The notes beneath the pieces were generated by a model. That model worked only from the letters and a program-made list of their open reading frames with translations. It ran no database searches and was not told the DNA's origin. Source: Aliihoeflea sp. 2WW (GTDB taxonomy: Bacteria > Pseudomonadota > Alphaproteobacteria > Rhizobiales > Rhizobiaceae). Taken from it: 57,831 nucleotides of DNA. The stretch lies in NCBI RefSeq assembly GCF_000497755.1, contig NZ_AYOD01000042.1, positions 1 to 57,831 of the forward strand, written 5' to 3'. Shown in pieces: positions 1 to 57,831 of the stretch (within the stretch, counting starts at the first letter, position 1; each line of letters opens with the position of its first letter). The position numbers and the translations under genes were made by a program.

Positions 1-66
1 GGGGAGATCAGTCTCGTCGTCGTTCCGCTGAGACTTCGGCGATCGTGGCGCGGAAAATGGGGTGCG

Positions 67-163
67 TGATCTCCCCCCTTGAGGGGGGTCCGAAGGACGG
101 GCCGAGACCCGTGGCTCGGGCCAGGGCGGCCGGCAGGCCAGAGGGGGGGGTGACGGAGCGCAA
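67..163. repeat. Palindromic intergenic repeat (family C), left edge
   Basis: The stretch contains an inverted pair of C and G runs (CTCCCCCC / GGGGGG around 70-87) followed by a GGCCGGCAGGCCAGAGGGGGG segment. The same unit appears in the opposite orientation at the extreme right end of the window. It lies just downstream of potG, where permease genes would be expected further left. Nothing else was seen in bases 1-179. Confidence 0.6.
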
Positions 164-179
164 CCATTGCCATTTTGCC

Positions 180-1319
180 CTACCGCGTCAGCACGACGCC
201 GGCGTCGGCGGGGAAGGTGAGCCAGGCGCGGTCGTTCCAGGTGAGTGGGTCTTCGCTGGTGCGGTGGCGGTTGAGTTCGCTCGAGCGGACGATCTGGCCG
301 CCTGCGAGCTTGACATTGTAGACCGTCATGTCGCCGAGATAGCCGATATCCCAGACCTCGCCCTCTATTGCGTTGAGCGCCGGGTTTTCCGGCTTTTTCG
401 ACGAAATGCGGATCTTTTCGGGGCGGACGGCGTACCAGACGGTGCCCTCGCCTGCCGCATTTGCATCGTCGGCGCGGATGGTGACGCCGTCGGCGGTGGC
501 GATTTCGATGCGGCCTTCATCGCGGCCGGCGATGCGGCCCTCGAAGATGTTCACCGAACCGACGAAATCAGCGACGAAGCGGGAGGCCGGGGCCTCGTAG
601 ACTTCGGCCGGGGTCGCGACCTGCATCACCTCGCCCTTGTCCATGATGGCGATGCGGTCGGCCATGGTCATCGCCTCCTCCTGATCGTGGGTGACGACCA
701 TGAAGGTGAGGCCGAGCTGCTGCTGCAAATCCATCAGCTCGAACTGGGTTTCCTCGCGCAGTTTCTTGTCGAGCGCGCCGAGCGGCTCGTCGAGCAGCAG
801 CACCTTCGGGCGCTTGGCGACCGAGCGGGCGAGCGCGACGCGCTGGCGCTGGCCGCCGGAGAGCTGGTGCGGCTTGCGCTTGGCGAACTGCTCGAGCTTG
901 ACCAGCTTCAGCATCTCGGCGACGCGCTTTTCGATGTCGGCCTTCGCCATGCCGTCCTGCTTCAGGCCATAGGCGATGTTCTTCTCCACCGTCATGTGCG
1001 GGAAGAGCGCGTAGGACTGGAACATCATGTTGACGGGGCGACGATAGGGCGGGATGCCGGCAAGGTCCTGCCCGTCGAGCAGGATGCGTCCCGCGCTCGG
1101 CTCCTCGAAGCCGGCCAGCATTCTGAGCAGCGTGGACTTGCCGCAGCCCGACGCGCCGAGCAGCGCGAAGAACTCGCGCTCGTAGACATTCAGCGACAGA
1201 TTGTCGACGGCGGTGAAATCGCCGAAACGCTTGGTGACGTTCTCGAAGGCGATGAACGGTTTCGCGGTCGGATCGGTCCAGGGCGCAAAGCTGCGGCGGA
1301 TGCTTCCCAGCGATTTCAT
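180..1319 (-). CDS. potG: Polyamine ABC transporter ATP-binding protein (PotG/PotA family)
   Basis: This is the ATPase that powers polyamine (putrescine/spermidine) import at the inner membrane. The 379-residue protein has Walker A GASGCGKST at residues 55-63, the signature LSGGQ at 153-157, Walker B LLLDEP ending near 179, and a C-terminal TOBE-like region from about 295. Length and order fit PotA/PotG. It lies downstream of potF on the same strand, separated by a perfect hairpin, so the two are probably one transcript with potF made in excess. Permease genes potH and potI are not in the window; they would be to the left, beyond a palindromic repeat. The substrate is inferred from potF and the neighbouring puuA-like gene. 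Confidence 0.9.
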   Translation of the reverse strand: MKSLGSIRRSFAPWTDPTAKPFIAFENVTKRFGDFTAVDNLSLNVYEREFFALLGASGCGKSTLLRMLAGFEEPSAGRILLDGQDLAGIPPYRRPVNMMFQSYALFPHMTVEKNIAYGLKQDGMAKADIEKRVAEMLKLVKLEQFAKRKPHQLSGGQRQRVALARSVAKRPKVLLLDEPLGALDKKLREETQFELMDLQQQLGLTFMVVTHDQEEAMTMADRIAIMDKGEVMQVATPAEVYEAPASRFVADFVGSVNIFEGRIAGRDEGRIEIATADGVTIRADDANAAGEGTVWYAVRPEKIRISSKKPENPALNAIEGEVWDIGYLGDMTVYNVKLAGGQIVRSSELNRHRTSEDPLTWNDRAWLTFPADAGVVLTR

Positions 1320-1348
1320 TCGGGGCCCTCTGGGTCGGTCGGGAATGA

Positions 1349-1373
1349 AGAGGCCCGGATGAACCGGGCCTCT
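1349..1373 (-). terminator. potF-potG intercistronic hairpin
   Basis: Perfect 10-bp inverted repeat AGAGGCCCGG / CCGGGCCTCT with a 5-nt loop, lying between the potF stop and the potG start. It has no strong U-run. It probably stabilises the potF message or partly terminates it, a common way to make more binding protein than ATPase. Confidence 0.7.
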
Positions 1374-1381
1374 CGGATGGT

Positions 1382-2482
1382 TTACTGGCCGGTGACGATG
1401 CGGGTCCAGCTTCGGGTGACGAGGCGCTGGAAGCGGGGCTCGTAGGGCATGACCGTGAACATTTTCTCCAGCGTCGCATCGTCCGGATAGATCGCCGTGT
1501 CCTCGATGATCTCGGGCTCGATGAACTCCTTCGCCGCCTCGTTGCCATTGGCGAAGTAGACGTAGTTGGTCGCCCGCGCGATGACTTCCGGCTCCATGAT
1601 GAAATTCAGGAATTCATGCGCTTCCTCGACATTCTGCGCGTCGGCGGGGATCGCCATCTGGTCGAACCAGAGCTGGGCGCCCTCTTCCGGCACCGAATAG
1701 GCGACTTCGACGTTGTTGTTGGCCTCGGCCGCACGGTCGGCCGCCTGGAAGACGTCGCCGGACCAGCCGATGGCCATGCAGATGTCGCCGTTTGCGAGCG
1801 CGTTGATGTATTCGGACGAGTGGAAGCGGCGGATGTGCGGGCGCACGGCCAGCATGACCTCTTCGGCGGCTTCGAGATCTGCCGGTTCGGTCGAGTTCGG
1901 GTCCTTGCCGAGCCAGAGCAGGACGGTTGGCAGGATGTCCGTCGGGCTGTCGAGGAAATAGACGCCGCAATCGGCGAGCTTGGCGAGGTTTTCCGGATCG
2001 AAGGCGATGTCCCAGCTATCGATTTCGGCGGTGCCGAGACGTTCCTCGACCATGGCGGGATTGTAGCCGATGCCGACCGTGCCCCACATGTAGTTGATCG
2101 AATAGGCGTTGCCGGGATCATATTTCTCGGTCTGGCCTTCGACGAAGTCCCACATGTTTTCGAGGTTCGGCAGCTTGGACTTGTCGAGTTCCTGGAAGAC
2201 GCCGGCCTCGATCTGGCGCGACAGGAACAGGCCCGTCGGCACCACCACGTCATAGCCCGAGCCGCCAGCCAGAAGGCGCGTCTCGAGGATTTCGTTGGAA
2301 TCGAACACGTCGTAGACGACGCGGATGCCGGTTTTCTCGGTGAACTCGGCGATCAGCGAATCGTCGATATAGTCCGACCAGTTATAGACGTTGACGACCC
2401 GGTCCTGCGCGGCGGCCCCGCCGGCGAGGACGGCGGCAATGGCCGAAGCGGCTGCGCCGAGCAACATGTTGCGTGACTTCAT
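1382..2482 (-). CDS. potF: Polyamine ABC transporter periplasmic binding protein (PotF-like)
   Basis: Periplasmic polyamine-binding protein, 366 residues. It begins with a Sec signal peptide (basic MKSRN, then an Ala-rich core ending AAA-Q near residue 25). It continues with VVNVYNWSDYID, the hallmark opening of PotD/PotF-type solute-binding proteins, and EFTEKTGIRVVYDVFDSNE. The ATG at 2482 was chosen because AGAGGAG stands 8-9 nt upstream and the signal peptide starts there; an in-frame start 81 nt further upstream would add a non-signal-like leader. It is first in the potF-potG unit and is preceded on the same strand by a puuA-like gene 93 nt away. Putrescine is the likely ligand but was not proved from residues. 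Confidence 0.9.
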   Translation of the reverse strand: MKSRNMLLGAAASAIAAVLAGGAAAQDRVVNVYNWSDYIDDSLIAEFTEKTGIRVVYDVFDSNEILETRLLAGGSGYDVVVPTGLFLSRQIEAGVFQELDKSKLPNLENMWDFVEGQTEKYDPGNAYSINYMWGTVGIGYNPAMVEERLGTAEIDSWDIAFDPENLAKLADCGVYFLDSPTDILPTVLLWLGKDPNSTEPADLEAAEEVMLAVRPHIRRFHSSEYINALANGDICMAIGWSGDVFQAADRAAEANNNVEVAYSVPEEGAQLWFDQMAIPADAQNVEEAHEFLNFIMEPEVIARATNYVYFANGNEAAKEFIEPEIIEDTAIYPDDATLEKMFTVMPYEPRFQRLVTRSWTRIVTGQ

Positions 2483-2575
2483 TCGATGGCTCCTCTGTCG
2501 GTTTCTTGGGGCTTGCGAAAGCCCGGATATGCTTACGATATTTTTGTTTTTGCACTGCGGCAAGCCGCAAAGGCT

Positions 2576-4021
2576 TCACAGATAGGTGGTGCGCTCCAAA
2601 GGCGTGATCTCGGCCCAGAAGGCGATGATCTCCGCCCGCTTCAGATCGCGGTAGACCTTGGCGAGGAACGGCCCGAGCGCGCGGTCGGCGAACTTGCTCC
2701 GGGCCATCAGTTGCAGCGCGTCGTCCATGTCGTCGGGCAGCATCAGCCCGTCCTCGTCATAGGCGTTGCCATCGACGGGCGGCGGCGGAACGGCTTTCGC
2801 CTCGATGCCCTCGACCATGCCCTGAATGATGGCGGCGAGGACGAGGTAGGGGTTGGCGTCGGCGCCGGCGATGCGATGTTCGACTCGGCGGTTGGTGTCG
2901 TTCGAAACGGGGATGCGCAGCGCGACCGAGCGGTTGTTCTCGCCCCAGACGGCCCGCGTCGGCGCGTAGGAGCCGGGCGTGATGCGGCGGAAGCCGTTCC
3001 ATGTGTTGATGAAGATCAGGAGCGATTCCGGCATCGAGGTCAAAAGCCCCGCGACAGCGGATTCCAGCACCTTGCGCCCTGCCGGACCGCCGAAGATGTT
3101 CGATCCCGACCCATCCAGCATGGACGCGTGGACGTGCATGCCGTTGCCGGCATATTCGAGGAACGGCTTGGCCATGAAGGTTGCCGTGAGCCCATGCGCG
3201 CGGGCGCAGCCGAGCACGATGCGGCGCAGCATGATGACGTCGTCGGCCGCCTTCAGCGGATCGGCGCGGTGCTTCAGATTGACCTCGAACTGGCCGGGCG
3301 CGGCCTCCTTGATGATCGTGTCGATCGGCAGGCCTTGAGCGTCGGCCGCGTCGCGGATCATGTCGAAGAGGTCGGCATGTTCGGCCAGATCGTCGAGCCC
3401 GTACATGCGCAGCCGGTCGGGACCGGCAGTGGCGCCGACGGGGCCGGGCATCCCGTCGTGCCAGGCGGTGTTCGGGTCGAGCAGGTAGAATTCGAGTTCG
3501 AAGGCGACGACGGGGAAGAAGCCCTTCGCGTTGACCTCGGCGATCTTCTTCTTCAGTACCTGTCGCGGGTCGGCCATGTAGGGCTCGCCCTCGGGGGTGA
3601 AGGTCTGGAGCAGGACCTGCGCGGTCTTGCGCTTGGCCCAGGGCACGATGGAGAGCGTGCCGCGCGTGGCGCGGCAGTAGCCGTCCTGGTCGCCTGTCTC
3701 GATGTGGATGCCGGTCTCGGTGACCTCGCGGCCCCAGACGTCGAGGCCGTGCAGCGACATCGGAAAATTGACGCCTTCCTCGAAGGCCTTCTTCAGCGCA
3801 TCGCCGGGCGCCCATTTGCCGCGCATGACGCCGTTCGGGTCGACCAGCAGGAACTCGACGGCTTCGATATCGGGATGTTCCTCGATGAAGGCGCGGTATT
3901 CGCGCTCGTGATCCGCGGAGACGAATTTGGACGCTGACTGTCCGCTCTGGGGCGGGGAGGTCGGATGGTCCGCGGATGTTTCAGGATGCGTTTCGAGGAT
4001 GCCCGTTGCCGTGGGTTGCAA
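2576..4021 (-). CDS. puuA: Glutamine synthetase family protein (probable gamma-glutamylputrescine synthetase)
   Basis: Type I glutamine-synthetase fold, 481 residues, with the family's catalytic C-terminal domain including the NNRSVALRIP and DANPYL motifs. Family members of this length next to polyamine uptake genes ligate glutamate to putrescine, the first step of the gamma-glutamylated (Puu) degradation route. It lies 93 nt upstream of potF on the same strand and probably shares its transcript. A second, divergent paralogue is at 11294-12727. True glutamine synthetase is unlikely because of the context and the extended variable N-terminus; ligation of another amine is possible. Confidence 0.8.
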   Translation of the reverse strand: MQPTATGILETHPETSADHPTSPPQSGQSASKFVSADHEREYRAFIEEHPDIEAVEFLLVDPNGVMRGKWAPGDALKKAFEEGVNFPMSLHGLDVWGREVTETGIHIETGDQDGYCRATRGTLSIVPWAKRKTAQVLLQTFTPEGEPYMADPRQVLKKKIAEVNAKGFFPVVAFELEFYLLDPNTAWHDGMPGPVGATAGPDRLRMYGLDDLAEHADLFDMIRDAADAQGLPIDTIIKEAAPGQFEVNLKHRADPLKAADDVIMLRRIVLGCARAHGLTATFMAKPFLEYAGNGMHVHASMLDGSGSNIFGGPAGRKVLESAVAGLLTSMPESLLIFINTWNGFRRITPGSYAPTRAVWGENNRSVALRIPVSNDTNRRVEHRIAGADANPYLVLAAIIQGMVEGIEAKAVPPPPVDGNAYDEDGLMLPDDMDDALQLMARSKFADRALGPFLAKVYRDLKRAEIIAFWAEITPLERTTYL

Positions 4022-4099
4022 GATAAACCTGTCTGACTGTTGCCGATCCGCGAAGGGTGCCCCTCGCCTCGACCGGAGTCAAGCTTGGTTCAGGGACTG

Positions 4100-5059
4100 C
4101 TAATTCGGCTGCTGGACCCCGGTGACGCCGGGTTTGAGCGGGCGGCGCTGGCGGCGGAACTCGAGCCCGATATGGACGAGGAGCGCGGCGAAGACGACCG
4201 CGCCGCCGAGGATGGTTCGCGCCGAGGGCACCTCGGCATGGACGAGCCACACCCAGACCGGGCCGAGCAGCGTTTCGAACGTGCCGAGAAGCGCGGCGAA
4301 GGCGGCCGGGATGAGCCGCGCGCCGGTGGCGAAGAAGGCGAGGCCGAGGCCGAGATTGAGCGCGCCGAAGGCGAAGAGGAACGCCATGTCGGGGGCAGTC
4401 ACCGCGAAGGTCGAGGTTTGCGTCGCGGCGAACGTACCGGCGATGAGCGTGCCGAGGCACGTCGCCGGCGTCATGCGGACATGGGCATAACGGCGCGTGA
4501 TGACGGTGGCGCAGGCGAAAACCAGCGCGATCAGCACCGCAAGGCCGTCGCCGATGGGCGAGACGTTTCCGGTGAGCGAATCCGAGACCATGATGGCGAC
4601 GCCGATGATGACGGCGGCAATGGCGCACCATGTGGCCAGCGAGACGCGCTCGCGGAAAAGGACGAACGCGATGAGCGCGGCGATGAGCGGCACGCCGGCC
4701 TGCATCAGGAGAACGTTGGCGACCGTCGTGTAGGAGAGCGCGACGACGAAGGAGGTCGACGCCGTGGCGAAGCAGTGGCCGACCGCGACGCCGGGCAAAC
4801 CCATCTGGCGAAAGAGCGCCTTCGTGCCGGCAAAGCCGTCGCGCCAGACCATGTAGCCGATGAGAAAGGCGGCCGCCCAGAGCGAGCGCCAGAAGACGAC
4901 CGTCCAGGAATCCGGCGCCTCGATGAAGCGGGCGATGGCGCCGCCGAAACTCCAGAACAGGGCGGAGAGGAAGACGAGCAGCAGCCCGACGCGCTCCTCG
5001 CGCGGGGAGACCGCCGGAACGGCGGCAGGGACGGCGGTGACGGGCGCGACCTGCGACAT
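4100..5059 (-). CDS. EamA/DMT-family transporter
   Basis: Inner-membrane protein of about 319 residues with the ten hydrophobic segments of two tandem EamA domains (drug/metabolite transporter superfamily). Recognisable features are the paired GALFW-like first helix near residue 35 and the repeated sequence pattern in the second half. Substrate is unknown; members export amino acids, metabolites or drugs. The ATG at 5059 is preferred, with a weak GGAA upstream; an in-frame ATG at 5101 would add 14 residues. It is separated by 78 nt from the puuA-like gene downstream and may be co-transcribed with it. Confidence 0.8.
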   Translation of the reverse strand: MSQVAPVTAVPAAVPAVSPREERVGLLLVFLSALFWSFGGAIARFIEAPDSWTVVFWRSLWAAAFLIGYMVWRDGFAGTKALFRQMGLPGVAVGHCFATASTSFVVALSYTTVANVLLMQAGVPLIAALIAFVLFRERVSLATWCAIAAVIIGVAIMVSDSLTGNVSPIGDGLAVLIALVFACATVITRRYAHVRMTPATCLGTLIAGTFAATQTSTFAVTAPDMAFLFAFGALNLGLGLAFFATGARLIPAAFAALLGTFETLLGPVWVWLVHAEVPSARTILGGAVVFAALLVHIGLEFRRQRRPLKPGVTGVQQPN

Positions 5060-5160
5060 GCTCGGTTTCCACGGAACGCCGCAACCTTGCGGCCCTGCCA
5101 TCTACTTCGGTCGATCTGCCAATGGCGTGATCCAGCCAGTTCAGCTAATTGGGGCAATTC

Positions 5161-5748
5161 ATGCTGCTCCAATCGCGCCCCTTCCTGTTCAGCCTTCTCA
5201 TGCTGCCCGCGCTCGCCATGCTGGCGCCGCTGGTGCTCGGCGCGCCGTGGCGCGTCTCGATCCGCCCGACCGGCGAGGCGGCCGCGGTGCTCCTGATCCT
5301 CGCGCTGGCGATCTCGCCGCTGAAAGCGCTGTTCGGCGCGACGGCGTGGACACGCTGGCTGTTGCGCCAGCGGCGGGCGATCGGGCTTGCCGCGTTCGGC
5401 TATGCGGCGATCCATATGGTGGTGTTCGCGCTGTCGATCGGCAGTCTCGCCGACATCGTCGCGGGGATGGCGTGGGCTTCGATGTGGACGGGCTGGGCGG
5501 CATTTGCCGCGCTTCTCGTCATGGCGGCGATTTCCAACGACCGGGCGGTGCGCGCGATGGGACGCGGATGGAAGGCGGTGCAGCGCCTTGCCTATCCCGC
5601 AGCCCTGCTGACGCTGGCGCACTGGCTGCTGCTCACCCGCGACTGGAGCGAGGCGATCATCTGGTTCGCACCGCTCGGGCTCTTGCAATTGGCGCGTCTG
5701 GCAACGAGTTTGCGGCGCAGAGTTTCGAACGGGAGGACGGGACGATGA
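5161..5748 (+). CDS. Ferric-reductase-like / MsrQ-like haem membrane protein
   Basis: Polytopic inner-membrane protein of about 195 residues with five to six hydrophobic helices. Histidines in IHMVVFAL and LAHWLLLTRD are spaced as in the ferric-reductase-like transmembrane domain (haem b ligands). It resembles MsrQ/YedZ in size, but no msrP partner is adjacent, so the name is not assigned. The ATG at 5161 is used; a TTG 12 nt upstream is possible. Its stop overlaps the start of the next gene by 4 nt (ATGA), so the two are translationally coupled and the oxidoreductase may be a functional partner. Confidence 0.7.
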   Translation: MLLQSRPFLFSLLMLPALAMLAPLVLGAPWRVSIRPTGEAAAVLLILALAISPLKALFGATAWTRWLLRQRRAIGLAAFGYAAIHMVVFALSIGSLADIVAGMAWASMWTGWAAFAALLVMAAISNDRAVRAMGRGWKAVQRLAYPAALLTLAHWLLLTRDWSEAIIWFAPLGLLQLARLATSLRRRVSNGRTGR

Positions 5749-6722
5749 AGGCTGGCTGGTATGAGAAGAATGGCGAGGCGAAAGATGTGCTCGTCGTTGG
5801 TGAAATGGAAACGCCGAAGCCGGCCGCAGGCGAAGTCCTTGTCAGACTGATGGCCTCGGGCGTCAATCCATCCGACGTGAAGAGCAGGCGCGGCCGGCCG
5901 CTGATCGCGCCGCGCATCATTCCGCATTCGGACGGCGCCGGGGTCATAGAGGCGGTGGGCGACGGCGTCGATCCGAGCCGCATTGGCGAGCGGGTCTGGA
6001 CCTGGAACGGCCAATGGAAGCGGCCCTTCGGCACGGCGGCGCAGTTCATCGCGCTGCCGGCCGTGCAGGCTGTGCGGCTGCCGGACGGCATCGATTTCGA
6101 CGCCGGCGCGTGCATGGGCATTCCGGGGCTGACGGCGCTCCATGCTGTCAAGCTGCACGGCGACATCGCAGGCAAGACGCTTCTTGTGACGGGTGCCGCG
6201 GCGGCCGTCGGTCACTATGCGGTGCAGATGGCGAAAGCTGCCGGCGCGCAGGTGATCGGCACCGCCTCGCCTGCCCGATGCGACCATGCGCTCGACGCGG
6301 GATGCGACGCGGTGATCGACTATCGCAGCGAGGACGTCGCGGCCCGGGTGAAGGAACTGACTGGCGGCAGGGGCGCCGACGGCATCATCGACATGGATTT
6401 TTCTTCGACCGCAGGGCTGCTGCCGGGCGGCGTCTTGGCCCAACACGGCAGGTTCGTCTGCTACGGCTCGAACGTCGCCGGCGACGTGCCAATGTCGTTC
6501 CCGGCGCTGCTCTGGGGGAGCCTGTCGCTGCAGGTCTTCGTCGTCTACGAACTGACTGCAGAGGAGCGCGCTGTGCGGCTGCCGGAGTTGAACGAGATGC
6601 TGGAAGCGGCAACGCTGAAGCACACGATCGGCGCGACGTACGGGCTGGACGAGATCGTCGCCGCGCATGAGGCGGTGGAAGGCGGCAAGGTGACGGGGAA
6701 CGTGGTGTTGCGACTGGGGTGA
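5745..6722 (+). CDS. NADPH:quinone reductase / zinc-less medium-chain dehydrogenase
   Basis: Medium-chain dehydrogenase/reductase of 325 residues. The N-terminal GroES-like fold carries the EVLVRLMASGVNPSDVK motif. The nucleotide-binding fold has the motif LLVTGAAAAVGHYAVQMAKA (AxxGxxG), typical of NADPH:quinone reductases such as QorA. Catalytic-zinc cysteines are absent, which supports a quinone- or enone-reducing role in the cytosol. The start ATG at 5745 overlaps the upstream stop and has GGGAGG at good spacing. Coupling to the haem membrane protein suggests redox stress or quinone metabolism; the real substrate cannot be read from sequence. Confidence 0.85.
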   Translation: MKAGWYEKNGEAKDVLVVGEMETPKPAAGEVLVRLMASGVNPSDVKSRRGRPLIAPRIIPHSDGAGVIEAVGDGVDPSRIGERVWTWNGQWKRPFGTAAQFIALPAVQAVRLPDGIDFDAGACMGIPGLTALHAVKLHGDIAGKTLLVTGAAAAVGHYAVQMAKAAGAQVIGTASPARCDHALDAGCDAVIDYRSEDVAARVKELTGGRGADGIIDMDFSSTAGLLPGGVLAQHGRFVCYGSNVAGDVPMSFPALLWGSLSLQVFVVYELTAEERAVRLPELNEMLEAATLKHTIGATYGLDEIVAAHEAVEGGKVTGNVVLRLG

Positions 6723-6728
6723 GCGACG

Positions 6729-7016
6729 CTAAGCGACCCGCCGCTCGACCTCGGACAACTCGCGCTCATCGACCAGCGCAAGATCGCAGTTGGACTGCAG
6801 GTTCATCCAGAACTGCGGTGTCGTACCGAAATATTTCGCAAGGCGCGCCGCCGTATCTGCCGTGATGGCGCGCGTTTCCCGAACGAGTTTCTCGATCCTG
6901 TCACGAGGAACGTGCAAGGCATTCGCCAGAGCGCCTGCCGACAGATCGTACTCGACGAGAAACTCTTCCCGAAGGATTTCGCCGGGATGAACCGGCCGGG
7001 GCTTCAACTCAGACAT
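6729..7016 (-). CDS. higA: HigA-family antitoxin
   Basis: Small XRE-type helix-turn-helix protein of 95 residues. It has the HPGEILREEFL N-terminus and the FGTTPQFWMNLQ segment that define HigA antitoxins. It neutralises HigB and represses its own operon. The ATG at 7016 is chosen because GAGG lies upstream and the family starts there; a TTG at 7028 would be in frame. It follows higB by 8 nt. The toxin-first order is the normal order for higBA. Confidence 0.9.
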   Translation of the reverse strand: MSELKPRPVHPGEILREEFLVEYDLSAGALANALHVPRDRIEKLVRETRAITADTAARLAKYFGTTPQFWMNLQSNCDLALVDERELSEVERRVA

Positions 7017-7024
7017 CGTAGGCC

Positions 7025-7306
7025 TCAATGATAGTCGACGATTTCAACGTCGTATGCATTTCCGTCCCGCCAAACGAAGCAGAGCCGCCACTGGTCGTTG
7101 ATCCGCACCGAATATTGACCGATGCGGTCTCCCTTCAGTGGTTCCAGATTGTTCGACGGCGGTACACTCATGTCGGACAATGACGACGCAGCATCCAACT
7201 GCGCCAACTTGCGTTGTGCCCGCGCCATCAGATCAGCGGGAAAGCCCTTCACCGACTTGCCGGCCCGGATCGCGGGAATGCGTTTGTCGCGAATTGAACC
7301 GATCAT
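7025..7306 (-). CDS. higB: HigB/RelE-type toxin
   Basis: RelE-superfamily mRNA interferase, 93 residues, with the HigB pattern GDRIGQYSVRINDQWRLCF near the C-terminus and a terminal VEIVDYH. It cleaves mRNA on the ribosome and is held inactive by HigA encoded immediately downstream. No Shine-Dalgarno is visible before its ATG, and an inverted-repeat operator lies within 10 nt of the start, so the transcript may be almost leaderless. Confidence 0.9.
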   Translation of the reverse strand: MIGSIRDKRIPAIRAGKSVKGFPADLMARAQRKLAQLDAASSLSDMSVPPSNNLEPLKGDRIGQYSVRINDQWRLCFVWRDGNAYDVEIVDYH

Positions 7307-7312
7307 CTAATT

Positions 7313-7331
7313 TGTATCCTGTGAAGATACA
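7313..7331 (-). promoter_or_regulatory. higBA operator (inverted repeat)
   Basis: TGTATC-N7-GATACA is a perfect 6-bp dyad 7 nt upstream of the higB ATG. Its position in the promoter fits the autorepressor site of the HigA-HigB complex. Confidence 0.6.
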
Positions 7332-7345
7332 TTTTTCAATCCCCC

Positions 7346-8779
7346 CTACTGAAAATCGAACGCACTCAGTCCCGTCACCATCTCGTCCAACCCCAATGGA
7401 CGTGTGACGGGAGGTTCGGCGCGGGCTAGGCAGCCGGTGCGTTCGCAGAGGCGACAGGCGGGGCCGATGGGGACGGCGGCGAGCGTCTGCTTGCCGGCGC
7501 GGGGTTCGGCCGGGAGAGCGGAGGCGTAGACGAGGTCGTCCTTGAAGGCGATGTCGCAGCCGATGAGGATCGCCGTGCGGCGGGGGCGTTCGGCGAAGGC
7601 GCCTTGCGGGCCTTCGAGCGTGCGGCAGATCGTCAGAAATTCGGCGCCGTCGGGCATTTCGACCGCTTCGACGAAGATCTGGCCGGGTTGGCCGAAGGCG
7701 GCGTGGACGGCGAGTTTGGGACAGGCGCCGCCGAACCGCGCCTGCGGGAACCCTTGCGCGCCCGCGCGCCGGAAGCGGTTTCCGGCGTGGTCGACTTCCA
7801 GCATGAAGAACGGCACGCCGGGCTGCGTGGCGCGGCCGAGCATCGTCAGGCGATTTGCGGCCTGCTCGAAGGAGACGCCGAAGCGCGAGCGCAGGACGTC
7901 GATGTCGTAGCGGGCGCGGACGGCGGCGGCGTGGAAGGCCTGATAGGGCATCATCAGCGCGTGGGCGGCGTAGCGGGCGAGCTCGAAGCGAGCGAGGCGG
8001 CGGGCCTCGTCGGTGGAGAGCTTCAGCGCCTGGATTTCGGCGGCGATCGCCACGTTCATGCGGATGAGACAGGCCTCCATCGCGACTTCGCGCAACTGGT
8101 CGAAGGGCGAGAGGCGCTCGGAGATGAACAGGCGCTGCGAATGGCGGTCGTAGCGGCGGCGCCAGTTGGGCATGGTCGCGACCGGCAGCACCTTGACCAC
8201 GATGCCGTATTCGCGGCGCAGCCATTCCTTCAGCGCAGCCAGAAGTTCCTCGCCGCCGAGGAGCTTGTTGAAGGCTTCGGCCTCGTCCTCGATCCTTGCG
8301 AAATGGTTCGGGCGGCGCTCCAGCACCTCGCGCACCTCGTCGATCGGCAGGCGGGCGGCGGAGATCGTCGCCCTGCCCTCGCGCGCGAGCAGGTGCGACA
8401 GATCCGACAGGCGTTCGGCCTGCTCGCGATAGGCGCGGTAGAGCTTGATGACGGCGGCCGATGCGTTGGGGGCGCCTTCGGCGAGTTCGATCAGTTCCTG
8501 GTCGCCGGGAAGTTCGCCGGCGAGTAGCGGATCGGCGAAGGCCTCGCGCAATGCCGTCACGGCGCCTGCGCCCTCACCCTGCAACTCGTCCGGCTCGATC
8601 TTGAAGACGGAGGCGAGCTTGAGGATGAGTTGGACCGTCAGCGGGCGCTGGTTGCGCTCGATGAGGTTCAGATAGGAGGGCGAGATGCCGAGCGCCTCGG
8701 CCATCGCCGTCTGGGTCAGGCCCTTGCCGTTGCGGATGCGGCGGATGCGCGGTCCGGCGAAGATCTTCTGGTCGGCCAT
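7346..8779 (-). CDS. Short-chain fatty acyl-CoA-type XRE regulator (ScfR/RamB family)
   Basis: Transcription factor of 477 residues. An XRE helix-turn-helix is at about residues 9-62 (GLTQTAMAEALGISPSYLNLIE). An IrrE/ImmA-like peptidase-type region follows, and the Cys-rich C-terminal block (CRLCERTGCLARAEP) is typical of ScfR regulators such as PrpC-associated and RamB proteins. Such proteins sense acyl-CoA and control acetate or propionate genes. It is divergent from isocitrate lyase, and the shared intergenic region holds repeated TTTACA elements, so control of aceA and of itself is the likely role. The start at 8779 gives the HTH a normal offset; an in-frame ATG 33 nt upstream is less likely. 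Confidence 0.85.
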   Translation of the reverse strand: MADQKIFAGPRIRRIRNGKGLTQTAMAEALGISPSYLNLIERNQRPLTVQLILKLASVFKIEPDELQGEGAGAVTALREAFADPLLAGELPGDQELIELAEGAPNASAAVIKLYRAYREQAERLSDLSHLLAREGRATISAARLPIDEVREVLERRPNHFARIEDEAEAFNKLLGGEELLAALKEWLRREYGIVVKVLPVATMPNWRRRYDRHSQRLFISERLSPFDQLREVAMEACLIRMNVAIAAEIQALKLSTDEARRLARFELARYAAHALMMPYQAFHAAAVRARYDIDVLRSRFGVSFEQAANRLTMLGRATQPGVPFFMLEVDHAGNRFRRAGAQGFPQARFGGACPKLAVHAAFGQPGQIFVEAVEMPDGAEFLTICRTLEGPQGAFAERPRRTAILIGCDIAFKDDLVYASALPAEPRAGKQTLAAVPIGPACRLCERTGCLARAEPPVTRPLGLDEMVTGLSAFDFQ

Positions 8780-8789
8780 TGACAGCGCC

Positions 8790-8962
8790 TTTACAAGGAC
8801 GACGGTTGACAATCTTTACAGATTTACACGCCTCGTCGGTCAAGATCAACACAGCATGACCCGATTGGAACGCAGCTTTTGCGCAATTTCCTCGTTGTCT
8901 TTCGCAGCGCAATGTAAATCCGAAACAGCGCCGCAGCCGAAAGGTCCGGCAGAGGATTTACA
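8790..8962. promoter_or_regulatory. TTTACA-element cluster between the ScfR gene and aceA
   Basis: TTTACA or its complement occurs at 8790-8795, 8815-8820, 8823-8828, 8913-8918 and 8957-8962, with another at 8988-8993 inside the aceA start region. Three copies are the longer GATTTACA. This clustering in a divergent promoter suggests binding sites for the adjacent ScfR-type regulator. Confidence 0.55.
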
Positions 8963-8977
8963 AGAGTGGAGAACGAC

Positions 8978-10267
<1,290 letters not shown>

Positions 10268-10275
10268 CCAATAGC

Positions 10276-10297
10276 GGGCGGCGGATCATCGCCGCCC
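10276..10297 (+). terminator. Hairpin between aceA and the small downstream gene
   Basis: GGGCGGCG / CGCCGCCC with a 6-nt loop begins 9 nt after the aceA stop. The U-run is weak, so it is probably partial termination or 3'-end protection. Confidence 0.55.
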
Positions 10298-10324
10298 TGC
10301 CCTTCTCACCCAGGAGACACGGAC

Positions 10325-10561
10325 ATGACACCCAATACACGCGTCAAGGAACGGGCCGAGGAACAGTCGTCGGCGATGAATGCAGACCAGCAGGCGGTCA
10401 TCCGCATGGTGGCGAACGACCTCCACCGTCTCAACCAGTCGGTGATGAAGGCGGTCGAGGCCGGCGTCTCCGTCGAGCTGGTGCGCTCCGCGCGTCACCA
10501 TGGCGGCGAAGGGAACTGGGGTGACCTCCTGATCCCGGTCGTCGTGACGAAGGGCAACTGA
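10325..10561 (+). CDS. Small conserved-looking protein downstream of aceA
   Basis: Encodes 78 residues with an AGGAG ribosome binding site 9 nt before the ATG. The protein is soluble, probably helical in its first two thirds (Gln/Asn/Val-rich helix around residues 20-50), and ends in a hydrophobic DLLIPVVV segment. I do not recognise the family. Its place 57 nt behind aceA, with only a hairpin between, suggests co-expression with the glyoxylate bypass at a lower level. Confidence 0.7.
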   Translation: MTPNTRVKERAEEQSSAMNADQQAVIRMVANDLHRLNQSVMKAVEAGVSVELVRSARHHGGEGNWGDLLIPVVVTKGN

Positions 10562-10580
10562 ACCCTCATTTGAAAGTCTT

Positions 10581-10605
10581 GCGCGCGGGCGAAGCGTCCG
10601 CGCGC
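10581..10605 (+). terminator. Probable terminator of the aceA unit
   Basis: GCGCGCGG / CCGCGCGC stem with a 9-nt loop, followed by a T-containing tail (GTTTCCGTTT), 20 nt after the stop of the small gene. Confidence 0.6.
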
Positions 10606-10679
10606 CGTTTCCGTTTAAGGAAATCTTTTCCAAACGGAATTTTGTAACCTGAAATTGTACACGCGCTAAACGCAACCCG

Positions 10680-10708
10680 TTGACATACAACCTCAATGAT
10701 CCACTATC
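10680..10708 (+). promoter_or_regulatory. Possible sigma-70-type promoter
   Basis: TTGACA at 10680-10685 and ACTATC at 10703-10708 are separated by 17 nt, upstream of the receiver-like gene. The -35 is consensus; the -10 is weak. Confidence 0.35.
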
Positions 10709-10759
10709 CCCGTTGCCGGTTGTAGCCGGCGGGGGTTGGTTCGAACGGGGCGGTGGCGG

Positions 10760-11227
10760 ATGCAGGGGACGGACGGCAATAATCTTCCTCCCGAACGGAC
10801 AGGCTACTCGCCGGCGCTGATGGGCCAGGGGCTCGACGGGGCTCTCGTGCAGATCGTCAGTTCCGCCCGCGTCAACGCGCTCGTCGTCTCCAAGATCGTG
10901 GAACGCTGCGGATTGAAGGCCTTCGCCACCGGAGTCGGCGATGCGATGGCGCAGTACAGGGATCGCCTGCCCGGCACCGTTATTCTCGACGGCGGCGCGA
11001 CCAACCGGGAATGCGACGATCTTCTGGATGCCCTCCTGACCAGCGCCTGCGCGCTCAAGGGACGACCCGGCATCCTGTTCGTCGCCAGCCGGCATCTCAC
11101 CGAGGATGAAGAGGCCGAGTTCGGCCCGCCGGATGCGGTGGTGGCAAAGCCGATCACGCCCGAATCGCTGCAGCCCGCCATCCGGCATCTCGTAGCGCGG
11201 CTTTCAGCGGCTGCCGCGCGAAGCTGA
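10760..11227 (+). CDS. Degenerate receiver (CheY-like) domain protein
   Basis: Protein of 155 residues. Its second half resembles a response-regulator receiver: a hydrophobic strand ending in Asp (GTVILDGG), and a late VVAKPITPESLQ segment matching the conserved Lys-Pro plus helix 5. The acidic pair normally near the N-terminus of a receiver is not seen (ALVVSKIVERCG takes its place), so phosphorylation is doubtful. It stands alone, between the aceA unit and the second glutamine-synthetase gene. The ATG at 10760 is used; a TTG 24 nt upstream is possible. Confidence 0.6.
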   Translation: MQGTDGNNLPPERTGYSPALMGQGLDGALVQIVSSARVNALVVSKIVERCGLKAFATGVGDAMAQYRDRLPGTVILDGGATNRECDDLLDALLTSACALKGRPGILFVASRHLTEDEEAEFGPPDAVVAKPITPESLQPAIRHLVARLSAAAARS

Positions 11228-11293
11228 CCGCCCTTCCAATCGCGGCGCTCCGGTGGCTATAATGCGGCCACTTTCAACGACTTCTGGTGATTG

Positions 11294-12727
11294 ATGCCTG
11301 CCCCCAAAAAGCAAGACCGCGCGGCCCCCAAGGCATCGCGGACGCGCACTCCCCAATTCATGCAGAACCTTCGCGGCGTGAAGAACTGGAAAGAGGCGGG
11401 CGGCTGGCTCGAATGGCGCGGCATCGAGGACATCGAGTGCATCACGCCCGACCAGGCGGGCGTGGCGCGCGGCAAGATGATGCCGTCGAAGAAATTCACG
11501 TCCAACACCTCGCTCGCCCTGCCCTCGGCCGTCTTCATGACGACGATCTCGGGCCGCTATCCGGAGGACGGCAACGGCTTCGTCTATCCCGAGGACGATG
11601 GCGATTTGAAGCTTTTGCCCGACCTTTCGACGCTGTCCGTCGTGCCGTGGGAGAGCGACCCGACGGCGCAGGTGATCTGCGACCTCGTCCACCAGGACGG
11701 GCGTATGGTCGAGTTCACGCCGCGCAATGTGCTGCGCCGCGTGGTCGAAGCCTATGAGCGCAACGGGCTGAAGCCGGTGGTCGCGCCGGAGATCGAATTC
11801 TATCTCGTGCGCAAGAACCCGGACCCGGACTATCCCCTGGTCCCGCCGATCGGCCGGTCGGGCCGCGCGATCGCGGGCGGACAGGGCTATTCGATCGCTG
11901 GCGTCAACGAATTCGACGAATTGATCGACGACATCTACCACTTCTCGGAGGTGCAGGGCCTCGAGATCGACACGCTGATCCACGAGGAAGGCGCGGGACA
12001 GCTCGAGATCAACCTGCGCCATGGCGACCCGGTGGAACTCGCCGACCAGGTCTTCCTCTTCAAGCGCACGATCCGTGAGGCGGCGCTGAAGCACGAGACT
12101 TATGCGACCTTCATGGCCAAGCCCATCCAGGGTCAGCCGGGCTCGGCCATGCACATCCACCAGTCGATCATCGACACGAAGACGGGCAAGAACGTCTTCA
12201 CCAACGACGACGGCTCGGAAACGGAAACGTTCTACAATTTCATCGGCGGATTGCAGCGGCACATGCCAAGCGCGCTCGTCATGCTGGCGCCCTACGTCAA
12301 TTCGTATCGCCGGCTGACGCAGGCATCGGCAGCGCCGGTCAATACGCGCTGGGGCTATGACAACCGCACGACTGCATTCCGCGTGCCGCGCTCGGATTCG
12401 GCTTCGCGGCGCGTCGAAAACCGCATCCCCTCCTCGGACGCCAACCCCTATCTCGCGCTTGCCGCCTCGCTTGCCTGCGGCCTCATCGGCATCCTGCGCG
12501 AGACGAAATGCGATGCGCCGACGGGGTCGAGCGTCAACGAGGACGAGATCGAACTGCCGCGCGGGCTGCTCGAAGCCGTCGAACTGTTCGAGGGCGACGA
12601 CGATCTTCAGGGCATTCTCGGCACGCAATTCATCTCGACCTATGCGGCGATCAAGAAGGCCGAGTTCGAGACGTTCATGGAAGTGATCAGCCCGTGGGAG
12701 CGGGAGTATCTGTTGTTGAATGTGTAG
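11294..12727 (+). CDS. Glutamine synthetase family protein (second PuuA-like paralogue)
   Basis: Type I glutamine-synthetase fold of 477 residues with the family motifs VAPEIEFYL (N-terminal catalytic strand), MHIHQS, NRTTAFRVP and DANPYLALAA. It differs substantially from the paralogue at 2576-4021, especially in the N-terminal 100 residues (basic Lys/Arg-rich start, then WLEWRGIEDIE). A puuB-like oxidase follows after a toxin-antitoxin pair, so gamma-glutamylation of putrescine or a related amine is the probable reaction. The ATG at 11294 directly follows a TTG. Confidence 0.8.
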   Translation: MPAPKKQDRAAPKASRTRTPQFMQNLRGVKNWKEAGGWLEWRGIEDIECITPDQAGVARGKMMPSKKFTSNTSLALPSAVFMTTISGRYPEDGNGFVYPEDDGDLKLLPDLSTLSVVPWESDPTAQVICDLVHQDGRMVEFTPRNVLRRVVEAYERNGLKPVVAPEIEFYLVRKNPDPDYPLVPPIGRSGRAIAGGQGYSIAGVNEFDELIDDIYHFSEVQGLEIDTLIHEEGAGQLEINLRHGDPVELADQVFLFKRTIREAALKHETYATFMAKPIQGQPGSAMHIHQSIIDTKTGKNVFTNDDGSETETFYNFIGGLQRHMPSALVMLAPYVNSYRRLTQASAAPVNTRWGYDNRTTAFRVPRSDSASRRVENRIPSSDANPYLALAASLACGLIGILRETKCDAPTGSSVNEDEIELPRGLLEAVELFEGDDDLQGILGTQFISTYAAIKKAEFETFMEVISPWEREYLLLNV

Positions 12728-12772
12728 GGGCGGCGTGGCACGTTTGGTCGTCTGCAAGGTGAAGACGGTTCG

Positions 12773-13009
12773 ATGAATATCGAGGTCGAGATCAAAGCCG
12801 ATACGAGGCGACGCGTGGCGGCGATCGCGAAGCGGACCGGGCTGTCCGAGTCGGAAATCATCGCCGAGGCACTGGAGCACGGCCATTCACTCGAATGGCA
12901 GGAGCGTTTCGCCGACAAGATCGCCGCCGGAATCAAGGCCGCGGACAGTGGGGAGTTCGCCTCGGAAGTGGATATCGAGCGTATTCGCACCAAGTATCGC
13001 GACGCGTGA
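12773..13009 (+). CDS. ParD/RHH-type antitoxin
   Basis: Protein of 78 residues with a ribbon-helix-helix N-terminus: strand NIEVEIKAD, then helices RRRVAAIAKRTG and SESEIIAEALE. The C-terminal half is acidic/helical, as expected for toxin binding. Its stop overlaps the GTG start of the following ParE-like gene (GTGA), the classical arrangement of an antitoxin-toxin pair. It probably represses its own promoter in the 45-nt gap behind the glutamine-synthetase gene. Confidence 0.8.
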   Translation: MNIEVEIKADTRRRVAAIAKRTGLSESEIIAEALEHGHSLEWQERFADKIAAGIKAADSGEFASEVDIERIRTKYRDA

Positions 13010-13293
13010 AGACCGTTCAATGGACCCTACCCGCGCTTGCAGACCTCGATGCCATGCAGGACTACGTTGCGGAGCGAAATCCGGCGGCAGCCTTCAGGCT
13101 CGTCAACGCCATTCTCGATCGAGCCGCCCATCTTTCGCAGACGCCGGAAATCGGGCGGCCTGGACGGGTTCAGGGCACGCGTGAGCTGGTCCTGGCGGAT
13201 ATCGGATACGTCGTCGCCTACAGGTTGCGCGACGGAGTGGAAATTTTGGCCGTGATGCACGGCGCTCGCGAATGGCCCGAAGAATTTGACTGA
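13006..13293 (+). CDS. ParE/RelE-superfamily toxin
   Basis: Toxin of 95 residues starting at GTG 13006. It shows the ParE pattern: an initial strand, ALADLDAMQDYVAERNPAAA helix pair, then GRPGRVQGTRELVLADIGYVV and a C-terminal IEL/ILAVMHGARE strand. ParE members poison DNA gyrase; RelE-like activity is also possible. The last codons overlap the TTG start of the downstream oxidase gene, which is unusual for a mobile toxin-antitoxin pair. Confidence 0.8.
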   Translation: MKTVQWTLPALADLDAMQDYVAERNPAAAFRLVNAILDRAAHLSQTPEIGRPGRVQGTRELVLADIGYVVAYRLRDGVEILAVMHGAREWPEEFD

Positions 13294-14587
13294 ACACGCC
13301 AGGCAATACCAATCCCCCATCTCCCCCGGCATCTCCTGGTATGAGGCGACGGTCGGCGCGCGGCCGGAATATGCGCCGCTCGACGGGAACGCTTGGGCCG
13401 ATGTCGCGATCATCGGCGGTGGGTTTACCGGGCTGTCGGCGGCCGCGCATCTGGCGAAGGCAGGCACGAATGTCGTGCTGATCGACCAGCATCGCTTCGG
13501 CGACGGCGCGTCGGGGAGGAATGGCGGGCAGCTCGGGACCGGGCAGCGGGCCTGGGCGGAGGAATATGAGGCCGAGCTTGGCTTCACGCGGGCGAAGGCG
13601 CTGTTCGACCTCGCCGAGGAGGCGAAAGCGCATCTTCTGGAATTCGCCGAGACGAACGGGATCGACATCGATTATCGGCCCGGTCAGATGTCGGTGGTGC
13701 ACAAGAAGCGCTATCTGAAGGACTATCAGGCGCACCCGGCGCTGATGGCCGAGCGGTTCGGCTATCCGCACATCAGCTACATGGACGCGGACGAGACGGC
13801 GCGGCGGTTGGGGTCGACGCATTATCTCGGCGGCATTCGCGACACCGGGACGGGTCACATTCATCCGCTGAAACTCGTCGTCGGCACGGCCCGCGTGGCC
13901 GCTGCGGCGGGCGCTGGCCTTCACGAGAACACCCCCGCGACGAAGATCGAGAGCAGCGGCGGCAAGGTGAGGATCACCACACCGCGCGGTACGATCACGG
14001 CCGCCAAGGCGCTCATCGCCGTCAATGCCTATGGCGGCAACCTCGAGGAAAAGAGCGCGGCGCATATCATGCCGATCGGCTCGTTCATCGGCGCGACCGT
14101 GCCGCTCGGAGATGACAGTCCGGTGCTGCCGGGCGGCGAAAGCGTCGACGATTCGCGCTTCGTGGTGCGCTATTTCCGCAAGTCGGCCGACGGGCGACTG
14201 CTCTTCGGCGGACGGGAGATTTATTCGACCGGCGATCCGAAGGGCATCGCCGACCACATTCGGCGGCAGATCGCCGAGGTCTATCCGGCGCTCAAGGACG
14301 TCGAGATCACGCATCAATGGGGCGGCTATGTCGGCATCACCATGCCGCGCAAGCCTTACGTCCGCGAGGTCATGCCGAACGTGATCTCGGCCGGCGGCTA
14401 TTCGGGCCACGGCGTGATGCTGTCGAACTTCATGGGCAAGCTCTACGCCGAGACGGTGGCGGGAAACCGCGACCGGCTGAAGCTGTTCGAGGAACTGAGG
14501 ATTCCTGCATTCCCGGGCGGGCGGGCGCTGCGGGCGCCGCTGATGTTTCTGGCGCTGAACTGGTATGCGTTGAGGGATCGGCTCTAG
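13286..14587 (+). CDS. puuB: FAD-dependent oxidoreductase (probable gamma-glutamylputrescine oxidase)
   Basis: DAO-type flavoprotein of 433 residues. The dinucleotide fold VAIIGGGFTGLSAA lies near residues 40-53, preceded by SWYEATVG, and RNGGQLGTGQR follows; all are typical of PuuB. It would oxidise gamma-glutamylputrescine to the aldehyde with release of ammonia and H2O2. The only usable start before the conserved N-terminus is TTG at 13286, which overlaps the toxin stop by 8 nt, so its translation probably depends on coupling. Together with the upstream glutamine-synthetase-like gene it forms a Puu-type pathway interrupted by a toxin-antitoxin module. Confidence 0.85.
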   Translation: MTEHARQYQSPISPGISWYEATVGARPEYAPLDGNAWADVAIIGGGFTGLSAAAHLAKAGTNVVLIDQHRFGDGASGRNGGQLGTGQRAWAEEYEAELGFTRAKALFDLAEEAKAHLLEFAETNGIDIDYRPGQMSVVHKKRYLKDYQAHPALMAERFGYPHISYMDADETARRLGSTHYLGGIRDTGTGHIHPLKLVVGTARVAAAAGAGLHENTPATKIESSGGKVRITTPRGTITAAKALIAVNAYGGNLEEKSAAHIMPIGSFIGATVPLGDDSPVLPGGESVDDSRFVVRYFRKSADGRLLFGGREIYSTGDPKGIADHIRRQIAEVYPALKDVEITHQWGGYVGITMPRKPYVREVMPNVISAGGYSGHGVMLSNFMGKLYAETVAGNRDRLKLFEELRIPAFPGGRALRAPLMFLALNWYALRDRL

Positions 14588-14675
14588 CTTCCTAGCACAA
14601 TCGAGCCTTCTTTGGTTTGCTCACCTATGGTTGTATGTATCCCGTCTCGCTCGCGTGATTAGGGAGCTATCAACA

Positions 14676-15311
14676 ATGCGAACTGCAATCGTCTTTGACT
14701 GCGAGTTTTTGTGTATCGAAGGTTCTCAGCGGCGCTTCTGGTGTGGTCCTCACGATCCCGATCCAGTCATCGCTCAAATTGGTGCCGTCAAGCTGGGCCT
14801 GAGCGCTGACTTCCCAATTCTCGATACGCATCGGACATATGTTCGTCCGGTCGACCGTTTTGGTCGGCGATATCCGATAGACCCGTTTTTCACGCGCCTG
14901 ACCGGCATCACAGAAGACGCAATTGAGGCTGATGGCGAGTCATTGGACCGCGCCCTGACTAGTGTCAACGAATTCTCAGGCGGGTCCAGATTTTGGTCTT
15001 GGGGCAAGGACGAGTTCAATATGATTGCGATCAGTTGCTACGTCGCGGGAATTGAACCAGTGATCCCAGCAACGCGCTTCGACAATGCGGTCAGGCTGCT
15101 GCTCGCTGCCGGTATGCCGCTGGAAGACCTCGTGAAAACGCCGAGCAACAAGCTGGCCGCCTACTACCACATTGACCATCCCCCACTTCGGGGCCATGAC
15201 GCGGTGGATGACGCCCTGTCGGTGGCATATACGCTGCAATACTTACTGCGCGCTGGAAAACTCGAACCGACCGCCTTCGACGACGCCAGTCAGCGAAAAG
15301 CCGCCCGTTGA
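14676..15311 (+). CDS. DEDD-type 3'-5' exonuclease-like protein
   Basis: Protein of 211 residues with the exonuclease-fold motifs: Exo I FDCEF (Asp8, Glu10) and Exo III HDAVDDA near residue 175, plus a middle LTGITED block resembling the RNase T/DnaQ fold. It may degrade RNA or DNA ends. AGGGAG stands before the ATG at 14676. Its codon use is visibly less GC-rich at third positions than its neighbours, which hints at acquisition by transfer. Its stop codon lies inside a terminator stem. The substrate is unknown. Confidence 0.7.
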   Translation: MRTAIVFDCEFLCIEGSQRRFWCGPHDPDPVIAQIGAVKLGLSADFPILDTHRTYVRPVDRFGRRYPIDPFFTRLTGITEDAIEADGESLDRALTSVNEFSGGSRFWSWGKDEFNMIAISCYVAGIEPVIPATRFDNAVRLLLAAGMPLEDLVKTPSNKLAAYYHIDHPPLRGHDAVDDALSVAYTLQYLLRAGKLEPTAFDDASQRKAAR

Positions 15312-15323
15312 ACGGGCGGCTTT
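15297..15323. terminator. Bidirectional terminator overlapping the exonuclease stop
   Basis: AAAGCCGCCCG / CGGGCGGCTTT with a 5-nt loop. A-tract and T-tract ends serve both strands. It separates the convergent exonuclease gene and the small exported protein gene, and the stem includes the exonuclease stop region. Confidence 0.8.
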
Positions 15324-15339
15324 GAAACGGTGCTGATGC

Positions 15340-15594
15340 TTAGCGGCCGCTCTTGTCCTCGAAGATCAGTTCGCTGCGGGTCTCCGGTGTTGCCATCGCG
15401 GCTTCCTCGGCGATCGAGGCGGTCGTCATCGTGTCGCGGGTGCCGAATGTGAACGGGCCCTGATATTCGGTGTTGTAGTCGAATTGGCTTTCGACGCTGG
15501 CGTCGTAGTTGCCGACATTGACCGGGCCCTGCTGCATGGCGAATGCCGAGCCGGAGAAGAGGATGGCGGCGGTGGCGATCAGAACGGTTTTCAT
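15340..15594 (-). CDS. Small exported protein of unknown function
   Basis: Protein of 84 residues with a clean Sec signal peptide (MKTVLIATAAILFSGSAFA), then a short mature part rich in Asn, Asp, Glu and Thr and without cysteines. AAGGGA precedes the ATG at 15594; a longer in-frame start gives a non-signal leader. The general design (short signal, small acidic periplasmic peptide) is common in rhizobia, but I do not recognise the family. Confidence 0.65.
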   Translation of the reverse strand: MKTVLIATAAILFSGSAFAMQQGPVNVGNYDASVESQFDYNTEYQGPFTFGTRDTMTTASIAEEAAMATPETRSELIFEDKSGR

Positions 15595-15795
15595 GGCGTA
15601 GTCCCTTCGTTTTCTCTGTTTCAATTTCGGGCTGGGTTTTTGTCCCAGTCGCGAACAGTCACGAAGGTTTTGGCGGGGAAGTTTCGGAGGTTTCAGTCAC
15701 AAGGAGTTTAGCGAGTCGTGATGAACCTAAGGGCGGGTTCTGCGTTCGTGCGCGACCGTTGGGAGGAGTCTTTGATGGTCGGGCGGGCCCGACGA

Positions 15796-15940
15796 CCCCC
15801 ACCCTTTATCCCTCCCCACAAGGGGGAGGGAATTCGTCGGCGCTGTTTCTCACCCTTCGATGCACCACCCAGTTTCAGGAAGGTGGCGCGAGGCTCACGC
15901 CCTCCCTCCCCCTTGTGGGGAGGGATACAGGGTGGGGGTC
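15796..15940. repeat. MITE-like palindromic element (family A), copy 1
   Basis: About 145 bp bounded by long inverted ends. The left end starts CCCCCACCCTTTATCCCTCC and continues into CCACAAGGGGGAGGG; the right end is its near complement, finishing in GGGTGGGGGT. A second copy of nearly the same length is at 21391-21537. Both sit between gene ends. The interval 15595-15965 holds this element and no other gene. Confidence 0.75.
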
Positions 15941-15965
15941 AATGAGCGGAAACAGGCCGACGCCG

Positions 15966-17093
15966 CTACGCGACCTTCCGCACGATCACACTGCCCGCCG
16001 AATAGCCCGCGCCGAAGGAACAGATGACGCCAAGGCTGCCCGCCGGCAAATCGGCCGAATGGCGGGAGAAGGCGATGATGGAGCCGGCGGAGGAGGTGTT
16101 GGCGAACTCCTGGAGGACGTTGGGCTGCTCGTCGCGGGTCGGTTCGCGGCCCATGACCTTCGCGCCGATCATGTCGTTCATGCCCTTGTTGGCCTGGTGC
16201 AGCCACAGGCGCGAAAGGTCTTTAGGCGCGATGCCCTCGTCGGCGAGGTGGTTGAGCATCAGTTCGGCGACCATCGGCACGACCTGCTTGAAGACCTTTC
16301 GGCCTTCCTGGCGGAACTGCATGTCGCGCCGGTCTTCCATATGGCCTTCGCGCGTGCGGCGCAGGAAGCCGTTATTGTTGCGGATGTTGTTGGAGAACTC
16401 GGTCAGACAGCGGGTCGACAGGATTTCGTAGGCGTTCTTCGATGTTGCATCGTCGAGGCGCTGGAGGATGACCGCCGTGCAGACGTCGCCGAAGATGAAA
16501 TGGCAGTCGCGGTCGCGCCATTCCTGATGGCCGGACGTGATCTCCGGATTGACCATGAGGATCGCGCGGGCGGAACCGGAGCGGATCATGTCGGCGGCGG
16601 CCTGGATGCCGAAGGTGGCCGACGAACAGGCGACGTTCATGTCGAAGGCGAAGCCCTTGATGCCGAGCGCTTCCTGCACCTCGATCGCGATCGCCGGATA
16701 GGCGCGCTCGTGGTTGGAGGCGGCGCAGATGACGGCGTCGATGTCGGCGGCGGTCAGGCCCGCCTCGTCCATCGCCTTCTTCGCCGCGTCGAGCGCGATC
16801 TCGGCCATGATCGAGATGTCTTCGTCGGCGCGCTCGGTCAGGCGCGGGTGCATGGTTTCGGGGTCGAGGATGCCCGCCTTGTCCATCACGTAGCGGCTCT
16901 CGATGCCGGACGCCTTGACGATGAATTCCTCGCTCGACATCGGCATCGCCGCGCGTGTACCGGCCTCGATCTCGCCGGCATGGGCCGCGTTCTGCCGCGT
17001 CGCGTAATCGTTGTAGGAAGCGACCAGTTCGGCATTGGTGATGGTCTCTTGCGGCGTGAAGATGCCCGTGCCCGTAATGGCGACCTTGTGCAT
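15966..17093 (-). CDS. 3-oxoacyl-ACP synthase III family protein (FabH-like)
   Basis: Thiolase-fold condensing enzyme of 375 residues. It has the FabH triad: Cys156 in NVACSSATFG, His in LWLHQANKGM near residue 295, and Asn in EFANTSSAGS near 335. It would condense an acyl-CoA with malonyl-ACP to start or extend a fatty acyl chain. It is longer than housekeeping FabH and stands outside any plsX-fabH pair, so a specialised acyl product is likely. GGGAG precedes the ATG at 17093; a start 57 nt upstream is in frame but lacks support. Confidence 0.85.
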   Translation of the reverse strand: MHKVAITGTGIFTPQETITNAELVASYNDYATRQNAAHAGEIEAGTRAAMPMSSEEFIVKASGIESRYVMDKAGILDPETMHPRLTERADEDISIMAEIALDAAKKAMDEAGLTAADIDAVICAASNHERAYPAIAIEVQEALGIKGFAFDMNVACSSATFGIQAAADMIRSGSARAILMVNPEITSGHQEWRDRDCHFIFGDVCTAVILQRLDDATSKNAYEILSTRCLTEFSNNIRNNNGFLRRTREGHMEDRRDMQFRQEGRKVFKQVVPMVAELMLNHLADEGIAPKDLSRLWLHQANKGMNDMIGAKVMGREPTRDEQPNVLQEFANTSSAGSIIAFSRHSADLPAGSLGVICSFGAGYSAGSVIVRKVA

Positions 17094-17197
17094 GATTTCT
17101 CCCGTACCAGCGGCAGGCTGCGTGCTGCCTTTGGCTGACAGATAGGCCAAAATGGGAAAAGGGCAAAGCGGGAAGGTTTCGCGCGGGGGCTGGCCAA

Positions 17198-17212
17198 TCT
17201 AAATCGATTAGA
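17198..17212. promoter_or_regulatory. Possible operator upstream of zwf
   Basis: TCTAA-N5-TTAGA dyad 39 nt before the zwf start, in an AT-rich patch. It may bind a regulator of the Entner-Doudoroff operon. It does not match the HexR consensus known to me. Confidence 0.3.
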
Positions 17213-17250
17213 GTATACGAAACGGAACGACAGCAGCGAGCCTTGAACGC

Positions 17251-18720
17251 ATGACCAGCACGACCATTCCCGTCGAGCCCTTCGATTTCGTCGTCTTCGG
17301 CGGCACCGGCGACCTTGCCGAGCGCAAGCTTCTGCCCGCGCTCTACCAGCGGCAGAAGGCGGGGCAGTTTTCCGAGCCGACACGCATTTTCGGCGCCTCG
17401 CGCTCCGAGCTATCCGACGACGAATTTCGCGAATTCGCGCGAAAAGCGATCGCCGAGCACGTGCCGGCGGCGGACATCGACGACGGGCAGGTCGAGCGCT
17501 TCCTGAAGCGTATCGCCTATGTGCATGTCGATGCCAAGTCGGGCGATGGGTTCGACCGGCTGAAGGAGGCGATGGGCGAAACGGACCGCATTCGCGCCTT
17601 CTATCTGGCGGTCGCGCCAGCGCTATTCGGCGACATCGCGGCAAACCTCGAAAAGGCGGGCTTAGTGACGCCGGCAAGCCGGATCATCGTGGAAAAGCCG
17701 ATCGGGCGCGACCTCGCGTCCGCCAGGGCGCTGAACGACGCGATCGGCCGCGTCTTCGACGAACAGCAGATCTTCCGCATCGACCACTATCTCGGCAAGG
17801 AGACGGTGCAGAACCTGATGGCGCTGCGCTTTGCCAATGCGCTCTACGAGCCGCTGTGGAATTCGGCCCATATCGACCACGTGCAGATCACGGTTGCCGA
17901 GGCCGTCGGGCTCGAGGGCCGCGTCTCCTATTACGACAAGGCCGGCGCGCTGCGCGACATGGTGCAGAACCACATGCTGCAGCTTCTGTGCCTCGTCGCC
18001 ATGGAAGCACCCGCCGCGCTCGACGCGGATGCGGTGCGCGACGAGAAGCTGAAGGTGCTGCGTGCGCTCAAACGTGTCAATGGCAGCGATTCGCCGAAGC
18101 TGACCGTGCGCGGGCAATACAAGGCCGGCGCTTCGGCGGGCGGCGCGGTGAAATCCTATGCCGACGAACTCGGCCATGACAGCGAGACGGAGACCTTCGT
18201 CGCGATCAAGGCGGAGATCGAGAACTGGCGCTGGGCGGGCGTGCCGTTTTATCTGCGCACCGGCAAGCGGCTGGCCGAGCGCGTCTCGGAAATCGTCATC
18301 GAATTCAAGCCGATCCCGCATTCGATCTTCGAGGAAAGCGCCGGCAATGTCGTCGCCAACCAGCTCGTGATCCGGCTGCAGCCCGACGAGGGCGTCAAGC
18401 AGTTCATCATGATCAAGGACCCCGGCCCCGGCGGGATGCGGCTGCGCAACGTGGCGCTCGACATGAGCTTCGCGCAGGCCTTCGACGTGCGCAATCCCGA
18501 CGCCTATGAACGGCTGATCATGGACGTGGTGCGCGGCAACCAGACCCTGTTCATGCGCCGCGACGAGGTGGAAGCGGCGTGGCGCTGGATCGACCCGATC
18601 GTTGAGGCCTGGGATGAAAACCAGCAGGGCGTGCAGGGCTATACGTCGGGGACGTGGGGGCCTTCGGGCTCGATCGCGCTGATCGAGCGCGACGGGCGGA
18701 CGTGGCACGAGAGCATTTGA
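17251..18720 (+). CDS. zwf: Glucose-6-phosphate dehydrogenase
   Basis: Oxidises glucose-6-phosphate to 6-phosphogluconolactone with NADP+. The 489-residue protein has the cofactor motif GGTGDLAERK at about residues 14-23 and the active-site peptide RIDHYLGKE near 174-182, both diagnostic. It is first in a zwf-pgl-edd operon: its TGA overlaps the pgl ATG by one base (TGATG). This gives the upper Entner-Doudoroff pathway, the normal sugar route in rhizobia. Confidence 0.97.
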   Translation: MTSTTIPVEPFDFVVFGGTGDLAERKLLPALYQRQKAGQFSEPTRIFGASRSELSDDEFREFARKAIAEHVPAADIDDGQVERFLKRIAYVHVDAKSGDGFDRLKEAMGETDRIRAFYLAVAPALFGDIAANLEKAGLVTPASRIIVEKPIGRDLASARALNDAIGRVFDEQQIFRIDHYLGKETVQNLMALRFANALYEPLWNSAHIDHVQITVAEAVGLEGRVSYYDKAGALRDMVQNHMLQLLCLVAMEAPAALDADAVRDEKLKVLRALKRVNGSDSPKLTVRGQYKAGASAGGAVKSYADELGHDSETETFVAIKAEIENWRWAGVPFYLRTGKRLAERVSEIVIEFKPIPHSIFEESAGNVVANQLVIRLQPDEGVKQFIMIKDPGPGGMRLRNVALDMSFAQAFDVRNPDAYERLIMDVVRGNQTLFMRRDEVEAAWRWIDPIVEAWDENQQGVQGYTSGTWGPSGSIALIERDGRTWHESI

Positions 18721-19475
18721 TGCGCGAATTTGCGGATTCGGATGCGGTGGCGAAGGGGCTGGCGGGGGATGTCGCGGGTCGGTTGGCGGAGGCGATCGCC
18801 GCGCGCGGACGGGCGGTGCTGGCGGTTTCGGGCGGGACGACGCCGGTTCGGTTTTTCGGCGAATTGTCGAAGGCGGCGATCGATTGGGGCAAGGTGATCG
18901 TGACGCTGGTCGACGAGCGGTTCGTGCCGCCGACGCATGAGCGGTCGAACGAGAGGCTGGTGCGGGAGAATCTGCTGGTCGGACGGGCGGCGGAGGCGCG
19001 GTTCGTGGGGATGTATTTCGATGCGGGGAGCGTTGAAGAGGCTGCGCGGCGGGCGAGTGAAGCGGTTTCCGGGTTGATGCCGGTGGATGTGCTGGTGCTG
19101 GGCATGGGGACGGATGGGCATACGGCTTCGCTGTTTCCGGATGCGGTGGGGATTGCGGAGATGTTGAAGGCCCCCTCTCCGTCTCGGGCTGCGCCCGAGC
19201 CACCTCTCCCCCCGGAGGGGGGCGAGGAAAGGCTAACCGGAGAGGGCGAGGAACGGACAAGCGGAAAGGTCGTATTGCCTGTCCACGCGCCGAGTGCGGG
19301 AGAGGCGCGGTTGACGTTGTCGCTTGCGGCCATCTGCAAAGCGCGCGCGGTTTTCCTACATATCGAGGGGGTGCAGAAGCGGGGCGTGCTGGAGCGCGCG
19401 GCCGCCGAGAAGCTTCCCGTCGCGGCCGTTCTTGCCGCTACCGAGACACCTGTCGTCACCTACTGGGCGCCATAG
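18720..19475 (+). CDS. pgl: 6-phosphogluconolactonase, with an in-frame repeat insertion
   Basis: Hydrolyses 6-phosphogluconolactone to 6-phosphogluconate. The 251-residue protein keeps the family motifs VSGGTTP near residue 37, VDERFVPP near 64-71, [13 protein letters not shown] near 128-140, and [11 protein letters not shown] after the insertion. Residues about 150-182 are a Pro/Glu/Gly-rich stretch encoded by a family-B palindromic repeat; without it the length would be about 218, normal for the family. The reading frame is intact, so the enzyme may still work with a surface loop. It is one base overlapped with zwf and 14 nt from edd. Confidence 0.93.
19170..19238. repeat. Family-B palindromic repeat inside pgl
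   Basis: The order CCCCCTCTCCGTC, a small stem (CTCGGGC/GCCCGAG), CCACCTCTCCCC, then GGAGGGGGGCGAGG matches the intergenic copies at 23176-23222 and 24856-24986. Here it is translated in frame as part of pgl. Confidence 0.75.
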
Positions 19476-19489
19476 AAAGTCGAGCGATC

Positions 19490-21304
19490 ATGAGCCTCCA
19501 CCAGACCGTCGCCGCAGTCACCGACCGCATCCGGGAGCGCTCTCGGGGCGCGCGGGAAACCTATCTGGAACGCGTCGAGGCGCAGATTTCGCGCGGGGTG
19601 CATCGCTCGACCTTGTCGTGCGGCAATCTCGCCCACGGTTTTGCCGCCTGCGCGCCGTCCGACAAGGCGGCGCTGGCTGGCGACGTCGTGCCCAATCTCG
19701 GCATCATCACCTCCTACAACGACATGCTGTCGGCGCATCAGCCTTTCGAGACCTATCCGCAACTGATCAAGGATGCCGCGCGCGCGGCCGGCGGCGTGGC
19801 GCAGGTGGCGGGCGGCGTGCCGGCGATGTGCGATGGCGTCACGCAGGGCCAGCCGGGCATGGAACTGTCGCTGTTTTCGCGCGACGTGATCGCCATGTCG
19901 GCGGCAATCGGGCTGTCGCACAACATGTTCGACGCGGCGCTTTATCTCGGCGTGTGCGACAAGATCGTGCCCGGGCTGACCATCGCCGCCTTCACCTTCG
20001 GCCACCTGCCGGCGATCTTCGTGCCGGCCGGGCCAATGACGACGGGCCTGCCCAACGACGAGAAGGCGCGCGTGCGCCAGCTTTACGCCGAAGGAAAGGT
20101 CGGGCGCGCCGAACTCCTCGAGGCGGAATCGAAGTCCTATCACGGGCCGGGGACGTGCACCTTCTACGGCACGGCGAACTCGAACCAGATGCTGATGGAG
20201 ATGATGGGGCTGCACACGCCCGGCTCCTCCTTCGTCAACCCCGGCACGCCATTGCGCGACGCGCTGACGCGCGAGGCTGCCAAGCGCGCCCTGGCGATCA
20301 CTGCGCTCGGCAATGAATTCACGCCGGTCGGGCGGATGATCGACGAGCGCTCGATCGTCAACGGCGTCGTCGGGCTGCACGCGACGGGCGGGTCGACCAA
20401 CCATACGATCCATTTGATCGCGATGGCGGCGGCTGCGGGCATCAAGCTGACCTGGCAGGACATTTCGGAGCTTTCCGACGTGGTGCCGCTGCTCGCGCGC
20501 GTCTATCCGAACGGGCTTGCCGACGTGAACCATTTCCACGCGGCGGGCGGGCTTGGTTTCCTCATCCGCGAACTTCTGGACGCCGGCCTTGCGCATGAAG
20601 ACGTGCAGACCGTCTGGGGCGAAGGGCTGCGGCCCTATGCCGTTGAGGCCAAACTGAATGCGGACGGCACCGTTGCCCGCGAGCCAGCGCCGGCCGTCAG
20701 CGGCAACGACAAGGTGCTCGCCCCCTTCCCCAAGGCGTTCCAGCCGACGGGCGGGTTGAAGGTGCTGAAGGGCAATCTCGGCGCCGCGATCATCAAGACC
20801 TCCGCCGTCAAGCCGGAGCGCCGCGTCATCGAGGCGCCGGCAAAGGTATTCGACAGCCAGGAGGCGCTCAACGCCGCCTTCAAGGCGGGCGAACTCGACC
20901 GCGATTTCGTCGCGGTGGTGCGCTTCCAGGGGCCGAAGGCGAACGGGATGCCGGAGCTTCACCGCCTGACGACCGTGCTCGGCGTCCTGCAGGACCGCGG
21001 CCACAAGGTCGCGCTCGTCACCGACGGGCGCATGTCGGGTGCATCAGGCAAGGTTCCGGCGGCGATCCACGTGACGCCCGAGGCGCTGGACGGCGGGACG
21101 ATCGGCAAGATCAGGGATGGCGACATCGTGCTGGTCGATGGCGAGGCCGGTGCGCTGCAGGTCGAGGTGGATGCGGCGGAGTTGGCGGCGCGGGTGGTGG
21201 AACTGCCGGATCTATCTGGGAACGGGTTCGGGCTCGGGCGGGAATTGTTCGAGAATTTCCGGCAGGTGGCCGGACGGGCAGATCAGGGCGCGGCGGTGTT
21301 TTGA
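19490..21304 (+). CDS. edd: Phosphogluconate dehydratase
   Basis: Converts 6-phosphogluconate to 2-keto-3-deoxy-6-phosphogluconate, the committed step of the Entner-Doudoroff pathway. The 604-residue protein belongs to the IlvD/Edd family of iron-sulfur dehydratases, with [15 protein letters not shown] (cluster Cys) near residue 115 and [13 protein letters not shown] near 510. It follows pgl by 14 nt and closes the zwf-pgl-edd operon; the aldolase eda is not present here. Confidence 0.96.
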
Positions 21305-21390
21305 GGATGAGTTTTTCCTGAAGGAGACCTCCGCCCTTTATCGGCGGGGTGCCCATTTCTTCGGTATCGGCGCCAGGCGGAAGCGTCGTT

Positions 21391-21537
21391 ACCCCCACCC
21401 ATTATCCCTCCCCACAAGGGGGAGGGAGGGCATCCACGTCGCACCTCATCGTTCAATCGAGGCGCAACTCTGACGAATACAGCACAGCGCCCGCGACCTC
21501 CCTCCCCCTTGTGGGGAGGGATAAAGGGTGGGGGTAG
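21391..21537. repeat. MITE-like palindromic element (family A), copy 2
   Basis: About 147 bp with inverted ends CCCCCACCCATTATCCCTCC ... AGGGATAAAGGGTGGGGGT, very close to copy 1 at 15796-15940. The centre is different apart from short shared words (ATTCGTC, GCTGT). It lies between the convergent ends of edd and the methyltransferase gene. Confidence 0.75.
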
Positions 21538-21552
21538 CCTCGCGCTGGCGGA

Positions 21553-22323
21553 TCAGAATTCCGAGATGTCCCTGCCCTTGTCCCGCCGCAGCCTTGCCGC
21601 TCCCGCACCTTGCGGCGACAGGACCGGCACGAACACGCGGCGGGAGGCGCGCTGGGTTACGGGGAGGCCCTGGTAGACGCGTTTTTGCGCTTCGACCACC
21701 AGAACGCCGGCGAAGACCGGCCAGAATCTGCGGCCGGTGCGCTCCAAAAGCGAATAGAGCCGCATCATGAAGCGGCGTTCCATCGGCGGGAAGTGCAGCG
21801 CGTCGGACCATGGGCCGGGGGTGAAGTTGGCGTCGCGCAGGAGGCTCGATAGCTGCCCCTTCGAGAACGGTCGGCCGGTGCCGAAGGGCGTGTGTTCCAT
21901 GCGCGCCCAGACGCCGCGTCGGTTCGGCACGACCAGCACCAGACGGCCGCCGGGCGCCAGCACGCGCCACATCTCGACCAGCATCTCGCGCGGGTTTTCC
22001 GCGTGTTCGAGCGCGTGGACGAGGAGGATGCGGTCGACGGAGGAATCGTGCAGCGGCAGTTCCTCCTCGAAGACCAGCGCGGTGGTGCACGGCTTGCCGG
22101 CCGGCCATGGAACGGAGCCCTGCTGCGCCGGCATGAAGGCGAAGACGCGGTCGGCGTCGGTGCCGAAGCGCTCCAGCCAGGGCAGCGCGTAGCCGAGGCC
22201 GACAAGGCGCTCGCGGCTCAGATTCGCCCAGACCGACGAGATGCCCATGGCAATCGACCGCTCGGCGAGCTTGCCGAGCATGGTGGCATAGAAGGCGCGC
22301 AGGTCGACGATGTCGTTTCTCAT
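21553..22323 (-). CDS. Class I SAM-dependent methyltransferase
   Basis: Protein of 256 residues with a methyltransferase-11 type fold. A hydrophobic strand and acidic stretch (LPLHDSSVDRILLVHALEH) form motif II/III, and WRVLAPGGRLVLVVPN is the conserved post-motif strand. The usual motif I glycines are poorly kept, as in some family members. It is divergent from gloB across about 80 nt, a pairing seen in other rhizobial genomes. The substrate is unknown. The ATG at 22323 fits the divergent promoter gap. Confidence 0.8.
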   Translation of the reverse strand: MRNDIVDLRAFYATMLGKLAERSIAMGISSVWANLSRERLVGLGYALPWLERFGTDADRVFAFMPAQQGSVPWPAGKPCTTALVFEEELPLHDSSVDRILLVHALEHAENPREMLVEMWRVLAPGGRLVLVVPNRRGVWARMEHTPFGTGRPFSKGQLSSLLRDANFTPGPWSDALHFPPMERRFMMRLYSLLERTGRRFWPVFAGVLVVEAQKRVYQGLPVTQRASRRVFVPVLSPQGAGAARLRRDKGRDISEF

Positions 22324-22401
22324 GGCGACAAGGTAACTGGCGGAAGTGACATTGCAAATGCGCGGCCTTATCGTTCCCCCAACTGGAAAGGGACGATCTT
22401 C

Positions 22402-23169
22402 ATGGGACTGCAAGTCGAGCAATTCATGTGCCGCACCGACAATTTCGGCATCCTGATCCGCGACGAGGCGACGGGGACGGTCGGGCTGATCGACGCGCCT
22501 GAGGAGGGGCCGATCCTCGAGGCGATCGAACGAACGGGCTGGACGCCGAGCATCCTTTTCGTGACGCATCACCATCCCGACCATGTCGAGGCCAACCAGG
22601 CGCTGAAGGCGCGGTTCAAGCTGAAGATCGTCGGGCCGAAGGCCGAGGCGGCGAAGATACCGGGCATCGACGAGACGGTGGAGGAAGGCTCCGACCTCGC
22701 CTTCGGGGAGGAGCGCGTGCGGGTGATCGAGACGCCGGGGCATACGGCGGGGCATGTCTCCTACGTGTTCGAAAAGTCCGGCGTGGCGTTCACCGCCGAC
22801 ACCCTCTTCGCGCTTGGCTGCGGGCGGCTGTTCGAAGGGTCGGCGGCGACGATGCACGCTTCGCTCAACAAGCTGGCCGCCCTGCCCGCCGATACGCGGG
22901 TCTATTGCGGCCACGAATACACGCTCTCCAATGCGCGCTTCGCGATGACCATCGATCCGACCAACCCGGCGCTGAAGGCGCGGGTGGCGAAGATCGAGGC
23001 GCTGCGGGCGCAGGGCAAGCCGACGCTGCCGACGACGATCGGAGAGGAACTGTCGACCAACCCGTTCCTGCGCCCGCACGACCCTGCGATCCGCAAGGGG
23101 CTGGGAATGGAGACGGCGAGCGATGCGGAGGTGTTCGCGGAGATCAGGAAGCGGAAGGACGTTTCGTAA
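22402..23169 (+). CDS. gloB: Hydroxyacylglutathione hydrolase (glyoxalase II)
   Basis: Hydrolyses S-lactoylglutathione to lactate and glutathione, finishing methylglyoxal detoxification. The 255-residue metallo-beta-lactamase-fold protein has the metal motif HHHPDH at 56-61, ETPGHTAGH near 117-123, FTADTLF, and the C-terminal CGHEYT that defines glyoxalase II. The ATG at 22402 follows AAAGGGA. The start lies inside a longer open frame that is not protein-like upstream. Confidence 0.95.
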   Translation: MGLQVEQFMCRTDNFGILIRDEATGTVGLIDAPEEGPILEAIERTGWTPSILFVTHHHPDHVEANQALKARFKLKIVGPKAEAAKIPGIDETVEEGSDLAFGEERVRVIETPGHTAGHVSYVFEKSGVAFTADTLFALGCGRLFEGSAATMHASLNKLAALPADTRVYCGHEYTLSNARFAMTIDPTNPALKARVAKIEALRAQGKPTLPTTIGEELSTNPFLRPHDPAIRKGLGMETASDAEVFAEIRKRKDVS

Positions 23170-23175
23170 GGCGGG

Positions 23176-23222
23176 CGCCCCCTCCGTCGCTTCGCGCCAC
23201 CTCCCCCGTGAACGGGGGAGGA
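23176..23222. repeat. Family-B palindromic repeat, short copy
   Basis: CCCCCTCCGTC, a GCTTCGCGC stem, CCACCTCCCCC and GGGGGAGG directly after gloB. It resembles the copy inside pgl and the longer copy at 24856-24986. Confidence 0.7.
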
Positions 23223-23233
23223 TTTCGGCCGAG

Positions 23234-23905
23234 CTACACCAGCACGCCGAGCACGATCGCGATCTGCGCGGCGATGTAGGTAATCCAGATGGCCGGGCCG
23301 GTGACGGTGCGCTGCGGCGCGTCGGGCGCGAGCAGGAAGCGTTCGGTGGCGAGGATGGCGTCGGATGCGATGAAGAGCACGGCGCCGGCCATCACGGCAG
23401 GCGACTGCGTGGTGAAGGCGGTGACGCCCATGGCGACGATGGCGAGCATGTAGGCAAGGACGGCCGGGCGCATGGCGGTGTCGAGGGCAGGCCAGAGTCG
23501 CGTCAGCATGAATATGCCGAAGGCGCAGATTGCGAGCGCGGCTGCGAGGCGCCACGGTTCGGCCGTGAGGATCGCGAAGCCGGCGCTGCCGGTCGCGAAC
23601 AGAGCGACATAGGCAATGTGGGCGGCGAGGAACGCGCCGAGGCCGGCGAGGAAGAAACGGTCGTCATCTTCCTGCGCGAGCGCCAGGTCGCCGAGCGCAC
23701 TCAAGGCCAAAGCGGCGGTGAGGAGCGACGGTCCGCCTTCGCCGAAGCTCAGCCAGGCGAGCGCGGCGAGCGGGATGGTCTTGACCACGCTGCGCCGCCA
23801 CGAGACCGGCAGGTTGCGGGCGTAGAGGTAGATGATCGCGGCGAGGATCGCGAGGATGAGCGCGCCGTTCGCCTGCGCTTCGAGGCCTCCGGGAAAGGGC
23901 AGCAT
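23234..23905 (-). CDS. YhhN family membrane protein (lysoplasmalogenase-like)
   Basis: Integral membrane protein of 223 residues with about eight short hydrophobic helices. It has the YhhN/TMEM86 features KTIPLAALAWL, ALGDLALAQ and FLAGLGAFLAAHIAYVALF. Eukaryotic members hydrolyse lysoplasmalogen; the bacterial role is unclear. The ATG overlaps the TGA of the upstream EamA gene by one base, so the two are co-translated. Confidence 0.8.
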   Translation of the reverse strand: MLPFPGGLEAQANGALILAILAAIIYLYARNLPVSWRRSVVKTIPLAALAWLSFGEGGPSLLTAALALSALGDLALAQEDDDRFFLAGLGAFLAAHIAYVALFATGSAGFAILTAEPWRLAAALAICAFGIFMLTRLWPALDTAMRPAVLAYMLAIVAMGVTAFTTQSPAVMAGAVLFIASDAILATERFLLAPDAPQRTVTGPAIWITYIAAQIAIVLGVLV

Positions 23906-24780
23906 CAGGCTTCAACCGTGCGGCGGCGGGTGAACATGTTCTTCGCCGCCAATGCGGCGCCGGCCGTGATCAGCAGGCAGGCGGCGAGGATGTGCGTGGT
24001 AGCGGCGGCCGCGCCGGCGGCGATCAGCACCAGCGTCGACAAAAGCGGCGCGGCATAGCTCGCCGCCCCCAGGACTTGGATGTTGCCGTGCTTGACGCCG
24101 TGGTCCCAGGTGTAGAACGCCGCGCCGACCGGCATCAGGCCGAGGCCGAGGACGGCGAGCCATTGCCCCGTCCCTTGCGGCCAGACCGTCTCTTCCAGCG
24201 CCACATGGGAGGCGAAGGAGAGGAGCGCGGTGGCGAGGCAGAACCATGTGACCATGGAGGTCGGCACGGCCGCGAAACGGCGCGACAAAAGCGAATAGCC
24301 GGCCCAGAAGACGGCGCAGATTGCGGCCATCGCATAGCCGAAAGCGTATGTCGCGTCGAAGGCGAGATTACCGCCATTGGTGACGATCAGGAATGTGCCT
24401 GCGAGCCCCATCAGCGCCCCGGCGACATGGTGCCAACCGAGGCGTTCGCCGGGCATCAGCGCCGAGCCAAGGACGATTAGCAGCGGCCACAGATAGGCGA
24501 TGAGGCTCGCCTCGACGGCCGGCGCGTTGCGCAGGGCGGTGAAGTAGAAGAAGTGGTAGCCGAAGAGCCCGCCGATGCCGACGAGCCAGACGATGGGCGG
24601 GATGTTCACCCGTTCGCTCGGCGGGGCGGCGATGCGCATGGCAAGGCCGACGAGGGTGCCGATGGTGAAGGTGAGGCCGGAGAGCAGGAAGGGTGGGACA
24701 TTGCCGGACGCAGCGGTGAAAAGCGCAAGCAGCGCCCACATGATGACCGCCGTAAAGCCGATTGCCGTTGCCCGCGCCAT
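23905..24780 (-). CDS. EamA/DMT-family transporter
   Basis: Inner-membrane exporter of 291 residues with ten hydrophobic segments in two EamA halves. FYFTALRNAPAVEASLIAYL in the first half and VLGAASYAAPLLSTLVL in the second are typical of aromatic/amino acid exporters of the YddG/YedA type. Substrate not assignable. GGGAA precedes the ATG at 24780. It is the first gene of a two-gene unit with the YhhN protein. Confidence 0.82.
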   Translation of the reverse strand: MARATAIGFTAVIMWALLALFTAASGNVPPFLLSGLTFTIGTLVGLAMRIAAPPSERVNIPPIVWLVGIGGLFGYHFFYFTALRNAPAVEASLIAYLWPLLIVLGSALMPGERLGWHHVAGALMGLAGTFLIVTNGGNLAFDATYAFGYAMAAICAVFWAGYSLLSRRFAAVPTSMVTWFCLATALLSFASHVALEETVWPQGTGQWLAVLGLGLMPVGAAFYTWDHGVKHGNIQVLGAASYAAPLLSTLVLIAAGAAAATTHILAACLLITAGAALAAKNMFTRRRTVEA

Positions 24781-24855
24781 GGTGTGTTCCCGTTTGGTGG
24801 TGGCGTAGCGCGGGTGGGGGATTGAGACAAGTCGGTTGGTTGAGAGGGTCGCGAA

Positions 24856-24986
24856 GACCCCCACTCCGGCCCTTCGGGCCACCTCTCCCCCTCAAAGGGG
24901 GAGAGGAAAGTCTGCCGCAGCGGCAGCGCTATTCCAGCTTGGGTTCCTCGGAGAGGTGGCGCGCGAAGCGCGACGGAGTGGGGGTC
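24856..24986. repeat. Family-B palindromic element with exact terminal inverted repeats
   Basis: 131 bp bounded by GACCCCCACTCCG and its exact complement CGGAGTGGGGGTC, with inner CCACCTCTCCCC and GGGGAGAGG arms. It fills the gap between the EamA gene start and the DUF3108 gene stop; the 214-nt gap holds no other feature. Confidence 0.75.
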
Positions 24987-24994
24987 TGCGCGAG

Positions 24995-25747
24995 CTACTG
25001 CGTCCGCATGGTCTGCGCGACGATGCGCACCGTGCCGACCTGGGTGCCGATCGAGGCGTCGACGGGGGCGTAGAAGCCGGTGTCGGCGAGCGGGGCGAAG
25101 GCGATGGTGATGCGGGCGCGGTCGCGCAGATATTTCAAGGCGGAGCGGCTGGGGCGGTAGCCCGCGACCGGCTCGAACCTGGCCGTGCAGGTGACCTGAC
25201 CGCCTTGCGGCGAGCCTGCCGGCGACAGGCGCAAATTGGCGCGCATCTCGCCGTCATAGATTCGAATCGTGCGATTGCACACCTCCGCCGGGCTGTCGGC
25301 GCGCACGAGGGTCGAGGAGATGGGGTCGACCACGGAGGTCAGGTGACCATCCTCGAGATGGACCCAATCGCCCCTGCGGGGGCGCGAGGGCGGCACGTTT
25401 TCGGTCGTCGTCACATTGCCGTTCGAAAACCGGATCGCGGTGCGCTGCGTCTTCTTGTCGGAGCGATAGTTGAGGTCATAGCTGCGCGGCGTGGTGCCGG
25501 TCTGCGACAAGGCGCCCGAGACCGAAGTGGTGCCCTGGGTGCTGTCGAACAGGCGCGCCATGCCGGCGCTGGCGAGCGATCCTTCGATGCGAAAGGTCTC
25601 GTTGCCGATGACGCTGGTGAAGGACGCCTTGCCGACGGGGATGCCCATCAGCGTGATCGAATAATCCGTCTGGAAGGTCTGGGCGGCATTGGCGGAGCCG
25701 GCAATGGCAAGAAGGGACAAAAGGGCGGCGGACATGGTGCGGACCAT
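24995..25747 (-). CDS. DUF3108 domain-containing exported protein
   Basis: Protein of 250 residues with a Sec signal peptide (MSAALLSLLAIAGSANA core) and a mature beta-rich domain of the DUF3108 type: an early TDYSITLMGIPVGKASF strand pair and a late SALKYLRDRARITIAFAP block. It is probably periplasmic or on the outer-membrane inner face. Function unknown; family members are conserved across rhizobia next to rpmB, as here. Start ATG 25747 has GGAG upstream. Confidence 0.8.
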   Translation of the reverse strand: MVRTMSAALLSLLAIAGSANAAQTFQTDYSITLMGIPVGKASFTSVIGNETFRIEGSLASAGMARLFDSTQGTTSVSGALSQTGTTPRSYDLNYRSDKKTQRTAIRFSNGNVTTTENVPPSRPRRGDWVHLEDGHLTSVVDPISSTLVRADSPAEVCNRTIRIYDGEMRANLRLSPAGSPQGGQVTCTARFEPVAGYRPSRSALKYLRDRARITIAFAPLADTGFYAPVDASIGTQVGTVRIVAQTMRTQ

Positions 25748-25996
25748 GCGAATTCTCCATGAAATCTGCGGCAGACCGCCCCTTCCCGACTGCCTGTTCG
25801 TCGATTCCCCTTTGAACGTGCGAATTCGGCGAATATATGTTGCCTTCAGCCGCGCCCCGCACGCTTGACCGGAACGGGAAATGCAACTAAGGAACGGCAA
25901 CTTTTCCATGAGGCCGCCCGACATGACCCCGCGCGCCGACCATCTGGTGCGGGTTCGGGTCGTTGGCCGGTTTTGAGAAACTGAAGGTTTGAGACT

Positions 25997-26293
25997 ATGT
26001 CCCGCGCATGTGAATTGACCGGCAAGGCCGTGATGACCGGCAACAATGTCAGCCACGCCAACAACAAGACCCGTCGTCGCTTCCTGCCGAATCTCGTCAA
26101 TGTGACGCTGATGTCGGAAGCGCTGAACCAGAATGTGCGCCTGCGCATTTCGGCCAACGCGCTGCGTTCGGTCGAGCACCGCGGCGGCCTCGACGCCTTC
26201 CTGCTCAAGGCCGGCGTGAGCGATCTTTCGCAGCGCGCGCGCCTGCTCAAGAAGCAGATCGCCAAGAAGACGCAGGAACAGGCGACCGCCTGA
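25997..26293 (+). CDS. rpmB: 50S ribosomal protein L28
   Basis: Ribosomal protein of 98 residues. Its start [20 protein letters not shown] and the following KTRRRFLPN are canonical L28, in the longer alphaproteobacterial form with a Lys/Gln-rich tail. It acts in the large subunit. It is divergent from the DUF3108 gene and followed by a large hairpin. Confidence 0.98.
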
Positions 26294-26316
26294 TTTTTCC
26301 GAGCTGAGCGTATCGA

Positions 26317-26349
26317 CGGCGGGCGTTCCTTCATCGAAGGCGCCCGCCG
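26317..26349 (+). terminator. Long hairpin after rpmB
   Basis: CGGCGGGCG / CGCCCGCCG outer stem with an inner CCTTC-ATC-GAAGG stem. It lacks a U-run. It ends one base before the riboswitch, so it may end the rpmB transcript or insulate the riboswitch fold. Confidence 0.65.
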
Positions 26350-26350
26350 A

Positions 26351-26379
26351 CTGGTTCCATAACCCAGGTTAAAAAAATG
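26351..26379 (+). promoter_or_regulatory. preQ1-I riboswitch overlapping the yhhQ start codon
   Basis: P1 is CTGG (26351-26354) with CCAG (26364-26367). The loop reads TTCCATAAC and the 3' tail is GTTAAAAAA. GGTTC...AACCC...TAAAAAA is the preQ1-I aptamer pattern. Loop CAT (26358-26360) can pair with ATG (26377-26379), the start codon itself, giving the P2 pseudoknot. Ligand binding would thus hide the start codon of a queuosine-precursor transporter. Confidence 0.75.
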
Positions 26380-27087
26380 CAGACCCAGAACGTTACCGTT
26401 TGGCCCTTCGTGGCCGCGATGTCGGCCATCGTCGTCGCCTCCAATATCCTCGTCCAGTTCCCCTTCCCGCATTTCGGCCTTCAGGACCTTCTGACCTGGG
26501 GTGCGTTCACCTATCCGATCGCGTTTCTCGTCACGGACCTGACCAATCGCCGCTTCGGCCCTGCCGCCGCGCGCAAGGTCGTGCTCGTCGGCTTCGCCAT
26601 CGCGATCGTCTTGTCGGTGTGGCTCGCGACACCGCGCATCGCCATCGCCTCGGGCTCGGCCTTCCTCGTCGCGCAACTGCTCGACGTCGCGATCTTCGAC
26701 CGCCTGCGCCGGAACGCCTGGTGGCAGGCGCCGCTGATCTCGACAGTCATCGGCTCGCTCGTCGACACGGCGATGTTCTTCTCGCTCGCCTTTGCGGCAC
26801 GCTTCGCCGTGCTGGATACGGGTTTCGGGCTCGAGGACGGCTCGCTCGGCTTTCCGGTGCCGTTCCTGGGCGCCGAAGTGCCGTTGTGGCTGTCGCTGGC
26901 GCTTGGCGACCTCGTCGTGAAGATCGGGATCGGCGTCGCGATGCTCGGACCTTACGGAGCGCTGCTGTCGGTGCTGCGGCCGGCGCCGGAGGGGGGGGGT
27001 GTTCAGGCGCGAGCGCTCAATCCTCCGCCAGTTCAAACTCCAGATAGAGATTGCGCTGAATCCAGGACTGGTTGTCATCCGACATGA
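26377..27087 (+). CDS. yhhQ: Queuosine precursor transporter
   Basis: Inner-membrane transporter of the VUT/ECF-like family (COG1738), 236 residues with six or so helices. It has the conserved TYPIAFLVTDLTNRRFG motif near residues 46-62 and SGSAFLVAQLLDVAIFDRLR. It imports preQ0/preQ1 for queuosine tRNA modification. A preQ1-I aptamer covers its start. A run of nine G (26991-26999) shortly before the end makes the last 30 residues dubious: they run antisense over the 3' end of the next gene and are not membrane-like. Family proteins usually end near residue 210. Confidence 0.9.
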   Translation: MQTQNVTVWPFVAAMSAIVVASNILVQFPFPHFGLQDLLTWGAFTYPIAFLVTDLTNRRFGPAAARKVVLVGFAIAIVLSVWLATPRIAIASGSAFLVAQLLDVAIFDRLRRNAWWQAPLISTVIGSLVDTAMFFSLAFAARFAVLDTGFGLEDGSLGFPVPFLGAEVPLWLSLALGDLVVKIGIGVAMLGPYGALLSVLRPAPEGGGVQARALNPPPVQTPDRDCAESRTGCHPT

Positions 27088-28012
27088 GGGCGACGATCAG
27101 GCGGCCGTCATTGCGGCGGAAGAGGTCGAGCGCTTCCATGTTGTCGACGTGGTAGGCCATGTTGGCGTCGAGCAGGATTTCGCCGTCGACGAGCGCGCCG
27201 GGGCGGATGTCGCGCGCCGCGATCTGGCGCAGGCGCATGGCGACGCCGCGGGCGTAGGAGAAGCGGCGCTCGAGCAGCAGAAGGTCGCCATCGGGCAGGA
27301 AGACGCCGTCGGTGACGTCGAACTCGTCGGTGCGGCGGATCTTGAAGACGCCCTTTTGCGGCCCTTCAAGAACAGCGGCGAAGATGTTGCCCTGGCGGTC
27401 GATCGACTTTTCGGCGACGACGATACGGGCACCGGCCAGCGGGCCGTCGGCACTTGATCTTGCGACGGTTTCGAGGCCCGCATTGTAACGCAGTTCGGCG
27501 CGCGGGATCAGGAAGTCGAGGTCGCGAATCGGGCCGGACATGCCGGCGGCATCGATCGCATATTCGGAAACGCGGGCGCGACGCTCGAAGGAGACCGTCG
27601 CGATGCCGTCATGGATCGAGATGCCCTCGGCGTCGACGCGCTCCTTGTCGTCGATGGGGCGGCCTGCCTCATCCACCATCTGCTGCATCGAAAAGTCGCC
27701 GAGGCCGACAGGGACGCCATCCTCGTCGCGCCGGACCGTGCCGGAAAACCAGAAGCCGTGGTCGGCGACGCCGATGAAATCGCCGCCGGGCGTCAGGAAA
27801 CGGAAGCCGGACAATTGGCCGAATTCGCGTCGGTCGGCGGTCATCGAGAACCCGCCGACGAAGGTCAGCCGGCCATAGTCGCCTTCGGCGCCGGCGATGC
27901 GGAATTTTTCGATGGGACGGAATTCGAGCGCCACCGGAAAGCGTTCGGCGGCAAAGGTCGGGCCGGCAAGCGCCAGAAGCGCAAGCGATGCCGTCAGCAG
28001 GCGCGCGATCAT
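27017..28012 (-). CDS. Esterase-like activity of phytase family protein (exported)
   Basis: Protein of 331 residues with a signal peptide ([19 protein letters not shown]) and a beta-propeller-like domain of the phytase-like family (PF13449 type). Features are [30 protein letters not shown] and [10 protein letters not shown]. It probably acts in the periplasm as a phosphoesterase, but catalysis is not established for the family. Its ATG overlaps the cobT stop by 4 nt (ATGA), so it is the last gene of the cobS-cobT unit. Its 3' end overlaps the antisense yhhQ tail. Confidence 0.82.
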
Positions 28013-29904
28013 CCCGCCCGACGCTTGAGCCCGCGCGACGACCGGGCGTTTTCTTCCTCGAAGAGACCCGCCAGTTGCTCGGTCATCGCGCCGGCCAGTT
28101 CCTCGGCGTCGACGATGGTGACGGCGCGGCGGTAATAGCGCGTGACGTCGTGGCCGATGCCGATGGCGAGGAGCTCGACCGGCGAGCGGGTCTCGATCAG
28201 GTCGATCGCCGCGCGCAGATGGCGCTCCAGATAGTTGCCCGGATTGACCGACAGCGTCGAATCGTCGACCGGCGCGCCGTCCGAGATCATCATCAGGATC
28301 TTGCGCTGCTCGGGCCGAGCGATCAGGCGCTGGTGCGCCCAAAGCAGGGCCTCGCCGTCGATGTTTTCCTTCAGCAGACCCTCGCGCATCATCAGGCCGA
28401 GATTGCGGCGCGCGCGGCGCCACGGCTCGTCGGCGGACTTGTAGATGATGTGGCGCAGGTCGTTGAGGCGGCCGGGATTGGCGGGCTTGCCGCCCTTCAG
28501 CCACTTCTCGCGCGCCTGCCCGCCCTTCCACGCGCGCGTGGTGAAGCCGAGGATTTCGACCGAGACGCCGCAGCGTTCCAGCGTGCGGGCGAGGATGTCC
28601 GCGCAGGTGGCGGCGACAGTGATCGGGCGGCCGCGCATGGAGCCGGAATTGTCCAGCACCAGCGTGACGACCGTGTCGCGGAAATTGGTGTCGCGCTCGC
28701 GCTTGAAGGAGAGCGGCTGCATCGGGTCGATGACGACGCGCACGAGGCGGGCCGGATCGAGCGAGCCTTCCTCGAGGTCGAACTCCCACGAGCGGTTCTG
28801 CTGCGCCATCAGGCGGCGCTGGAGGCGGTTCGCCAGACGCCCGACGACGCCCTGGAGGTTGGCGAGCTGCTTGTCGAGGAAGGCGCGCAGGCGCTCCAAC
28901 TCCTCTTCGTCGCACAGTTCGGCGGCGCTGACCGTCTCATCGAACTCGCGGGTGAAGACCTTGTAGTCGATCTCCTTCGGCAGATTGGCGAAGGGGTCAT
29001 TGGTGCGGCGCGTCTCGCCCGGCGTTTCGGCGTCGAGCTCATCGTCGTCGGCCATGTCGTCGGCAGAGGCGTCGGTGGCTTCCGTCTCGCCGGCCTCCTG
29101 GTCGTCGCTCGTCTCCTGCGAATCGTCGGCCTGGGACTGGTCGGAGCCCGAATCGTCCTCGCCGCCATCGTCGGCCGAATCCTCGCCTTCGGGCTGGTCG
29201 TCGTCATTGTCCTCGGTGTCGTCGGACTGCTCGTCCTCGGCAAGGTCCTCGGCCATATCCATCGAGGCGAGCATGTCTCGCATGACGCGCGCGAAGGCCT
29301 GCTGGTCGTCGACATTGGTCGTCAGGCCGTCGAGCGTGTCGCCGGCCTTTTCCTCGATCCAATCACGCCAGAGCGAGACGACGCGCTCGCCGCTCTTCGG
29401 CGCGGCACGGCCGGTCAGGCGCTCGCGGACCATCAGCGCGACGGCTTCCTCGAGCGGGGCCTCCGACTGCTGGGTGACGGCAGCGAGATTGGCCTTGGAG
29501 TATTTGTCCTCCAGCATCGAGCCGATATTGTCGCCGACGCCGGTCATGGCGCGCGAGCCGATCGCCTCGACGCGGGCCTGCTCGACCGCGTCGAAGATGG
29601 CGCGGGCCTGCTTGCCCTGCGGCGCGAGCTTCGAGTGGACGGCATTGTCGTGACAGGCGCGGCGCAGCGCCATGGAATCGCCGATGCCGCGCGTAACCGC
29701 GATGTCGCTCAGGCTCGGCTTGCGCGGCAGGTCCGGCAGGCGGGCGCGGTTGCCGGTCAGCGCCGGCTTTTCCTTCGCGAAGGTGACTTCCATCTCGGCA
29801 TCGCCGGAGATGGCGCGCACGCACAGGGACAGCGCACGCTTGAAGGCGTCGGTGTCGGCGCCCTTGCCGTTCTTCGCCCTCGAATTGTCGCCCGGTCCGG
29901 CCAT
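28009..29904 (-). CDS. cobT: Aerobic cobaltochelatase subunit CobT
   Basis: One of the three subunits (CobN, CobS, CobT) that insert cobalt into hydrogenobyrinate diamide in aerobic vitamin B12 synthesis. The 631-residue protein shows the family layout: an N-terminal domain, a very acidic Asp/Glu/Ser linker at about residues 220-300, and a C-terminal VWA domain with the MIDAS motif DNSGSMRG near residue 413. It is 9 nt downstream of cobS and overlaps the next gene. Confidence 0.96.
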
Positions 29905-29913
29905 CTTTTTCCG

Positions 29914-30900
29914 TTACGCCAGTACGACGTTTGCGGCGGATTCGGGCAGTTCCTGGCCGAAGGCGCGCTGGTAGAACTCGGCGACGACGGAGCGCTCCAG
30001 TTCGTCGCACTTGTTGAGGAAGGTCAGGCGGAAGGCGAAGCCGACATCCTTGAAGATTTCGGCATTTTCCGCCCACATGATGACCGTGCGCGGGCTCATC
30101 ACGGTGGACAGGTCGCCATTGATGAAGGCCGAACGCGTCATGTCGGCGACGCGGACCATCTTGCCCACGGTATCGCGGCCCTTGTCGTTGCGGAAGTGCT
30201 TGGCCTTGGCCAGCACGATGTTCACCTCGTCGTCATGCGGCAGGTAGTTCAGCGTCGTGACGATGGACCAGCGGTCCATCTGCGCCTGGTTGATCTGCTG
30301 CGTGCCGTGATAAAGGCCCGTCGTGTCGCCGAGGCCGACCGTATTTGCGGTGGCGAAGATGCGGAAGGCGGGGTGCGGGCGGATGACGCGGCTCTGGTCG
30401 AGCAGCGTCAGGCGGCCGGAGGATTCCAGCACACGCTGGATGACGAACATCACGTCCGGGCGGCCGGCATCGTATTCGTCGAAGACGAGCGCGACATTGT
30501 GCTGGTAGGCCCAGGGCAGGATGCCGTCCTTGAACTCGGTGACCTGCATGCCCTCGCGCACGACGATCGCGTCCTTGCCGACGAGATCGATACGGGAGAC
30601 GTGGCTGTCGAGATTGATGCGCACGCAGGGCCAGTTGAGACGGGCGGCGACCTGCTCGATATGGGTCGACTTGCCGGTGCCGTGATAGCCCGAGACCATG
30701 ACGCGGCGGTTGTAGGTGAAGCCGGCGAGGATGGCGAGCGTCGTCTGCTTGTCGAACAGATAGTCGGGATCGATGTCCGGCACATGGCTGTCCGCCACCG
30801 AATAGGCCGGCACAACCATCTCGGATTCGAAGCCGAACGTCTCGGCGACCGGCACGGTCGTGTCGGGCAGGTTTGCGATGTCGCGGTCAACCTTGTTCAT
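29914..30900 (-). CDS. cobS: Aerobic cobaltochelatase subunit CobS
   Basis: AAA+ ATPase that forms the motor ring of the cobaltochelatase with CobT. It has 328 residues: Walker [10 protein letters not shown] at 71-79, [13 protein letters not shown] as Walker B, and sensor-1 FATANTVG. The second of two adjacent ATGs (30900) is chosen because GGAG is spaced correctly to it and the family begins MNKVDRDI. CobN is not in the window. No cobalamin riboswitch was found upstream. Confidence 0.96.
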
Positions 30901-30975
30901 CATGTCTCCACACACGGCAGCCGGGCCGCCGCTCGTCAAATCTCGTTGCTGGCCATCGTTTACCAGACGGCGCGA

Positions 30976-31596
30976 TCAACACAAACCGGCTTGTTTGAGC
31001 ATCCGGTATGCCTGGATGACATCGCGAAACCGGTCTTCGGACGCGCGGTCGCCACCATTGGCATCGGGGTGATGCCGCTTCACAAGTTCCTTATAGCGCT
31101 GCTTGATCATCGTGCCAGTCGCCGAGGGGTCCAGGCCCAAGGTTTCCATGGCCTTGGCCTCAAGCGACTTCAGCTTGCGGGTGCGCGGGCGGTCGGACGG
31201 GTCGATGCCGTCCTTGAACATGCCGTAGGGATCGCGCATGCGGCCATTGGGTCCGGCGCGGCCCGATCGCTTCTGGGAAAAGTCGGGCGAGGCCTGCGCG
31301 CCCTTGTTGACGCCAATCTTCCAGGTCGGTCGATGGCCGGTCAGCGCCTCCTTCTGGAAGCGCGCGATGTCGCCTTCGGCAAGGCCGGAGAAGTAGTTGA
31401 AGCCCTTGTTGTACTCGCGCACATGATCGAAGCAGAATTTGAAATACTGGCCCTCCGCCATGCGGCCGACAGGCGCCCGGTGGGTGCCCGGTTCGTTGCA
31501 GCCATCCCACTGGCAAGCGGGCGCGCTCGTCGCCCGCTCTGCCTCGGGCGAGCGGCGGACCTTGATCTTCTCGAAATATTTCGAATAGGCGTTCAT
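30976..31596 (-). CDS. J-domain protein with C-terminal DnaJ domain
   Basis: Protein of 206 residues with its J domain at the C-terminus (about 150-206): GLDPSATGTMIKQRYKELV helix, then the HPD motif in RHHPDANGGDR, then a final DVIQAYRML helix. The N-terminal half has a possible metal-binding Cys/His set (CQWDGC, CFDH). It would stimulate a DnaK ATPase for an unknown client. Its neighbours cobS and bolA match the order known in rhizobia. Confidence 0.88.
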   Translation of the reverse strand: MNAYSKYFEKIKVRRSPEAERATSAPACQWDGCNEPGTHRAPVGRMAEGQYFKFCFDHVREYNKGFNYFSGLAEGDIARFQKEALTGHRPTWKIGVNKGAQASPDFSQKRSGRAGPNGRMRDPYGMFKDGIDPSDRPRTRKLKSLEAKAMETLGLDPSATGTMIKQRYKELVKRHHPDANGGDRASEDRFRDVIQAYRMLKQAGLC

Positions 31597-31730
31597 GGAA
31601 ACTCGTTACCGTCGAACCGGGAATTATGGGTGCTTCGGCGCGCGAAACAAGAATTGACATTCGGCCGACAATGAACGTCCTGCCGGTGATTTGGTAATCA
31701 GCGGCATCGGGCCGCATGAAGGAGACGGAT

Positions 31731-32033
31731 ATGACGATGAAGACAGCCATCGAAGACAAGCTCACGGAGCGGTTTCGTCCCGACCGGCTCGCGGTCATCG
31801 ACGAAAGCCATCTCCATGCCGGCCACCATCACCAGCATTCTGGCGAACATGAGACGTTCGACGGCTCGGGCGAGACGCATTTTCGCGTCCGCATCGTCGC
31901 GCCGGAATTCGCCGGCATGAGCCGGATCGCACGTCACCGTGCCGTCAACGACGCACTGGCGGGCGAACTGGCGGCGGGCGTTCATGCGCTCGCCATCGAA
32001 CCGGCCGCGCCCGGAGAGGCGACGCGCTGGTGA
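31731..32033 (+). CDS. bolA: BolA family protein
   Basis: Protein of 100 residues with the BolA fold: an N-terminal helix (AIEDKLTERFRP), then VIDESHLHAGH and a strand with ETHFRVRIVAPEF, and the RHRAVNDAL helix. BolA proteins partner with monothiol glutaredoxins in iron-sulfur trafficking or regulation. The histidine-rich HAGHHHQHSGEH loop could bind the cluster. AAGGAG precedes ATG 31731. It is divergent from the J-domain gene. Confidence 0.92.
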   Translation: MTMKTAIEDKLTERFRPDRLAVIDESHLHAGHHHQHSGEHETFDGSGETHFRVRIVAPEFAGMSRIARHRAVNDALAGELAAGVHALAIEPAAPGEATRW

Positions 32034-32036
32034 GGC

Positions 32037-33392
32037 TCATTCGGCCGGCGGACGCACCGGATCGACCGCCGTCGGCTCCGGCTCGCGCGCAGGCGGGGGA
32101 AGCTGCAGCGGCGGCGGCGCGATCGCGGTTGCGGCAACGTCGCCGAGCGGGCGGATGCGCAGCCGGGTGATCCGGTTCTTCTCGCGCTTCAGGACCACGA
32201 ATCGCATGCCGTGGAAGGTGAAGGCCTGCTTTTCCTCGGGAATCATCTGCGCCTCGTGGATGACGAGACCGGCGATGGTGGTGGCCTCTTCGTCCGGCAG
32301 GCTCCAGTCGAGCGCGCGGTTCAGGTCGCGGATCGGCACGAAACCCTCGACGACGACGGAGCCGTCGGCCTCCTGCTTGACGCCCTGCATCTCGACGTCG
32401 TGCTCGTCGGCGATCTCGCCGACGATCTCCTCGATGATGTCCTCCAGCGTGACAAGACCTTCGACCTCGCCATATTCGTCGACGACGATCGCGAAATGCG
32501 CCTTGCGGCGGAGGAAGGCTGTGAGCTGGTCCTGAAGTGTCGTCGTGTCCGGCACGAACCAGGGCTTCGAGGCCACCTTGAGGATTTCGATCCGCGAGAA
32601 ATCGTTGCCGACCTCGTTGAGCGCGCGCAACAGATCCTTGGCGTGGATGACGCCGACGATGTTGTCGGTCGAGCCGCGCCAGAGCGGCAGGCGCGTATAG
32701 GGGCTCTGCAGGATTTCGCGAACCACCGCCTCGGGCGCCTCGTCGGCATTGACCGACCGCATCGAGGTGCGGTGGACCATGATGTCGGAGACTTCGAGTT
32801 CGTGCAGGTCGAGAAGGCCGCCGACGCGGTCGCGATCATGCTTTTCGAGCCCGCCCTCGCGCTGCAGCACCTCGACGGTGCCGCGGATTTCCTCATGCGC
32901 GGACAGGAGATTGTCGTCGCGGCCGAGATGAATGCCGAACAGGCCGAGCAGGGCGCGGACGATGAAATTCACCCCCACCGACAGATGGCCGAAGATCAGC
33001 ACCACGAACTGCGCGAAACGCGACACCGTAAGGGCGAACTGCTCCGGCTTCGACAGCGCCCAGGATTTCGGCAGGATTTCGGCGAAGATGACGAGCAGGA
33101 CCGTCATTCCGACGGTGGCATAGACGACGCCGGCGGAGCCGAACACCGTCAACAGAACGCTGGTGGCGAGCGAAGAGGCGAGGATGTTGACGAGATTGTT
33201 GCCGATCAGCAGCGCGCCGACCATGCGGTCCTTGCGCTCGATCAGCCGCGAGATCACTCCGGCGCGGGCATCGCCATTCTGCTCGAGCGTGTGAAGGCGC
33301 GCGCGCGAGACGGCGGTCACGCTCGTTTCGGTGCCCGAAAACAGGAAGGACAGCATGATCAGAAAGATGATGATGGCGATCGTCAGGATCAT
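32037..33392 (-). CDS. CNNM/CBS-domain transporter (hemolysin C / CorC family)
   Basis: Inner-membrane protein of 451 residues: an N-terminal CNNM domain with three to four helices (FLFSGTETSVTAVSRARL, GNNLVNILASSLAT), a CBS pair at about 200-330 (DIMVHRTSMRSVNADE, VVDEYGEVEGLVTLEDIIEE) and a CorC_HlyC domain at the end, then a Pro-rich tail. The family is linked to magnesium/cobalt efflux. Its ATG overlaps the aroB stop (ATGA), so it is the last gene of aroK-aroB. Confidence 0.88.
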   Translation of the reverse strand: MILTIAIIIFLIMLSFLFSGTETSVTAVSRARLHTLEQNGDARAGVISRLIERKDRMVGALLIGNNLVNILASSLATSVLLTVFGSAGVVYATVGMTVLLVIFAEILPKSWALSKPEQFALTVSRFAQFVVLIFGHLSVGVNFIVRALLGLFGIHLGRDDNLLSAHEEIRGTVEVLQREGGLEKHDRDRVGGLLDLHELEVSDIMVHRTSMRSVNADEAPEAVVREILQSPYTRLPLWRGSTDNIVGVIHAKDLLRALNEVGNDFSRIEILKVASKPWFVPDTTTLQDQLTAFLRRKAHFAIVVDEYGEVEGLVTLEDIIEEIVGEIADEHDVEMQGVKQEADGSVVVEGFVPIRDLNRALDWSLPDEEATTIAGLVIHEAQMIPEEKQAFTFHGMRFVVLKREKNRITRLRIRPLGDVAATAIAPPPLQLPPPAREPEPTAVDPVRPPAE

Positions 33393-34498
33393 GCCGGCAG
33401 ATTCTCCGTCAGGAAGGCGAGCACGTCGGCAGGCGATACGTCCCTGGCGATGAAGGACCGACCGATGCCGCGGGTGAGGATGAAGGTCAGCGCGCCGCGC
33501 GAGACCTTCTTGTCCTGCGCAATATAGGTCAAAAGCGCCTCCGCGCCAGGAAGGCCGCCGGGAACGTCGGCCATTCTGGTCGGCAGGCCGACCTCGCCCA
33601 GATGGCGCTCGACGCGATCGGCTTCGGCGGGGTCGAGAAGGCCGAGGCGGGCGGAGAAGCGGTGCGCGAGCACCATGCCGATCGCCACCGCCTCGCCATG
33701 GACGAGACGCGCGCCGTCATAGTTCGTCGCGCCTTCCAGCGCATGCGCAAAGGTGTGGCCGAGATTGAGAAGCGCCCGGTCGCCCGTCTCGCGCTCGTCG
33801 CGGGCGACGACATCGGCCTTCGACTGGCAGGAGCGGCGGATGGCCTCGACGCGGGGCTGGCCGCCGGCGAACACTTCGCGCCAGTTCTCCTCCAGCCAGG
33901 TGAAGAAATCGGGCTGGTCGATGAGGCCGTATTTGGCCATCTCGGCATAGCCGGCGCGAAATTCGCGCGGCGAGAGCGTGTCGAGCGCGGCGGTGTCGGC
34001 GATGACGAGCGCGGGCTGCTGGAAGACGCCGACGAGATTCTTGCCGCGTTTCGTGTTGATGCCCGTCTTGCCGCCGACGGACGAATCCACCTGCGCCAGA
34101 AGCGAGGTCGGCGCCTGGACGAATTCCATGCCGCGGCGCACGATACCGGCGGCAAAGCCGGTCAAATCGCCGATGACCCCTCCCCCGAGCGCGAGCACGC
34201 AGTCATTGCGCTCGAAGCGGCCGGCAAGAACGAAATCGACGACCTGTTCGAGCTTCGCGAAGCTCTTGGTCGCCTCGCCTGCCGGCAGGACGAGGATTTC
34301 GTGAGCGATGCCGGATGCCTCCAGCGACGCCTCGAGGCGCGGCCACTGGCTGGCTGCCACGTTTTCATCGGTGACGATTGCGAGGCGGGCGCGCGGCAGG
34401 CGCGCGGCGATGGCGGGACCCGCCTCCTCCAGCGCGCCTGGGCCGATCAGGATCGGATAGGATCGCGTGCCTAGCTGGACATCGACGCGGCTCGTCAT
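33389..34498 (-). CDS. aroB: 3-dehydroquinate synthase
   Basis: Second step of the shikimate pathway: converts DAHP to 3-dehydroquinate with NAD+ and a divalent metal. It has 369 residues with LALGGGVIGDLTGFAAG (NAD-binding), SSVGGKTGINTKRGKN (substrate site) and the metal-binding LNLGHTFAHALE motif. It starts 1 nt after the aroK stop codon region and overlaps the CNNM gene by 4 nt, a tight operon. Confidence 0.97.
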   Translation of the reverse strand: MTSRVDVQLGTRSYPILIGPGALEEAGPAIAARLPRARLAIVTDENVAASQWPRLEASLEASGIAHEILVLPAGEATKSFAKLEQVVDFVLAGRFERNDCVLALGGGVIGDLTGFAAGIVRRGMEFVQAPTSLLAQVDSSVGGKTGINTKRGKNLVGVFQQPALVIADTAALDTLSPREFRAGYAEMAKYGLIDQPDFFTWLEENWREVFAGGQPRVEAIRRSCQSKADVVARDERETGDRALLNLGHTFAHALEGATNYDGARLVHGEAVAIGMVLAHRFSARLGLLDPAEADRVERHLGEVGLPTRMADVPGGLPGAEALLTYIAQDKKVSRGALTFILTRGIGRSFIARDVSPADVLAFLTENLPA

Positions 34499-34499
34499 C

Positions 34500-35087
34500 T
34501 CAGGTCACCTTCGTGATGTTTTGCGCCAGCCTGGCGTCGACGGCTTCGATGATCTCGGCCGCGATGGTGCCGTGACGTGCGTCGCGGCTGACGATGGTCA
34601 CGTCGGCTTCGCCATAGACGGGATAGCGGTCCTCCATCAGCTTGCGCATCACCGCGCGCGGATCGGAGTTCTTCAGGAGCGGCCGGTTCTGGCGGCGGGC
34701 GACACGGTCCATCAACGTGTCGAGATCGGCCTTGAGCCAGATCGAGATGCCGTTGGCGCGGATCGCAGCGCGGGTGTCCGCATTCATGAAGGCACCACCG
34801 CCGGTTCCGATGACCGCCGGGCCATCGGCGATGAGACGGGTGACGACGCGCTGTTCGAGCGCGCGGAATTCGACCTCGCCATAGGCCTCGAAAAGCTCCG
34901 GCACGGTCATGCGCGAGACGCTTTCGATCTCGTGATCGCTGTCGGCGAAGGGGAGCTGGAGGATCTGCGCAAGCTTGCGGCCGACCGAGGTCTTGCCGGC
35001 GCCCATCAGGCCGACGAGAACGAGCGTCTTCGTGCCGATGCCGGCACGCACGCGCTCCACCAGTTCTGCCATATCCGTCGCGCCCAT
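34500..35087 (-). CDS. aroK: Shikimate kinase
   Basis: Phosphorylates shikimate using ATP. It has 195 residues with Walker [16 protein letters not shown] near residue 25, ADSDHEIE (shikimate-binding Asp), and GTGGGAF near 85 (substrate loop). Start ATG 35087 is chosen because GGAG lies 7 nt upstream; longer in-frame starts add a Cys-rich leader without a ribosome binding site. It is the first gene of aroK-aroB and divergent from a 49-residue membrane protein. Confidence 0.95.
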
Positions 35088-35221
35088 ACCCTGCTCCACG
35101 CAAGGGGTATCGACAGGAACGGAGCCAACGTCAAGCTGGGATGAACACGACTTATGCTTGCACTCGCACACGCGGCGTCCCATAAAGAAACACGCAAGCG
35201 CGGCGGACTGACGGGAGACCG

Positions 35222-35371
35222 ATGCCTACACTTTTCCGGTTTCTGATGACGCTCCTGATCCTGGCCGGTATCGCCTACGGAGCAATGTATGCGCTGGTGC
35301 TGTTCGTGGAACCCAATCGCGGCGAGATGACGGTTCGCATACCGCCGGAACGGTTGCAGCCGCCGCAGTGA
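35222..35371 (+). CDS. Small single-pass membrane protein, 49 residues
   Basis: A short gene divergent from aroK. It has one hydrophobic helix (about residues 4-31, [20 protein letters not shown]) and a C-terminal [21 protein letters not shown] lies before the ATG. A protein of this shape next to aroK is familiar from other Rhizobiales, so I regard it as real. The function is unknown. Confidence 0.7.
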
Positions 35372-35380
35372 AGCGAAGGC

Positions 35381-35563
35381 TCAGCTCAAGAGATTGAACA
35401 GCAGCGTGCCTGCGATAAGCGCAGCGAGAATCAGAACTCCCAACCGGAAATAGCCGAACGGGCCGTAATTCGGGCCGGGCGGCAAGGGCTCGGAGCCGTC
35501 GCCCTGATGGTCGCCCATCGCAAGCCGTGCCGCACGTTCCAGATTCATCATGTGAGCGACCAT
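35381..35563 (-). CDS. Small membrane protein under an EcfG-type promoter
   Basis: Protein of 60 residues: a short soluble N-terminus with Pro/Gly (PLPPGPNYGPFGY) and one C-terminal hydrophobic helix (LGVLILAALIAGTLLFNLL). GGGAGG precedes the ATG at 35563. A perfect GGAAC-N16-CGTT promoter lies 34-58 nt upstream, so it should be induced in the general stress response. I do not recognise the family. Confidence 0.75.
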   Translation of the reverse strand: MVAHMMNLERAARLAMGDHQGDGSEPLPPGPNYGPFGYFRLGVLILAALIAGTLLFNLLS

Positions 35564-35596
35564 TACCGCCTCCCATTTTGCGCTGCCTGAAAATCA

Positions 35597-35621
35597 AACG
35601 GCGCACCGGAAATTCCGTTCC
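35597..35621 (-). promoter_or_regulatory. EcfG-type promoter for the 60-residue membrane protein
   Basis: On the minus strand GGAAC (35621-35617), 16 nt, CGTT (35600-35597). This is an exact match to the alphaproteobacterial general stress consensus. Confidence 0.85.
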
Positions 35622-35654
35622 CGAGGGATGATCGCAAAAAAGAATGAACGTTAC

Positions 35655-35680
35655 GGAACCCGTTCGTGTCGAAACAGTTA
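35655..35680 (+). promoter_or_regulatory. EcfG-like promoter for the candidate small RNA
   Basis: GGAAC (35655-35659), 17 nt, GTTA (35677-35680); one mismatch in the -10 (CGTT expected). It would start transcription near 35687, right at the first stem of the RNA. Confidence 0.55.
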
Positions 35681-35687
35681 ACAGGCA

Positions 35688-35820
35688 CAGTGAAGTGGCC
35701 CGACGCCACCCCCCTCCAATCGCCCCCCGCGAACGGCGCTTCACTGATTGAAGGAGAGCGTATCCCCCGAACGCCTTCTTCGCCCCCTCCAAAGCCGGCC
35801 CTTCGTGGCCGGCTTTTTTT
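35688..35820 (+). ncRNA. Candidate stress-induced small RNA with C-rich anti-SD loops
   Basis: About 130 nt with no credible reading frame. An 8-bp stem CAGTGAAG/CTTCACTG (35688-35695 with 35739-35746) encloses CCCCCCTCC. A second hairpin (GCGT/ACGC plus GAAG/CTTC) exposes CCCCC at 35763-35767, then GCCCCCTCC leads into a strong terminator with a long T-run. Exposed CCUCC motifs can pair with Shine-Dalgarno sequences, as in the CcsR and GsrN types of alphaproteobacterial sRNA. Transcription is inferred, not shown. Confidence 0.6.
35791..35820 (+). terminator. Rho-independent terminator of the candidate sRNA
   Basis: AAAGCCGGCC / GGCCGGCTTT with a 6-nt loop followed by more T residues on the plus strand. 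The U-run direction shows that a plus-strand transcript ends here, although both flanking protein genes are on the minus strand. Confidence 0.85.
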
Positions 35821-35844
35821 CGCCTGTCGGCAAGGTCGAGGCGG

Positions 35845-36831
35845 TCAGATTTCGAAATTGCCTTCGGGAATGCGCAGGCGATAGTCGAGGTGGCCGTCGG
35901 AAAATTCGAGCGAGGCCTCGCCTTCGACGGAGGCCGGCACGACGCGCTCGAGCGCAACGCTGCCGAAGCGCTTGTCGCCCATGGCGCCCTCGGCGACGCG
36001 GGTATTCTCATGCCAGTTGAGGAGGATGGTGCGCTTACCCTCCTCGTCCTCCTCCAATGTGGCAGAGAGGCCGACATAGCCGTTCGGCCGCGAAAGCGCG
36101 CCGTGGCTCATCGAATTGATGACGAGTTCGTGCAGCGCCAGGCCGATATGCAGCGCGGCATTCGGATTGAGATAGGGATCGACGCCCTTGAGACGGATCG
36201 AAAAAGCGGGGTCTTCGCAATAGCGGCTGACCTGTCCGGCGACGAGTTCGCTCAATGTCGCCCCGCGCCAGTTCGACGAGGTGACGAGATCCTGCGACGA
36301 GGCCAGCGACTGGATGCGGCCGCGAAAGCGCGTCAGGAAAACGTCGATCGATCCGGAATAGCGGCCGGTCTGGGTCGCGATGCTCTGGATAATGGCGAGA
36401 AGGTTCTTCGAGCGATGGCTGACCTCGCGCAACAGCGTGCGCAGTGTCTGCTCGCGGTGCTTCTGGCTGGTCACGTCCACGATGGTGGAGACGATGCCGC
36501 TGACGCCGCCGCCCTTTTCAAGGCGTGGATCGAGCCATACAGAGAACCACCGTCCGCCGTCGTCCGCGCCTTGCCGGAATTCGTAGTGAGCCGACTGGCC
36601 GCTTTCCAGGACCTGCCGTTTGATGGCGATGGCCGCTTCGGCGTCGGAAGCGTCGAGAAATTCACTGTCCGACTGGCCGACGATCGACGAGACGTGCCAG
36701 GAAGACGGGAGGTTGTGAGCCCAAAGGACCTTGAGATGGATGTCCTGGGCGATGACCGCCACACCGGCATTCTTCAACGCGGTCGCGAGCACGCGCTCCT
36801 CGTCGATTGTGTCAGCGGTCCCGAAACTCAC
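35845..36831 (-). CDS. HWE-family sensor histidine kinase with PAS domain
   Basis: Cytosolic kinase of 328 residues: a PAS domain at about 15-125, then the phosphoacceptor region EVSHRSKNLLAIIQS with His139, and an HWE-type ATPase domain with the LHELVINSMSHG N-box and an NWHE motif. In Hyphomicrobiales such kinases phosphorylate PhyR to switch on the general stress response. It lies 64 nt downstream of the DUF1328 gene and about 430 nt below phyR on the same strand, so it is the likely PhyR kinase. Confidence 0.9.
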   Translation of the reverse strand: MSFGTADTIDEERVLATALKNAGVAVIAQDIHLKVLWAHNLPSSWHVSSIVGQSDSEFLDASDAEAAIAIKRQVLESGQSAHYEFRQGADDGGRWFSVWLDPRLEKGGGVSGIVSTIVDVTSQKHREQTLRTLLREVSHRSKNLLAIIQSIATQTGRYSGSIDVFLTRFRGRIQSLASSQDLVTSSNWRGATLSELVAGQVSRYCEDPAFSIRLKGVDPYLNPNAALHIGLALHELVINSMSHGALSRPNGYVGLSATLEEDEEGKRTILLNWHENTRVAEGAMGDKRFGSVALERVVPASVEGEASLEFSDGHLDYRLRIPEGNFEI

Positions 36832-36895
36832 CCTAAAACTGCCCCCGATAAAGCCGGCCCGGGCTGATGCCGGACCAAAAAATGCTCACTCGTGC

Positions 36896-37063
36896 TCAAT
36901 TGGCGCGGCGCATGAAGCCGGCAACCACGGAGACGCACAAAAGAACGATGAAAATGAAAAACAGGATCTGGGCGATGCCCGCGGATGCGCCGGCAATGCC
37001 GCCGAATCCCACGGCGCCCGCGATCAATGCAACGACCAAAAATACCAGGGCCCAATAGAGCAT
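36896..37063 (-). CDS. DUF1328 family small membrane protein (YtjA-like)
   Basis: Protein of 55 residues with two hydrophobic helices ([19 protein letters not shown] and [20 protein letters not shown]) ending FMRRAN, a standard DUF1328 protein. GGGAG precedes its ATG at 37063. A perfect EcfG promoter lies about 130 nt upstream, so it is a stress-regulon gene. Function unknown, membrane stress is likely. Confidence 0.9.
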
Positions 37064-37195
37064 CTGCGTTCTCCCTGGATCGCCCGCGGTCTTATGCGCG
37101 CCGAAGGACGATCCTACCACCTCTGGAGCATCGAAATCGTCGGCCCGAAGCGGGCCGGATTCCTCGCTCGAACTGCCGCCGCCATCCAGATGCTC

Positions 37196-37221
37196 AACGC
37201 ATCTTGGGGCGCGCTTGTTCC
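37196..37221 (-). promoter_or_regulatory. EcfG-type promoter for the DUF1328 gene
   Basis: Minus strand GGAAC (37221-37217), 17 nt, CGTT (37199-37196), exact consensus. It lies in the 202-nt gap between phyR and the DUF1328 gene and may also serve the HWE kinase. Confidence 0.85.
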
Positions 37222-37265
37222 CGTGCGGAACAGGATCGAGCCCTGCCCCGCACAAAGTCTCGCCG

Positions 37266-38060
37266 TCAGGCTGCCGCCTGCGACTGCCGGTCGAAGAACA
37301 AGGCCTGGCTGATGAGCGCCTTGACCATGTCCGGGTTGAACGGCTTGGTCACCAAGAAGGCCGGCTCGGGCCGCTCGCCGGTCAGGAGGCGCTCGGGGAA
37401 GGCAGTGATGAAGATCACCGGAACGCTGGCGGATGCCAGGATCTCGTTGACCGCATCGATGCCCGACGAGCCGTCGGCCAACTGGATGTCGGCCAGGACC
37501 ATCTTTGCATTGCTGGTCTTGAACAGCGCTGTCGCTTCCTTGTGGGTGCGGGCCGTGCCGACGACGCGGTGGCCGAGGCTTTCGACCATCTGCTCGATGT
37601 CCATCGCGATCAGCGGCTCGTCCTCGATGATGAGGATGTCGGTCGCGACCTGACGGGAAATCTCGTCGCTCGCCTGACCGAGGAGACGGGAGAATTCCGT
37701 CTGCTCGACATCGAGGACTTCAGCCGCCTCGCGTTCGCCGAAACCTTCGACGGCGACCAGCAGGAACGCCTGACGCGGGAGGGGCGCCAGCGAGGACAGG
37801 TTGGCGACGGCGCGGCTTTCCCACGGATTTGCGGGCATCTCGTCGGGGACGCGGACCGCGACCGAGGAAAACAGCTTGGTGAAGATGCGATAGAGCGCGA
37901 TGCGGTCGGTGGACGCGGCCGGGAACACGCTCGGGTCTGCGATGATTGCTTCCAGCGTGGCGGCGACAAGCGCATCGCCACTGGTCTGTGAGCCGGAGAC
38001 TGCGCGGGCAAACCGGCGCAAGAATGGCAAGTGCGGCGCTATCCTTGCGGACAAACTCAT
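37266..38060 (-). CDS. phyR: General stress response regulator PhyR
   Basis: Anti-anti-sigma response regulator of 264 residues. The N-terminal sigma-factor-like domain spans residues 1-125 and mimics EcfG. The C-terminal receiver has acidic residues in IIEDEPL near 146-148, phosphoacceptor Asp191 in LADIQL, and Lys in VTKPFN. When phosphorylated it binds NepR and frees EcfG. It is divergent from nepR-ecfG, the classical arrangement. A GGAAC-N17-GTTT element upstream may be a weaker EcfG promoter for feedback. Confidence 0.96.
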
Positions 38061-38117
38061 GATTGGACGTCTCCCTCAAGACATAAAGGCAGGAATTGCG
38101 GATCAGTAGCGCCCTTC

Positions 38118-38143
38118 AAACTCACCCGCAGCAAAAAAGTTCC
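38118..38143 (-). promoter_or_regulatory. Possible EcfG-like promoter for phyR
   Basis: Minus strand GGAAC (38143-38139), 17 nt, GTTT. The -35 is perfect and the -10 deviates from CGTT. It is back to back with the nepR promoter. Confidence 0.45.
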
Positions 38144-38150
38144 GCAACAA

Positions 38151-38176
38151 GGAACGAATCGCGAGGTCTTAACGTT
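38151..38176 (+). promoter_or_regulatory. EcfG-type promoter for nepR-ecfG
   Basis: GGAAC (38151-38155), 17 nt, CGTT (38173-38176), exact consensus. It makes the operon autoregulated. Confidence 0.9.
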
Positions 38177-38307
38177 TGATATCGATTTTGCGTGCCAGCG
38201 GGGCGGTCCGGGCGCAAAAATAAAGGCAACGAAAGACAGGGAAGCGACGCATGGCAATTGCCGCACGTTGGGCAGACCACGACAATTCAGGGGGCACCGA
38301 GGCAGAC

Positions 38308-38499
38308 ATGAAGCCGAACAAGGAACAGCCGGCAGTGACAGAGCGCACGGAGCCGCTGGGCTCGAATTCCGAAATCGGACGAAAGCTCAAACAATATTAC
38401 GACGAACTCGTGACGGAAGAAGTCCCCGACCGATTCGCCGATCTCCTGAGGCAACTCGAAGATCGCGAAGCAGGCGCCAGCGCTCGCAAGGGAGACTGA
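38308..38499 (+). CDS. nepR: Anti-sigma factor NepR
   Basis: Small anti-sigma factor that holds EcfG inactive until phosphorylated PhyR titrates it. From ATG 38308 it has 63 residues with the conserved core IGRKLKQYYDELVTEEVPDRFADLL, a two-helix hairpin as in NepR. An in-frame ATG at 38251 would add 19 residues; the shorter form fits the family length and has GAGG upstream. ecfG begins 2 nt after its stop. Confidence 0.92.
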   Translation: MKPNKEQPAVTERTEPLGSNSEIGRKLKQYYDELVTEEVPDRFADLLRQLEDREAGASARKGD

Positions 38500-38501
38500 C
38501 C

Positions 38502-39050
38502 ATGGCTGCCGAAATCGACTTCAAGACCGGACTTCTCAGTGCGGTCCCGAGCCTTCGCGCGTTCGCCGTTTCGCTTTCGCAGAATTCGGACCGTGCGGAC
38601 GATCTCGTCCAGGAGACGCTGGTCAAGGCATGGGACAAGCAGTCCTCGTTCCAGCCGGGCACCAATCTCAAGGCATGGCTCTTCACCATCCTGCGCAACG
38701 AATTCTATTCGCAGATGCGCAAGCGCGGGCGCGAAGTGCAGGACAGCGACGGCGCGATGACCGCAAGGCTCGCGGTGCATCCGAGCCAGCACGGTTCGAT
38801 GGACCTCGAAGACTTCCGCAATGCGCTGGAGCGCCTGCCGGAAGACCAGCGCGAGGCGATCATCCTGATCGGTGCCTCGGGCTTTTCCTACGAGGAAGCG
38901 GCCGAAATCTGCGAATGTGCCGTGGGCACGATCAAGAGCCGTGTCAGCCGCGCGCGTACGCGGTTGCAGGAGCTTTTGAAGGTTTCCGGAGAATCCGACT
39001 ACGGGCCGGATTCGATCGCAGCGCAGGTGATGGGCTCAAACGCCGCCTGA
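38502..39050 (+). CDS. ecfG: General stress ECF sigma factor EcfG
   Basis: RNA polymerase sigma factor of 182 residues. Region 2 is at about 15-85 (DDLVQETLVKAWDKQSSF, then AWLFTILRNEFYSQMRKR) and region 4 at about 115-165 (LPEDQREAIILIGASGFSYEEAA). It directs transcription from GGAAC-N16/17-CGTT promoters, several of which are in this window. GGGAG lies before the ATG. It is coupled to nepR, and its last 15 nt overlap the convergent response-regulator gene. Confidence 0.95.
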   Translation: MAAEIDFKTGLLSAVPSLRAFAVSLSQNSDRADDLVQETLVKAWDKQSSFQPGTNLKAWLFTILRNEFYSQMRKRGREVQDSDGAMTARLAVHPSQHGSMDLEDFRNALERLPEDQREAIILIGASGFSYEEAAEICECAVGTIKSRVSRARTRLQELLKVSGESDYGPDSIAAQVMGSNAA

Positions 39051-39458
39051 TACCGGCTGGCCCTGCCCCTGGTTCACCGCTTCGACGATGGCGGTGATCA
39101 GGGTGGGGCCGGCATAGGGCTTGCCCACCACGCGGATACCTGGAAACGCTTCGAACAGGTTCTCGTTTTCCGCATAGCCGGTGGCGAAAACGAACGGAAC
39201 GTTGTTGTCCTGAAGGGTCTTGGCGAATTCCACGGTGGATTCGCCGGCCAGCATCACGTCGACGACGGCGACGTTGATGCCGCGGTCCCCGACGGGCTGG
39301 TCGCCCAGTTCCTTGAGCGTGCGCAGGATGATGACCTCTTCGGCACCATGATCCTGACACAACTGCTCGACATCCATTGCGATGAGGAATTCGTCCTCCA
39401 TCACGAGAATGCGCAGATCCTTGAGGGGCTTCTCCGCCAAATTCACTACTCCCGACAT
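39036..39458 (-). CDS. Single-domain response regulator with FATGY motif
   Basis: Receiver-only protein of 140 residues with Glu/Asp acidic pocket (MEDEF), phosphoacceptor Asp67 (AVVDVML), the FATGY motif at 91-95 and Lys113 (GKPY). FATGY-type (FAT GUY) single-domain regulators modulate the PhyR phosphorelay in other alphaproteobacteria. It lacks an output domain, so it probably works as a phosphate shuttle or sink. It is convergent with ecfG and overlaps it by 15 nt. Confidence 0.9.
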   Translation of the reverse strand: MSGVVNLAEKPLKDLRILVMEDEFLIAMDVEQLCQDHGAEEVIILRTLKELGDQPVGDRGINVAVVDVMLAGESTVEFAKTLQDNNVPFVFATGYAENENLFEAFPGIRVVGKPYAGPTLITAIVEAVNQGQGQPVSGGV

Positions 39459-39487
39459 CGGGGCAATTGGCCTGCCGGATGGCGACG

Positions 39488-39505
39488 TGTCATTTAACTA
39501 TGACA
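39488..39505. promoter_or_regulatory. Inverted-repeat operator candidate
   Basis: TGTCATTTAACTATGACA, a perfect 6-bp dyad with a 6-nt AT-rich spacer, in the divergent gap between the receiver gene and the Crp/Fnr gene. Symmetry and spacing fit a Crp/Fnr-like dimer, although the half-sites are not those of Fnr or FixK. Confidence 0.45.
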
Positions 39506-39621
39506 TGTGCATCAGCTTTTGCGAATATATTTGATGGTCTAGGCCGTGGCCGCTGACAAGCGCCGCGCACCTCACTATAGATCGCAAAGGGACTTTTTTC
39601 TTTACCTCCTGGAGCCCGCCG

Positions 39622-40383
39622 GTGGCCGAGATCGCGATCCGTTCTGCAAGGAAATATCCTTGCGAGAAATGCCCGTTGCACGCGCGAGAAATCTTCCGGC
39701 CTTTCACCAAGCCAGAGCTCGAATTCATCAGCCGTTTCAAGAAGGGCGAGCTGACCGTGGACCGTGGCGCGACGGTGCTGGCGGAGGGCACGCGCAACCC
39801 GCATCTCTATACCGTCCTGCAAGGCTGGAGCTTTCGCTACAAGATGCTGCCGGACGGGCGCCGGCAGATCGTCAACTATGCGATGCCGGGCGATCTCCTC
39901 GGCCTGCAGGGCACGGTGACGGGCGAGATGGAGCATTCCGTCGAGGCGCTGTCGCCGATGATCCTGTGCGTCTTCGAGCGCGACGAACTGCTGACGCTCT
40001 ACCGCGAGCATCCCGAGCTCGCCTACGACATCACCTGGCTCTCCTCGCGCGAGGAGTGCATGCTCGACGAGAACATGCTCAGCGTCGGGCGGCGCAACGC
40101 TTCGGAGCGGCTCGCCTATCTGATCGCCTTCATCGTGCGCCGGTCGCAAGGGACCGGGCTCAATACGAACAAGACGCCGATCGAAATTCCGATCACCCAG
40201 CAGCATGTCGCCGATACGCTCGGCCTGTCACTCGTCCATACCAACAAGACGGTCCGCAAGCTGGCCGAACGTCAGTTGCTGCAATGGCGCGACCGGGGCT
40301 GCGTCGTCCTCGACCTCGAAGGCCTCGAGCGGCTGGCCGAGTGGTCGACCGACATGCATCTGAAGCCGCGCCCCTTCATTTAG
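39622..40383 (+). CDS. Crp/Fnr family transcriptional regulator
   Basis: Protein of 253 residues with an N-terminal cyclic-nucleotide-binding-like beta barrel (about 25-145, with the GDLLGLQG turn) and a C-terminal winged helix (about 165-235) containing TQQHVADTLGLSLVHTNKTVRKL. Cys14 and Cys17 (CEKC) are near the N-terminus, but the full Fnr cysteine set is lacking, so oxygen sensing by a 4Fe-4S cluster is doubtful. The start is GTG 39622 with GGAG upstream. Its targets may include the FATGY regulator. Confidence 0.85.
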   Translation: MAEIAIRSARKYPCEKCPLHAREIFRPFTKPELEFISRFKKGELTVDRGATVLAEGTRNPHLYTVLQGWSFRYKMLPDGRRQIVNYAMPGDLLGLQGTVTGEMEHSVEALSPMILCVFERDELLTLYREHPELAYDITWLSSREECMLDENMLSVGRRNASERLAYLIAFIVRRSQGTGLNTNKTPIEIPITQQHVADTLGLSLVHTNKTVRKLAERQLLQWRDRGCVVLDLEGLERLAEWSTDMHLKPRPFI

Positions 40384-40529
40384 GGTGTGCCGATATTCAG
40401 GCCTGAGCGGCCTGCAAATAGCGGAGTTCTGCGCTTCCGGTGCTCATGTACGCAAACGTACACTCCGCTCCGGTTCTCGAAATCCGCCATTTTCGGCTCG
40501 CACAGCCCTGAATCTCAACACACCGAAGC

Positions 40530-41633
40530 TCACCCCGGCAGATTGGGTCCCTGCGGGCCCCAGCCGGGGATGAGGTTGCGGGCGATCGCATAGCCGACGA
40601 GCAAGGCGGGAATGGCGACGAAGCCGCCGATCGGACCCCAGATCCAGATCCAGAAAGTCAGCGCGATCAGGACGACGAACGGGTTGAGCGTCATCATCCG
40701 GCCGATGACCATCGGCGTGACGAACTGCGCCTCCAACAGATTGACGGCGAGGTAGACGAGCGGCGGCATGAGGCTGCCCGAGATCGTGTCGAAGGTGACG
40801 AGGCCGACGGCGAACAGGATCGCCGCCATGATCGCCGGGCCGATATACATGACGAAGTTCAACAGGCCGGCGAGAATGCCCCACAGGGCGGGCGACGGCA
40901 CGCCGGCCAGCCACAAGGCGCATGTAACGGCGACCGCCAGGGCCATGTTGATCGCGGTGATCGACAGAAGATAGCGCGAGACCAGCATCTCTACGTCGCG
41001 GAAGATGTGCGCGGTGCGCCAGCGCAGGCGGCGGCCGACGCACAGCTTGAGCACGGCAAGACGCGTCGAATGGCGCGTGGCGATGAAGAAATAGAGGGTC
41101 GCCATGAAGATCAGCACCTGCGCGCCGATCGCCGGCGCGACGGTGATGAGGCTGTCCATCGGCGAGCCTTCCTCGACCGACACCGTCAGGCCGGTGTCGC
41201 CCGTCGCATCGCGCAAGCCGCCCTGGATGTCGCGCAGCGCCTCCATCGGCTCGCGCAGTTGCGACAGGCGCAGTTGCAGCTCCTGCCACATCTGAGGCCC
41301 TCGATCGGCCCAGTAGGATAGCGGGCCGACCAGCGCGAGCGCGATCAGGCAGACGCTGAAGACGAACAGGATGAAGACCAGGACGGCCGAGATGTAGGGC
41401 GAGATGCCCCTCGCCTCGATCCGCGCGGCGACGGGGCCGAGCATCAGTCCGATGACGAGCGCGAACGCCACCGGCGCCAGGATGTAGCGGCCGAAATAGA
41501 GTGCGAAGCAAAGCCCCAAAAGGCCGAGCACGATCAGCGCCATCTGCGAGCCCCGCTGCAGCACGATCTCGACATTCGACTTGGGCGGCAGGCGCACGAT
41601 GGGCGAGCGCTTTTCGTATCTTTCTGATGGCAC
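40530..41633 (-). CDS. AI-2E family transporter (TqsA/PerM-like)
   Basis: Inner-membrane permease of about 367 residues with eight hydrophobic segments, including the two N-terminal helices, a central soluble stretch with a basic/acidic segment, and the conserved C-terminal LVYLAVNLLEAQFVTPMVIG block of the family. It may export autoinducer-2-like or osmotic solutes. The start is GTG 41633: GGAGGAA lies 5 nt upstream and the EcfG promoter ends about 24 nt before it. Confidence 0.87.
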   Translation of the reverse strand: MPSERYEKRSPIVRLPPKSNVEIVLQRGSQMALIVLGLLGLCFALYFGRYILAPVAFALVIGLMLGPVAARIEARGISPYISAVLVFILFVFSVCLIALALVGPLSYWADRGPQMWQELQLRLSQLREPMEALRDIQGGLRDATGDTGLTVSVEEGSPMDSLITVAPAIGAQVLIFMATLYFFIATRHSTRLAVLKLCVGRRLRWRTAHIFRDVEMLVSRYLLSITAINMALAVAVTCALWLAGVPSPALWGILAGLLNFVMYIGPAIMAAILFAVGLVTFDTISGSLMPPLVYLAVNLLEAQFVTPMVIGRMMTLNPFVVLIALTFWIWIWGPIGGFVAIPALLVGYAIARNLIPGWGPQGPNLPG

Positions 41634-41656
41634 AGGCTTCCTCCGACACAAGCGGC

Positions 41657-41682
41657 AACGCGGCGCGGGATAATTTCGTTCC
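41657..41682 (-). promoter_or_regulatory. EcfG-type promoter for the AI-2E transporter
   Basis: Minus strand GGAAC (41682-41678), 17 nt, CGTT (41660-41657), exact consensus. It starts 15 nt from a second EcfG promoter on the other strand. Confidence 0.85.
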
Positions 41683-41697
41683 TGCTCATACAATGCT

Positions 41698-41722
41698 GGA
41701 ACTGGACGAAGGCGCACACGTT
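41698..41722 (+). promoter_or_regulatory. EcfG-type promoter for the DUF883 operon
   Basis: GGAAC (41698-41702), 16 nt, CGTT (41719-41722), exact consensus, 36 nt before the start of the DUF883 gene. Confidence 0.88.
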
Positions 41723-41757
41723 GAGTGCTCGGCAACACGGAAACAGGAGAAAAATCC

Positions 41758-42093
41758 ATGGCTTCACCCTCCACCACCGCCAAGGTTCGGGCCAACGACG
41801 CGAAGACGAAGGCCGAGCTCGAGGCCGAAATCGAGCGCCTGAAAGGCGATGTGACGAAGCTGAAGGACCAGCTCAGCGAGACCGGCCAGCGCACCTACCA
41901 TTCCGCGCAGCGCGCGGCGGCGTCCGGTCTGGAGAGCGTCAAGGCGCGCAGCGAAGCCGCCATCGAAGACATTCGCGGGCAGGCCAAGGATTACGAGGCG
42001 CAGCTCGAAGAAGCCGTGCGCGAAAAGCCGATCAGCTCGCTCGCCATCGCGGCCGGCGTCGGCTTTGTGCTCGCTCTCCTGACGCGCCGCTGA
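41758..42093 (+). CDS. DUF883 (YqjD/ElaB-like) membrane-anchored coiled-coil protein
   Basis: Protein of 111 residues: a long charged helix (about 10-85, ELEAEIERLKGDVTKLKDQL heptads) and a C-terminal hydrophobic anchor with PISSLAIAAGVGFVLALL ending in RR. This is the ElaB/YqjD type, which binds ribosomes or the membrane in stationary phase in enterics. AGGAG precedes the ATG at 41758. It is first in a three-gene unit driven by an EcfG promoter. Confidence 0.87.
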   Translation: MASPSTTAKVRANDAKTKAELEAEIERLKGDVTKLKDQLSETGQRTYHSAQRAAASGLESVKARSEAAIEDIRGQAKDYEAQLEEAVREKPISSLAIAAGVGFVLALLTRR

Positions 42094-42101
42094 GCAGACG
42101 G

Positions 42102-42566
42102 ATGTTCGGCACGCTCATCGCATCCATCGTAGCCGGCGAGACGGCCGATATCATCGGACGCACGAAGCGTTCGGCCATCGCCTATGCGATCGCCGGACTG
42201 CTCGTCCTGTTCGGGGTGATGTTCGGGCTGATCGCGCTTTACGTCTGGATAGCGGGCCATTGGGGGCCGATCACGGCGGCACTCGCACTGGCCGGAGCCT
42301 TCGTCGTGCTAGCGATCCTGGTGGTCGTCATCCACGGTTCGACGGCCAAACGCCAGGCGCGGGAAGCTGCCAAGCGCCGCTCCGTCGATGCCAAGGCGAT
42401 CGCCACGACGGCGGCAGTCGCCGCGCTGCCCGCGCTTCTGGCGCGACGCGGTTCGGCGGTGGCGCTCATCGTGCCCGTGCTCGGGATGGTCGGCTACCTG
42501 ATCTACAAGGAAAATGTCGGGCCGAAAGGCGGTCGCCGTCCACGCGCCCCGCTCGATCGGCCATAA
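42102..42566 (+). CDS. Phage-holin-superfamily-like membrane protein (DUF1469/YqjE type)
   Basis: Protein of 154 residues with two hydrophobic helices (about 24-45 and 52-80) and a third near 120-135, and a basic linker (KRQAREAAKRR). The first 80 residues resemble the YqjE/DUF1469 family, normally encoded next to YqjD proteins as here. It begins 8 nt after the DUF883 stop. Stress envelope role inferred from its EcfG-driven operon. Confidence 0.75.
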   Translation: MFGTLIASIVAGETADIIGRTKRSAIAYAIAGLLVLFGVMFGLIALYVWIAGHWGPITAALALAGAFVVLAILVVVIHGSTAKRQAREAAKRRSVDAKAIATTAAVAALPALLARRGSAVALIVPVLGMVGYLIYKENVGPKGGRRPRAPLDRP

Positions 42567-42584
42567 CAGGAAGAGGGAAAAGCC

Positions 42585-42818
42585 ATGGATGACAAGGTAA
42601 AGGTCAATCCCACGGAAGCCCGGCAGGGCCGCCGCGGCACGCATGTTCTGACGATCCTCATCGTCGCACTCATTCTGGCCGCCATCGTCGGCTGGGCGGT
42701 GGGCCTCTTTGGCGGCGCCATCGAGCCCGAGGAGCCCGTAGGCGGCGCGCCGACCGAACAGCCGGTCGAAGCGCCTGGCGGCGTCGACACGCCCGTCGAG
42801 GGCGAGCCGGCCCAGTAG
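42585..42818 (+). CDS. Small single-pass membrane protein, 77 residues
   Basis: A basic N-terminus (KVKVNPTEARQGRRG), a helix at about 24-47 (VLTILIVALILAAIVGWAVGLF) and a Pro/Glu/Gly-rich exterior tail. It is last in the DUF883 operon, before a strong terminator. I do not recognise the family. Confidence 0.72.
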   Translation: MDDKVKVNPTEARQGRRGTHVLTILIVALILAAIVGWAVGLFGGAIEPEEPVGGAPTEQPVEAPGGVDTPVEGEPAQ

Positions 42819-42846
42819 GAGTCCGGACCAACAGACGAACGCGAAA

Positions 42847-42870
42847 GGGGCGCACGCAGCGCCCCTTTTT
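42847..42870 (+). terminator. Terminator of the DUF883 operon
   Basis: GGGGCGC / GCGCCCC, 5-nt loop, followed by TTTTT. Canonical and close to the last stop. Confidence 0.9.
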
Positions 42871-42893
42871 CATGCCTGCTCGCCCTGGCGCGA

Positions 42894-43808
42894 TCAGGCC
42901 TCGTCGGCAGCAGCCGGCCGGAGAACCTTCAGCGCGCCGGGATGGATCTCGACCTCGACCTTCGGCTCCAGCTTGCACAACTCACCGTCGATCACGCATC
43001 GGAACTTCCGGTGCGACGACAGGATGTGCATCGTCACCGATTTCGTCTGGTGAATTTCGACTTGGTCGTTGGATTTCCACCTGCCCAGCGCCATCATGGC
43101 CAGGAAGGCGAACATCTCGCGGCGCGAGCGCGCCTTGGTCACGTAGATGCCGAGCGTGCCGCCATCCGGCGTGTCGGTGTACGGGATGTGGCCTTCGCCA
43201 TAGAGATTGTTGGTGATGCCGATCGACGAGGTGCGGGCCTCGACCTCCGTTCCGCCCGGCATTTCGAGCCTGACGCGGATGCGGGGCGGATTGAGGACCG
43301 TATCGACGGCCGCCTGCGCCGACGCCCTGATCTTGCCGAGACGCGAGGCGAATTCGCGCTGCTCGCGCAGATGGACGAGCTTGGCGTGCATGCCGACGGA
43401 ATACTGATGGACGAAGGGACGTCCGTTCGCCGTCGCGATGTCGACATCGGCGATCGGCGCAGTCGCGAGCGCGTCGAGCGCCTGGCTTAGATCGAGCGGT
43501 ATCTGGAGGCTGCGGGCGAAGAGGTTCATCGTGCCGGCTGGCAGGACCGCGAGCACCTTACCGGTCTTCATTAGCTTGGCCGCGGCGCCCGACACGCTGC
43601 CGTCTCCGCCGCCGATCAGCACGCCCTCGACCGCGTCGTCCGCAACCGCCTTGTCGAGTTCAGCCTCGAGCTCCTTGCCGGGCACGAGCGCGATGTCGAC
43701 GGTGTGACCGCCGGCCGCGAACTTTTCCTCGATTTCGGCCGAAAGCGCGTCGGTGTCCGCGGTGCGGAGCGTTCCGCCCTCGCTGTTCAGGATTGCCTTG
43801 AAATGCAA
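42894..43808 (-). CDS. Diacylglycerol kinase family lipid kinase
   Basis: DAGK-catalytic-domain protein of 304 residues with GGGDGSV at 66-72 (the nucleotide loop, with Ser in place of the usual Thr) and VLPAGTMNLFAR. A C-terminal beta-sandwich follows. It phosphorylates a lipid such as diacylglycerol or a sphingoid base in the inner leaflet. The start appears to be TTG 43808, with AAAGGGTGA upstream, as no ATG precedes the conserved first strand. Confidence 0.85.
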   Translation of the reverse strand: MHFKAILNSEGGTLRTADTDALSAEIEEKFAAGGHTVDIALVPGKELEAELDKAVADDAVEGVLIGGGDGSVSGAAAKLMKTGKVLAVLPAGTMNLFARSLQIPLDLSQALDALATAPIADVDIATANGRPFVHQYSVGMHAKLVHLREQREFASRLGKIRASAQAAVDTVLNPPRIRVRLEMPGGTEVEARTSSIGITNNLYGEGHIPYTDTPDGGTLGIYVTKARSRREMFAFLAMMALGRWKSNDQVEIHQTKSVTMHILSSHRKFRCVIDGELCKLEPKVEVEIHPGALKVLRPAAADEA

Positions 43809-43918
43809 TTCGTCACCCTTTCACGTCTGGCAAAGATGCATGCCGGCGGGGAAATGGGCGAGGTGTCGCGTGGTTCCGTTACGTGCTCGCGGAATCGTGT
43901 TCAACCATCGATTTCGGC

Positions 43919-43943
43919 GGAACATCTCATGGAAAGTGGCGTT
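43919..43943 (+). promoter_or_regulatory. EcfG-type promoter for the PRC-barrel gene
   Basis: GGAAC (43919-43923), 16 nt, CGTT (43940-43943), exact consensus, about 90 nt before the ATG. The 226-nt gap upstream of the gene holds no other feature. Confidence 0.85.
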
Positions 43944-44034
43944 GTGACAGTGTGAAAGGCCGCGACACCCGCCCCCTGCGAAAAGTTCGGACATCGCGGC
44001 CGTGCAATGGAACATGCACAAGGAGAGAATTACC

Positions 44035-45114
44035 ATGATCCGCACCCTTTTGGCGACTACCGCAATTGCAACTCTGCTTTCGACCGGCGCCTTCGCTCAG
44101 ACGACCGCTCCGGAAACCGCCACCGATCCGGCCATGGCTCCGGCCACCGAGGCTCCGGCGGATGCTGCCGAGACCCCCGGCCCGCAGCCGATCGAAGGCC
44201 ATCTGGCCACCAACATCATCGGCGAGAACGTCTACAATGGCGTTGCCGACGATGCCGAGAACATCGGCTCGGTCAACGACATCGTGCTCGATGCCGAAGG
44301 TCAGGCTTCGCTGATCGTCGTGGGCGTCGGCGGCTTCCTCGGCCTCGGCCAGAAGGACGTCGCTCTCGAATACGATTCGCTCGAATGGGCCCAGCGTGAG
44401 GACGGCACGACCTGGCTGGTCGTCTCGGCGACGCGTGAGCAGCTCGAGCAGCAGGAAGCGTTCGACCGCGATGCCTATGACCCGGATGATGCCGAGGGCA
44501 TGGCTGCAACGGGTGCGGCGACCGGCGCTGCAACCGGCGCCGCAGCGACCACCGACACGGCGGCCGAAGCGGTTGACGACACGGCTGACGCCGCTGGCGA
44601 AATGGCCGACGATGCCGGCGACAGCATGGCCGAGACGGCGGATGACGCCGGCGACGCGATGACGGACGACACGGCTGCGACCGACGACGCTGCCGAGACC
44701 GACGACATGGCCGCCGCTCCGGCTGAAGACGATGCCGCCACCGACGATACGGCGACTGCCGCCATCGATCGCGCCACGCTGACGGAAGTCGACGCTGCCG
44801 GTCTGTCGGCCGACGAACTCATCGGCACGACCGTCTATGGCGCCGATGACGAGAATGTCGGCTCGATCGAGGACGTCGTCCTCGAAGGCGATGCCGTCGA
44901 CTTCGTCACCATCGACGTTGGTGGCTTCCTTGGCCTCGGTGCCAAGACGGTTGCCGTCGACATGGACAACCTCGCCTTCATGACGGACGAGGACGGCGAG
45001 ATGTATCTCTACACCTCGTTCACGGAAGAGCAGCTCGAAGCTCAGCCGGAATATGACGAGGCGACCTTCGCCGATGCGCGTGACGAGCAGCTTCTCGTCA
45101 ACCCCGCGAACTAA
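44035..45114 (+). CDS. Exported protein with two PRC-barrel domains
   Basis: Protein of 359 residues: a Sec signal peptide (LLATTAIATLLSTGAFA), PRC-barrel 1 at about 55-130 (GENVYNGVADDAENIGSVND), a highly acidic Ala/Asp/Thr linker at about 145-245, and PRC-barrel 2 at about 265-335. Each barrel has a VGGFLGLG turn. It is probably periplasmic. AAGGAG precedes the ATG at 44035. It is EcfG-controlled, so a stress-protective role is inferred; the ligand is unknown. Confidence 0.87.
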   Translation: MIRTLLATTAIATLLSTGAFAQTTAPETATDPAMAPATEAPADAAETPGPQPIEGHLATNIIGENVYNGVADDAENIGSVNDIVLDAEGQASLIVVGVGGFLGLGQKDVALEYDSLEWAQREDGTTWLVVSATREQLEQQEAFDRDAYDPDDAEGMAATGAATGAATGAAATTDTAAEAVDDTADAAGEMADDAGDSMAETADDAGDAMTDDTAATDDAAETDDMAAAPAEDDAATDDTATAAIDRATLTEVDAAGLSADELIGTTVYGADDENVGSIEDVVLEGDAVDFVTIDVGGFLGLGAKTVAVDMDNLAFMTDEDGEMYLYTSFTEEQLEAQPEYDEATFADARDEQLLVNPAN

Positions 45115-45151
45115 TCGCTGGACGGCGAGCGATCGCCGGACTTCGAGACGG

Positions 45152-45180
45152 AAAGGCCCGGGATTTCCCGGGCCTTTTCC
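45152..45180. terminator. Terminator between PRC-barrel and sulfatase-like genes
   Basis: AAAGGCCCGGG / CCCGGGCCTTT with a 4-nt loop and a T-run on the plus strand. It separates two convergent genes. Confidence 0.85.
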
Positions 45181-45190
45181 TTTGCGCATC

Positions 45191-46732
45191 TCACTGGTGC
45201 GGAAGCGGCGCGAACGGACCTCGCGGGCCATCCTCGGTCAGTTCGCCGAGCGCCAGCGACTGGTCGAGATGGACCGCGCGCCAGGAAAGCAGCCGTTCAA
45301 GCATGTCGACATGAATGTCGCGGTAGTCCGGGTCGCGCGAACGGTCGACGGTCTCGGACGGGTCGGCGTCTAGATCGAACAGCAGCGACGGCCCTGCGGC
45401 GAAGTGGACGAGCTTGTAGCGCTCGCCGCGCAGGACCGCGAGATTGGCGGTGCGCTGCGACGCCGACATGCGCTTCGACGAGCCGCCGGGACCGGTCCGG
45501 AAATCGAACTCGACATGGGCTTCGATGCGCCAATCGTCGGGCGCCTTGCCATCGAGAAACGGCGCAAGGCTGCGGCCATCGAGCCAGGGCTGGGGCGGCA
45601 GGTCCATCAGATCGAGCAGCGTGGGCAAGAGATCGACCGCCTCGGTGAAATGCGTGACCCCTGCCCTGCCCGCCTTGCGCCGTGGGTCGCGGATGACGAG
45701 CGGCACGTGGTAGCTGCCGTCGAAATAACCGCCCTTGCCGAGCAAGTGATGATCGCCCATCAGTTCGGCGTGGTCGCTGGTCAGGATGACGATCGTGTCG
45801 TCCCACTGGCAGGTCGCCTTCAGGTGATCGAAGAGCCGGCCGAGTTGCGCATCGACCTCGGAGATCATGCCGTAGTAGAGCGCCTTGATCTGCCGGAAAT
45901 CGGCTTCGACGAGATCGCGCACCTTGCCCTTGCGGCCGGGAAGGAACTTGCCCGTCTTCGTCCGCTCCAATTCGGCGGCGACGAACGGGTGGACGCCTGC
46001 TTCCGACGCCGGATCGGCGGCGCGGGAGAAGCTGCCGCATTCGGCCGGGTCGTACATCGTGTCGTAGGGCGCTGGCACCGCGAATGGCGGGTGCGGGCGG
46101 ATGAAGGAGAGATGGGCGAACCAGCCCGCCTCCTGCGCGCCATGCCAGCGCATGAAGGCCTCCGTCATGAACGCAGTCTCGGTCTGGTCGGCGGAATAGA
46201 CGGGCGGGGACGCATCGATCGCCTTCGACCCGTTGGCGGGCCGGTGGATGTCGGGCGAGCCCATGGAGACGTCGATGCCCTGCGCGCCAAGCCAGGCGAG
46301 CCATTGGCGCTGGTGCTCGGGCAACAACTGCCCGACGGAGAACCCCGGCAAAATGCCCTCATAGCCTTTCAAGGCAGGATCGTTCGCGTCGTGCAGGCGC
46401 GGGTCGGGCGCGACGTCGGTATAGCCGAAAAGCGTCGGGTCATAGCCGGCGCGGCGGGCGGCGCGGGCGATGTTGTCATGACGATCGTCGAGCGGCGTGC
46501 CGTTGCGGCAGACGCGGTTGTTCATCTGGTAGAGGCCGGTATAGATGCAGGCGCGGGCCGGCGCGCAGGGCGCGGCATTGGCGAAATGGCGCAGGAAGAC
46601 AGTGCCCTCGCCCGCCAGCCGATCGACATTGGGCGTCTTCACCACCGCATTTCCGGCGATGCCGAGCGCGTCGCCGCGCCACTGGTCGCAGGTGACGAAC
46701 AGGATGTTGGGACGCGACTTCCGCCTGGCCAT
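45191..46732 (-). CDS. Formylglycine-dependent hydrolase (phosphonate monoester hydrolase/sulfatase-like)
   Basis: Alkaline-phosphatase-superfamily hydrolase of 513 residues. Metal ligands are in CDQWRGD (Asp16), and the formylglycine motif CAPAR has Cys56 as nucleophile. NRVCRNGTPLDDRHDNI and LTSDHAELMGDHHLLGKGGY closely follow the pattern of rhizobial phosphonate monoester hydrolases/phosphodiesterases rather than classical sulfatases. The start is ATG 46732 with GGAG. It needs a formylglycine-generating enzyme, which is not in the window. The substrate is inferred from motifs only. Confidence 0.85.
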   Translation of the reverse strand: MARRKSRPNILFVTCDQWRGDALGIAGNAVVKTPNVDRLAGEGTVFLRHFANAAPCAPARACIYTGLYQMNNRVCRNGTPLDDRHDNIARAARRAGYDPTLFGYTDVAPDPRLHDANDPALKGYEGILPGFSVGQLLPEHQRQWLAWLGAQGIDVSMGSPDIHRPANGSKAIDASPPVYSADQTETAFMTEAFMRWHGAQEAGWFAHLSFIRPHPPFAVPAPYDTMYDPAECGSFSRAADPASEAGVHPFVAAELERTKTGKFLPGRKGKVRDLVEADFRQIKALYYGMISEVDAQLGRLFDHLKATCQWDDTIVILTSDHAELMGDHHLLGKGGYFDGSYHVPLVIRDPRRKAGRAGVTHFTEAVDLLPTLLDLMDLPPQPWLDGRSLAPFLDGKAPDDWRIEAHVEFDFRTGPGGSSKRMSASQRTANLAVLRGERYKLVHFAAGPSLLFDLDADPSETVDRSRDPDYRDIHVDMLERLLSWRAVHLDQSLALGELTEDGPRGPFAPLPHQ

Positions 46733-46888
46733 GAAGTTCTCCGATTGAACAATCAAGGATCGATTGTTCGATAATTGAGAACGGTCCATTCTGCCGAACG
46801 GTCTTCCAATCCGCCCCCGATGGCCGACATATGGCCCATGGATCACGCACGGCGCAATCGCCGCGCAAGCTGAGGGAAAGGAATCGAC

Positions 46889-47821
46889 ATGATCGACCAG
46901 ATCAAGGGGCTCCACCACGTCACCGCGATGGCGCGCGACGCGCGCGAGAACAACCGCTTCTACACCGACACGCTCGGCCTTCGCCGGGTGAAGAAGACCG
47001 TCAATTTCGACGCGCCGGACGTCTACCACCTCTACTACGCCGACGGCGCGGGAACGCCGGGGACGGTGATGACCTATTTCCCCTTCCCCAATGCCGCGCG
47101 CGGCCGGCCGGGAACGGGCGAGGTCGGCACGACCGTCTTTGCGGTGCCGGAAGGCTCGCTTCCCTTCTGGGAAAAGCGGCTGGCGGAGAAGGGCGTCGCC
47201 GGTATCGAGCCGTCGAACCGCTTCGGCGAGAACGTCCTGCGCTTCGAAGGACCGGACGGCGATGGGCTTGCGCTGGTCGAGACCAGCGGCGACGGGCGCG
47301 CGCCGTGGACCGGCAATGGCGTTTCCGCCGACCACGCCATTCGCGGCTTCCGCTCGGTGTCGATGCGGCTGCGCGACACGGAACGGCAGGCCGAACTCCT
47401 GACCGCCATGGGCTACAAGGAGACGGCCAAGGAAGGCGCGGTGCGCCGCTTCGTCGTGGAAGGCGGCAACGAGGCCAACATCGTCGACCTCGAGGCGCAT
47501 CCAATGTTGAATCCGGGCCAGCAGGGCGCGGGCTCGGTGCACCACGTCGCCTTCGCCGTCGACAATCGCGACGCGCAGCTTGCCGTGCGCAAGGCGCTGA
47601 TGGAAACCGGCCAGCAGATCACGCCAGTCATCGACCGCGATTATTTCTACGCGATCTATTTCCGCACGCCGGGCGGCGTCCTGTTCGAGGTGGCGACCAA
47701 CGAGCCGGGTTTCGACCGCGACGAGGATGCCGCGCATCTGGGCGAGGCGTTGAAGCTGCCCAAGCAGCACGAGCATTTGCGGCCCTATCTGGAACAGAAC
47801 CTGCAACCGATCGACAGGTGA
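46889..47821 (+). CDS. Ring-cleaving dioxygenase of the VOC superfamily (MhqO-like)
   Basis: Protein of 310 residues with two VOC (glyoxalase-fold) modules at about 5-130 and 150-280. Likely metal ligands are His9/His10 in LHHVTAM, His225-226 in VHHVAFAV and Glu in LFEVATNEPGF. MhqO-type enzymes open hydroquinones in quinone stress. It is followed 5 nt later by an alpha/beta hydrolase, the same pair as mhqO-mhqD. Confidence 0.87.
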   Translation: MIDQIKGLHHVTAMARDARENNRFYTDTLGLRRVKKTVNFDAPDVYHLYYADGAGTPGTVMTYFPFPNAARGRPGTGEVGTTVFAVPEGSLPFWEKRLAEKGVAGIEPSNRFGENVLRFEGPDGDGLALVETSGDGRAPWTGNGVSADHAIRGFRSVSMRLRDTERQAELLTAMGYKETAKEGAVRRFVVEGGNEANIVDLEAHPMLNPGQQGAGSVHHVAFAVDNRDAQLAVRKALMETGQQITPVIDRDYFYAIYFRTPGGVLFEVATNEPGFDRDEDAAHLGEALKLPKQHEHLRPYLEQNLQPIDR

Positions 47822-47826
47822 GCGAC

Positions 47827-48447
47827 ATGACCATCGAAAGCTACAAGCACCGGATCGAAGACGGGGGCGCCAATGCCCCCCTCTTCTTCACCTTCCACGG
47901 CACGGGCGGCGACGAGCACCAGTTTCCCGATCTCGCCCGCGACCTGATGCCGTCCGCCACCATCGTCTCGCCGCGTGGCGATGTTTCGGAAGGCGGCGCG
48001 CTGCGCTTCTTCCGCCGCACGGCCGAGGGCGTCTACGACATGGAGGACCTCGCCGTCCGCACCGAGCGCATGGCAGGTTTCATCGAGGCAATCGTCGCCG
48101 AGCGCCGGCCGCGCGCCGTGGTCGGGCTCGGCTATTCGAACGGGGCGAACATTCTCGCCTCGGTGATCTTCGCGCGGCCCGACCTCTTCGACGGCGCCGT
48201 GCTGATGCACCCGCTGATCCCTTTCCAGCCGCAGGTGGAGGGTTCGCTGTCCGGCAAATCGATCCTGATCACCGCCGGGCGCAAGGACCCGATCTGCCCG
48301 CCGAACCTGACCAACCGGCTGGAAAGCTATCTGCAAGGGCTCGACGCCGGTGTCGAGACGGTCTGGCATGACGGGGCGCATGAAGTGCGGCCGGTCGAAA
48401 TCGAAGCGGCGCGGCAGTTTCTGCGCAAATGGGAGATCGACCGATGA
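47827..48447 (+). CDS. Alpha/beta hydrolase (MhqD-like carboxylesterase)
   Basis: Esterase of 206 residues with the nucleophile elbow GYSNGA near residue 103, the oxyanion segment FHGTGGDEH, Asp in AGRKDPICP and His in HDGAHEV, a complete triad. It resembles MhqD/phospholipase-type carboxylesterases. It may hydrolyse products of the upstream dioxygenase. Its TGA overlaps the next gene's ATG. Confidence 0.85.
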   Translation: MTIESYKHRIEDGGANAPLFFTFHGTGGDEHQFPDLARDLMPSATIVSPRGDVSEGGALRFFRRTAEGVYDMEDLAVRTERMAGFIEAIVAERRPRAVVGLGYSNGANILASVIFARPDLFDGAVLMHPLIPFQPQVEGSLSGKSILITAGRKDPICPPNLTNRLESYLQGLDAGVETVWHDGAHEVRPVEIEAARQFLRKWEIDR

Positions 48448-48731
48448 GTGATGTCGAACGCGAGGACGGAAGTTCCAAGGGCCGCTACGTGTTCAGAGGC
48501 GCGGACGGCGCCGTGGCTGAGATGACCTATTCCAAGGTTGGCGCGAGCCAGATCATCATCGACCATACGGAAGTGCCGGACGCGTTTCGCGGACAGGGCG
48601 TCGGGCTAAAGCTCGTCGAGCAGGCCGTCGCGGACGCGCGGGCCGAGGGCAAGACCATCATCCCGCTCTGCCCGTTCGCCGCGGCGCAGTTCCGCAAACA
48701 TGCCGAATGGGGCGACGTCCTGAAACGCTGA
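48444..48731 (+). CDS. GNAT-like N-acetyltransferase (YjdJ type, minimal)
   Basis: Protein of 95 residues with the short GNAT fold and the acetyl-CoA loop FRGQGVGLKLVEQAV, then IPLCPFAAAQFRKH with the conserved Cys-Pro-Phe and Tyr/Phe end. It is of the GCN5-like YjdJ subtype. The ATG lies within the upstream stop (ATGA). Substrate unknown. Confidence 0.85.
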   Translation: MSDVEREDGSSKGRYVFRGADGAVAEMTYSKVGASQIIIDHTEVPDAFRGQGVGLKLVEQAVADARAEGKTIIPLCPFAAAQFRKHAEWGDVLKR

Positions 48732-48795
48732 ACGGGCTTTCCTTCGCGAACGGGCGCCATAGGTCAGTGGAAGCCCCAACGCGAAGGAGTATGTC

Positions 48796-48999
48796 ATGGA
48801 AAATGTCTACAAGAAGATCGAGATCGTCGGTTCGTCGAAGACGTCGATCGAAGATGCGATCCAGGGTGCCGTGACCCGCGCGAGCAGCACGCTGAACAAT
48901 GTCGACTGGTTCGAAGTGAGCGAGATCCGCGGTCATGTCGAAAACGGCAAGATCGCGCATTACCAGGTCGGCATGAAGATCGGCTTCAAACTCGAATAG
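48796..48999 (+). CDS. Dodecin family flavin-binding protein
   Basis: Protein of 67 residues that forms hollow dodecamers storing flavins. Family signs are VYKKIEIVGSSKTSIEDAI, the flavin-stacking Trp in NVDWFEV and a final YQVGMKIGFKLE. GAAGGAG precedes the ATG. It lies 64 nt after the GNAT gene and may have its own promoter. Confidence 0.92.
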   Translation: MENVYKKIEIVGSSKTSIEDAIQGAVTRASSTLNNVDWFEVSEIRGHVENGKIAHYQVGMKIGFKLE

Positions 49000-49000
49000 G

Positions 49001-50422
49001 TCACTTGCCGGCCGTTTCCACTACCCGGGAGCAGAGGCGCGAGGCGTCGAGCAAGCCGGCGCCGTAGACCGGATCGCGCCCCGGATCGCCGAGGTCGGAA
49101 GCGTCCGCGATCAGGCGGCGCTCCAGTTCGGCCGGCGACAGATCGCCATCTGCGGCGAGCATCTTCGACAGGGCTGCGGTGACGAAGGGCGCCGCGAACG
49201 AGGTGCCCGTCTTGGTGCGGGCGCCCGAGATGGAAGCGGCCGTCCAGATGTCGACGCCGGGCGCGGCGACATCGACATGGTCGCCCTGGACCGCGCGCCG
49301 GTAGACGCGGCCGCGGCTATCGACGGCGGTGACGGCGATCACGCCGGGATATGCCGCAGGAAAGCGCGGTTCGGCGCGGGCGCCGTCATTTCCGACCGCG
49401 GCCACGATCGCGATATCGGCGCCGACCACGGCCCTCACCATTCGCTCCAGAACCCGGTTGTCCTCGCCCGCGAGGCTCAGATTGACGATGCGGACCTGCC
49501 GTTCGACCAGAAGGTCGAGCGCGCGCACGACATCATAGGCAGCGGCGCGCTCGGCCCGGCCTTCGCCGACAAAGGCATCGACGGCGACGAGGCGTGCGTC
49601 GGGCACCAGCCCACGCGCCCGCTCCGCAACGCGCCCGACGAGCAGCGCGGCGACCGCCGTGCCGTGCTGGCGACCGGACGGCGGCTCGGCCTCGCTGGAA
49701 ATCCGCACGACCTCCAGATCGGCGCCCTTGAAGATCGCATGCGCCGGATTGATGCCGGTATCGACCATGCCGATCGCGACCGGCCCGGAACAGTTCCGCG
49801 CGTCGAGCGGCCAGTTAACCATTTCCAGCGGCGGGCAGGCCGGGCCCTCGCAGGCCGGCGATGAGCCAGCGGCGCTGGCGCGGTAGAAATGATTGAAGTC
49901 CGCGCTGGCCTCGTCATTGATCGCCCGGACGGCGTTGCGGGCGTCCTCGAGGCTGAGGCCGTCGGGAATGCGCAGCTTCAGGAGGGTCTGGTCCAGCGTT
50001 TCGAGGCGTTCCTGAGACAGGATCGCGTAGCCTGCCGCTTCGAGCGTGGCGCCGTCATCGGCCGTCAAGCCGATCGCGACGATCTCGCGTTCGGCTTGGG
50101 CCGGCAACGGTGCCGGCTGCGCGCGAACGCGGCGCGGCGCACGCTGACGCGCACCGCCGAAGGGGCGCAGAAACTGGCGCAGGAACCGCGGAGGGCGTGT
50201 TCCGCCGCCCCGCAGACCGGACGCCCCGCCCCCGCCTTCCCCGGCGAACGCTCCGCCGTCGTCGCCGTCATCGCCGTCGTCGGCAAAAGCGGTCGCGGCG
50301 ACGAGATGCAGGCCGGCGTCCGGAACGACGGGGCTGGCAGCGAGAAGCAATGCGATCATGCAGGCCGCGAACGGCTTCGACACGCGTTTCACCTTGTCCA
50401 CCTTCATTCGATTTGCCGGCAT
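49001..50422 (-). CDS. Exported S8 family serine protease (subtilase)
   Basis: Subtilisin-like protease of 473 residues. The hydrophobic signal segment is at about 18-47, then an acidic/Gly-rich region (48-75), an Arg/Pro-rich segment, and a propeptide-like domain (about 110-180). The catalytic domain has Asp221 (GMVDTGIN), His253 (RQHGTAVA), oxyanion Asn345 (VGNDG) and Ser408 (TGTSFAAPFV). It is divergent from the ECF sigma gene, with overlapping GGAAT/CGTT promoters. It may process proteins of the same regulon outside the cytoplasm. The exact start is uncertain; ATG 50407 and GTG 50392 are alternatives. Confidence 0.87.
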   Translation of the reverse strand: MPANRMKVDKVKRVSKPFAACMIALLLAASPVVPDAGLHLVAATAFADDGDDGDDGGAFAGEGGGGASGLRGGGTRPPRFLRQFLRPFGGARQRAPRRVRAQPAPLPAQAEREIVAIGLTADDGATLEAAGYAILSQERLETLDQTLLKLRIPDGLSLEDARNAVRAINDEASADFNHFYRASAAGSSPACEGPACPPLEMVNWPLDARNCSGPVAIGMVDTGINPAHAIFKGADLEVVRISSEAEPPSGRQHGTAVAALLVGRVAERARGLVPDARLVAVDAFVGEGRAERAAAYDVVRALDLLVERQVRIVNLSLAGEDNRVLERMVRAVVGADIAIVAAVGNDGARAEPRFPAAYPGVIAVTAVDSRGRVYRRAVQGDHVDVAAPGVDIWTAASISGARTKTGTSFAAPFVTAALSKMLAADGDLSPAELERRLIADASDLGDPGRDPVYGAGLLDASRLCSRVVETAGK

Positions 50423-50431
50423 CGGCGCGCC

Positions 50432-50457
50432 GGAATAAGAGTCGCTCTGGAAACGTT
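50432..50457 (+). promoter_or_regulatory. GGAAT-type ECF promoter for sigma/anti-sigma operon
   Basis: GGAAT (50432-50436), 17 nt, CGTT (50454-50457). It shares its -10 bases with the opposing promoter at 50452-50476. Confidence 0.7.
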
Positions 50458-50476
50458 GGCGAAGAGCACATATTCC
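50452..50476 (-). promoter_or_regulatory. GGAAT-type ECF promoter for the S8 protease
   Basis: Minus strand GGAAT (50476-50472), 16 nt, CGTT (50455-50452). The palindrome AACGTT serves as the -10 of both this and the sigma promoter. Confidence 0.65.
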
Positions 50477-50511
50477 TGTGCGTCGAAATTTGTTTTGCAG
50501 ACAGGCGAGCG

Positions 50512-51045
50512 ATGACGAGCCCTCCCAGCGATATCGGCGACCAGCTCATCGCATTCCTGCCCAACATGCGCCGGTTCGCATTGTCGCTGTCGCGTGCGCC
50601 GGACGTCGCGGACGACCTCGTGCAGCAGGCCTGCGAACGGGCGCTTGCCAGTTCGGCGAGTTTCGAGCCGGGCACCCGCTTCGACGCGTGGATGTTCCGC
50701 ATCATCCGCAATCTGTGGATCGACCGGACGCGCCGGCAGAAGACCGCCGGCCCCAGCGAAGACGTCTATGAGCGGCACGATCTGATGGGCGAGGACGGGC
50801 AGCAGGTGGCCGATGCCCGCCAAGAGCTGTCATCGGTCAGGGACGCGCTCGAGGCGATGCCGGAGGATCAGCGCGCGATCATCATGCTCGTCTGCGTCGA
50901 CGATCTTTCGTATCGCGATGCCGCAGAGGTGCTGAACGTGCCGATCGGCACCGTGATGAGCCGACTGGCGCGGGCGCGCAAAAGACTGGCCGAACTGACG
51001 GGAATAAACCCGGTGCCGGGTCGTTCTACCGGTGCGAGGGATTGA
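50512..51045 (+). CDS. ECF-family RNA polymerase sigma factor (second ECF system)
   Basis: Sigma factor of 177 residues. Region 2 includes DDLVQQACERALASSASF and AWMFRIIRNLWIDRTRR; region 4 includes MPEDQRAIIMLVCVDDLSYRDAAEVL and the helix VPIGTVMSRLARARKR. It resembles EcfG in its core but lacks a PhyR/NepR context; its partner is the anti-sigma gene 4 nt downstream. The promoters around it read GGAAT-N16/17-CGTT, which is probably its recognition sequence. Confidence 0.92.
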   Translation: MTSPPSDIGDQLIAFLPNMRRFALSLSRAPDVADDLVQQACERALASSASFEPGTRFDAWMFRIIRNLWIDRTRRQKTAGPSEDVYERHDLMGEDGQQVADARQELSSVRDALEAMPEDQRAIIMLVCVDDLSYRDAAEVLNVPIGTVMSRLARARKRLAELTGINPVPGRSTGARD

Positions 51046-51049
51046 AACC

Positions 51050-51826
51050 ATGATCGAACCGATGATTTTTGACGACGAGACATTGATGGCTTTCGCCGAT
51101 GGCGAACTGGACGAGGCGACGACTAAGGCCGTCGAACGCGCGATGGAAACCGACGATGCGCTGGTGATGCGCGTCGCCGAATTCATCGAGACGCGCGCGA
51201 CGGCACGCGAGGCCTTCACGCCCGCCGAGCCTGTTCCGGCCGCGCTCGAAGCGGCGGTGCGCGGCATGGTCGAACGTCATCGCGCGGCCGAACAGCCGGC
51301 GTCGAACGTCGTTTCGCTCGGCGCAGCACGCACGAGGCGCTTCGGCTTCGCGCAGCAATCCTGGCAATTGCCGCTCGCCGCCTCGCTGGCGACGGCGATC
51401 GCGGCCGGATTCATCGGCTACCAGCTCGGGCAGAGCCCCGGCGCGGCGCCCGTCGAACCGGGCCTCGACGGCTTTTCGAGCGCAGAAATCGCATCCGTTC
51501 TCGACAGCGCCGCTTCGGGCGACGAGGTCACCATCGCAGACGGATCGGGTCGCGTGCGGCTGATCTCCTCCTTCAACGAACAGAGCGGCGCGCTTTGCCG
51601 CGAATACGAGGTCGACCGCAGCGCCGGCGCGTCGGTCGTCGCGGTTTCGTGCCGGGACGACAGCGACTGGTCGATGCGGTTTGCGGTGGCCGCTCCGGCC
51701 GGCGGCGACGGCTATGCGCCCGCCTCCTCGCTCGATGCACTCGAGGCCTATCTCGGCGCGATCGAAGCCGGACCGGCGCTGACGGCGGAAGAAGAACGCG
51801 CTGCCCTCGACGCGGCGGCGCGCTAA
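51050..51826 (+). CDS. Transmembrane anti-sigma factor
   Basis: Protein of 258 residues: an N-terminal cytosolic anti-sigma domain (about 5-75, ETLMAFADGELDEATTKAVE), one membrane helix at about 106-125 (LPLAASLATAIAAGFIGYQLG), and a periplasmic domain of about 130 residues with two cysteines (LCREY and VSCRDD) that could form a disulfide. It lacks the HxxxCxxC zinc motif. It should release the sigma factor when the envelope signal is sensed. It ends 4 nt into the convergent kinase gene. Confidence 0.85.
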   Translation: MIEPMIFDDETLMAFADGELDEATTKAVERAMETDDALVMRVAEFIETRATAREAFTPAEPVPAALEAAVRGMVERHRAAEQPASNVVSLGAARTRRFGFAQQSWQLPLAASLATAIAAGFIGYQLGQSPGAAPVEPGLDGFSSAEIASVLDSAASGDEVTIADGSGRVRLISSFNEQSGALCREYEVDRSAGASVVAVSCRDDSDWSMRFAVAAPAGGDGYAPASSLDALEAYLGAIEAGPALTAEEERAALDAAAR

Positions 51827-53016
51827 ACCGTCCGCGCGAGACCCTTTTCCATCAGCCGCGAAATGAGGCCGGCGAGATCGGCCTCGATGCGCGTGCGCTC
51901 GATCTCGGGATAGGCTTCGGCGAGTTCATCGGCGAGGTCGAGCGGGGCGACTGGAGCGGCGAGCGCTTCCCAGATTGCCGCGCCGAGCGCATCCAGCGCA
52001 AAGATGCCGCCGCCCGAACGGTCGGCGAGAAACGCGCCGCCATCGCCCATCGGCTGGAGAACGACGTCGCCTGTGCGGACGATGGTGTCCGAGGGGAGGC
52101 TCGCCCTTGCCGGCACATAGTCGGGCGATGCGACGCGCGGGGTGCCGGGGCGCAGTGCGGCGTGAACCGCGGCGAGGTCTGCCGAAGCCAGCCGCGTGAG
52201 CAATTTGCGGGCGTCGGCAAGGCTCTCGTAGCGCAGGAGGAATGCCGGGCACCTGGCCGCAAGCCGGTCGATGCGCCCGAGCACGATGTCGGACGGCGCG
52301 GCATTGCCGAAATTCTGGACGAGCAGGATCTTCATCGCCTGTCCGGGCGCGACGGCAAGCAGTTCGGGCCGGGCGTCGCGCGCGCGTTCCAGAAAAACGA
52401 AGGCGCTCGCGTCGCGACGTTCGCCGAAGCGGGCAAGGCGCGCCGGCGGCAGCGCGAGATAGCGGTAGTGTCCGTCGTCGGGCCCCTTGTGACGCCAGGC
52501 GTCGAAGGCGAAGCGGCGACCGAGCGCGCGCGGCAGGGGCACGCGAAGGCGCGGTGCAACGCCCGAGGCGACGAGCGCCCCGACGCCGTCCCGGCAGTCG
52601 ACCGGCACGATGTCGTCGGCGATGATCCGCGCGCCGCAGAAGGCGAGCGCCGCCGTCAGCGTGCTCTTGCCGGCGCGGTGCGTGGACGGAAAGACGAAGT
52701 CGCGGCCGGCGAGCGAAACCGCGCTGGCATGCAGGCAGAGCATCGACGGATCTGGCTCGACCATGCGGTTGAGCAGGATCACGACGAGGCTGCAGGCGGC
52801 GCTGAGGGCGCTCGGTTCGGTGAAAGTCCGGCGCTCCGGTTCGTCGATGACGTAACCCCCGCCGCTTCTGCGCACTTCGAGGAAGGGGTAGCACGAATCC
52901 GACACGGCGGTCCACGACCAGCCGGAGGTGACCCGCTTCAAGATCGCCAGAACGGGCTCGGAATCGACGAAGCGCACCGGGCGGTCGACCAGCGCGCAGG
53001 AGTGATTTGCAGGCAT
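51823..53016 (-). CDS. HprK-like kinase fused to a PqqD domain
   Basis: Protein of 397 residues. The N-terminal part (about 1-95) is followed by an HPr-kinase-like P-loop STHRAGKST at 111-119, preceded by LHASAV, and an acidic ADDIVPVD at 133-140 as in HprK. The last 90 residues form a PqqD-type winged fold (TIVRTGDVVLQPMGDGGAFL, then ALDALGAAIWEAL). PqqD domains bind leader peptides of modified peptides, so the protein may dock on a partner and phosphorylate it. The likely partner is the exported Gly-rich protein encoded 72 nt upstream. Start ATG 53016 has GAGGG before it. Confidence 0.82.
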   Translation of the reverse strand: MPANHSCALVDRPVRFVDSEPVLAILKRVTSGWSWTAVSDSCYPFLEVRRSGGGYVIDEPERRTFTEPSALSAACSLVVILLNRMVEPDPSMLCLHASAVSLAGRDFVFPSTHRAGKSTLTAALAFCGARIIADDIVPVDCRDGVGALVASGVAPRLRVPLPRALGRRFAFDAWRHKGPDDGHYRYLALPPARLARFGERRDASAFVFLERARDARPELLAVAPGQAMKILLVQNFGNAAPSDIVLGRIDRLAARCPAFLLRYESLADARKLLTRLASADLAAVHAALRPGTPRVASPDYVPARASLPSDTIVRTGDVVLQPMGDGGAFLADRSGGGIFALDALGAAIWEALAAPVAPLDLADELAEAYPEIERTRIEADLAGLISRLMEKGLARTV

Positions 53017-53038
53017 CGTGATGTCCCTCACGCTTGCA

Positions 53039-53065
53039 GACCGGCCGGAAATCGTCCGGCCGGTC
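53039..53065 (-). terminator. Attenuator-like hairpin between the Gly-rich gene and the kinase
   Basis: Perfect 11-bp inverted repeat GACCGGCCGGA / TCCGGCCGGTC with a 5-nt loop. No U-run. It would let more Gly-rich protein than kinase be made from the same message. Confidence 0.65.
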
Positions 53066-53087
53066 CGCATGTCCAGTCGGGTCAGGT

Positions 53088-53527
53088 TCAGTTGAAGCCG
53101 AAGGCACGGCCGATGCTGCGGCCCATGTCCTGCAGGCCGCGGCCGAAATTGTCGACCGCCTGGCCGGCGCCGCGACCGAACGAGCCGCCACGGCCAGCGC
53201 GTCCGCCCGATCCGCCGAAGCCACCCCGGCCGCCGGACCCGCGACCACCGGAACCGCGACCGGGGTGGCACCGCCACCGCCACCGGAACCGGCGCCACCG
53301 CCCGAACCGCCACCGCCGCCGCCACCACCACCGCCGGAGCCTGCGCCACCGCCCGAACCGGCGCCACCGCCGGAACCGGCGCCGGACGCATGCGCCTGGC
53401 TGAGCTGCAGAAGGGCCGGCGCGCTGTAGGCGGCGGCAGCGAGCAGGCCGATGCGGCCGAGCGCGCGGCGACGGCCGAGCGATACCGTTTCGGCTTGCGA
53501 ATTCAGGTTCTTGGAAACGTCTTTCAT
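53088..53527 (-). CDS. Tat-type exported Gly-rich protein with an apparent -1 frameshift
   Basis: The N-terminus has a twin-arginine-like signal (LGRRRALGRIG, then a hydrophobic run to QAHA near residue 49). A GSGGGAGSGGG repeat region follows. At about 53262-53265 (a CCCC run in the coding strand) the sensible reading shifts by -1. Beyond it the frame gives GRGSGGRGSGG, then a non-repetitive C-terminus ending RSIGRAFGFN and a stop at 53088. The unshifted frame runs on into the next gene in non-protein-like sequence. The joined product would be about 145 residues. It may be a sequencing slip, true mutation or programmed frameshift. It has a GGAAT-type promoter upstream. Confidence 0.65.
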
Positions 53528-53591
53528 CTTGACCTCCTGTTTCGTGAACGAGGCCGGCGGAGCCTTGCGGACTGGCCGGTCACGAGCGGCA

Positions 53592-53616
53592 AACGGGACG
53601 TCGGCCGGTTTATTCC
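53592..53616 (-). promoter_or_regulatory. GGAAT-type ECF promoter for the Gly-rich protein gene
   Basis: Minus strand GGAAT (53616-53612), 16 nt, CGTT (53595-53592), 65-89 nt before the start codon. Confidence 0.65.
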
Positions 53617-53641
53617 AGGCCGGCTGATTTCACCGGCTGAT

Positions 53642-53666
53642 GGAATAGAAGGCCCGTGTGAACGTT
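53642..53666 (+). promoter_or_regulatory. GGAAT-type ECF promoter for the SLC13 permease
   Basis: GGAAT (53642-53646), 16 nt, CGTT (53663-53666), about 30 nt before the ATG at 53697. Again the -10 lies in AACGTT. Confidence 0.65.
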
Positions 53667-53696
53667 CGTCGACCAACAGAAAAACGGACGACAGCA

Positions 53697-55115
53697 ATGA
53701 CCGCAGCCATTTTGCCCCTGACCCGACCGATCCTTGCCGCCGGCCTGCGGCAATGGCTCGTGGCTGCGGCGTGCGTCGGCCTTGCCTGGGTCGCGATCGG
53801 ATTTTTCCTCGCCGACCTCGCCTTCGAAGGTCGCGCGACGCTTGCCGTGTTCGTCGCCATGATGGCCGGTTGGCTGATCCTGAAGCTGCCCGAAACGCCG
53901 GTCGCCATCATCGCCTTCCTGGCGCTTGCGGCGACCGGTGCGGCCGACCAGGACGACCTCTTCGACACGTTCGACAACGAGATCATCTGGCTCCTGATCG
54001 CGGCCTTCATCCTTGCCGCCGTCATCAGGCGGACCGGTCTTGCCGAGCGCCACGCCATGCGCGCGATCGCCCTGTTCCGCTCGGTGCCCGCCATCTTCAT
54101 GGCGGCGACGCTGATCATCTTCGTCACCGCCTTCTTCATTCCCTCGACCTCGGCACGCGCCGCGATCCTGCTGCCGGTCTTCGCGGCGCTCTCGGCGGCG
54201 ATCGGGCGGCCCGGCGTCACCAAGGCGTTGGCGCTGCTCTTTCCGAGCGTCATCCTGCTTTCGGCCGGCGCGTCGCTGACGGGAGCGGGCGCGCATCTGA
54301 TCGCGCTCGGCTTCATCGACGAGATCGACGGTCTCGTGATTTCCTATCTCGACTGGGCGCTGCTCGGTGCGCCGTTCTCGCTGGCGATGAGCCTTGCGGC
54401 GAATTTTATGATCCAGCGCCTGTTCCTGACCGATGCCGACAAGGCGCCGCTCGGGCGCGCGATTGCGACATCGGGCGGACCCAAAGCCGGCGACCGCCGC
54501 CTGACGGCGATCATCGTCGGAACGGTTGCGCTGTGGGCGACAGGCGGTTGGCACGGCATCGATCTCGCGCTGATCGCGCTCGCCGCTGCCCTGCTCGCCG
54601 CCTCGAAGGCGGTCTCGGGGATCGCGTTCAAGGACGCGTTGAAGGACGTCGACTGGAACCTGCTCTTCTTCCTCGCCGCGACCCTCGTCGTCGGCGAAGC
54701 GCTGCTCGAGACCGGCGCCGCGGCCTTTCTCGTCGACCGGCTTGTCGGCTCGCTCGACACGGCGCTGAGCCCGGCGCTGACGATCGCGATCGCGGTGATC
54801 GTCGCCGCGCTCGCTCATCTCCTCATCATTTCACGCACCGCGCGGGCCGCCGTGCTGATCCCCGCGCTTGCCCTGCCGCTCTCGCGCTTCGGCACCGATC
54901 CGACGACCCTGATCTTCGTCGTGACGATCGCGAGCGGCTTTTGCCAGACGCTGATGGTGTCGGCCAAGCCGGTCATGCTGTTCGGCCAGGCGGAGGGGCA
55001 GCCTTTCGACCAGGGCGACCTTCTGAAACTGGCGGCATGGCTGCTGCCGGTCTTCGTGGCGGCGCTCCTGTTCTTCGCGCTGGTCGTCTGGCCTTTGCAG
55101 GGACTGGGCGGCTGA
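53697..55115 (+). CDS. SLC13/DASS family anion permease
   Basis: Inner-membrane transporter of 472 residues with 11-13 hydrophobic helices. Family signs are the FFIPSTSARAAILLPVFAAL motif near residue 145 (the SNT-like anion site) and the repeated SRTARAAVLIPALALPL block near 380. Members carry citrate, dicarboxylates or sulfate. A glycerate kinase follows 81 nt later, so glycerate or a related hydroxy acid is a possible cargo. It is divergent from the Gly-rich gene and has a GGAAT-type promoter. Confidence 0.85.
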   Translation: MTAAILPLTRPILAAGLRQWLVAAACVGLAWVAIGFFLADLAFEGRATLAVFVAMMAGWLILKLPETPVAIIAFLALAATGAADQDDLFDTFDNEIIWLLIAAFILAAVIRRTGLAERHAMRAIALFRSVPAIFMAATLIIFVTAFFIPSTSARAAILLPVFAALSAAIGRPGVTKALALLFPSVILLSAGASLTGAGAHLIALGFIDEIDGLVISYLDWALLGAPFSLAMSLAANFMIQRLFLTDADKAPLGRAIATSGGPKAGDRRLTAIIVGTVALWATGGWHGIDLALIALAAALLAASKAVSGIAFKDALKDVDWNLLFFLAATLVVGEALLETGAAAFLVDRLVGSLDTALSPALTIAIAVIVAALAHLLIISRTARAAVLIPALALPLSRFGTDPTTLIFVVTIASGFCQTLMVSAKPVMLFGQAEGQPFDQGDLLKLAAWLLPVFVAALLFFALVVWPLQGLGG

Positions 55116-55133
55116 TCTTTTTCGCCGGCGAAG

Positions 55134-55158
55134 GGAATAGACGCAGGCGCCGGACGTC
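55134..55158 (+). promoter_or_regulatory. GGAAT-like promoter candidate for glycerate kinase
   Basis: GGAAT (55134-55138), 16 nt, CGTC (55155-55158); one mismatch from the regulon pattern. Confidence 0.4.
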
Positions 55159-55195
55159 ATCCCCTCGAACAGACATTCCCAAGGCGAGAATTCCC

Positions 55196-56467
55196 ATGTC
55201 GATGACCATTCTGATCGCTCCTTCCGGCTTCAAGGAAAGCCTTTCGGCCGAGACCGTGGCCGCCCGCATCGAGGCCGGCGTCAAGCGCGCCCTGCCCTCC
55301 GCCCGCATTCTCAAGGCGCCGATGGCCGATGGCGGCGAAGGTTTCACGCGGGCACTGGTCGAGGCGACCGGCGGCACGGTTCATCCCGTCCGGGTGACCG
55401 GACCGGTCGGCGAGCCGGTCGACGCGTTCTTCGGGATGCTGGGCGGGCAGGACCAGCCGACAGCGGTCGTCGAGATGGCCGCAGCCGCCGGTCTGCGCCA
55501 CGTGCCGCGCGACCGGCGCGACCCGACGCGCACCACGAGCTACGGCGTCGGCGAACTCGTCCGCGCCGCGCTCGATCATGGCGCGACGCGCATCCTGCTC
55601 GGCTGTGGCGACAGCGGCGTCAATGATGGCGGGGCGGGCATGGCCGAGGCGCTCGGCGTACGCTTTCTCGACGGCGACGGCAACCGCGTGCTGCCGGGCG
55701 GCGGCGGACTTGCCGAACTCGCGCATATCGACGTTGGCGGCCGCGATCCGCGTCTCGCCCGCGTGCGCATCGACGCCGCCGTCAACTGGCACAACCTCCT
55801 GACGGGGCCGAAGGGCGTCGCCCGCGTGTTCGGCCCGCAAAAGGGCGCGACGCCCGCGCAGGTCGACCTTCTGTCAGGCGCGATGGAAACCTATGCCGCG
55901 CTGATCGAGACCACCACCGGCGTGCGCGTCGCGGATGCGCCGGGCGCAGGTGCATCTGGCGGCATCGGCGCAGCGGTCATGGGTCTTCTTGGCGGCGTGC
56001 TCCACCCGCGCTACGACCTCGTGATGCAGTATCTCGACCTCGACGCGCTGATCGACGAAGCCGATCTCGTCATCACCGCCGAAGGCAGCCTCGACGGACA
56101 GACGCCCTACGGCAAGGTGCCGGTGGAAGTCGCGCGCCGGGCGAAGCTGCGCGGCCTGCCGGTCATCGCGCTCGCCGGCACGATCGGCAAGGGCGCGGCC
56201 TCGAATTTCGCCCACGGCATCGACGCCTTCGCCTCGATCGTCAAGCGCCCCTGCTCGCTCGACGAGGCGATCGAGAAGGCCGACAAGTTCCTGGTGCGCG
56301 CGGCCGAGGACGCGACGCGCATGATCCTCGTCGGCTTGATGCTGGCGGAGGGGCCACAGGTGACCGATCGGCGATTTCGACGCCCCCGTCTTGCACGCCA
56401 GCAAACGGGCGCGACGGTCGTTCCGTTTTCCCGCGCGCTGCCGCGCGAAATTCCGGTAGCCGGTTAA
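55196..56467 (+). CDS. Glycerate kinase (GarK/GlxK type)
   Basis: Phosphorylates D-glycerate, probably to 2-phosphoglycerate, feeding glycolysis. The 423-residue protein belongs to the glycerate kinase type 1 family, with MADGGEGFTRALV near residue 45, GCGDSGVNDGGAGMAEALG near 140 and TAEGSLDGQTPYGKVP near 295. It is longer than usual because of a C-terminal Arg-rich tail of about 40 residues. ATG 55196 has AAGGCGAG before it. It probably works with the SLC13 permease. Confidence 0.9.
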   Translation: MSMTILIAPSGFKESLSAETVAARIEAGVKRALPSARILKAPMADGGEGFTRALVEATGGTVHPVRVTGPVGEPVDAFFGMLGGQDQPTAVVEMAAAAGLRHVPRDRRDPTRTTSYGVGELVRAALDHGATRILLGCGDSGVNDGGAGMAEALGVRFLDGDGNRVLPGGGGLAELAHIDVGGRDPRLARVRIDAAVNWHNLLTGPKGVARVFGPQKGATPAQVDLLSGAMETYAALIETTTGVRVADAPGAGASGGIGAAVMGLLGGVLHPRYDLVMQYLDLDALIDEADLVITAEGSLDGQTPYGKVPVEVARRAKLRGLPVIALAGTIGKGAASNFAHGIDAFASIVKRPCSLDEAIEKADKFLVRAAEDATRMILVGLMLAEGPQVTDRRFRRPRLARQQTGATVVPFSRALPREIPVAG

Positions 56468-56475
56468 CTTAACCG
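56461..56475. promoter_or_regulatory. Palindromic operator candidate before the binding-protein gene
   Basis: CGGTTAACTTAACCG, a perfect 7-bp dyad around one base, overlapping the glycerate kinase stop. A related GTTAAGTC half-site lies about 30 nt downstream. It could bind a regulator of the ABC system. Confidence 0.4.
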
Positions 56476-56612
56476 ATTGCTGCCCTTGCGGAAAAGTAGT
56501 TAAGTCTGAAATGCCGCGGGCGAGATTGCGCGTTTCGTCATGTCACTGTCACGCAACGGCAGTAGCCGCATCGCAGGCGTCAAGAAGGCGTCTTTTCTCA
56601 GGGAGAACGGGT

Positions 56613-57716
56613 ATGACGAAATTGGGGCACATCCTGTCGGCCATCGCCGCCGGGCTGATGGTGACGACGTCGATCTCATCGGCGCAGGACCTCGCCGAGC
56701 TCGAGGCCGCGGCCAAGGAAGAAGGCATGCTGACGACCATCGCCCTGCCGCATGACTGGTGCGGCTATGGCGAGGTGATCGCCGGCTTCAAGGCGAAATA
56801 TCCCGAGATCACGGTCAACGAACTGAACCCGGATGCGGGCTCGGCCGACGAACTCGAAGCCGTGCGCGCCAACAAGGACAACAAAGGCCCGCAGGCCCCC
56901 GACGTGCTCGACGTCGGCTTCGCCTTCGGCCCGCAGGCGCAGGAAGAAGGGCTTCTGATGCCCTACAAGGTCTCGACCTGGGATTCGATCCCCGAGAACG
57001 TCAAGGATGCCGACGGCCATTGGTATGGCGACTATTACGGCGTGCTTTCGTTCGCGGTGAACACCGACATCGTCGAGAACGTGCCGGCCGACTGGGCCGA
57101 CCTGCTCAAGGACGAATACGCCAATTCCATTGCGCTCGCGGGCGACCCGCGCGCGTCGAACCAGGCGATCCTGGGCGTGCAGGCCGCCGGCATGGCGACC
57201 GGCGCCGATGCGGGCGAAGCCTCCGGCACGGCGGGCCTCGACTTCTTCAAGCAGCTCAACGAAAAGGGCAATTTCGTGCCGACCATCGGCAAGTCGGGCA
57301 CGCTCGCACAGGGCGCGACGCCGATCGTCATCTGGTGGGACTACAACGCCCTTTCGGGCCGCGACGCGCTCAACGGCAACCCGCCGGTGGAAGTCGTGGT
57401 GCCGGCAACCGGCGTCCTCGCCGGCGTCTACGTGCAGGCGATCAGCGCCTACGCACCACACCCCAACGCCGCCAAGCTGTGGATGGAATATCTCTATTCC
57501 GACGAAGGCCAGCTCGGCTGGCTCAAGGGCTACTGCCACCCGATCCGCTTCAACGACATGGTCGAACGCGGCGTCATCCCGCAGGAACTGCTCGACGCCC
57601 TGCCGCCGGCCGAATCCTACGAGAAGGCCTATTTCCCGACGCTCGAAGAGCAGGAAGCGGCCAAGAACGTGATCACGTCCGGGTGGGATTCCACCGTCGG
57701 CGCGAACGTTCAGTAG
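56613..57716 (+). CDS. ABC transporter periplasmic substrate-binding protein
   Basis: Protein of 367 residues with a Sec signal (LSAIAAGLMVTTSISSA) and a class II periplasmic binding fold of the PotD/AfuA type: EAAAKEEGMLTTIALPHDW, SFAVNTDIVENVPADWADL, WWDYNALSGRDA and a final WDSTVGANVQ. Ligand could be a polyamine, iron or a small organic acid; motifs do not decide. ATG 56613 has GGGAG. No permease or ATPase follows within the window, so they are expected to the right. Confidence 0.87.
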   Translation: MTKLGHILSAIAAGLMVTTSISSAQDLAELEAAAKEEGMLTTIALPHDWCGYGEVIAGFKAKYPEITVNELNPDAGSADELEAVRANKDNKGPQAPDVLDVGFAFGPQAQEEGLLMPYKVSTWDSIPENVKDADGHWYGDYYGVLSFAVNTDIVENVPADWADLLKDEYANSIALAGDPRASNQAILGVQAAGMATGADAGEASGTAGLDFFKQLNEKGNFVPTIGKSGTLAQGATPIVIWWDYNALSGRDALNGNPPVEVVVPATGVLAGVYVQAISAYAPHPNAAKLWMEYLYSDEGQLGWLKGYCHPIRFNDMVERGVIPQELLDALPPAESYEKAYFPTLEEQEAAKNVITSGWDSTVGANVQ

Positions 57717-57726
57717 TGATGTGACC

Positions 57727-57756
57727 TGCACCCGGCCAGCTCTGCGGCCGGGTGCA
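57727..57756 (+). terminator. Hairpin after the binding-protein gene
   Basis: TGCACCCGGCC / GGCCGGGTGCA, 8-nt loop, 11 nt after the stop. No U-run; probably an attenuator between the binding protein and transporter genes beyond the edge. Confidence 0.65.
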
Positions 57757-57784
57757 CCTCCCCTCATGGTGAACGCACCGCTAG

Positions 57785-57831
57785 GCACCCCCCTCTGGCC
57801 TGCCGGCCATCTCCCCCTCAAGGGGGGAGAT
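57785..57831. repeat. Palindromic intergenic repeat (family C), right edge
   Basis: ACCCCCCTCTGGCCTGCCGG then ATCTCCCCC/GGGGGGAGAT. It is the inverted relative of the repeat at 67-163. Confidence 0.65.

Follow-up and report, generated by a model that had tools for sequence, protein, structure and literature searches.

What would bring an ECF sigma factor and its anti-sigma factor together with an exported-type subtilase, a kinase bearing a PqqD domain, a short Gly-rich protein, an anion permease and a glycerate kinase, and what might such a set of genes make? The genes lie in a stretch of 57,831 nucleotides, called the window below (positions 1-57,831, plus strand, of contig NZ_AYOD01000042.1, assembly GCF_000497755.1), of the 4.14-Mb genome of Aliihoeflea sp. 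2WW (Rhizobiaceae). The reading that we favour, with moderate confidence, is an ECF26 regulon whose precursor protein, carrying a twin-arginine (Tat) signal, would be docked by a leader-binding domain (RRE), phosphorylated on serine by the attached kinase and then exported.

The gene identities proposed in a first-pass annotation were borne out by profile matches. The S8 peptidase (49001..50422, minus strand; PF00082, 1.6e-32) has the D, H and S motifs, a signal-like N-terminus followed by an Asp/Gly/Arg-rich linker and, as judged by eye, a propeptide-like region N-terminal to the catalytic domain. The RpoE6-like sigma factor, a probable member of group ECF26 (50512..51045, plus strand), shares 60-63% identity with the listed Sinorhizobium plasmid copies. 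The anti-sigma factor (51050..51826, plus strand) matched NF052375 at 4e-9, under the model cut-off, and contains a hydrophobic stretch. Inspection by eye suggests an N-terminal domain, a transmembrane helix and a periplasmic C-terminal domain, in which C183 and C201 were invariant (alignments of 11 and 10 rows); its AF2 model was weak (pLDDT 69.2) and gave no structure match at E<=0.001. On the plus strand follow an SLC13/DASS-type anion permease (53697..55115; PF00939, 2e-34, with TIGR00785 under cut-off) and a glycerate kinase (55196..56467; PF02595, 2.1e-137).

The promoter-like motif GGAAT-N16/17-CGTT had been placed at four exact sites and one near match, and all were recovered: upstream of the S8 gene (50452..50476, minus), the sigma gene (50432..50457, plus), the precursor-kinase operon (53592..53616, minus) and the permease gene (53642..53666, plus), with the near match GGAAT-N16-CGTC upstream of the glycerate kinase gene (55134..55158, plus; GGAATA...CGTC is kept in L001 and L002). 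A fifth exact site had been missed (51001..51025, plus); it falls within the last part of the sigma gene and precedes the anti-sigma start by 49 nt. The window holds six exact matches against 0.93 expected, and none of 100 shuffles got to six. The sixth, at 17246-17270 (minus), is away from the locus and begins GGAATG. Genome-wide, 51 exact matches were counted versus 12 for the reversed pattern. Thirteen of the exact matches have A at position 6; five of these belong to the window locus and two to another, related one on contig C52. Among gene-linked sites, position 6 was A in 61 of 62. When seven further genomic sites were read (L028-L034), an evident gene start was close downstream only in L030.

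A sigma-linked regulon with this motif, as first supposed, is supported in relatives. Counting exact motifs within 300 nt of a gene (expectation 0.004 per stretch), we found one near 21/21 S8 genes, for 11 of which the gene start was estimated, near 19/22 precursors and near 16/18 anti-sigma genes; the sigma factor's own promoter was exact in only 6 of 18 loci. The three precursors lacking the motif, which may be only two loci since L048 and L049 may be halves of one contig-split operon, sit in two genomes (G101 and G208) where this sigma factor was not found at 1e-30. In G067, G249, G024 and G125 the motif is present with no sigma gene near the kinase, and the sigma gene lies elsewhere, beside the S8 and anti-sigma genes. 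Across relatives, then, the motif stands in front of the same set of genes and its presence follows that of the sigma factor, also where the genes are far apart. Outside the family, no motif site was seen upstream of precursors among the loci examined.

The first description of the set needs adjusting. The S8 gene goes with the sigma factor, with no annotated kinase, in 16.5-kb stretches of S. meliloti and Aminobacter plasmids, and is lacking next to several kinases as well as from L003. The permease-gene motif is also found in G060 and G265, where the operon is linked, and in G070, where the permease-glycerate kinase copy is on a different contig, some 30 kb from its end. A search of six genomes at 1e-60 gave no permease in three of them. 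Because the unlinked G070 copy carries the motif, the idea that these two genes are mere neighbours was dropped. Their operon is a regulon member able to sit elsewhere in the genome, with no evident place in the modification module, the core of which is the precursor and the kinase.

The kinase gene (51823..53016, minus strand) encodes an HprK-like domain (about residues 1-290) and a C-terminal PqqD/RRE domain (about 310-397) in one protein; separate kinase and PqqD frames were found in other lineages. Membership in the HPr-rel-A system (TIGR04352) was rejected, as the match of 49.4 bits (3.4e-13) is far under the curated cut-off of 200. The PqqD domain passed its cut-off (PF05402, 3.9e-11), and the RRE part matched chains 5v1u, 9x90, 6jx3 and 9x8z, from TbiB1, TfuB1, PbaB1 and LppB (3e-9 to 7e-5). 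D70 of LppB, reported to be hydrogen-bonded to the leader Tyr, aligned by our own count on D380 of the kinase, which is invariant (14/14). Both sequence and residues fit a leader-binding fold, and by sequence the protein is an HprK-like kinase fused to a PqqD domain akin to the RREs of lasso peptides.

The short precursor gene (53095..53527, minus strand) encodes a Tat signal containing YSAPAL, followed by a Gly/Ser/Arg-rich core. The protein called Gly-rich at first pass is indeed an exported-type Tat precursor, but relative to three intact relatives its frame is shifted within the repeats in the window assembly. RREs of lasso peptides and LPPs reportedly bind [Y/W]xxPx[L/V/I/F/A], and the Tat signal peptide of the precursor contains YxxPx[L/V]. 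This putative docking sequence in the signal peptide upholds the suggested pairing of the PqqD-fused kinase with the exported protein. Among the window genome's Tat-signal proteins, YxxPx[L/V] occurred in one of 24 TIGR01409 hits (E<=1; 15 of the 24 above cut-off). A frame with RR...YxxPx lay within 1.3 kb upstream in 39 of 44 kinase loci versus 12 of 232 shifted stretches, the sole background comparison made for the leader; two of the 39 (L114 and L121) are chance matches by eye. A leader set, likewise of 39, was gathered by a pattern requiring R, a hydrophobic residue, G, Y/W/F and P, which puts these residues into every member by construction. On sequence grounds, the predicted recognition of the leader by the kinase-fused PqqD/RRE domain is well supported, and a docking sequence inside an export signal suggests that such proteins would be phosphorylated prior to leaving the cell.

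The genes, the conserved promoters, the co-occurrence with the sigma factor, the leader motif and the homology of kinase and RRE are directly supported; binding, phosphorylation, Tat export, trimming and product function we infer. The ECF26 sigma factor, restrained by its membrane anti-sigma factor, would drive a small regulon comprising the sigma/anti-sigma genes, the exported S8 protease, the permease-glycerate kinase operon and one or two precursor-kinase operons. The twin-arginine signal peptide would double as a RiPP-type leader through YxxPx[L/V], which the RRE domain would hold, presenting the Ser-bearing core to the fused kinase. Core serines would be phosphorylated in the cytoplasm, where ATP is available; the Tat system would then export the modified precursor, signal peptidase would cleave its conserved AxA site, and trimming by the S8 protease may follow. 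Stress would probably lead the cell to make the product as a scaffold, either in the envelope or outside the cell.

It is also conceivable, though we consider it unlikely, that the regulon is real but the HprK-PqqD protein carries out a different modification, or does no more than chaperone and gate export. The RRE would then keep hold of the Tat signal as long as the protein is not ready, with the kinase fold serving as a nucleotide switch. The AF2 model of the kinase (pLDDT 90.7) matched PEPCK ahead of HprK/P in Foldseek, with low TM-scores (0.20-0.48 by query length), and chemistry varies within the HprK/PEPCK fold group; with the leader being a signal peptide, a proofreading role is plausible as well. 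Against this, the GKST motif (116-119), the Asp pair and invariant His and Arg residues are retained, H96, GKST, D135 and D380 being invariant in a 14-row alignment, and a related HprK-like enzyme that works with an RRE is reported to be a peptide kinase by mass spectrometry. Ser moreover recurs in 39/39 cores across unrelated repeat types, although the cores are of low complexity and their Ser richness may be partly composition; two cores (L043 and L107) have a single Ser each, and the 4.5% Ser threshold was set in the knowledge that even the lowest core clears it.

A simple ECF26 stress regulon of independent members, with precursor and kinase side by side but not as substrate and enzyme, and with the precursor as a Gly-rich structural protein of the envelope, appears improbable. 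It would suit the S. meliloti and Aminobacter stretches with S8 and sigma genes and no annotated kinase nearby, as well as a permease and glycerate kinase for which no link to the peptide is evident. However, the leader contains the RRE-bound sequence, and precursor and kinase adjoin in 38 of the 44 loci, which come from Alphaproteobacteria and a second class of their phylum. They do so also beyond the family, in loci with no sigma motif seen before the precursor. The six loci with no convincing precursor were L100, L101, L106, L113, L114 and L121. The L113 kinase stands in a row of polysaccharide-type genes, as judged by eye. This kinase seems to represent a different HprK-related family, which makes the class-wide 39/385 too high a count for the precursor-kinase system. 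A bacteriocin-type RiPP cluster, whose Gly/Arg-rich antimicrobial peptide the S8 protease would activate much as NisP does with nisin, is very improbable: the peptides are cationic with basic-hydrophobic ends by eye, and S8 proteases are reported to mature lanthipeptides, but the cores are variable and of low complexity, ECF26 appears to be in control, and the locus genes listed or scanned showed neither a recognisable immunity gene nor a dedicated exporter.

Returning to the docked and phosphorylated Tat precursor, we tentatively extend it to a RiPP-like class with the Tat signal itself as leader, where an RRE-HprK kinase would read YxxPxL and phosphorylate Ser of repetitive cores (GGS, RGS, RRS, SRPSY, DAS) before export, possibly giving a secreted phospho-serine repeat proteome, under ECF26 control in Rhizobiaceae. 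A second subtype has the same leader on its S8 protease, together with a Ser-bearing linker in place of the mostly acidic Asp runs of the first subtype, so that this protease would itself be a substrate. If this holds, Tat export signals can double as enzyme-docking leaders, tying cytoplasmic modification to Tat export, which would explain the use of Tat by a disordered repeat protein. RRE-guided peptide phosphorylation would reach beyond Bacillota into Alphaproteobacteria and a second class of their phylum, and the RpoE6-type ECF26 regulon would gain a concrete product to look for.

The locus had been taken as an undescribed set, which applies to the precursor-kinase module only; the sigma/anti-sigma/protease part, judged by sequence, corresponds to RpoE6 (ECF26) of S. 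meliloti (Lang et al. 2018, PMC6180224). According to that report, RpoE6 overexpression activates genes behind GGAATA-type sites, and no functional role of the regulon was defined from the microarrays. The RpoE6-EcfR6-SMa0142 system and the window share a sigma factor, an anti-sigma factor (in the window, a probable membrane protein), a divergent serine protease and GGAATA promoters, including one inside the sigma gene before the anti-sigma gene, as reported for rpoE6-ecfR6 (PMC6180224). The window has promoters of the ECF26 consensus (-35 GGAATA, -10 GT; PMC6180224) before its own genes and a serine protease divergent from the sigma gene, the latter being absent in L003. An S. meliloti plasmid carries three of the sites printed in that report with 0 or 1 difference, and the RpoE6 gene order was seen in the S. 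meliloti stretch L157. No kinase or precursor is annotated in that stretch, whereas the window regulon also takes in an operon for the precursor and its kinase and one for the permease and glycerate kinase.

What is new is the module of precursor and kinase. In the spore coat, CotH is a kinase acting on CotG, a basic repeat surface protein bearing Ser, as proposed for the window precursor; CotH has another kinase fold, and neither an RRE nor a Tat leader is known for this pair. The nearest known systems are the LPPs of Bacillota and the phosphorylated lasso peptides. The open-licence literature, among the matches listed, described no Tat-signal RiPP leader and no HprK-PqqD fusion with its precursor, and the terms 'twin-arginine', 'Proteobacteria' and 'Pseudomonadota' were not found in the main text of PMC13381572. 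Phosphorylated lasso peptides of the paeninodin type share with the window an HprK-like kinase, an RRE and the same type of leader sequence (PMC13381572), but their core is short whereas the window precursor has repeats; a lasso cluster was rejected, with no Asn-synthetase-like cyclase or B2 peptidase among nine proteins scanned around the locus. The SpI-like LppS, NTP transferase and MsbA-like transporter of LPP were likewise not among these nine. In LPP (PMC13381572), a core Ser is phosphorylated by an HprK-like kinase and the leader is cut by a signal-peptidase-like enzyme, as proposed for the window precursor; also common to both are an RRE, a linear precursor, a conserved N-terminus with YxxPx[V/L] and variable cores. 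The RRE of LPP stands alone, whereas that of the window is fused to the kinase, and of the LPP leader YxxPxVLxHQxIxFETxxS the window-type leaders keep YxxPx[L/V], then mostly L, and not HQxIxFETxxS. The Tat-signal leader, the predicted ECF26 control and mostly repetitive cores set the window-type system apart from LPP.

The locus at 49001-56467 lies in a window that is one complete contig of the 4.14-Mb genome. It carries, in order, genes for an S8 peptidase (-), an ECF sigma factor (+), an anti-sigma factor (+), an HprK-like kinase with a C-terminal PqqD-type RiPP recognition element (RRE) (-), a short Gly-rich twin-arginine protein (-), referred to as the precursor, an SLC13/DASS permease (+) and a glycerate kinase (+). 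Judged by the kinase, the closest named relatives were a Rhizobiaceae MAG (L001), Mesorhizobium sp. YIM 152430 (L002) and Aliihoeflea sp. 40Bstr573 (L003). The exact motif GGAAT-N16/17-CGTT occurred six times in the window, with 0.93 matches expected, and five of the six were inside the locus. The promoter-like elements described in the first-pass annotation were confirmed, and one that it had not listed was found at 51001, upstream of the anti-sigma gene. Upstream of the glycerate kinase gene, the near match GGAATA...CGTC (55134-55158) was retained in L001 and L002. The C-terminal domain of the anti-sigma factor contains two cysteines, C183 and C201 (51596-51652), that were invariant in alignments of 11 and 10 sequences and could possibly act as a disulfide or redox sensor.

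Conservation before the same genes, the check proposed in that annotation, was evaluated in 29 loci (515 kb), a gene being counted as linked if the exact motif lay within 300 nt upstream. Among precursor genes 19 of 22 had it, as did all 21 S8 genes (11 starts estimated) and 16 of the 18 anti-sigma genes; for sigma genes the figure was 6 of 18. The loci are related and hence not independent, with kinase identity down to about 31%. Since only 14 further sites, permease sites included, were present in all 515 kb, 0.004 were expected per stretch. All but one of 62 sites had A at position 6. The sigma-linked regulon with this motif is real.

The best test of the link between sigma factor and motif is the arrangement in trans. 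In genomes G067, G249, G024 and G125 the motif preceded the precursor gene and the sigma gene was absent nearby; in all four, a sigma factor (56-62% identity) was encoded at another site, next to anti-sigma and S8 genes likewise preceded by these motifs. No such sigma factor was detected at 1e-30 in the two genomes with motif-less precursors, G101 and G208 (three loci, or possibly two, as L048 and L049 may represent the halves of a single operon), in G148 (same genus, no match in the kinase search), or in G086, where the kinase lies on a 3.5-kb contig too short to judge the motif. The motif also accompanied the permease-glycerate kinase pair in all four genomes where the pair was found (the window, G060, G265 and G070). 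In G070 the pair was located about 30 kb inside contig C3, by eye behind a TRAP-transporter-like gene, while the sigma, S8 and kinase genes were on contig C4. Searches of G211, G148 and G032 at 1e-60 gave no permease match. Elsewhere in the Aliihoeflea genome (contig C35; stretch L030, 4422-4474), a GGAATA...CGTT site lies 52 nt upstream of the start of a gene whose product, judged by eye, is exported and resembles cell-wall hydrolases; this gene may also belong to the regulon.

In the kinase part, H96, GKST (116-119), D135, R156 and R158 were retained in 14/14 relatives, and D134 was nearly invariant. PEPCK and HprK/P folds are akin; the predicted structure (pLDDT 90.7) matched PEPCK best (E 2.6e-7), followed by HprK/P structures (3.0e-4, 3.6e-4), with low TM-scores. 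The C-terminal domain matched four solved RREs, TbiB1, TfuB1 and chains 9x90 and 9x8z, the latter two named PbaB1 and LppB in the available text of PMC13381572 on linear polyphosphorylated peptides (LPP) of Bacillota. According to the same text, lasso and LPP RREs bind [Y/W]xxPx[L/V/I/F/A], and LppB D70 holds the leader Tyr. By our own count its counterpart in the window's kinase is D380, invariant in 14/14.

The precursor N-terminus reads RRxxLxxLGLxxxxxYxAPxLLxLxxAxA. Relative to Tyr, 39 precursors from 36 loci had RR at -15 (38), Leu at -11 (39), Gly at -7 (38) and Ala at +11 and +13 (36 each); the collecting pattern required R, a hydrophobic residue, G, a Tyr-type residue and Pro, but prescribed neither the precise spacing nor either Ala. 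An RR...YxxPx frame lay within 1.3 kb upstream in 39 of 44 kinase loci (47 minus the cut sequences L036, L045 and L049) versus 12 of 232 shifted stretches. The corrected precursor count is 38/44, because L114 and L121 appeared by eye to be chance matches and the L096 precursor lies at the other flank. One of 24 Tat-signal matches in the Aliihoeflea genome contained a YxxPx-type sequence. Four of five precursors scanned against NCBIfam/Pfam matched no family, the fifth (L104) giving weak Tat-type and HxsA4 matches in NCBIfam. The precursor encoded in the window (53095-53527) matched no family. Compared with L001, L002 and L003, it is frameshifted within the repeats, with the conserved C-terminal end in a different frame, reflecting either an assembly error or a genuine loss. 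A second related locus of this genome (contig C52; L027, 2641-5495), by eye adjoining apparent phenylacetate-degradation genes, has two motif sites. It encodes a kinase-RRE protein, an S8 protein whose leader is of the Tat/YSAPVL type, and a precursor of 70 aa that terminates in RRSFSRRSFSRRSFSR.

The cores after AxA were diverse. Much of the family has GGSGGG/RGS, whereas L027 carries RRSF and L046 (RRS)n; L099, L109 and L097 have SRSK, RPSRSS and DAS, respectively, and SRPSY is shared by L119 and L120, which come from outside the class. Ser was the sole residue reaching 4.5% in 39/39 cores, a threshold chosen so that even the core poorest in Ser, with 1 in 22 residues, would pass; Cys was nearly absent, and the L043 core was Thr-rich instead. 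As the HprK-like LppK phosphorylates core Ser 3 (available text of PMC13381572), phosphorylation of core Ser by the kinase is the natural prediction by analogy. Leader and Ser-bearing linker were also present in 5 of 21 S8 genes (L027, L050-L052, L159), and in 14 of the remaining 16 a Sec-like signal was followed by an Asp-rich run, hinting that acidic charge at the linker matters and that the protease may itself be a substrate. Short basic-hydrophobic stretches (such as FLRQFLRPF, FFRGMRR and LLRPLRRIF) were seen by eye in S8 linkers and many precursor C-terminal ends, e.g. the window, L047, L040 and L037.

Kinase matches, the Aliihoeflea genome counted each time, were found in 18/297 genomes of the family sample, 10/397 of the order sample, 39/385 of the class sample (a count including split and unrelated HprK families) and 4/299 of the phylum sample. 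Outside the family, L102 (5047-9236) encodes two leader-bearing precursors, a kinase-RRE protein and an ECF/anti-sigma pair that is distantly related (45% and 29% identity); the exact motif was absent upstream of these precursors, so sigma control there may use another motif. In L113 (7839-9024) separate HprK-like and PqqD-like frames lie within a row of polysaccharide-type genes, with no recognisable precursor, a further instance in which these two folds occur as a pair.

Taken together, the system probably converts an envelope signal into a modified exported product. The signal would cause the anti-sigma factor to free the sigma factor, which would transcribe all units; the RRE would dock onto the Tat leader, the precursor would be phosphorylated in the cytoplasm, leave via Tat and be cleaved at AxA after export, with S8 trimming possible.

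The available text of Lang et al. 2018 (PMC6180224) assigns S. meliloti RpoE6 to ECF26, gives its promoter consensus as GGAATA/GT, reports widespread conservation of the divergent rpoE6 and serine protease genes, suggests an RpoE6-dependent promoter within rpoE6 upstream of the anti-sigma gene ecfR6, and terms sigma release from the anti-sigma hypothetical for S. meliloti ECF26 sigmas. An S. meliloti plasmid stretch (L157) had the gene order described for RpoE6 and a sigma factor 62% identical to that of the window; its sites before the protease, anti-sigma and DUF6065 genes were 0 or 1 base off the SMa0142, ecfR6 and SMa0148 sites printed in the available text of PMC6180224. The sigma factor, anti-sigma factor, protease and promoters are therefore of an already known kind, and the earlier statement that no description of the set was known does not hold for them. 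For the kinase fusion with its precursor, no description turned up among the open-licence papers listed in the searches, and neither gene is annotated in L157. On an Aminobacter plasmid (L158, 3921-6368), the same motif was observed 135 nt upstream of a gene row annotated as DUF4956, polyphosphate polymerase domain and phytase-like, adjoining an S8-ECF-anti-sigma set. A Shinella plasmid stretch (L159) carries the full set: sigma factor, a hypothetical protein at the anti-sigma position, S8 protease, an 86-aa leader-bearing hypothetical protein and a 'PqqD family protein'.
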